A stretch of 32,688 bases of DNA from Candidatus Cloacimonadota bacterium (GTDB lineage: Bacteria > Cloacimonadota > Cloacimonadia > JGIOTU-2): NCBI GenBank assembly GCA_023129415.1, contig JAGMCF010000029.1, positions 1 through 32,688 on the forward strand. Reading direction: 5' to 3'. The notes below the pieces were generated by a model. That model was not told where the DNA came from. It saw nothing but the letters and a program-made list of their open reading frames with translations, and ran no database searches. The translations under genes were made by a program, and so were the position numbers. This document shows, piece after piece, positions 1 through 32,688 of the stretch. Position 1 is the stretch's first letter, and each line of letters starts with the position of its first letter.

Positions 1-1082
1 GGTTTAGTAAATTTTGCAACTGTATCCAATGGAGTCAAGAAATATTCCACCTGATATTCTCCAATTCTTTTTATGGCAACAGACCCATCCTTTCCAAGTT
101 CGCAAGCAAATTGAGAAGCTTTCATTCCAACCTCTCTAGCTTCTTTTGCATCTACATCACTAACAACCCCAAGAAATGACCTTTGTAAATATCCGAAAGT
201 ATCTGCTCTAACTCGTTTTATATGTGTAAGATTGCTTCTTATTTGATTTGCAAGCAGGTCTCCAAGCGCACCTGTTCCGCTTAATTGAATGTTGCCATGA
301 GAATCACGCTCTACCTTTTGGGTAAGTTTGGTTGCAATCGGTGTACCATTTTCATCCATAATTCCCTCAGAAACTGCTATCATGCATCTGCCAAATTTTT
401 TATAAGCAAGATTTACATCCTTGATGAAATTTTCTAATGAAAACACTTTTTCAGGAAAGTAAATTAGATGTGGTCCATCATCTTCATATTTTTTCGCAAG
501 CATTGAAGAGGCTGTTAGAAATCCAGCATGTCTGCCCATTACAACTCCAATATATAATCCAGGAATAGAGCGGTTGTCAAGATTTACTCCGGCAAATGCT
601 TGGGAAACAAATTTAGCAGCAGAGCCAAAACCTGGACAGTGGTCAGTAACTTTTAAGTCATTATCAATGGTTTTAGGAATATGGATAGTTCGCAGGTTAT
701 AGTTTGAATTTTTTGCATATTCGCTGATAGCTTTACAGGTATCTGCTGAGTCATTTCCTCCTATATAAAAGAAATATCGTATATTGTGAGCTTGTAGAAC
801 TTTGAAAATCTCATTACAATATTTATCATCAGGTTTGTCTCTTGTGGACAGCAATGCAGATGATGGGGTTTGAGCAATTTTTTCTAAATTCTCTTTTGGA
901 ATATTTGATAAGTCTAAAAAGTCTTCATTAATTATTCCTCGTACTCCATGAACCGCTCCGTAAATGGATGTGATTTCATTAAATTCTCTTGCTTTGAGAA
1001 TTGCACCAACTAAACTCTGGTTTATGACAGCAGTTGGTCCTCCTCCCTGAGCAATAAGCATTTTCCCCTTTAGTTTTTTCAT
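1..1082 (-). CDS. 6-phosphofructokinase, probably pyrophosphate-dependent type (3' end truncated by window edge)
   Basis: Own translation of the minus strand from ATG at 1082: MKKLKGKMLIAQGGGPTAVINQSLVGAILKAREF...IYGAVHGVRGIINEDF...STRDKPDDKYCNEIFKVLQAHNIRYFFYIGGNDSADTCKA. It has the GGGPTAVIN start and the GGNDS motif (not GGDGS) typical of PPi-PFKs. Absent from the ORF track because it runs off the edge. Confidence 0.85.
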   Translation of the reverse strand, partial: MKKLKGKMLIAQGGGPTAVINQSLVGAILKAREFNEITSIYGAVHGVRGIINEDFLDLSNIPKENLEKIAQTPSSALLSTRDKPDDKYCNEIFKVLQAHNIRYFFYIGGNDSADTCKAISEYAKNSNYNLRTIHIPKTIDNDLKVTDHCPGFGSAAKFVSQAFAGVNLDNRSIPGLYIGVVMGRHAGFLTASSMLAKKYEDDGPHLIYFPEKVFSLENFIKDVNLAYKKFGRCMIAVSEGIMDENGTPIATKLTQKVERDSHGNIQLSGTGALGDLLANQIRSNLTHIKRVRADTFGYLQRSFLGVVSDVDAKEAREVGMKASQFACELGKDGSVAIKRIGEYQVEYFLTPLDTVAKFTK

Positions 1083-1113
1083 TGATTCTCTCCAATCAAT
1101 TTTATAATATAAA

Positions 1114-1143
1114 AATATAAATTTACAATAATTTTTTTGTCAA
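1114..1143 (-). promoter_or_regulatory. Putative sigma70-type promoter for the phosphofructokinase gene (TTGACA, 18 nt, TATATT)
   Basis: Minus strand TTGACA (1143-1138) and TATATT (1119-1114), upstream of the ATG at 1082. Confidence 0.45.
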
Positions 1144-1185
1144 GTTTATGTATGCAAATACATCTCTAAAAAGATAAGTTAGAAT

Positions 1186-1226
1186 AGAAAATCCCCGAAT
1201 CTCATGGGAAGATCCGAGGATTTTCT
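1186..1226 (-). terminator. Putative hairpin terminator downstream of the C25 protease gene
   Basis: AGAAAATCC (1186-1194) / GGATTTTCT (1218-1226) 9-bp stem. An outer imperfect stem (gataagtt 1173-1180 / aacttatc 1242-1249) overlaps the stop codon. Confidence 0.5.
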
Positions 1227-1244
1227 ACACTATTTTGAGTTAAC

Positions 1245-4200
1245 TTATCGAATCACAGCCATCTTCTTGATTTTATTGTAATTCTCCGTTTTGAGTTGGT
1301 AAAAATAGATTCCTGTTGCAATATCGGATACATCAAATATAGCTTTACCATTCCTTCCTTTGATTATCTTAACTAATTCACCCTGAATATTATAAACCTT
1401 AATAGTTGCATTCTGAACCTGAGCACGGCCTTTTAGTTGATATTTTATGGTAATATAATTAATAGCAGGATTTGGATAACTTCCTAATAATTTTGTCTTA
1501 TCAAATACATCTATTTCAGTAATATCTATCGGAGGAATACCCACTCCATTTACAGTAAGAAACTCTCGTTGGTTAGGATCTACTATAATTAGAACAGAAC
1601 CATTATATGATTGTTGTGCTGTTGGCTCAAAAGTTAAATCATAGGTTTGGCTCTCACCCATAAATATACTATAAGGGATTTGGTTCTTGGCACCAGATTG
1701 GGTTCCTGCTTCAGCAACTGTGTAGCCATTTGGGGTTCTAATGGTTCCACTTAAGGTATCACCACCTAAGTTGTGTATGGTGAACTGAGCAGTGGAAGAA
1801 TCGCCAACTGTTACCTCGCCAAAATCAATAAATGTAGGATTCAAGTAAAACACAGGATCGGGTGGCAAAATAGGTGGAAATGTTATAAGATCAATCCATG
1901 CACAATCACTTCCTGTACTTACCCCAACATCCTTTTCATAAGACCATTTAAAGGTGTGATTACCCGATGTTACTGTATATGACTCTTCACCCCAGGAAAC
2001 GGTCCCAGCCCATTGTCCTTGCTGAGCTCCATCAATATAAAATCTTAGATAATCATAACCTGCTTCTGATGATACTTTGCGGTAAAAAGAAATAGTTCCA
2101 GAAAAAACATCTGCATTAATTAATAATTGGGTAGTCTGACTGTGAGAGATTGTTCCTGATTTGGCACAATAAATACCTTCATAGGGATTTTCTGTTACCA
2201 CTGTCCAGTCTGCACTTCCTGCATGAGTCCAGTCATAACTGGAAAAATCCCCTGTTTCAAAGTCCTCAATGGATAAACCCACAGGTTCATAAAAGCATAT
2301 TAATGTAGAATAATTTCCAGCATTTAGACAATAATCAAAAGGAATTGTTATGCCAAGAGGTGTGTCTGGTGCGACAGTGATATTAAACATAGCAATTTCA
2401 GTAGAATCAATTGTGATAACACCTAAGTCATATGTTCCAGAATTTATGGTAATATATTCACTACTACATGATAATTCTCCAGTAGCATATGGAGAGTTTG
2501 AATGACCATCATTAGTATTAGGAATAAGTAAGTGAACAGTTTCTCCAGGATCTAATAGTCCATTACTATTTCCACTTGCATCATCTATTGTCATATCACC
2601 GATGACCAAATGTGGAGCATTAACTACAATGGCAAATGAAGATTCCCAGGTATCTTTTGCACTTCCTGTTATTTCTAAGTCAAACATAACTATATGCTGG
2701 TCTGGAATATCATCAGCAATATTAAGATCAAATGCATCAATTCGTGTTTTTGCTCTACTAGCTAGAATTGTACCAAAATTCTCTGTACTATCAGTTATTG
2801 TGATATAATCATCTGCTGTTGATAATGTTGCAACCACATCATATGCATTTTGTATGCCAACATTTTTGAGGGTCATACCCAGTAATATCTCTTCACCGAA
2901 GTCTGGTTCGCCGTTATTATTACCTAAAGTATCATTTATTGAATGTGAGTCATAAACAATATAGGGTCCACTTGGAGGGATAATTTCCACTGACTCACTG
3001 TAACGGTAATAATTTTGCTTTGTAATAGTCACTATCATTGTGTTACCTGGCAGCTGGGGTGTAATAGTAATACTGGTAGGTGTGCCAGTTCCTTCACCAG
3101 TACCAATTATTTCTCCATTTACAGTTAGCGAAATGAATGAACCCTCGTTTGCAATAACAGTGAAAAAATCTACACCGCTTAATAAAACCGGGTTATGTAT
3201 TACAGTCAAATCCTGTGGCATTTCGGAATATAGAGTAGTAAATGCATCTCCATGGTGATGAAACAGATGATAAACAGTATTTTTAGACCCTGGGTTAGAT
3301 GGCCAGCTTGATACTTGAAGATAATATTTACCAGAAGCGTTTGCAAAACATGGAAGAATGAAATCAGTATCAAAATTATTTCCTCCATATCCTGGATCAA
3401 AATCAGGCCACATATTGTCATACATTCCCCAAACATATGTATCATTCACAAAGGAAAATGAAACCTCTGATGCTGCAATTACACCAAGAGCGCCTTTCTC
3501 ATGACGATGGAATGCTTCTGCAAAACATTCACTATACCAATTGTATTTTCCAGTTAAACAATTTACAGAAAAGACAAATATGAGATCATCATTGTATAAT
3601 CCTGCAAGGTCGCTAATATGGTAACTTGGCTCACTCCAACCAGTCTCTCCCCCATGGTCTCTGTGCTGTATTATAAAAGCACCGCTATTGATATCGTTAT
3701 TTATGCGATAAGCGTTTCCGCCCCAATCTGTTAGATGAGAGGGTGTAGCTGGAATATAACCAAGTCCATTTGGTCCGAAGTAATTTACAATGATAGAAGT
3801 ATTGGAGTTGGTTGACCAATAAGTAGGTGCACCACTATAACCAGCGTATTCGCGTACTGGTTGTTTGTCAAGCACATTTTCCCAGAATCCATATATTATA
3901 TCACTACAGAGAATAAACCAGCGATCTGATTGCCAGCCCCCGGCAGCGACAGGATTATTATAATAATTTGGATTTGTTGGAGGAGTGCGTTCATAATTCA
4001 AAGCTTTTCCAATCATTGTGGATAAATCATCTTCATCTTGTGCTGTAATACGAGCAAAAGCTATTTCCGGAAGATCATCTGCATTTACATCAGCATAAAT
4101 ATTATCAGAAGCACACGGATTATATCCTCCATACCAGATAGGTGAGACGACTGTGTTGCCTGTTGTTCCATAATCTCCCAACAATAGAACTGCAACAGGA

Positions 4201-5114
4201 GCAGGATCCCAGGTTGCATATGCATTGTTGATATAATCTTCAATAGCTGTAGTTGTATTGCCCCCTATTTCTGTAGTTGTCACAACACCTGTAAGAATAC
4301 CTTGTAAGGTCCGAAAAACCTTGATGGAATCTGCCCATGCTTCGAAAATCGGATCATCAGGTGTAATAATAAGATATTCAAAGCCATCACGAGATTTTGA
4401 GGAGTAATTATAATCCATATCAGGAAGAGAACTATAATTGAGAAGCATATCATTTAATATTGGATCCCACCAGCGACTGCGTAGTCTGTCCTCCCCAAAA
4501 TGTCCGTTGCCACCCTTGAAAAAAATTTCTACTTGTAAATCTCTATAAACAATCAGTTCTTTGGTTATTGGATTATATTGAAATGGTGTGATTCCAAGAA
4601 TAATTACATCAACACCACGAACTTTAGTTTGTTCAGAAATAATCACGGGATTTTCTGGATAGAAAGCATCTTTAGAATAGATATCTAAATTTTTTGTGTA
4701 TTCAAGAGGTCCTGTTTCGGTCTCAAGAGGGATACGGTATGCTGGTGCCATATCAATATTCTGGAATGCTTCAGTTCGCAAATCAACGATTTGAACACTG
4801 ACTGATGCTCCTTGTGGAATTGCAATATACCGTCCCATACAAGGTAAATCAGGAGCACCTGCGTCATTGGGAAGAAATACTCCTGGTAGATGCAAAGTTT
4901 GCATAATTTGCTCATTAATTTCTTGATCTTCTAAAATGAATTCTGTGATTGAAAAAGTAACTTCAACACCTGTATCACTTTCATAGTCTAAATTAAATCC
5001 AGCACTTCCCCAGCTATCATGATAAGTCATTACTGCTGCAGGTGCATTATTAGTTAGAAACAAGGATATACCAATAAAGGTAAATAGGAATAACATTAAA
5101 TGTGTTTTTTTCAT
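1245..5114 (-). CDS. Secreted gingipain-like C25 family cysteine peptidase with choice-of-anchor-type domain and C-terminal sorting domain
   Basis: Signal peptide MKKTHLMLFLFTFIGISLFLTNNAPA. Catalytic-like segments IIQHRDHGGETGW (His) and LIFVFSVNCLTGKYN (Cys). C-terminal LLGSYPNPAINYITIKYQL...IKVYNIQGELVKI...GIYFYQLKTENYNKIKKMAVIR. RBS AAGGTGG. Confidence 0.85.
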   Translation of the reverse strand: MKKTHLMLFLFTFIGISLFLTNNAPAAVMTYHDSWGSAGFNLDYESDTGVEVTFSITEFILEDQEINEQIMQTLHLPGVFLPNDAGAPDLPCMGRYIAIPQGASVSVQIVDLRTEAFQNIDMAPAYRIPLETETGPLEYTKNLDIYSKDAFYPENPVIISEQTKVRGVDVIILGITPFQYNPITKELIVYRDLQVEIFFKGGNGHFGEDRLRSRWWDPILNDMLLNYSSLPDMDYNYSSKSRDGFEYLIITPDDPIFEAWADSIKVFRTLQGILTGVVTTTEIGGNTTTAIEDYINNAYATWDPAPVAVLLLGDYGTTGNTVVSPIWYGGYNPCASDNIYADVNADDLPEIAFARITAQDEDDLSTMIGKALNYERTPPTNPNYYNNPVAAGGWQSDRWFILCSDIIYGFWENVLDKQPVREYAGYSGAPTYWSTNSNTSIIVNYFGPNGLGYIPATPSHLTDWGGNAYRINNDINSGAFIIQHRDHGGETGWSEPSYHISDLAGLYNDDLIFVFSVNCLTGKYNWYSECFAEAFHRHEKGALGVIAASEVSFSFVNDTYVWGMYDNMWPDFDPGYGGNNFDTDFILPCFANASGKYYLQVSSWPSNPGSKNTVYHLFHHHGDAFTTLYSEMPQDLTVIHNPVLLSGVDFFTVIANEGSFISLTVNGEIIGTGEGTGTPTSITITPQLPGNTMIVTITKQNYYRYSESVEIIPPSGPYIVYDSHSINDTLGNNNGEPDFGEEILLGMTLKNVGIQNAYDVVATLSTADDYITITDSTENFGTILASRAKTRIDAFDLNIADDIPDQHIVMFDLEITGSAKDTWESSFAIVVNAPHLVIGDMTIDDASGNSNGLLDPGETVHLLIPNTNDGHSNSPYATGELSCSSEYITINSGTYDLGVITIDSTEIAMFNITVAPDTPLGITIPFDYCLNAGNYSTLICFYEPVGLSIEDFETGDFSSYDWTHAGSADWTVVTENPYEGIYCAKSGTISHSQTTQLLINADVFSGTISFYRKVSSEAGYDYLRFYIDGAQQGQWAGTVSWGEESYTVTSGNHTFKWSYEKDVGVSTGSDCAWIDLITFPPILPPDPVFYLNPTFIDFGEVTVGDSSTAQFTIHNLGGDTLSGTIRTPNGYTVAEAGTQSGAKNQIPYSIFMGESQTYDLTFEPTAQQSYNGSVLIIVDPNQREFLTVNGVGIPPIDITEIDVFDKTKLLGSYPNPAINYITIKYQLKGRAQVQNATIKVYNIQGELVKIIKGRNGKAIFDVSDIATGIYFYQLKTENYNKIKKMAVIR

Positions 5115-5257
5115 AGTGTTCCACCTTTTTAATTTTTTTTTAAACCAATCATAACAATATTTAATACGAAATTAAATATATCATAATATTTTAGTCAAAT
5201 TATTTTGAATAAAATATGATTTATTATTTCTCAGAAATATATAATTAAATTCTTATC

Positions 5258-5286
5258 TTGACAAATAATCCTTAAAAAGTTATGAA
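5258..5286 (+). promoter_or_regulatory. Putative sigma70-type promoter for gltX (TTGACA, 17 nt, TATGAA)
   Basis: TTGACA at 5258-5263, 17-nt spacer, TATGAA at 5281-5286, about 40 nt upstream of the gltX ATG. Confidence 0.5.
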
Positions 5287-5325
5287 TATATAAATTCTAA
5301 AACATTTTAATAAAAGGTATGTATA

Positions 5326-6774
5326 ATGAGTTTTAAAGATAATAATGAAGTCAGAGTTCGCTTCGCACCAAGCCCAACTGGGTTTTTGCATGTTGGTGGA
5401 CTGCGAACAGCACTATTTAATTACCTTTTTGCACGAAAAAATAGCGGGAAATTTATTCTTCGTATTGAAGACACTGATCGCAAAAGGTATATACCCGGAG
5501 CAATGGAAAATTTGACTTCAACTTTAAAAATACTTGGACTTCATTATGATGAGGGACCCGATGTCGGTGGAAATTACGGACCATACATCCAATCTGAGAG
5601 AACAGAGTTATACAGGAAATTTGCTAAGAAACTTGTAAACTCAGGTAATGCCTATTACTGTTTTTGTTCAGCAGAAAGGTTGAAAAATCTGCGTGAAGAA
5701 CAAAGAAAAAGCAAATTAGACCCAATGTATGATGGCAAATGTAGAAATCTTTCTAAAGATGAAATTGAGGAAAAACTCAGACTAAATATACCTTTTGTGA
5801 TTCGCCTGAAATTTCCAAAGGAAGGAAAAACTATTTTTTATGATAAGATTCGTGAAAAAGTAGAAGTAGAAAATTCTCTTGTTGATGATCAGGTTCTTAT
5901 CAAGTCAGACGGTTTCCCGACTTATCATTTAGCAAATGTTGTTGATGACCATCTTATGAAAATCACACATATAATCCGCGGTGAGGAATGGCTTTCAAGT
6001 GTACCCAAACATTTTTTTCTGTATAAGTCTTTTGGTTGGGAAATCCCAAAATTAGTTCACCTTCCGCTTCTACTTAATCCTGATAGGAGTAAATTAAGCA
6101 AAAGGCAGGGAGATGTTGCAGTTGAAAATTATCTTGAAAAAGGTTACTTACCAGAAGCATTGATAAATTTTATCGCACTACTTGGCTGGCATGCTCCTGA
6201 TGACAGAGAAATCTATTCTTTAAAAGAATTAGAACAAGCTTTCTCATTAAAACGAATTAATAAATCAAACGCTGTTTTTGATATTGAAAAACTCAACTGG
6301 ATGAACGGCTGGTATCTACGAAAACTGGATATTAATTATATTGCCGAGAAAGCAAAACCTTTCTTTGAAAAATCTGGAATAGACATCAGCGATAGTAAGA
6401 AATATTTAATGGTTATTCAAAACGCTCGAGTTCGTGTTTCCAGTCTATCAGAAATTATTGAGTATTCCAAAATGTTCTATAAAGATTTAGATTTCACTGA
6501 TGAAGATAGAGAACTAATTAATGAAGAAAATTCACAAAAGATCTATTCATATTTGATTGACAAATTAAAAGGGCAAGAAAGTTGGTCTAATGATGATATA
6601 AATTCACTTATAAAAAAAGCAATAGGGGAATTAGGCATAAAAGGTAAAAATTTCTATTTTCCTGTTCGACTTGCTTTATTCGGGAAATGCCACGGTCCCG
6701 ATTTACCAGCAATCATAGAAATTCTTGGAAGAGAAGAAACCATAAAAAGATTGAAAATACTTATTAATAAGTAA
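5326..6774 (+). CDS. gltX: Glutamyl-tRNA synthetase
   Basis: Class I aaRS signature VRFAPSPTGFLHVGGLRTALFNYLFARK, KLSKRQGDVAVENY (KMSKS-like), and 482-aa length. Confidence 0.95.
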   Translation: MSFKDNNEVRVRFAPSPTGFLHVGGLRTALFNYLFARKNSGKFILRIEDTDRKRYIPGAMENLTSTLKILGLHYDEGPDVGGNYGPYIQSERTELYRKFAKKLVNSGNAYYCFCSAERLKNLREEQRKSKLDPMYDGKCRNLSKDEIEEKLRLNIPFVIRLKFPKEGKTIFYDKIREKVEVENSLVDDQVLIKSDGFPTYHLANVVDDHLMKITHIIRGEEWLSSVPKHFFLYKSFGWEIPKLVHLPLLLNPDRSKLSKRQGDVAVENYLEKGYLPEALINFIALLGWHAPDDREIYSLKELEQAFSLKRINKSNAVFDIEKLNWMNGWYLRKLDINYIAEKAKPFFEKSGIDISDSKKYLMVIQNARVRVSSLSEIIEYSKMFYKDLDFTDEDRELINEENSQKIYSYLIDKLKGQESWSNDDINSLIKKAIGELGIKGKNFYFPVRLALFGKCHGPDLPAIIEILGREETIKRLKILINK

Positions 6775-6776
6775 AA

Positions 6777-6910
6777 GAGGAGTGCTGAAACGAGGAGCGA
6801 AGCGACGAACTTTCAGTCCCGACCAGTCGGACTCGTTTTCGCCTTGCTTCGCCGTAGCTCGCCTTCTGAAGTTCTGCGGCGGATAGGCTACGCGAAGGCA
6901 AGCACTCCGA
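6777..6910. repeat. GC-rich interspersed palindromic element between gltX and glnS
   Basis: Much higher GC than its surroundings. Terminal inverted repeat ggagtgct (6779-6786) / agcactcc (6900-6907), with internal partial inverted repeats (gtcccgac-cag-tcggact; cttgcttcgccgtagc / ggctacgcgaaggcaag). Confidence 0.6.
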
Positions 6911-6964
6911 ATAAAACTGTTTTTTAATAATAAAAATGTAATAAATAAGAAGGGAGATGCATAT

Positions 6965-8662
6965 ATGAACTCCACAGATTCTACGCCCACAAACTTTCTC
7001 AAAGCAATTGTTGAGGATGATTTAAAAACTGATAAATATGCTGGAAGAGTTCATACTCGTTTTCCACCGGAACCAAATGGCTATCTGCATATAGGGCATG
7101 CAAAGGCAATTTGCATTGATTTCGGTATTGCTGCTGAATATGAAGGGCTTTGTAATTTACGATTTGATGATACAAATCCAACAAAAGAGGACATTGAATA
7201 TATCAAAGCAATTCAGGAAGATATAAAATGGCTTGGGTTCGATTGGGAAGATCGGTTATATTATGCTTCCGATTATTTTGAACAAATGTATAAGTATGCT
7301 ATTCAACTTATAAAAGAAGGTAAAGCGTATGTCTGCAGCTTGAGTGAACAAAAAATTAGAGAATATCGCGGAACTGTAAAACAACCAGGTAAGGAAAGTC
7401 CTTATCGTAACCGTTCTACTGAAGAGAACCTGGACTTGTTTGAACGAATGCATGCAGGAGAATTTAAGGATGGGACTCATGTACTCCGCGCAAAAATTGA
7501 TATGGCGTCCCCAAATATGAAAATGCGTGACCCTCTTATTTATCGTATTAGGCATGCTTCACATCACAGGACAGGAGATAAGTGGTGTATTTATCCGATG
7601 TATGATTTTGCACACTGCCTTGAGGATTCAATCGAAAGGATTACACATTCTTTCTGTACATTAGAATTTGAAAATAATCGAGAAATATATGATTGGTTTC
7701 TTGACGAGTTGAATATTTTTCATTCACAACAGATTGAATTCGCTCGCCTTAATCTCAGCCATACCATAATGAGTAAAAGAAAACTTCTGGAATTAGTAGA
7801 AGGTGGATATGTTACAGGTTGGGATGACCCACGAATGCCTACAATATCTGGTTTGAGAAGACGCGGTTACACGCCTGAATCAATCAGAAATTTTTGTGAC
7901 CGCATTGGAGTGGCTAAGAGTGAAAGTCTGGTAGATATGGCTTTACTTGAGTATTGCATTCGTGAAGATTTGAATAAACGAACTCCGCGTGTGATGGCTG
8001 TATTGAGACCACTTAAGGTAGTAATTGACAACTATCCAGAAGACAAGGTAGAAGAGATGGATGCGGTAAACAATCCGGAAGATCCAAGTATGGGAACACG
8101 AAAAGTTCCTTTGTCGCAGGTGTTATACATTGAACGCGATGATTTCCGGGAGTACCCTCCGAAAAAATTCTTCCGTTTAGCTCCAGATCGTGAGGTTAGA
8201 CTACGATATGCGTATCTTATCAAATGTGTAAATGTAGTTAAGGATAAGCAAACAGGTGAAATAGTTGAATTGCATTGCACCTATGACCCAGCTTCAAGAG
8301 GCGGTTCTTCACCTGATGGACGCAAGGTCAAGGCAACTTTGCACTGGGTTTCTGCAGCTAATTCAATACCAGCAGAAGTTCGCTTGTATGATCATCTGCT
8401 TTCAGTGCCAAATCCAAGCGAAGAAAAAGATTGTGCTGACTTCAAGGATTGTCTGAATCCGAAATCATTAGAAACACTTACATCATGTCGTATTGAGCCA
8501 AGTCTATTATGTGCAAAACCCGGCAATCGATACCAATTTGAACGACTTGGTTATTTCTGTGTTGATCCTGATTCCTCTGATGAAATGCTTGTATTTAACC
8601 GGACCGTAACATTACGGGATACATGGGCAAGAATCCAGAAAGCGGAGAAACAAAAGAGATAG
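6965..8662 (+). CDS. glnS: Glutaminyl-tRNA synthetase
   Basis: [92 protein letters not shown]. Confidence 0.96.
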
Positions 8663-8667
8663 GTTTT

Positions 8668-8697
8668 TAGCCACAAAGATTCATCCTTCGTGGTTAA
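8668..8697. repeat. Intergenic AGCCACAAAG...CTTCGTGGTTAA inverted repeat (CCAC-N-AAG repeat family)
   Basis: agccacaaag-attcat-ccttcgtggtt hairpin. Same vocabulary as the repeat at 29089-29155. Confidence 0.5.
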
Positions 8698-8709
8698 AAT
8701 AAAAATAAA

Positions 8710-9822
8710 ATGTTTAGCAATATTAAATGTCAAAAAAAAGCTATTAATAGTCTAAAGCAGCTCATATCTGCTGGGAAAGAAGCGCAAAGTTATCTTTTCT
8801 ACGGACCAAAAGGTGTAGGAAAATTAGCAACTGCTTTTGAATTTGCAAAAGCTGTAAATTGTCCTAATCAAAAAAATTATGATGCTTGCGATAATTGCTC
8901 ATCTTGTATTAAGATTGATCACTTTACACATCCAGATATTAATTTCATTTTTCCAACTCCAAAATTTGATGTAACTACTGAAGGAGATTTTAGAAAAGAA
9001 AGCGAACAGATTCAAGTCCAGAATTTTATTAAGCAGATTAAATCCACACCGTTTAGTCGCTATAAATTTTCTAAAGCTACTTCTATACAAATTGATACAA
9101 TCAGAAGATTAGAAAGGAAAATCCTTTTTAAACCAACTGAAGGTAAATATCATATAATTATTATTACTGAAGCAGATGAAATGACCAGACAAGCAGCTAA
9201 TGCTTTTCTAAAAACTTTGGAAGAACCACCTCCGTATGCAATTATTATATTAACCACCACAAAATTTTCATCTCTTTTACCAACTATAATTTCAAGATGC
9301 CAGAAAGTTAGATTTAATTCAATTACTCAAGATGTTATTGAAAATCATTTAATAGAGGAATTCAATGTTGATAAAGCTCAAGCAAGGATTATTTCCAGAA
9401 TTTCAAATGGTAATATGGCAAAAGCCATTCTTATGTCCAAAGAGCAACAGATTGAAACCCGAGATATGGCTCTGGATTTTGTAGAATTTATTATGAATAA
9501 CGATTTGGAAGGAATTCATAATTTTTCTGATAATTTTATTCAAAACCGGAATGAAGAGGTGTTAAGAGATATTTTTGACTTCCTCGTGCTTTGGTTTGGA
9601 GATTTATTATACCTAAGCTCAAACCAGAGTAGAATTGTTAATATTGACCAGATGGAAAAACTACAAAATTTTAATCAGATAAGACAACTGTCAAATAAGG
9701 AAATACAAGAAATTATCTTATTAATTGAGCAAAGCAAGAATTTATTAGCTGGGCATATTAATTTTGAACTTATTGTAATTGATACTTTTTTTCAAATTTA
9801 TAACAAAATTTATGGAGATTGA
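8710..9822 (+). CDS. holB: DNA polymerase III subunit delta' (clamp-loader ATPase)
   Basis: Walker A YLFYGPKGVGKLATAFEFAKAVNC, zinc-binding Cys cluster CDNCSSCIKI, ITEADEMTRQAANAFLKTLEEPPPYAIIILTT. Confidence 0.92.
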   Translation: MFSNIKCQKKAINSLKQLISAGKEAQSYLFYGPKGVGKLATAFEFAKAVNCPNQKNYDACDNCSSCIKIDHFTHPDINFIFPTPKFDVTTEGDFRKESEQIQVQNFIKQIKSTPFSRYKFSKATSIQIDTIRRLERKILFKPTEGKYHIIIITEADEMTRQAANAFLKTLEEPPPYAIIILTTTKFSSLLPTIISRCQKVRFNSITQDVIENHLIEEFNVDKAQARIISRISNGNMAKAILMSKEQQIETRDMALDFVEFIMNNDLEGIHNFSDNFIQNRNEEVLRDIFDFLVLWFGDLLYLSSNQSRIVNIDQMEKLQNFNQIRQLSNKEIQEIILLIEQSKNLLAGHINFELIVIDTFFQIYNKIYGD

Positions 9823-9939
9823 GAAGTGTTATAAAGTTTAAAATTATTTTTATTAAAACTATTAAATTATTTGACATTTAATTTTAGATTATTAATAAAA
9901 TAGAATATTGGAAACTAAAAAAAATATAATGGAGGAAGA

Positions 9940-11694
9940 ATGAAAAAAACATTATTACTTAGTTTCATAATGTTATTTGCAATAACGCAAATAGCTTTCA
10001 CAGACCAAAGTGCATCATATGGATGGGAAGATGGTCTTGGGACTGCTTTAGGTTTCTATGGGAATGCTGTTCTTGAGAATAGTACAGAACAGGCTTATGA
10101 AGGTACACACAGCCTAAAATACACTGAAGATCCAATTGGCGGGACACCCCAAGCGTATATCTGGTGGGTTACTGGATTGACAGATGGAGATATAATTGAT
10201 GCAAGCTTCTGGGTATATGACTATAATGAAGAAAATTTGTATCCAAAAGGAAGGATCTGGGCACATTATACCTCTGATCCTGATGATATTTATTCATATG
10301 CAGGAAGCGCAAGTGGGAACACAAACTATTCAGTAATGGGTTGGTCACAGCTATCATACTCATGGACCTTTGATTCAAGTGGAGGAACGCGAGATGGTTT
10401 TGTTGTTGAAGCACGCATATACAGTGCTGAGGGTGAAAATGTAATTTACATTGATAGTACTGCTATAACTGTCAGTTCAGACACAGCAATAATCTATGAC
10501 TGTAGCCCACCTGTAACTGCTTCAATAGTCATAAGCATTGCTATTAGTATAACTGCTCTTGATGTGCTTTATGATTTAGATTTAACATCAGTTGATGCTG
10601 CTGATTATACCCTAACAGGCACAGAAATCATTACATTCTCAGATGCAACTATTGATGGTACAAATTCACAACTTGTTCATTTAACCGGATCATCTTTAAA
10701 TATGGTTGGCGACTTAATACTTGATAATATTTATGATTCTGCCAATGACACAGATTATGATTTCTATGCAGGTATCACTCCAGTCGCTCTCACAAATACG
10801 AACAATCCTGATGGCCATATTGTAGATGGAGAGTTTGCTACTTTCCAGGGAATTGTCTCCGCTAATGATGAATTCAGAGATGTCTGGATAAGTGATGCTT
10901 ATGGACCTTACAATGGCGTATTAATTTATGATTACGATTTTGATGCTTTTGTTGCAGTTGGAGATGAAATCCTGTTTGTTGCAAAAAGGGATGAATATAT
11001 TAATCTTACCGAGTTAAAAGATCCTATCCTATTATCAATTATTTCATCTGGAAATGAACCCTATCCGCCAGCTCTAATCTCAGGTTCTGATATTGAATCC
11101 ACTATACCAGCAAATACAAATCCTGCCGAACAATGGGAAGGACAATTGGTAGCTATTAATAGTGTATTAGTTGCTTCCACTGTTAGCAAAGACGATATGT
11201 ATATCGGTTCAGATGATGATTGGGTAACTACTTTTGTAATCGGTGATAATGTTGACTATCTGTATGAAAATATTGGTCCAGTATTAGATAATGCAATTGC
11301 TTCTGGCGAACCGATTGATATCAAAGGAGTGGTTGATTGGAATTATAGTAATGAATATTACAGAATTAACCCAAGAACTATTGATGATTTACTGGATGTA
11401 GAGGATTATCCCAATCCTGCTAATTCGTTTGTTCTATATCAGAACTATCCTAATCCAGTGACTTCCTCAACCACGATTTCTTTTTCAGCCACAGATTTAC
11501 ACAGATTATCACAGATAGAAATTTATAATGTAAACGGACAATTGATAAAGCAATTTCCAATAACCAATCACCAATCATCAGTTGAATGGGAAGGAACAGA
11601 TGAAAGTGGCAAACCAGTTTCTAATGGAATCTATCTCTATAAATTGATTGCAGCCAATAAATCCATAACCAAAAAAATGATCCTCCTTCGTTAA
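9940..11694 (+). CDS. Secreted protein with nuclease-associated OB-fold-like region and C-terminal sorting domain
   Basis: Signal peptide MKKTLLLSFIMLFAITQIAFT. Segment HIVDGEFATFQGIVSANDEFRDVWISDAYGPYNGVLIYDYDFDAFVAVGDEILFVAKRDEY resembles OB-fold domains linked to secreted nucleases. Tail SFVLYQNYPNPVTSSTTISF...GIYLYKLIAANKSITKKMILLR. RBS GGAGGAAG. Confidence 0.7.
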   Translation: MKKTLLLSFIMLFAITQIAFTDQSASYGWEDGLGTALGFYGNAVLENSTEQAYEGTHSLKYTEDPIGGTPQAYIWWVTGLTDGDIIDASFWVYDYNEENLYPKGRIWAHYTSDPDDIYSYAGSASGNTNYSVMGWSQLSYSWTFDSSGGTRDGFVVEARIYSAEGENVIYIDSTAITVSSDTAIIYDCSPPVTASIVISIAISITALDVLYDLDLTSVDAADYTLTGTEIITFSDATIDGTNSQLVHLTGSSLNMVGDLILDNIYDSANDTDYDFYAGITPVALTNTNNPDGHIVDGEFATFQGIVSANDEFRDVWISDAYGPYNGVLIYDYDFDAFVAVGDEILFVAKRDEYINLTELKDPILLSIISSGNEPYPPALISGSDIESTIPANTNPAEQWEGQLVAINSVLVASTVSKDDMYIGSDDDWVTTFVIGDNVDYLYENIGPVLDNAIASGEPIDIKGVVDWNYSNEYYRINPRTIDDLLDVEDYPNPANSFVLYQNYPNPVTSSTTISFSATDLHRLSQIEIYNVNGQLIKQFPITNHQSSVEWEGTDESGKPVSNGIYLYKLIAANKSITKKMILLR

Positions 11695-11807
11695 TATCCT
11701 GCGCTAAAATTTACACTGCGAAGTCCTAATATTCGGGACGAAGTGGTGCTTCGGATATCAAGAAACTTCGGAGGATAAATTCTGATGAGGTAATGTATTT
11801 ACACAAG

Positions 11808-11843
11808 ATAGCCTTGTACCTAAATGTGCAAGGCTATTTTATT
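11808..11843 (+). terminator. Rho-independent-type terminator
   Basis: atagccttgtac (11808-11819) / gtgcaaggctat (11826-11837) 12-bp stem with one wobble, 6-nt loop, followed by TTTTATTTC. Confidence 0.75.
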
Positions 11844-11856
11844 TCTAATAATGATA

Positions 11857-12900
11857 ATGAAATATTTTAAATTAGTCTTATTCAATATAATTATTATTGT
11901 CTTAGCATCTAACATTTATGCTGATGATTATTATGCTGGCACAGAAGGATTAAGCGGCGAGGAATTAGTAAATGCACTTCATAATATAATCGATGATCAT
12001 ATATACTACAGCTATCAACAAGCTGGAGAGTATGTTTTTATAATGAATGAAGAGGATGGATATCTTACTTGTGTGTATTCAGGTGAGCAGACACCAATGC
12101 CAGATCCAATTAATTTTCAATATTTTAATCGAGAACATACTTGGCCCCAAAGCTACTTTGAAGAAGGAGAAATCGCTGTAAAAAAATCTGACATGCATCA
12201 TTTATATCCAACCAATCCAGATGTAAATAATCTGAGAGCTAATCTGCCATTTGGTGATGTATTCAATGTTTGGTGGACTTCTATATATGATTCAACATGT
12301 AAACATGGCACTAATATTAATAACGAGGAATGTTTTGAACCACGGGATATTCATAAAGGAGATGCTGCTCGAGCATTATTTTATTTTGGTATTCGGTATT
12401 ATATGGAACTACCTGAAGTGAAAGGATGGGAGCAAGAAGTGTTGAAAGAATGGCATAATGATGACCCACCGGATTCTAACGAAATATATAGAAATGAACA
12501 GGTTTATACTTTACAAGAAAATCGAAACCCTTTAATCGATCATCCAGAATTTGCAGATTTGATAGATTTTGAAGATTTCACCAATGCCATTAGTATTAAT
12601 AATTTTTATGATAATACTTTATATTTATATCAGAATTATCCAAATCCTTTCAATCCAACAACAACAGTTTCTTTTTCTGTAGCACAAATGTCCTCATTTG
12701 TGAATCTTGAAATTTACAATATAAAAGGACAGAAAATAAAAACATTCCGAATTCAACATTATGAAATCCAAACTCTAAATCAGGTTATCTGGGATGGCAA
12801 AGATGAGAATGGTAAGCAGGTTCCAAGTGGAGTGTATTTGTATAGATTAAGCACGAATAATTTTCAATCAAATATTCAAAAGATGTTATTAATGCAGTAA
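11857..12900 (+). CDS. Secreted endonuclease I family (His-Me finger) nuclease with C-terminal sorting domain
   Basis: NREHTWPQSYFEEGEIAVKKSDMHHLYPTNPDVNNLRANLPFGDV is the EndA/BsnI-like His-Me finger core. Tail LYQNYPNPFNPTTTVSF...GVYLYRLSTNNFQSNIQKMLLMQ. The ORF track starts at 11824, inside the terminator stem; MKYFKLVLFNIIIIVLASNIYA from 11857 is the better signal-peptide start. Confidence 0.88.
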   Translation: MKYFKLVLFNIIIIVLASNIYADDYYAGTEGLSGEELVNALHNIIDDHIYYSYQQAGEYVFIMNEEDGYLTCVYSGEQTPMPDPINFQYFNREHTWPQSYFEEGEIAVKKSDMHHLYPTNPDVNNLRANLPFGDVFNVWWTSIYDSTCKHGTNINNEECFEPRDIHKGDAARALFYFGIRYYMELPEVKGWEQEVLKEWHNDDPPDSNEIYRNEQVYTLQENRNPLIDHPEFADLIDFEDFTNAISINNFYDNTLYLYQNYPNPFNPTTTVSFSVAQMSSFVNLEIYNIKGQKIKTFRIQHYEIQTLNQVIWDGKDENGKQVPSGVYLYRLSTNNFQSNIQKMLLMQ

Positions 12901-12927
12901 AAGTTGCATAATTTTGGAAAAAAAATT

Positions 12928-12965
12928 AGGGCGACTCCACAGACTATGGAGTCGCCCTGTTTTAA
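12928..12965. terminator. Bidirectional rho-independent-type terminator between convergent genes
   Basis: agggcgactcca (12928-12939) / tggagtcgccct (12947-12958), perfect 12-bp stem. Right side TGTTTTAAT; left flank A-rich (GGAAAAAAAAATT), giving a T-run on the minus strand. Confidence 0.85.
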
Positions 12966-12981
12966 TATTATTGACTATTTA

Positions 12982-15900
12982 TTATCTCAATAAGATTATT
13001 TTCTTTATTTCAGATTTATAATTATCAGTTTCAAGGCGATATAAATAAATGCCATTTGCTACTTTATTACCATTTGTATCCAACCCATTCCAGATAACTT
13101 CATTTAATCCGCATTTTGCATTCTGCATTTCACACTTCTTTACTAATTGCCCCTTTATATTATAGATATTAATTTGAGCATTCTTGTTATAATTTGCAGC
13201 CAATCCAAATGAAATTGTTGTGAAGATTTTTACTGGATTAGGAAAGTTCTGGGCGATAAAATATCTATATTGGTTAGGATTATCATTAACGCTATGGGGT
13301 GGTGTCCAATCAACAAGTCCTGTTCTTTCTAAATCATAGCGATACATGGGCCACAAAATAGAAGAGTCTCCATAAGGAGATTTATAATCAATTATCCAGA
13401 GACCGGATATAGTACCAACCGCAATTTCATAATCTCCATCTTCGTCAATATCTATAATTGCTGGAGGAGATTTTATATCATAACTACAGTAAATTGGGAA
13501 ATCAGATACCATTCCACCATTTGTTGTAATAGCATATAAGTTTTTATCATTACAGCCGAAAATAATATCAAACAATCCATCATCATTAATATCTGCAATA
13601 ATTGGAGTAGATTCAATTGCTGTTCCTGTATTATATGGGAATCCAGAAAGGATATTACCTGCCCAATCTACAACATAAAGTTTTCCAGTCATAGTTCCAA
13701 CGACAATTTCTAAGTCATTAAAACCTTTTAAAGGACTACTATCAAAATTAACAACAACGGGTGATGTCCTTATCTCTCCAGAAAGAGTAATTTCATCTTC
13801 TACAACACCATCTGAAGAAATAATATACAACTTACCAGTAGATGACCCTGCAACAATTTTATAGTCTTCTTCAAACTTGACAATAGTTGGAGCAGAACGA
13901 ATTGCTCCAGAAGTTTCCGCTGTCCAAACTGTATCCGCACTTGTATTTATGCAATATATATTCCCATCGCTACACCCCACAATGATTTCTTTTGCATCAT
14001 CACCATCGATATCAGCAACTGCTACACCCACACCAGAGTACATAAAATTTGGAAGTGTGATTGGGAAGTTTGGATAATTTGCTCCAGATGAATCTATTAC
14101 ATAGAGATCCTTAAATATCGTTTGGAATATTATTTCATAACTCCCATTATTATCAATATCTGAAATTACAGGGGTGCATAAAATATTACCAGTAGAAGCA
14201 AAGGAAAATAACACATCACCATTTGGCTTTAATACATAGATATTGTTACTTCTGGAACCAACTACAATATTAAGCGTGTCATCACCGTTGATGTCTGCAA
14301 TAGCTACAGACCCGTATATTTGATCACCTGTATTAAATGGAAAACCAGGGAATTCATTTCCAGATTTATCGCAGCAATGAACATCACCATTTTTATCACC
14401 AAAGATTACATCTATTTCTCCGTTAGAATCAATATCTACTAAAGCCGGACATCCTAAAACACCATTGATTATTTCAATAGGCCATCCAGATTGATCAAAT
14501 ACTACATCAATGCTAAAATCAAGGTCTGCAGAATAGACGATATTGCTTGTCACATGTAATGTAAAATCAATTGTGCAGACTCCAATTCCTTCCGCGAACT
14601 CTATAGTGAATGGATCTATTAAATTCAATCCTGAAGAGCCTGGAGAAATATTGTTATAGGTTCCAATAGAATCAAGTATTGTTGCACGGGGGTCATCGCA
14701 TCGCAGGATTGCAACAATATCTGTGGCAGTGATAAAGGTCTCTCCGTTAGAAAGCCATATACGGAGATCAATAGTTTCTCCTGGATTGACATTACCATCA
14801 AAATCACCTGTCACCTCAGAAATTAAATAAGAATCAATTTCAAGGAATGGAAGTATACCACCTTCAATATTCATTACTGCTCTATTAACAGCATAAAATC
14901 CAGAAGGCATTCCATCTGGAAGTGAATACCATGAAACATTAGTGGAACCCCATCCAAAATTTAGATGAAAAAGATTATCACCACCACTATCGTATCCATC
15001 ACAAATAATTGCATGACCGCCTCCTGATCCTAAAATGCTTAATGCAGCAGGTTGAGCATCCATCATGTTATCAGCCATCACGGAATAAAAATTTGGATTA
15101 GATGAGTAATAACCAACTGCTGTATCGTATACAAATTTGAATATAAGGGCATCACGCAAATCATTATGTCCGGGATAATAGACATAGGCTCCGGAACCTT
15201 CAGAAGAATAGCCCATATGAACAGCTACTCCGCAAGCGAAAGATAAAGCTGCAATCAGATGATTAGAAAGAGCATCATTTGTTAAATAAACAGCTCGTAT
15301 TTCATCAAGATATGTATTCAATGTAGGAAATGGAGGAAAATTACGAATATACCAATCATCATCAATATGTATATAGGGATAAGTACTTGCGGATGTATAA
15401 TCGTCACTATCATCAAAAGAAGCTTCATTAATATACCTATGATAATTAATTATCTGTGCCAATGCTGTAGCAACACAGCCAACTACACATCTTCCACCAT
15501 GTTCAGGATCTAATGGGCAGTAATCCCAGTATGGTGAGGGGTTTTGGTTCCACTGAGTTTCTATCCAACCGCCTGTAGTTGTGGTTCCTGGTGTTGGCCA
15601 TATACCACGACCCCGGCCTTTGAAAAAATTAATGTTCTCTTTTTCGTAATTTGTCCAGAATAGATTATTTTTGCTTTTAATATCCTCAGATGTTAAAGGG
15701 ATTGCTTCCAATCTTAATTGCATATCCTTTTTCAACATTTGATAGAAAATATTTTGTATAATATCTTCTGGTGAAAAATTATTGCGAAATGAATAAGCAA
15801 TAACAGGTGTTATGTCTGTATCAGTGGAAATAGCGATGTAACCTTTTGGCATCAGGTTGAATACATAAGATAAAATTTTGCCATCATTATCTTTTAGTTC

Positions 15901-16053
15901 AAACAGATTATCAATTTGAAAGTCGTCTTTATCATAAATTATTAGGTGCATATTTGCAACTTGAGTTGCTAAGTCTGAATCAATTGGTATTGCTAATAAG
16001 CTTCCAGTTGAAAATAGTGTAATTATTAAAAATCCAAATAATAACTTTTTCAT
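12982..16053 (-). CDS. Secreted C10 (streptopain-like) cysteine peptidase fused to an 8-repeat FG-GAP/VCBS-like beta-propeller and sorting domain
   Basis: GGRCVVGCVATALAQIINYHRY (Cys motif), GGGHAIICDGYDSGGDNLFHLNFGWGS (His motif), repeats such as DINGDDTLNIVVGSRSNNIYVL and DIDGDDAKEIIVGCSDGNIYCI, tail NFPNPVKIFTTISFGL...GIYLYRLETDNYKSEIKKIILLR. Confidence 0.88.
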   Translation of the reverse strand: MKKLLFGFLIITLFSTGSLLAIPIDSDLATQVANMHLIIYDKDDFQIDNLFELKDNDGKILSYVFNLMPKGYIAISTDTDITPVIAYSFRNNFSPEDIIQNIFYQMLKKDMQLRLEAIPLTSEDIKSKNNLFWTNYEKENINFFKGRGRGIWPTPGTTTTGGWIETQWNQNPSPYWDYCPLDPEHGGRCVVGCVATALAQIINYHRYINEASFDDSDDYTSASTYPYIHIDDDWYIRNFPPFPTLNTYLDEIRAVYLTNDALSNHLIAALSFACGVAVHMGYSSEGSGAYVYYPGHNDLRDALIFKFVYDTAVGYYSSNPNFYSVMADNMMDAQPAALSILGSGGGHAIICDGYDSGGDNLFHLNFGWGSTNVSWYSLPDGMPSGFYAVNRAVMNIEGGILPFLEIDSYLISEVTGDFDGNVNPGETIDLRIWLSNGETFITATDIVAILRCDDPRATILDSIGTYNNISPGSSGLNLIDPFTIEFAEGIGVCTIDFTLHVTSNIVYSADLDFSIDVVFDQSGWPIEIINGVLGCPALVDIDSNGEIDVIFGDKNGDVHCCDKSGNEFPGFPFNTGDQIYGSVAIADINGDDTLNIVVGSRSNNIYVLKPNGDVLFSFASTGNILCTPVISDIDNNGSYEIIFQTIFKDLYVIDSSGANYPNFPITLPNFMYSGVGVAVADIDGDDAKEIIVGCSDGNIYCINTSADTVWTAETSGAIRSAPTIVKFEEDYKIVAGSSTGKLYIISSDGVVEDEITLSGEIRTSPVVVNFDSSPLKGFNDLEIVVGTMTGKLYVVDWAGNILSGFPYNTGTAIESTPIIADINDDGLFDIIFGCNDKNLYAITTNGGMVSDFPIYCSYDIKSPPAIIDIDEDGDYEIAVGTISGLWIIDYKSPYGDSSILWPMYRYDLERTGLVDWTPPHSVNDNPNQYRYFIAQNFPNPVKIFTTISFGLAANYNKNAQINIYNIKGQLVKKCEMQNAKCGLNEVIWNGLDTNGNKVANGIYLYRLETDNYKSEIKKIILLR

Positions 16054-16144
16054 CTTTCCTCCTCAAAATATTTTTTTATAAAAAAGAAAGTGTAATATTT
16101 TTTGTCAATTTTTTTAAGTTTAATTTTAATCAAACAAATAACTT

Positions 16145-16402
16145 CTAAATTTGATTTTTAACTAAAAGTTTATAATAGGTACTTGTTTGAGATTTATTTA
16201 TATTTCTTTGTGGAATTCTGGTTAACTCAAAATCTATTATAAATCCGTATAATGAAACTCTAATTATATCACCAATTTTTACTGCTTTTGAGGGTTTAAC
16301 ACTCTTTCCATTAATCTGAACTAATCCCTTTTCACACGCCTTCTTTGCTATTGAACGGTGTTTTACGATACAAAGTTTATTTAATAAAATGTCAATTCTC
16401 AT
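16145..16402 (-). CDS. Small S4-domain RNA-binding protein (RqcP/Hsp15-like)
   Basis: MRIDILLNKLCIVKHRSIAKKACEKGLVQINGKSVKPSKAVKIGDIIRVSL is a canonical S4 fold signature in an 85-aa protein. Confidence 0.82.
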   Translation of the reverse strand: MRIDILLNKLCIVKHRSIAKKACEKGLVQINGKSVKPSKAVKIGDIIRVSLYGFIIDFELTRIPQRNINKSQTSTYYKLLVKNQI

Positions 16403-16441
16403 TTAATTAATCCTAACTCGGATAAACCCAAACCAAAAAGA

Positions 16442-16512
16442 ATTAACCACCCCAATACAGTCGTTCCTCCTTACGGGGCAAGCCGAGAACACCGAGAAAC
16501 ACTGAAAATAAT
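16442..16512. repeat. Intergenic AACCAC...CCGAGAACACCGAGAA repeat, copy 1
   Basis: attaaccacc + ~31 nt + ccgagaacaccgagaaacactgaaaataat. Near-identical to copy 2 at 17838-17875 apart from the internal insert. Confidence 0.7.
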
Positions 16513-16677
16513 AGTTCAAAAAAAGTTGAGCAAAAATTTTTATTGTGTGAACATTCATTAATAAAAGCTTCACAGAGATGGATAAAAAATATTTTGCCAA
16601 ATAGTGTAAGGATATAAAAATTAAGTGACTAAGAAACATTTTAATTTAAGCTGGATAAAGAAATTTTCAATTTACTG

Positions 16678-17796
16678 TTAGTTTGAGAATAGGTCAATTT
16701 CGAAAAAATTATTTTTAGTAACTCCACCAAAATGGAACAAAGATATATTGCCAAATCCATAATTGTAACATAAGTTTATTTTTGAAACTATTTTTTGTGA
16801 AGGATATTTTCTATCATCATCCCATGCACGAATTGATATGCCAATTTTTTCTTTTTTAACATCAAATAAGTTTTGATCAATAATTTTTTCGAACTCATTA
16901 TCTAATTTTGTATAAATCATTAATGAAACAAAATCTAAATTTTCATCGCGCAACCATTCTTTCCAGTTTTGAAAATAATTATTCCTGGCATTATCAAAAT
17001 CTGGTTTGACAGTAACAACAAATTTTATATTTGGATTTATTAGTTTGATTTTTTCGCTGATATTTATTAAAAAATTCGAGATTTGCTTTTGTCTCCAAAA
17101 TGTAAAATTAGGTGGATTGAATTCATCTATTATATCATCTGAAAAGTTTCTTAAAGCAATGGGATTATATCCATATTTTTTATCCGGGTATCGAACATAA
17201 TCCAAAATTATGCCATCCAGATTATAATTATTTATAATATCTAAAATTATATTTTCAGTATAGACTTTTACCTCGTTAATCCCGGGGTCAAGAAATGCAC
17301 CAACAGGCCCACTTGTTTTCATAGGGGTAAAATCCTGAGTGCAAGTTATCCATTCTGGATGCTGAAAATAGATATGAGTCTCTGGCAACCTATCGGTTTC
17401 TTTCGGAGTAACCACAAATGTTGTAATCCATCCATACACATCAATATGAAAAAGATGTGAGAGCGTTAAAAGGTATTCAAAAGGGTCGAACTCATTATTA
17501 TAATCTTCTAAAAAGTATGACCGTTTTTCTGGATTTTCATATGTGCTGTCAGTTTTATTAGGTATATAAAGTGCATCACCTCTGTAACGGATTTCTGCAA
17601 AGATTGCATCAAAGTTGTATGTATATGCAAATTTCACAACCTCAACAACTTTTTCAGGAGAATTAATTTGCCAGGCTGTTGCCCACAAAGATTTAAATTT
17701 TGCAAATGAAATTTCATAAAAAAACAAAATAGAAAAAATGATAAAGATAACAATTTTTATTTGTCCCAGAGTAAATCGGGGATTGTTATTTGTCAT
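16678..17796 (-). CDS. GHL10/DUF187-type glycoside hydrolase-like protein, signal-anchored
   Basis: FKSLWATAWQINSPEKVVEVVKFAYTYNFDAIFAEIRYRGDALY, FHIDVYGWITTFVV, AFLDPGINEVKVYTENIILDIINNYNLDGIILDYVRYPDKKYGY. N-terminal hydrophobic segment KIVIFIIFSILFFYEISFA. Confidence 0.8.
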   Translation of the reverse strand: MTNNNPRFTLGQIKIVIFIIFSILFFYEISFAKFKSLWATAWQINSPEKVVEVVKFAYTYNFDAIFAEIRYRGDALYIPNKTDSTYENPEKRSYFLEDYNNEFDPFEYLLTLSHLFHIDVYGWITTFVVTPKETDRLPETHIYFQHPEWITCTQDFTPMKTSGPVGAFLDPGINEVKVYTENIILDIINNYNLDGIILDYVRYPDKKYGYNPIALRNFSDDIIDEFNPPNFTFWRQKQISNFLINISEKIKLINPNIKFVVTVKPDFDNARNNYFQNWKEWLRDENLDFVSLMIYTKLDNEFEKIIDQNLFDVKKEKIGISIRAWDDDRKYPSQKIVSKINLCYNYGFGNISLFHFGGVTKNNFFEIDLFSN

Positions 17797-17837
17797 TTGA
17801 AATTTTTACCTTTTACCTTTTCTGGCATCTTGAGAGA

Positions 17838-17875
17838 ATTAACCACCGAGAACACCGAGAATCACCGAAAATAAT
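17838..17875. repeat. Intergenic AACCACCGAGAACACCGAGAA repeat, copy 2
   Basis: attaaccaccgagaacaccgagaatcaccgaaaataat, same orientation as copy 1 on the other side of the GHL10 gene. Confidence 0.7.
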
Positions 17876-17929
17876 ATTTTAATTCCAAATCTGGAATCAT
17901 CGTTTTCATATTCCATTTTCCGTTTTCCA

Positions 17930-18001
17930 ATTAATCTTTTCCCTTTAATCTTTAATCTTTTAATCTTTAATCTTTTTTTGCCTTTTACCTTTTACCTTTT
18001 T
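17930..18001. repeat. Low-complexity (CTTTAAT)n / (CCTTTTA)n tract overlapping the 3' end of xseA
   Basis: aatcttttccctttaatctttaatcttttaatctttaatctttttttgccttttaccttttaccttttt. Confidence 0.85.
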
Positions 18002-19351
18002 GTTTATCTTTTCCACTTCACAACCACATTCACCATCCACAAAGTGAACACTGATTTTGTCATTAATTCTTAATTTTTTGATACTATTTATAATTTTTTT
18101 ATCCTTTTTTGTAATACTATAGCCTCTTTTCAAGATTTTTAGAGGATTTAATTCTTCTAATTTTGCAGTTAAGTTTAAAAATTTGTCGTGTTTATCAGAT
18201 AAATTTTTTAAGATAAGTCTAAATAGAATATCCCCGTAATGCATTAAATTTTTTTTTGGTTTTTCAATATATGAAATTCTAAAGGTTTGTGAAAATTTTA
18301 TTTTTAGCTGCTCAAGAATCAATCTATAATTTACAAATTTTTGTAAGGAATCTTTTAGGCGAAAGTGAAGCTCATCAATTTGCTGTAGATAATTAAGAAG
18401 TAGATTTCTCGGATGGGATTTTTCTAATCTGAGTTTGAGTTCTGTACATTTACTTCTTTGATATTGCAATTCATTTTGCATTAATGAAGTTAGTCTTTGC
18501 GAAAAGGTATCAATTCCATTTTGGACACTTTCTCTATCCGGGACTACAAGTTCCGCAGCAGCAGATGGTGTTGGAGCACGGAGGTCTGCAACAAAATCAG
18601 ATATTGTGAAATCTACTTCATGCCCAACAGCAGATATGATAGGGATTTCAGATTCAAATATTGCTCGCGCAACTGTCTCTTCGTTGAAAGCCCATAAATC
18701 CTCTATTGAACCACCACCACGACCAACAATAATTACATCTACATTTTTAAGCTTATTAAATGTTTTAATTCCTGATGTAATTTCTAATGCAGCATTTGGT
18801 CCTTGAACTTTTGCAGGATACAGAATTATCTTCACAGGAAATCTTCGAGTAATTACATTCTTTATATCTTGAATTGCAGCACCAGTTGGTGAAGTTACAA
18901 TGCCAATACTGGTTGGGAATTCTGGGATTGGTTTTTTCCATTTCTCATCAAACAATCCTTCATCCTCTAATTTTTCTTTAAGTTTACGAAAAGCTATCTC
19001 TAAATCCCCGATTCCAAGTGGTCGAATCTGGTTTACATATAACTGATACTGACCACTTCTTTCATATACTTTTATCTGTCCGAAGCAAATAACTTCCATT
19101 CCATTTTCTGGCTCAAAACGAAGATATTGATTGTATTGATGGAAAAATACACAAAGCAGACTGCTTTGCTCATCTTTCAAAGTAAAATAAATATGACCTG
19201 ATGAATGCCTTTTATAATTTGAAATTTCGCCCTTTACCCATAAAGTTGGAATATTGCTTTGCAAGATATTGTTGATATGTTTTGTTATTTCTGTAACAGT
19301 AAAAATGTTTTCGTCTTCTCTACTAATGGTTGATTCTTCAAATAATTTCAT
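17960..19351 (-). CDS. xseA: Exodeoxyribonuclease VII large subunit
   Basis: FTVTEITKHINNILQSNIPTLWVKGEISNYKRHSSGHIYFTLKDEQSSLLCVFF, GIVTSPTGAAIQDI, DVIIVGRGGGSIEDLWAFNEE, ISAVGHEVDFTISDFVADLRAPTPSAAAEL. Confidence 0.96.
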   Translation of the reverse strand: MKLFEESTISREDENIFTVTEITKHINNILQSNIPTLWVKGEISNYKRHSSGHIYFTLKDEQSSLLCVFFHQYNQYLRFEPENGMEVICFGQIKVYERSGQYQLYVNQIRPLGIGDLEIAFRKLKEKLEDEGLFDEKWKKPIPEFPTSIGIVTSPTGAAIQDIKNVITRRFPVKIILYPAKVQGPNAALEITSGIKTFNKLKNVDVIIVGRGGGSIEDLWAFNEETVARAIFESEIPIISAVGHEVDFTISDFVADLRAPTPSAAAELVVPDRESVQNGIDTFSQRLTSLMQNELQYQRSKCTELKLRLEKSHPRNLLLNYLQQIDELHFRLKDSLQKFVNYRLILEQLKIKFSQTFRISYIEKPKKNLMHYGDILFRLILKNLSDKHDKFLNLTAKLEELNPLKILKRGYSITKKDKKIINSIKKLRINDKISVHFVDGECGCEVEKINKKVKGKRQKKIKD

Positions 19352-19413
19352 AAATTAATCTTTTTGTTGTTAATATTTTTTGTCAATTTTGATATGATTG
19401 ATAATAAAAATAA

Positions 19414-19447
19414 AGAGGAGAATCCATAGGCTTATGAGTTCTCCTCT
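19414..19447 (-). terminator. Rho-independent-type terminator (minus-strand transcription)
   Basis: agaggagaa (19414-19422) / ttctcctct (19439-19447), extended by cata-ggct-tatg. On the minus strand it is followed by TTATTTTTATTATC. Confidence 0.75.
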
Positions 19448-19469
19448 TGTAGACTATATGCTTGTCAAT

Positions 19470-19680
19470 TTATATCAGCAGTAACATCTTTTTTATTATA
19501 TTAGTTTGGTCAGATTTTAGTTTGTATAGATAAATTCCTGAGGAGACAGGTTTGCCAGTTTCGTCTTTCCCCCCTACCAGACAACAGTGGTTATTGGAGA
19601 TTGGTCATCCCTATTTATCGGGATTGGTATTATTGTCTTCACTAATTGACCATTAATATTATATATTTTTGTTTTCAGTC
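19470..19680 (-). pseudogene. Truncated, frameshifted remnant of a sorting-tail (FlgD/T9SS-like) C-terminal domain
   Basis: Minus-strand frames: LKTKIYNINGQLVKTIIPIPINRDDQSPITTVVW* then, after a shift around the G6 run (19569-19574), GGKDETGKPVSSGIYLYKLKSDQTNIIKKMLLLI*. The N-terminal body of the protein is missing. Confidence 0.8.
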
Positions 19681-20061
19681 CAAAATATGCCTAACTAAAT
19701 CTCCGATTTTTACTGATGATACTCGTTTCTCTTGCAACTGTTCTCTCGTTTCTTCTTCCAAGGGTAATTCTCGTCGCTTAGACTTTTCTGTTAGTATTGC
19801 AGCTATATTGCTCAAAGAAAATGTATATGTCTCATAGGTTTCCGCAGTAGCGAACTTTTCACGGACATAAGTAACTTTTACTTTCGCTTTAACATATTCA
19901 AAGTTACCCAAAGATTTTTTAGTATCAGGATCCTTAACATCTTCGCCAGGCTCGTAGATTACGAAACGCATATCTTCTTCAACACCATGTTCAGATCCCT
20001 TATTAATAATGATTGTATATACATCTATTATCTTGGCAACTTTACCTTCAATTTCTGTCAT
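19675..20061 (-). CDS. Small protein of unknown function with putative beta-barrel (FlgT-C-like) fold; partner of the adjacent TIR-like protein
   Basis: MTEIEGKVAKIIDVYTIIINKGSEHGVEEDMRFVIYEPGEDVKDPDTKKSLGNFEYVKAKVKVTYVREKFATAETY. Strong RBS TAAGGAGGTGTC; only 12 nt downstream of the preceding ORF. Fold assignment is inference. Confidence 0.65.
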   Translation of the reverse strand: MTEIEGKVAKIIDVYTIIINKGSEHGVEEDMRFVIYEPGEDVKDPDTKKSLGNFEYVKAKVKVTYVREKFATAETYETYTFSLSNIAAILTEKSKRRELPLEEETREQLQEKRVSSVKIGDLVRHILD

Positions 20062-20073
20062 AATGACACCTCC

Positions 20074-21090
20074 TTATAACATATTTTGTATATTATTTAT
20101 TAAATCTTTTATTTCTTTTAAGCTTATCTTCTTAACTTCCTCAGTAATAATCAACTCAAGTCTATGCTCATTAGGGACAAAATTATAATTTTTGAAACAA
20201 TACTGAGCAACTTTATCTAAATAATCTCCACCACCTTTTACCATATAAAATTCTACCTGAGCCAATCCAGTTGGTTGCACATGATAAACTCTCAATTGTC
20301 CTACTAACTGTTCAATTTCATTTTCTGAGACATAAAAGTTAAAATAAATATCTTCTGATAAATCCTTCGCTTCTTTTATTATGCCAACTAGCTTTCCTCT
20401 CCGATAGACTATTTGATTTATCTTAAAGTTTCTCTTCCGCAGAGATTGTAGTCTTTCTTTTAAATGGATTAACGGTTTATAATATTTTTTAATATATTGC
20501 TTTAGTTTTTGGGGATCCAAATCTAAGGATTCCTTTATAGGTCTAAAAGGCATTCTTTCTCTTAAACTATCTAATAACTTTTGAGATGCACCAAGCCATC
20601 CTTGAAAATCTATTAATGAAATGTCAATGTATCTAACAAAGTCTATGTCAGATGGGATTTGACGTTTGCCATTCAACTTACGGGACAGTATCAATGCAGG
20701 TTTATTGAATCCATATGCCATCCCTAACTCTAAGGCAACATTCGGGCGCAAGAATACTTTTGTTTCCTTTTTACCCGAGTCCTTATCAATAGTCTCATGA
20801 AGCTCACCTGATATATCAACTATACAGAATTGAGATAATTTTATTTTTAAACAGATGTCACAATAACTGCTTCTATCGTATATTTTGCAATCCGATTTTT
20901 TAAGTTCGTATTTTCTATGGCCACCATAAAATTTTTTGAGTGCGGAGTTTATCGCCTTTTCACGTTCTACTTTTTCAATGTCAAATGGCTGAATCAAGAA
21001 GTATGAGTCAGGTATTATATCCACAGGCTCATATGGACATTTACCAACCATTGGACAATAATTATATATTCTCGTTATCATTTTCCACAA
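20074..21090 (-). CDS. Putative TIR-like / nucleoside-deoxyribosyltransferase-like nucleotide-binding protein with Cys motifs and a C-terminal unknown domain
   Basis: SYFLIQPFDIEKVEREKAINSALKKF...SYCDICLKIKLSQFCIVDISGE...VFLRPNVALELGMAYGFNKPALILSRKLNGKRQIPSDIDFVRYIDISLID (N-V-x-L-E-L-G motif, Rossmann-like). N-terminal CPMVGKC. Overlaps the RM gene by 29 nt. The function call is inferred from motifs only. Confidence 0.6.
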   Translation of the reverse strand: MWKMITRIYNYCPMVGKCPYEPVDIIPDSYFLIQPFDIEKVEREKAINSALKKFYGGHRKYELKKSDCKIYDRSSYCDICLKIKLSQFCIVDISGELHETIDKDSGKKETKVFLRPNVALELGMAYGFNKPALILSRKLNGKRQIPSDIDFVRYIDISLIDFQGWLGASQKLLDSLRERMPFRPIKESLDLDPQKLKQYIKKYYKPLIHLKERLQSLRKRNFKINQIVYRRGKLVGIIKEAKDLSEDIYFNFYVSENEIEQLVGQLRVYHVQPTGLAQVEFYMVKGGGDYLDKVAQYCFKNYNFVPNEHRLELIITEEVKKISLKEIKDLINNIQNML

Positions 21091-23872
21091 TCCCTATCTC
21101 CTCTTTTGTCAAGTCATAAAATTCATAAACCAACCTATCAATTTTCCTATCAAGAATATCTATCTTTTGTTTGTAGAGTTTTTTATCCCTTTCTATTTTT
21201 GCTGAATGAAATTGCTTTTGTGCAGAAAGCATCTGGTCAACAAGGAAAACAAGTGTATTGTGGATTTGCTTTTCAGATGGATTGGAAAAATCTAAAAGTC
21301 TCACTGGGATTTCTTTAACTTGTCCAATTCTAATTTTGGGGAATATATCCGAATCAGATTTAAATTGTTCTTCATAAAAGTATTGAATAAGTTTTGAATT
21401 AATAATAGCTAATAAATATTTTAAGTTAATATTGTTTGATCTAATACAATACAAACTTCTATTTGTAATTATACCTGAATCATCATAGGTTGCTGTAATT
21501 CTGTTTCCAGTTTCACGTATAATCAACTTTTCACTTTTAAATATTTCTTCATCTTTTTTATATTCATTGTATATTTTATTTTCAATGTAATGTTTACTTT
21601 TCACTAGATAGCGAGATATGTCTTCTCCAAATAATATTTCAAAATGATTATTATTGGGAGAAATTGCTAATTTTCTTCCAATTTCTAATCCCCTGGTTAT
21701 CTTTACTATCTCTTCTAATTTTATATTATTTCTCATTAACTCTTTACCAATATTAACCATAGAATAAATATAATTTTCATTGTAAAAAATTTGTTGCGGA
21801 ACTTTATACTCTAAAAATTCACTATTTCTTTTTAAATAAAATGTAACTTTGCTTTTTTTATCTATTTCTTTTTTGAATATTATAATACAAGTAGGCATTT
21901 TTACTTTCTTAAATACACCATCTCCATAATTCCTAACTATTGCAATAGAAGAATTTTCATAAAAATATTTTCTTGAAAATTTATAATTCATCCCTTTCAA
22001 GAATAAATTTGGTATAATGAATCCCAATAATCCAGTAATGCTCAACATTTTAAATGAATTCTCCAAGAATAACTGAAAGATATCAAAAAAACCTTTCGCA
22101 CATTTATATTCAGATTTTGCATATATCTTGGTATTGTTATCTAAATTTTCATATTTAACATACGGTGGATTTCCAATCACCACATCAAAACCTACATCAC
22201 TCAGACCTTCAAGGTTTTGAAAACCTTGAAGGTCTTTATCTTGGTGAAATATTTTCGGAAATTCCTTCTCCCAGTCAAAAGCATTTATCTTTCTCATCGC
22301 ATCATTTCCAAACAGAGACATATCAGCAGTATCGTAAAAATCAGTGCCAATCAAACTATTTCCGCATTTGATATTATTACTCAAATTTGGCAAAGCTCTT
22401 TCATGGAATAGTTTTAATTGGCTTTGCAGTGTTTCTCTGTTTTCACCCTCAAGAACTTTCAATAAAAGGGAAAGTTTTGTTACTTCAACTGCCTGTGGGT
22501 CAATATCCACTCCATAAACATTGTTCAGCAAAATTCGTTTCTTCTCTTGTGTCGTTAATTGGTAACTATCCTCAGAAATTTGGATAATTTTATCCTTATA
22601 TTTTTTAATATCTTTCTGATAAAATTCTAAATGATAATCCAGCAGATATTGATATGCTTGAATAAGGAAGCTACCAGAACCACAAGCAGGATCGCAGATT
22701 GTAATTTTCGAGATTTGTCGTGGTGTTTTTCCTTTTAGCTTTTCACCAACAGTATTTTTTACAATATAATCAACAATGTATTGGGGTGTATAATACACAC
22801 CACCAGCTTTGCGAACTTCTGGCTTTTCCTCAACTTTTGCCTGATGAGAAGGTGTCAGCCGAATGGTCTTGCCAAGAAATTGCTCATAAATATTGCCGAG
22901 AATATCTGCTGGCAGAACAGAAAATTCATAAGGACTTTCAGGATAATAAAGGTGCAGTAAAATGGATTTCAGAACTTTGTCATCAATTGATATGTTAGAA
23001 GAAATTTTGTCTTTTTGAAAATCAAATATGCCACTATTATATTTATCATCTGCTATTCTGAATAGATGAAAGAGGTTTTTGTAAATCTCCTTTTTCTCTG
23101 CAAGTTTATATAAATTACGATAATCTTCAACTCCTCTATCTTCAGCGATTCTTAAGAAAATTATTCTATCAATTGTGAGTTGAACTACAAAATTTATTTC
23201 AAAAATTGAGAGTTTCTTATTTCTCAAAGCTATGTTACGAGCAAGAGTATCCCGCCATCTTTCAATCTCTTTGAGAAATTCTTTGTCCACCTCAGAAGTT
23301 CCTTTTTTCTTTGTTGCAGTGGAGATGTATTTGTCAAAACTTCCTTTTAATATTGATTCTTTGGAAAAGGTGTTATAAATAAAATCCAAATTTTGAAGAT
23401 ATTTATCATAAGTTTGATAATAAATACGAGCTATGCTTGCATTATCCTTTTGGTTTGGTTTTATTCTGCAATCGTAAACAGAGAATTCCTCAAAATCTGT
23501 AAGAATAGAAATTGGTAGTTTTGCACTCCAGGCATATCTGCGAAGCTGGTATGATGGATGAATGTCGTATTTTATATCAACCGCTGGTTTTTTGGCTTCA
23601 ACAAAGAATTTACGCACACCTCCAATGCGAAAGGAATAATCAGGTGCTTTTGTTGTTCCACTGATTTTAATCGTATCTTCGTGGACAACTTCTTTATATT
23701 GTTCAGCAAATCCCTGCTTGTTTGCAACATCCCAGTCAAGTGCAGAAAAGAATGGGTCAAGAAATTCTCGTCTTAGTTGGGTTTCATTATATTTCGGATT
23801 TTTGTATATTTCTTTATTTCTGTGGAAGCGGATAACTAAATTGGAGATAATATTTTTGGTTTTTTCTTTCAT
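21062..23872 (-). CDS. Type IIG (single-polypeptide) restriction endonuclease / N6-adenine DNA methyltransferase
   Basis: N-terminal PD-(D/E)xK-like APDYSFRIGGVRKFFVEAKKP, MTase motif I TICDPACGSGSFLIQAYQYLL, motif IV FDVVIGNPPYVKYE, C-terminal TRD-like region with IIRETGNRITATYDDSGIITNRSLYCIR. 936 aa. Confidence 0.92.
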   Translation of the reverse strand: MKEKTKNIISNLVIRFHRNKEIYKNPKYNETQLRREFLDPFFSALDWDVANKQGFAEQYKEVVHEDTIKISGTTKAPDYSFRIGGVRKFFVEAKKPAVDIKYDIHPSYQLRRYAWSAKLPISILTDFEEFSVYDCRIKPNQKDNASIARIYYQTYDKYLQNLDFIYNTFSKESILKGSFDKYISTATKKKGTSEVDKEFLKEIERWRDTLARNIALRNKKLSIFEINFVVQLTIDRIIFLRIAEDRGVEDYRNLYKLAEKKEIYKNLFHLFRIADDKYNSGIFDFQKDKISSNISIDDKVLKSILLHLYYPESPYEFSVLPADILGNIYEQFLGKTIRLTPSHQAKVEEKPEVRKAGGVYYTPQYIVDYIVKNTVGEKLKGKTPRQISKITICDPACGSGSFLIQAYQYLLDYHLEFYQKDIKKYKDKIIQISEDSYQLTTQEKKRILLNNVYGVDIDPQAVEVTKLSLLLKVLEGENRETLQSQLKLFHERALPNLSNNIKCGNSLIGTDFYDTADMSLFGNDAMRKINAFDWEKEFPKIFHQDKDLQGFQNLEGLSDVGFDVVIGNPPYVKYENLDNNTKIYAKSEYKCAKGFFDIFQLFLENSFKMLSITGLLGFIIPNLFLKGMNYKFSRKYFYENSSIAIVRNYGDGVFKKVKMPTCIIIFKKEIDKKSKVTFYLKRNSEFLEYKVPQQIFYNENYIYSMVNIGKELMRNNIKLEEIVKITRGLEIGRKLAISPNNNHFEILFGEDISRYLVKSKHYIENKIYNEYKKDEEIFKSEKLIIRETGNRITATYDDSGIITNRSLYCIRSNNINLKYLLAIINSKLIQYFYEEQFKSDSDIFPKIRIGQVKEIPVRLLDFSNPSEKQIHNTLVFLVDQMLSAQKQFHSAKIERDKKLYKQKIDILDRKIDRLVYEFYDLTKEEIGIVENDNENI
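22203..22235. repeat. Perfect palindrome (16-bp arms) within the MTase coding sequence
   Basis: a-gaccttcaaggtttt-g-aaaaccttgaaggtc-t. Encodes DLQGFQNLEGL in frame. Confidence 0.95.
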
Positions 23873-23952
23873 AATTTTAGCTTTTTGGATTAAATAGTCT
23901 TGTCAACAAATTTATCTGAATCTTCCAAATTTACATATCGTGCTTTATTGGC

Positions 23953-24091
23953 ATTTTACACACCCCGTCATTCCGACTTCGTCAGAATGCCACCCCTCTT
24001 CCGACAGAGGACGGACAGGCAAGAGGGGATTTTTTTGCATATCTCCCCTATCAAGAGAAGAAACGGCTTTAGCCGAGAGATGTGTAATTCA
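23953..24091. repeat. GC-richer intergenic element with nested inverted repeats
   Basis: ccccgtcattccgac-ttcg-tcagaatgccacccctcttccgacagaggacggacaggcaagagggg... Stems cattccgac/gtcagaatg (one mismatch) and cccctctt/aagagggg. Confidence 0.6.
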
Positions 24092-24104
24092 TCACCCATA
24101 TTAT

Positions 24105-24926
24105 CTATATCCTCAAAGAAACCTGATAAACTCGGTTCTTTTTAATATTAATGCTTTTTGAAATTTCCTTTACTGCTTCCCTTTTTGAAAGACCGAGACT
24201 AATTTTTTCCCGTAATAATTTCTCAATTTCCGAATCAGAGATTTCTCTTTCTTCAGCACCTTCAAGTAAAATTACAAATTCTCCTTTTAGATTTGTTTCA
24301 TCTAATTGCGATAATACTTCTTTAATAGTTCCTCGGAAAAATGTCTCATAAATTTTCGTTAATTCCTTTGCAACTACTACTTGCTGATTGCCCAAAATAT
24401 CTAAAAAATTCTGGAGAGTTTGAATTACTCTTTTTGGGGATTCGTAAAAAATTAAGGTCTCTTCTCGTAAAATAAAATTTTGTAGAAATGCTCTTTGTTT
24501 GCTTTTTGATTTTGGAAGAAATCCGAAAAAGGAGAAATTTTCAGTTGAAAGTCCTGAAGCTGAAAGAGCAGTTATGATAGCAGAAGGTCCGGGAATTGGA
24601 ATGACTGGAATTTCATTTTTGATGCATTCCTTTACAATTATCTGCGATGGATCAGAAATTCCGGGTGTTCCAGCATCAGAAATCACTGCAATGCTTTTGC
24701 CAGATTTCAACTTATCAATTAGAAATTCAGTTTTTCGTTTTTCATTGAATTTATGATAGCTAATTAACTCTGTTTTAATATCATACTTTGCAGTTAATTT
24801 TGATGAGTTCCGAGTATCCTCAGCTGCTATTAAATCTACTTCTTGCAGAATTCTTATCGCACGGAAGGTTATGTCTTCCAGATTACCGATTGGGGTTGCT
24901 ACGATGTATAAAGTGCCTATTTTCAT
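24105..24926 (-). CDS. rsmI: 16S rRNA (cytidine(1402)-2'-O)-methyltransferase
   Basis: MKIGTLYIVATPIGNLEDITFRAIRILQEVDLIAAEDTRNSSKL, SDAGTPGISDPSQIIV, IPIPGPSAIITALSASGLST, FFGFLPKSKSKQ. Confidence 0.95.
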   Translation of the reverse strand: MKIGTLYIVATPIGNLEDITFRAIRILQEVDLIAAEDTRNSSKLTAKYDIKTELISYHKFNEKRKTEFLIDKLKSGKSIAVISDAGTPGISDPSQIIVKECIKNEIPVIPIPGPSAIITALSASGLSTENFSFFGFLPKSKSKQRAFLQNFILREETLIFYESPKRVIQTLQNFLDILGNQQVVVAKELTKIYETFFRGTIKEVLSQLDETNLKGEFVILLEGAEEREISDSEIEKLLREKISLGLSKREAVKEISKSINIKKNRVYQVSLRI

Positions 24927-25091
24927 ATTTTATCTTTAATGAAGAATCAAAATTGAAATGATTTACTCCGTAAAATAAAAAATATCTTACAGAGTATAAA
25001 AGACAATTTAATTTAAGTATTTGTTCAGAATTATTACTCAATCCATTTAAAAAATATAATATTAAAAAATTTATGAAACTTTCTCCAATAC

Positions 25092-25385
25092 TTATTTTTT
25101 CGATTTTCTTTTTGTTCTAGACAATGATAGTCCACCAAAACCGCTAATGATAGCAATATAAAAACCAAACTCATACCACCAACCAGTATTTGCAGTTTCA
25201 TATATTCGGATATTAGGATTAAAAATTCTAATAATAAGTGATATTGGAGCGATCCATCCATGCCAAATACCCCAGAAAAATCCAGCAGGTTTTTCTTCAG
25301 TATGCTTACTATCTCCGGGGATGCAACCTGATAATAGAATAATGATAAGTAATAATAGAACTATTTTAAAGTATCTGTTCATCAT
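25092..25385 (-). CDS. Small conserved lipoprotein/membrane protein of unknown function
   Basis: Lipobox LLLLIIILLSGC, then PAGFFWGIWHGWIAPISLIIRIFNPNIRIYETANTGWWYEFGFYIAIISGFGG with two hydrophobic segments. Confidence 0.7.
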   Translation of the reverse strand: MMNRYFKIVLLLLIIILLSGCIPGDSKHTEEKPAGFFWGIWHGWIAPISLIIRIFNPNIRIYETANTGWWYEFGFYIAIISGFGGLSLSRTKRKSKK

Positions 25386-25491
25386 TTAACCCACCTTTTT
25401 GAATTAATATAAATATCGAATTATATAAAATTTCCAACAATATTTTGGTTAACAAATTAACTTAGATTTTATTGGGGGAAAGTGTAAGAAA

Positions 25492-26340
25492 CTATTCGGT
25501 AAGAATCTCTAATTGGTGATTTTCTTTAATTCTTGGTGGATAAAACAATCCAATAATTATAAATGGATTACGATAATTTTTAAGATGATTTTCAAAATTA
25601 GTACCGACGAAAAAATATAAATCCTTATTAAGGGCAAATTCGTCGAAATATTTCTTTTTAACAAGATTAATAGATTCTAATTCATTGCCATTAGTTTGCT
25701 TTAAACAATTCCAGTATAAAGCACCTATCTCCCAGTCCTCAATCATTAATTTTCTTGGATTTTTATCTCCCTCTGAAAGAAATTTATAATAAAATTTATA
25801 AGGCACCTTCTTTATAATTTTTGATATTTGTAATTTGTCAAAAATCTCAAGTTGAGCCCACCTAGCTTTCCATTTTGGTTTCCATTCTCTTTCATCTTCT
25901 TCAAAATCAAATCCAATTATTTTTAATGGTTTTAATGTAGCTAAAGATTTCTTTTGATCCTCTCTTGCAAGGCTAATTAATTTATCAAATGAATAAAAAA
26001 CCTCTTTCAAAACAAACTTTTTTCTAGTTTTCCATCCATCCTTAGTTCCAATTCTGTTTAAAATCTTGAGATTTTGATCAACATCTTTCTTAGGATGATA
26101 GCTTTCAGGTCGAAAATCAGTTGTTAATTTAACAAGATCAATCTCAATCCAATGATATTTTTTGAATTGTTTCTCTTTTGAGAGAAATCTAAAAAGTATA
26201 GGATATATTCTAATCCATTTACCATTTTCTAAGAGTCCTGCAGTACATACGACTTCACCATGGGAGGTAGTAGGAAGCGGATAAGTTTTAACAGTAATTA
26301 AAACCTTTGCTTTGGGAATATCATGAGGTAGGTATTCCAT
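25492..26340 (-). CDS. Conserved protein of unknown function paired with DUF488 protein
   Basis: KVLITVKTYPLPTTSHGEVVCTAGLLENGKWIRIYPILFRFLSKEKQFKKYHWIEIDL; C-terminal FFVGTNFENHLKNYRNPFIIIGLFYPP. 10-nt gap to the upstream DUF488 gene. Confidence 0.65.
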   Translation of the reverse strand: MEYLPHDIPKAKVLITVKTYPLPTTSHGEVVCTAGLLENGKWIRIYPILFRFLSKEKQFKKYHWIEIDLVKLTTDFRPESYHPKKDVDQNLKILNRIGTKDGWKTRKKFVLKEVFYSFDKLISLAREDQKKSLATLKPLKIIGFDFEEDEREWKPKWKARWAQLEIFDKLQISKIIKKVPYKFYYKFLSEGDKNPRKLMIEDWEIGALYWNCLKQTNGNELESINLVKKKYFDEFALNKDLYFFVGTNFENHLKNYRNPFIIIGLFYPPRIKENHQLEILTE

Positions 26341-26350
26341 AAATTCTATT

Positions 26351-27244
26351 CTACAAATGAATGATTTTAATATCGAAATTCTTGTACTTAGATAAATAAT
26401 TTGAAATTATATGCCTATGACACCTTTGATAATCCTTTTCAAAACACATTAGTGCAATTCGTCTATATAGTTTAATAAAATTTATTATCATTTTAAGGTC
26501 TTTTTTTCGTTTTTGCAAAACTTCTTTTTCATATAGAATGAATAATTCTTTATAATCTTTTAAAGTTGAAAGGTTTTGTCTAAATTCTAACTTTATACCT
26601 AATTCGGGAATGTGAATATAATTAATTTCTACTTTTGATAAATAATCACTCAATTTTTTCTTTGAAAAATTTAATTTCATTGAAAATGGATTTTTCCTAA
26701 CATCAATAACCATCTTAATATTGTTTTCAATAAGTTTATTTAAAAAAGAATCAATGGTTAAACTTTCATATCCTATTGTAAACAAAGCTGGATGATTATT
26801 GAATTGATTTGAAGAGATAATCTCAGTTTTCTCATTAGAAGTTAAAAATTTATCTATAACTTCACTTTTGCTGGCATAATATGGATACTCAAAATAGGTT
26901 TTCTTTATTATTTCATTGCTGTTATAGTTTTTCATTTTATTATAAAACAGGTTTAAATTATTTCTATCTTGTTGCTTTAATTGAATTAAAAAGGACTCAT
27001 TTATATTTAGTATAAAATTGTCTGAATTTTTTAAAAAACCTTGCTGAGTTAGGATCCGTTTATCATGATAACTAACAAAACTGAAACAACCAAATTTATA
27101 TGGGAAGAATTCATAGAATTTTTGGTTGAATTCTTTACAATATAAAAACATCAATTTTTCGAAGTCAGTGTTATCTAATTCATTACCAAATATTTCTACC
27201 AAAGCAAGTAATATTTTTCTTCGATAAAACATTAGCACTTTCAT
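26351..27244 (-). CDS. DUF488 domain protein with N-terminal Panacea/SocA-like domain
   Basis: C-terminal half ALFTIGYESLTIDSFLNKLIENNIKMVIDVRKNPFSMKLNFSKKKLSDYL...YIHIPELGI...IALMCFEKDYQRCHRHIIS (DUF488 hallmarks). N-terminal RRKILLALVEIFGNELDNTDFEKLMFLYCKEF...FGCFSFVSYHDKRILTQQGFL resembles Panacea antitoxin domains (weaker). Initiation may be at the internal ATG at 27232, given GGAGG placement. Confidence 0.7.
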   Translation of the reverse strand: MKVLMFYRRKILLALVEIFGNELDNTDFEKLMFLYCKEFNQKFYEFFPYKFGCFSFVSYHDKRILTQQGFLKNSDNFILNINESFLIQLKQQDRNNLNLFYNKMKNYNSNEIIKKTYFEYPYYASKSEVIDKFLTSNEKTEIISSNQFNNHPALFTIGYESLTIDSFLNKLIENNIKMVIDVRKNPFSMKLNFSKKKLSDYLSKVEINYIHIPELGIKLEFRQNLSTLKDYKELFILYEKEVLQKRKKDLKMIINFIKLYRRIALMCFEKDYQRCHRHIISNYLSKYKNFDIKIIHL

Positions 27245-27482
27245 CCTCCAAATAAATTTGTATTACAACTTTTTATACTATTTAAGAAATTGTAAAGTTT
27301 TTAAATACCTTTTTACAAAATTATAAACTTGAAGATACGACTATTATTTAATTTATATCATAAAATTCTATAATTGAGCCAATTATTTTTAAAATCCTTA
27401 ATAATCAATCATAATAAATCTTACTCTTAAAGGGTTCAATTTTAATATACAAATTAAAATTCATAATTTCAAATTGGATGTA

Positions 27483-28730
27483 CTACATCCCATACATCTC
27501 AATGATTTCCTGTTTTGTTTTGCCAAGTATGTCGTATTTCTTTCCAACTTTGATGAATGCCTCAAGAGCTTTTTCCAAATGGTGAATTTCATGTCCTGCA
27601 GAGATTTGGGTTCTTATTCTTGCCTGTCCCTTTGCCACTACCGGGAAAAAGAAACCAATTGCATAAATGCCTTCATCATAAAGATCTCTAGATATATCTT
27701 GAGAGAGTTTTGCGTTGAAAAGCATTATTGGAACAATTGGCGTATCTCCTTCTTTGAGAACAAAACCAGCTTCTGTTAGACCTTTTCTCCAAAATTTTGT
27801 ATTATTTTCAAGTTTGTCTCTTCTTTCAGTACTTTTAGAAAGAATATCCAGAACTTTCAAAATGCCTGCAACAATTACAGGAGCCATAGTGTTTGAGAAG
27901 AGATATGGACGAGCTTTCTGACGACACATTTCCACAATTTCCTTCCTGCCTGAAACACAACCGCCTGAAGCACCACCAAGTGCTTTGCCAAAGGTAGTTG
28001 TAATGATGTCTATTTTGCCAAAAACCCCACAATGCTCATGAGTTCCTCTTCCGGTTTTTCCAATAAAGCCTGAAGCGTGAGAGTCATCTAAAAAGACCAT
28101 AGCATCGTATTTCTCGGCAAGTTCAACCATCTCATCAAGTTTTGCCATATCGCCATCCATAGAGAAGACACCATCGGTGATAACCACTTTGAGTCTCTTG
28201 TCTGAATGGAGCTGAAGTTTTTTCTCCAAATGTTTCATATTTGAATGTTTGAAAGTATCATGCATAGCACTACAGAGACGAATTCCATCAATAATAGAAG
28301 CGTGAACCAGCCGGTCAGAAATCATAATATCTTCATTTGTAAGAATTGCTTCAAAAACACCCGCATTTGCATCCATACAAGATGGGAAAAGAATCGTGTC
28401 TTCAGTGCCCAAAAATTCTGTAACCTTTTTCTCTAACTCGTTGTGGATGTCTTGAGTTCCGCAAATAAAACGCACAGATGACATTCCATAACCGCGAGAA
28501 TCCAATCCTTCGTGTGCTGCTTTAACAACATCAGGATGACTGGAAAGTCCCAGATAGTTGTTCGCACACATATTGATCACTTTTTTCAAGGATGAACCTT
28601 GTGGAAATTCCACTTCAATATCAGCATCTTGAGCTGAATGAATAAATCTTTCCTGCTTAAAGATTCCTGCATCTTGAATATCTTTAAGCTCTTGTAAGTA
28701 AATCTCTTTAATTTTGTCGCTATAAGCCAT
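27483..28730 (-). CDS. kbl: Glycine C-acetyltransferase (2-amino-3-ketobutyrate CoA ligase)
   Basis: Strong resemblance to E. coli KBL: INMCANNYLGLSSHPDVV, GYGMSSVRFICGTQDIHNELEKKV, DGVFSMDGDMAKLDE, DDSHASGFIGKTGRGTHEHCGVFGKIDIITTTFGKALGGASGG, FFPVVAKGQARIRTQISAGH. Confidence 0.95.
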   Translation of the reverse strand: MAYSDKIKEIYLQELKDIQDAGIFKQERFIHSAQDADIEVEFPQGSSLKKVINMCANNYLGLSSHPDVVKAAHEGLDSRGYGMSSVRFICGTQDIHNELEKKVTEFLGTEDTILFPSCMDANAGVFEAILTNEDIMISDRLVHASIIDGIRLCSAMHDTFKHSNMKHLEKKLQLHSDKRLKVVITDGVFSMDGDMAKLDEMVELAEKYDAMVFLDDSHASGFIGKTGRGTHEHCGVFGKIDIITTTFGKALGGASGGCVSGRKEIVEMCRQKARPYLFSNTMAPVIVAGILKVLDILSKSTERRDKLENNTKFWRKGLTEAGFVLKEGDTPIVPIMLFNAKLSQDISRDLYDEGIYAIGFFFPVVAKGQARIRTQISAGHEIHHLEKALEAFIKVGKKYDILGKTKQEIIEMYGM

Positions 28731-28752
28731 TGTTATCCTCCAAACTTGTTAA

Positions 28753-28781
28753 CTTTGCGAAAGTTGTAAACTTTCGCAAAG
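28753..28781. repeat. Perfect 13-bp palindrome between the ACP and kbl genes
   Basis: ctttgcgaaagtt-gta-aactttcgcaaag, with no U-run on the minus-strand side. Confidence 0.9.
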
Positions 28782-28807
28782 CTATATTTCAGTAAATCTA
28801 AAATTAC

Positions 28808-29053
28808 TTACTTTATGAATTCTTTCACCAAGGCGCAAATTTTATTCACACTATCAAATGCATCGGGTGTTGCTTTTTCATTCGGAATAGAAATCTTATA
28901 CTTATTTTCCAAGAATCTCATTAATGACACCATTGAGAAGGAATCCACAATACCACCAGATATAAGCGGGGTATCATAATCTATTTCCTCATCTTCGTCT
29001 TCAAGGTATTCTTCAATTACATATTCCAGGACTACATCTTTCATTTCTTCCAT
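28808..29053 (-). CDS. Acyl carrier protein-like protein
   Basis: MEEMKDVVLEYVIEEYLEDEDEEIDYDTPLISGGIVDSFSMVSLMRFLENKYKISIPNEKATPDAFDSVNKICALVKEFIK; phosphopantetheine-site-like GGIVDSF. RBS AAAGGAG sits upstream of the ATG at 29053; the ORF-track start at 29104 lies in a repeat. Confidence 0.85.
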   Translation of the reverse strand: MEEMKDVVLEYVIEEYLEDEDEEIDYDTPLISGGIVDSFSMVSLMRFLENKYKISIPNEKATPDAFDSVNKICALVKEFIK

Positions 29054-29088
29054 TTTTTTTGTCTCCTTTATTTCTTTTCGAAAAATAA

Positions 29089-29155
29089 TTAACCACAAAG
29101 GCACGAAGACACAAAGAATTATGCTTTCCCCTTCGTGTCTTGGTGACTTGGTGGC
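29089..29155. repeat. Intergenic AACCACAAAGGCACGAAGACAC...GTGTCTTGGTGACTTGGTGGC inverted repeat
   Basis: Both arms are built of CAC-N-AAG units in opposite orientation: aaccacaaaggcacgaagacacaaag and its near reverse complement cttcgtgtcttggtgacttggtggc. Confidence 0.75.
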
Positions 29156-29161
29156 AATGTT

Positions 29162-30868
29162 TTATTCATCGTCTTCCAAAGTGGAAGTATCACCGATTTC
29201 TTCTCCCCATTCTTTTGCATGAAGAATTCTGCGCATAATTTTTCCACTTCTTGTTTTTGGAAGTGAATCCACATATTCAATCTCTTGAGGCATTGCAAGA
29301 GGAGAAAGTTTTTTTCGGATAAAATTCATAATTTTCAATTCAAGTTCAGGACTTGCTTCATATCCCGGATTCAAATGAACAAATGCTTTTACAACCTCCA
29401 TATTTATTTCATCTGGTTTTGCCACAACTGCAGATTCAGCCACAGCCTCGTGCTCCAGAAGAGCAGATTCAACTTCAAATGGGCTTACAAGATGACCACC
29501 AGTATTTATAACATCATCATCTCTGCCTACAAACCAGAAATATCCATCTTTATCAATTCTTGCTCGGTCGCCAGAAATATACCAGCCATTTTTAAATTTG
29601 GTTTTGAAAGTTTCTTCATTTCCCCAGTAAGTCCTTAACATTGCTGGCCATCCAGGCTTAAAAGAAATAAGTCCAATTTTACCAGATTCTTCCCATGGTT
29701 CATAAGTTTTTGGATTTAAAACTGTAGCAGTAATACCAGGGAATGGTTTTCCCATTGAGCCGGGCTTAACCTTCATTCCAGGATAATTGGAAATCATTAT
29801 TGAGCCAGTTTCTGTTTGCCAGTAATTGTCTTGGAAAGGCTTCCCAAAAACCTTTTCTGACCAGATAACAGCTTCTGCATTAAGTGGCTCACCCACACTT
29901 GCAAGATGTCTAAGGGAAGAAAGATTATGTTGTTTAACCACTTCATCTCCAGCCCTCATTAATGAACGAATAGCGGTTGGGGCAGAATACCAGACTGTAA
30001 CTCTATGCTTTTCAATAAATTTATACCAACTTCCTGCTGAAAATCCAGTATCAAGAGCGCATTGAGTAATACCCAAACTCCAGGGACCAATTATGCCATA
30101 GGAAGTTCCTGTTACCCATCCTGGGTCTGCAGTACACCAATAAATATCATCCTCCCGAAGATCTAAAACCCACTTTGTTGTTAAGTATTGGGAAATGATT
30201 GAGTAATGAACATGTTTGACACCTTTTGGCTGTCCTGTTGTGCCTGATGTATAGTGAAGGACTGATGTAGTTTCTGCTTTTGAAGGGAAAATTTCAAGAT
30301 TTTCAACTGGTTCTACTTCATCCATTGAGAACGCAATCTCTCTTTCTCTAAGTGGTTTTCTGCCATCATAATCAACAATAATAATCTGTTTCACATAAGG
30401 CATCTGATCTAAAATTTTTCTTACTTTAGATACATGCCTTTTCTGTGTGATAATTGCTTTTGTTTCTGCATTGTCCAACCTTACATGCAAAGACTCATCT
30501 CCGAAGGCAGAGAAAAGTGGCTGCGCAATTGCACCAATTTTAAGAATACCTAAAAATCCGATATAAAGTTCAGGAAATTTATCCAGAAAAAGACAAACTC
30601 TATCTCCATTTTTGATGCCCAGATCTCTAAGAAAAGATCCTATAGTATTGCTTTTCAGTCGCACATCATTGAATGTATATTTCTTTTCTATTCCACCCAA
30701 ACCTTCCCAGATGAGCGCAAGCTTATCTGCTTTTCCCATTTTGCAGATACGGTCTGAACAATACCAACCGATATTTATCACATCACCTTCTTTGTAGCCA
30801 AGTTCTTTTTCTGAAATTGACCAATCAAAGTTTTTTATTCTTTCAGCATAAGATTTGATGTTTGACAT
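29162..30868 (-). CDS. AMP-forming acyl/acetyl-CoA synthetase (AMP-binding enzyme)
   Basis: SVLHYTSGTTGQPKGVKHVH, DNYWQTETGSIM, GWYISGDRARIDKDGYFWFVGRDDDVINTGGHLVSPFEVE, LPKTRSGKIMRRIL (catalytic Lys). Confidence 0.93.
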   Translation of the reverse strand: MSNIKSYAERIKNFDWSISEKELGYKEGDVINIGWYCSDRICKMGKADKLALIWEGLGGIEKKYTFNDVRLKSNTIGSFLRDLGIKNGDRVCLFLDKFPELYIGFLGILKIGAIAQPLFSAFGDESLHVRLDNAETKAIITQKRHVSKVRKILDQMPYVKQIIIVDYDGRKPLREREIAFSMDEVEPVENLEIFPSKAETTSVLHYTSGTTGQPKGVKHVHYSIISQYLTTKWVLDLREDDIYWCTADPGWVTGTSYGIIGPWSLGITQCALDTGFSAGSWYKFIEKHRVTVWYSAPTAIRSLMRAGDEVVKQHNLSSLRHLASVGEPLNAEAVIWSEKVFGKPFQDNYWQTETGSIMISNYPGMKVKPGSMGKPFPGITATVLNPKTYEPWEESGKIGLISFKPGWPAMLRTYWGNEETFKTKFKNGWYISGDRARIDKDGYFWFVGRDDDVINTGGHLVSPFEVESALLEHEAVAESAVVAKPDEINMEVVKAFVHLNPGYEASPELELKIMNFIRKKLSPLAMPQEIEYVDSLPKTRSGKIMRRILHAKEWGEEIGDTSTLEDDE

Positions 30869-30892
30869 TATTTACTCCTTATATTCGTTAAT

Positions 30893-31945
30893 TTAAAAAA
30901 ACCATCCACCAGAACTATGTACTCTTTCATAAAAATATTTACTGGAAAATGCAATTTTATTACCATCAGGTGAAAATACCGGCATACGTCCTTTTTGATA
31001 GAGCTTTCTTCTATTGCTGCCATCGCTTCCAATAATATATACCCCGTATAGACCATAATCAGAATGATACACTATGTACATTCCATCTGATGATAGTTGT
31101 GGGTTGTGTGGTCGTGAATCAATAATTTCAATTTCGCTAATGATAAAACCCTCGCTGTTCATTACATAAAGATTAGAATAATTACTAAAAACAATTATTG
31201 ATCCGTCAGATGAAAACGATAAAGTACTTCTAATGTCATCGAAAATCTTCACCTGCTCTGAACCATCAGAATTCATTACAAATAATTCACTATGCTTAAT
31301 GTAAAATATTTTTATTCCATCAGGTGAAAAAACAGGATAAGAGAATCTGTGATCATCACTAACCGCAAGTATATCATATTCTCCTGTATTAAGGTTCTTT
31401 TTACAAATGAAAGAACAGGTATCGTTATCTTTTGAAAATATAATTTCATTTCCATCAGGTGAAAAATTCGGATATTTTTCATCCACTTCATATGAGTTGG
31501 TAAGATTGATTGGTTCCGCCCCATCTAATGTTGTCATGAAAATATCAAGAACATTGTTTGCATAAGCAGAAAAAACAATATTCGTGTCAATTCGCAATCT
31601 TGATATTGAAGGTTTACCCCAAACTTCTAAGTTTTTACTCAAAATAGTTATATCATCTCCATCAATGTCTACGGAATATAGTTTATCCTTTCCGTAGTTT
31701 CCATCAGGGGTGCAATAAATGATTTTTTCTCCATTGAGTGTAAATTGAATATCATTTGCGCCAGGAACAAAACTGTCTTCAAATTCACTCGTATGCCCTA
31801 GATCAATCACTTTGGTAAGATTATTTCCATTAGTATCAACCAAATATATACAATCTTTATAGACATCATAGTATTCACTACAGCCACCAAAAACAAGTAT
31901 AATGAATAACAAAGGCACAATTAAGATGATTATATTCTTTTTCAA
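30893..31945 (-). CDS. TolB-like/PD40 beta-propeller lipoprotein
   Basis: Lipobox LLFIILVFGGC; repeats YPNFSPDGNEIIFSKD, YPVFSPDGIKIFYI, MPVFSPDGNKIAFSS. Start codon is TTG overlapping the upstream stop (TTGA). Confidence 0.8.
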   Translation of the reverse strand: MKKNIIILIVPLLFIILVFGGCSEYYDVYKDCIYLVDTNGNNLTKVIDLGHTSEFEDSFVPGANDIQFTLNGEKIIYCTPDGNYGKDKLYSVDIDGDDITILSKNLEVWGKPSISRLRIDTNIVFSAYANNVLDIFMTTLDGAEPINLTNSYEVDEKYPNFSPDGNEIIFSKDNDTCSFICKKNLNTGEYDILAVSDDHRFSYPVFSPDGIKIFYIKHSELFVMNSDGSEQVKIFDDIRSTLSFSSDGSIIVFSNYSNLYVMNSEGFIISEIEIIDSRPHNPQLSSDGMYIVYHSDYGLYGVYIIGSDGSNRRKLYQKGRMPVFSPDGNKIAFSSKYFYERVHSSGGWFF

Positions 31946-32688
31946 TTCCTAATTCCTAATTTTTTAGAAAGCACATCTAACATATCTTTTGTCATCTTTG
32001 GAAGATCATATTCATATTCCCAGCCCCATTCTTCACGAGCTGATGAATCATCCATTTTATTGGGCCATGAATCTGCAATTGACTGACGGACAGGATCTAT
32101 ATCGTAATCCATTTTAAATTCTGGAATATATTTTCTGATTTCAGCAGCAATTTCCTCTGGTTCAAAACTCATAGCAGCCACATTGAATGCATTACGGTGC
32201 TTTAGTTTGGAAGGGTCGGCTTCCATAATTTCTATTCCTGCCTTTATCGCATCTGGCATATACATCATATCAAGATAAGTTCCTTGCTTTAAATAGCAGG
32301 TATATTTTTTATTTTTGATTGCTTCATAAAAAATTTCAACTGCATAATCTGTGGTTCCACCACCGGGAAGAGTTACATTAGAAATTATACCGGGATACCT
32401 TACTCCACGAGTATCTACTCCAAATTTTGCAAAATAATAATCACAAAGTAATTCTCCTGTAACTTTAGTAACTCCATAAATTGAATTCGGGCGTTGAATT
32501 GTATCTTGTGGGGTATTATTGTGAGGAGTGGAATTACCAAAAGCCCCGATAGAACTTGGATTGAATACTGCACATTTAAGCTCTCTTGCTACTTCCAAAA
32601 CATTTAACAACGCTCCAACATTAATATCCCAGGCAAGTTGTGGTTTGGCTTCTGCAACTGCTGAAAGTAAAGCTGCAAGATTGTAAAT
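31942..32688 (-). CDS. L-threonine 3-dehydrogenase-like NAD-dependent epimerase-family protein (5' end beyond window)
   Basis: Frame is open to the edge: IYNLAALLSAVAEAKPQLAWDINVGALLNVLEVARELKCAVFNPSSIGAFG...IYGVTKVTGELLCDYY (YxxxK), RYPGIISNVTLPGGGTTDYAVEIFYEAI, TYLDMMYMPDAIKA. The ORF-track 'M' at 32610 is an internal TTG. Confidence 0.88.
   Translation of the reverse strand: MYNLAALLSAVAEAKPQLAWDINVGALLNVLEVARELKCAVFNPSSIGAFGNSTPHNNTPQDTIQRPNSIYGVTKVTGELLCDYYFAKFGVDTRGVRYPGIISNVTLPGGGTTDYAVEIFYEAIKNKKYTCYLKQGTYLDMMYMPDAIKAGIEIMEADPSKLKHRNAFNVAAMSFEPEEIAAEIRKYIPEFKMDYDIDPVRQSIADSWPNKMDDSSAREEWGWEYEYDLPKMTKDMLDVLSKKLGIRN

Follow-up and report, generated by a model that had tools for sequence, protein, structure and literature searches.

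A TIR-like/FlgT_C-like gene pair as a probable exchangeable cassette at the 3' end of a type IIG RM gene

The arrangement of three genes in a Candidatus Cloacimonadota genome raises the question of whether genes that directly follow a type IIG RM gene belong to the RM system or only occupy the place behind it. The window, meaning the whole stretch of 32,688 nucleotides that was analysed, carries an RM gene followed by a gene for a TIR-like protein and a gene for a small FlgT_C-like protein. A first-pass annotation of this DNA had regarded the three as one operon, in which the latter two genes form an effector module coupled to the RM enzyme.

Gene layout and protein families in the window

The three genes lie head-to-tail on the minus strand (Table 1), and the consecutive open reading frames of the first-pass annotation (21062-23872, 20074-21090 and 19675-20061) are present as described. 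The middle gene has two candidate starts, a TTG at 21090 (338 aa) and an ATG at 21081 (335 aa), which overlap the RM gene by 29 nt and 20 nt, respectively. The 335-aa start is preferred because all four close relatives of the protein begin at this position; thus, the overlap noted earlier is retained at 20 nt, and its previously given length of 29 nt would apply only if the TTG were used. The Shine-Dalgarno sequence of the TIR-like gene (GAGGAGAT) sits inside the RM 3' tail. The small gene follows the TIR-like gene at a distance of 12 nt and is preceded by a strong Shine-Dalgarno sequence (AAGGAGGTG), so that both the gap and the ribosome-binding site reported before are found.

Table 1. Coordinates of the features discussed, as positions in the window
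Feature	Position	Strand	Basis
Type IIG RM enzyme, 936 aa, docking gene	21062..23872	-	Pfam and PADLOC, motifs read
RM 3' tail, last ~80 codons	21074..21313	-	tail HMM; sole copy in window
335-aa TIR-like protein	20074..21081	-	sequence and Pfam profile comparison
128-aa FlgT_C-like partner	19675..20061	-	sequence and Pfam profile
T9SS-type C-terminal sorting tail remnant of an unrelated exported protein	19470..19674	-	three-frame reading
rsmI, locus anchor	24105..24926	-	DNA identity to sibling genome G005

The RM protein is a type IIG enzyme in which nuclease, N6-methylase and specificity domain share one chain. Its HSDR_N nuclease, Eco57I/N6 methylase and TaqI_C specificity domains all score above their Pfam cut-offs, the PADLOC model REase_MTase_IIG matches with an E-value of 5e-198, and the PD..ExK, DPACGSGSF and NPPY motifs can be read in the sequence. 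The neighbours of the pair in the window are the RM gene, rsmI, xseA and others. A second candidate defence pair lies in a low-GC stretch at 25492-27244 on the minus strand and matches PADLOC PDC-M19B (E 7e-106) and PDC-M19A with DUF488 (E 4e-101). On the other side, a broken T9SS sorting tail begins right at the stop of the small gene; the body of the exported protein is missing, and the remnant is similar in DNA to another sorting tail at 11560-11643. This remnant would be the downstream scar of the cassette in the window genome, and no RM tail is present at this place.

Residues 99-154 of the window 335-aa protein match the Pfam family CAP12-PCTIR_TIR (PF10137) with 19.4 bits against a cut-off of 24.7. 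Two of the four close relatives pass this cut-off over residues 35/36-154 (26.4 and 26.5 bits), and the other two remain below it (21.0 and 20.6 bits). Accordingly graded, the family appears TIR-like at its N-terminus, with the window copy itself sub-threshold, and the TIR-like domain of the first-pass annotation is upheld by two of five family members. The TIR-like region reaches about residue 154, and the C-terminal half of the window protein has no profile match. The ELG glutamate and paired cysteines pointed out earlier are also present: E118 (NVALELG) and the cysteines C9, C15, C74 and C77 (the Cys4 motif) are unchanged in all five sequences, and NVALELGMAYGFNKPALIL, present in the window protein, is almost invariant among them. 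E118 is thereby a conserved, putative catalytic glutamate. A distant archaeal relative (L013:751-2112) likewise has a glutamate at this place (NVLIEFG). It joins the same Cys/TIR-like N-terminus to TPR repeats, lies beside ribosomal protein genes and, as judged from this fusion, would have an effector-plus-variable-module layout.

The 128-aa partner scores 21.9 bits against FlgT_C (PF16538; cut-off 27), and its relative in locus L005 passes with 27.6 bits. The partner can be described from these profile scores as FlgT_C-like, in agreement with the earlier suggestion of a small beta-type protein, one family member being above the cut-off. Unlike FlgT_C domains in other contexts, it is a stand-alone small protein beside a TIR-like gene, and there are no flagellar genes in the window. 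AlphaFold models of the 335-aa and 128-aa proteins had pLDDT values of 33 and 32.5, too low for fold comparison, and for this reason the folds of both proteins are assigned from profiles only; PDB sequence searches with the two proteins returned nothing meaningful. The 335-aa family resembles the TIR proteins of CAP12/Pycsar (PF10137) in its TIR-like domain with an ELG region and differs from them in its Cys4 motif, its C-terminal half and its FlgT_C-like partner. No CBASS or Pycsar cyclase is found among the neighbouring genes, five scanned proteins gave no cyclase model match, and the RM, pair and M19 genes gave no match to Thoeris ThsA/ThsB.

Distribution of the pair and its separation from the RM gene

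Across about 85,000 species genomes, a scan that detects close relatives only yielded just four relatives of the 335-aa protein (73-75% identity), all in genomes labelled as ANME-1, Methanophagales or Methanomicrobia archaea. Apart from the window, the pair was found only in methane-eating archaea. In all four the gene for the 128-aa protein, with 62-68% identity to the window copy, lies 3' of the TIR-like gene. Both genes are therefore real and not chance open reading frames, and their expected co-occurrence is seen in the window and in each archaeal relative, with other defence genes repeatedly in their company. The TIR/FlgT_C pair is a real, transferable module and probably a defensive one. 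Of 125 genomes from the same phylum as the window, only the window's has the pair, and the archaeal copies resemble one another no more closely than they resemble the window copy (69-80%). Plasmids, phages and viral contigs were searched for relatives of the pair and none were found, which gives no support to transport on a known mobile element.

The window RM shares 47-58% identity with the ANME RMs, as opposed to the 73-75% of the TIR-like protein. This discrepancy indicates different histories for the pair and the RM gene, and the pair so appears to have moved separately. The window RM is closer to the RM of G005, a genome of the same family (63%), and to a second RM in its own genome (68%). 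In G005 the RM gene is found at the same place beside rsmI (locus L106), and window positions 23501-24933 are 82% identical in DNA to L106 8308-9737 over 1,442 bp. Behind this RM, G005 carries a different gene of 478 aa and then a stand-alone RM tail. A further genome of the same family, G015, has the order RM, UvrD-type helicase, tail, 309-aa gene, tail. The tail HMM found no second RM tail in the window, and because only one tail is present there, the cassette status of the window pair rests on its relatives and on the sibling locus.

Two further observations concern this group of genomes. A 54-bp element at 23948-24000 is 96% identical to a copy at L106 3790-3843, downstream of the stand-alone tail; the two copies apparently lie on opposite sides of the RM gene and are possibly MITE-like. 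Another contig of the window's own genome (C66; L121:1667-6592) encodes a phosphoesterase and a 323-aa gene, followed by a weak tail match, a 311-aa gene, a SIR2 gene and a still weaker tail match, and is a probable second array.

Direct repeats of the RM 3' end and the cargo between them

Direct repeats of the RM gene's final ~60 codons are found downstream of the gene in members of the ANME-1 order. The array analysis drew on 44 fetched loci, and most genomes used are draft or metagenome assemblies. In one archaeal locus (L003) the RM gene's own end (6541-6739) is followed by tails at 7727-7905 and 9426-9625, with 84-87% DNA identity, and by a 62-bp tail piece at 15672-15733; between the tails are found a 337-aa gene, the TIR/FlgT_C pair, a PycTM-like gene (28 bits) with a DUF2441 gene, and others. 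The order of RM tail, pair and tail is repeated in L005. G060 and G400 have the last part of the small gene with a tail after it, and in L004 a dozen codons similar to the tail end come after the pair, before another recurrent array cargo. Stand-alone tails were also found behind RMs outside the ANME-1 order, some of them on multi-megabase contigs.

An RM-tail query matched 29 of 53 ANME-1-order genomes and gave 26 contigs with two to five tails, whereas a control query with the N-terminal 80 residues of the RM gave 57 matches and not a single contig with two. The extra tails lie on the RM strand in every case (50 of 50, in 26 RM-bearing loci). Among 72 stand-alone tails, 68 are complete to the RM 3' end, their 5' starts vary, and no piece of the RM body lies beside any of them; the repeated unit is thus the tail and not the whole gene. 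Synonymous conservation is higher in the tail (0.77) than in the RM body (0.67; p 0.009), an excess too modest for a strong DNA-level constraint on the tail to be claimed. Stand-alone tails are no closer to the local RM tail (86.6%) than to other RM tails (85.9%), and tail length shows no decay with rank from the RM (rho -0.14, p 0.39). Simple local tandem duplication was dropped as an explanation on these two grounds.

In an archaeal locus (L110:9080-11132) an RM is followed by four tails about 455 bp apart; GmrSD and AlbA_2 genes come next, and after them another two tails. In L069 and L072 the RM genes are shrunk to an N-terminus plus tail, and the cargo array behind them remains.

The open reading frames between the tails recur in varying order and in various genomes. 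They include matches to SIR2 (PADLOC PDC-S65), TIR_2 (twice), SLFN_AlbA_2, DUF6414, DUF2254 and a calcineurin-like phosphoesterase, as well as weak matches to an ApeA-type HEPN and a pPIWI-associated nuclease; several cargo families match no Pfam or PADLOC model. The TIR/FlgT_C pair is one of many unrelated cargoes found between RM tails, and when profiles were compared, the TIR-like family showed no significant similarity to the other TIR cargo (probability 4.6%).

The junctions are specific to the cargo. In four loci the next tail begins 22 nt past the stop of the SIR2 cargo and starts with the same tail codon, and other cargo families likewise keep a cargo-tail spacing of their own. The tail ends just before a cargo are more similar within a cargo family (0.63) than between families (0.46; permutation p 0.0005), as would be expected if crossovers fall inside the tail. 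Cargo frequently starts close to the repeat, with 47 open reading frames beginning less than 200 nt past a tail and many less than 20 nt; these starts lie behind the tail's GGAGGAGGTG-like sequence, and the window junction is of the same design.

Probable docking at the RM 3' end and competing explanations

The TIR/FlgT_C pair is probably a defence cassette that can be exchanged and has docked behind the type IIG RM gene, at its 3' end. Conservation of the pair, arrays, repeats, junctions and the independent histories of RM and pair are the observations behind this reading; its mechanism would be homologous recombination, with the last ~60 codons of RM genes as the shared block of homology. 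A cassette would consist of cargo together with an RM tail that lacks its 5' part, and would enter or leave through tail-tail recombination. The RM gene would stay intact, new cargo would come to lie directly behind it and use a Shine-Dalgarno sequence from within the RM tail, and older cargo would be displaced downstream with a leftover tail between units. The window would then represent the simplest state, one RM and one cargo, the close relatives of which reside in ANME-1 archaeal arrays. Because tails are neither closest to the local RM nor decaying with distance, the order-of-insertion part of this model is unsupported; both features would be expected if genomes traded cassettes from a well-mixed pool. 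No recombination intermediate was seen. The cargo itself would probably be an infection-triggered effector, in which the Cys4 TIR-like domain may consume or convert NAD+ or a nucleotide with E118 as the catalytic residue, the C-terminal half of the 335-aa protein may serve sensing or oligomerisation, and the FlgT_C-like protein may be an obligate partner. The NAD+/nucleotide activity and the abortive-infection role suggested in the first-pass annotation are thus putative.

Genomic islands insert at gene 3' ends, and by analogy the cargo could have been brought in by a transposon or a site-specific recombinase for which the RM 3' end is the target or becomes duplicated. This explanation is unlikely, yet it fits a repeat that is always the 3' end of the gene, with the 3' ~30 codons most often kept. 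The repeat varies in length from about 20 to 75 codons, however, its alignment has no sharply conserved core, and no integrase or transposase occurs among the cargo proteins scanned. Some RM units are known to insert with target duplications of ~100 bp (PMC3874152), which makes a transposition-type route conceivable; in that form of mobility the RM is the inserted unit, whereas in the arrays the RM end is duplicated and defence genes are inserted.

It is rather doubtful that the pair is a dedicated partner of the RM, a back-up effector that responds to failed restriction or to RM inhibition. In the window the pair does follow the RM immediately and with a gene overlap, and an RM lies upstream in three of the four relatives. 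Nevertheless, the pair in L004 has no RM within 8 kb upstream, L003 has another gene and a tail between RM and pair, RMs of the same family carry dozens of other cargoes, and the window RM is far less similar to the ANME RMs than the pair is to its relatives. The functional coupling of pair and RM put forward in the first-pass annotation is therefore not sustained. Since the pair is separable and RM 3' ends carry many unrelated cargoes, the RM looks like a docking site.

A third explanation, that the tails are remnants of decayed tandem RM copies and no cassette mechanism exists, is improbable. Some RM pseudogenes and single, stand-alone N-terminal fragments do occur elsewhere in these genomes, and some tails contain stops, but decay of whole copies agrees poorly with the missing RM body fragments, the preserved 3' ends, the contrast between tail and N-terminal queries and the cargo-specific junctions conserved across genomes. 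Finally, the NDT and TIR folds are related and the distant relative L013 weakly matches Nuc_deoxyrib_tr (17.0 bits against 28.8), but a housekeeping nucleoside deoxyribosyltransferase-like role for the 335-aa protein is very hard to credit given its patchy distribution (one of 125 genomes of the phylum plus four archaea), its better Pfam match to CAP12-PCTIR_TIR and the defence genes around its relatives.

Relative to known systems, the docked-cassette arrangement most recalls Rhs arrays, in which 5'-truncated direct repeats, each followed by a different unit, lie behind an intact head gene (PMC2935791). RM-tail arrays similarly have an intact gene at the head and direct repeats of variable length, 5'-truncated and 3'-complete, with a different, unrelated unit behind each. 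Such same-strand repeats with different downstream units are found in the ANME-1 and sibling loci, and the window has the head and one unit. For Rhs, C-terminal displacement by homologous recombination via circular intermediates has been proposed (Jackson et al. 2009, PMC2935791). Unlike Rhs, the head gene is a type IIG RM, and in place of toxin tips the cargo consists of whole, separate defence genes, the repeat being the very end of the gene. Contrary to the Rhs prediction, RM tails are not nearest to their own head gene and do not shorten with distance from it. Integron cassettes offer a second parallel, as cargo and short repeat are joined head-to-tail in one orientation behind a head gene; unlike integrons, the RM-tail cargo scanned lacks an integrase, and the repeat is RM coding sequence of variable length.

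What is newly seen is the type IIG RM 3' end as a repeat-bounded docking site; no description of RM-tail arrays was found in the open-licence papers searched. A broader proposition, less assured but slightly favoured, is that in Bacteria and Archaea alike anti-phage genes generally dock and are shuffled at type IIG RM 3' ends. This would be an integron-like cassette system with the RM tail as recombination block, by which cassettes such as the TIR/FlgT_C pair travel between ANME-1 archaea and bacteria in their neighbourhood. The gathering of defence genes into islands and their movement between unrelated hosts are largely unexplained, and RM-tail arrays would offer a simple physical mechanism for both. 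They also provide a handle for searches, any gene between RM tail copies being a candidate defence gene. The TIR/FlgT_C pair, with its Cys4 motif, may be a new effector subfamily. The arrays also suggest that archaea and bacteria exchange immune genes.
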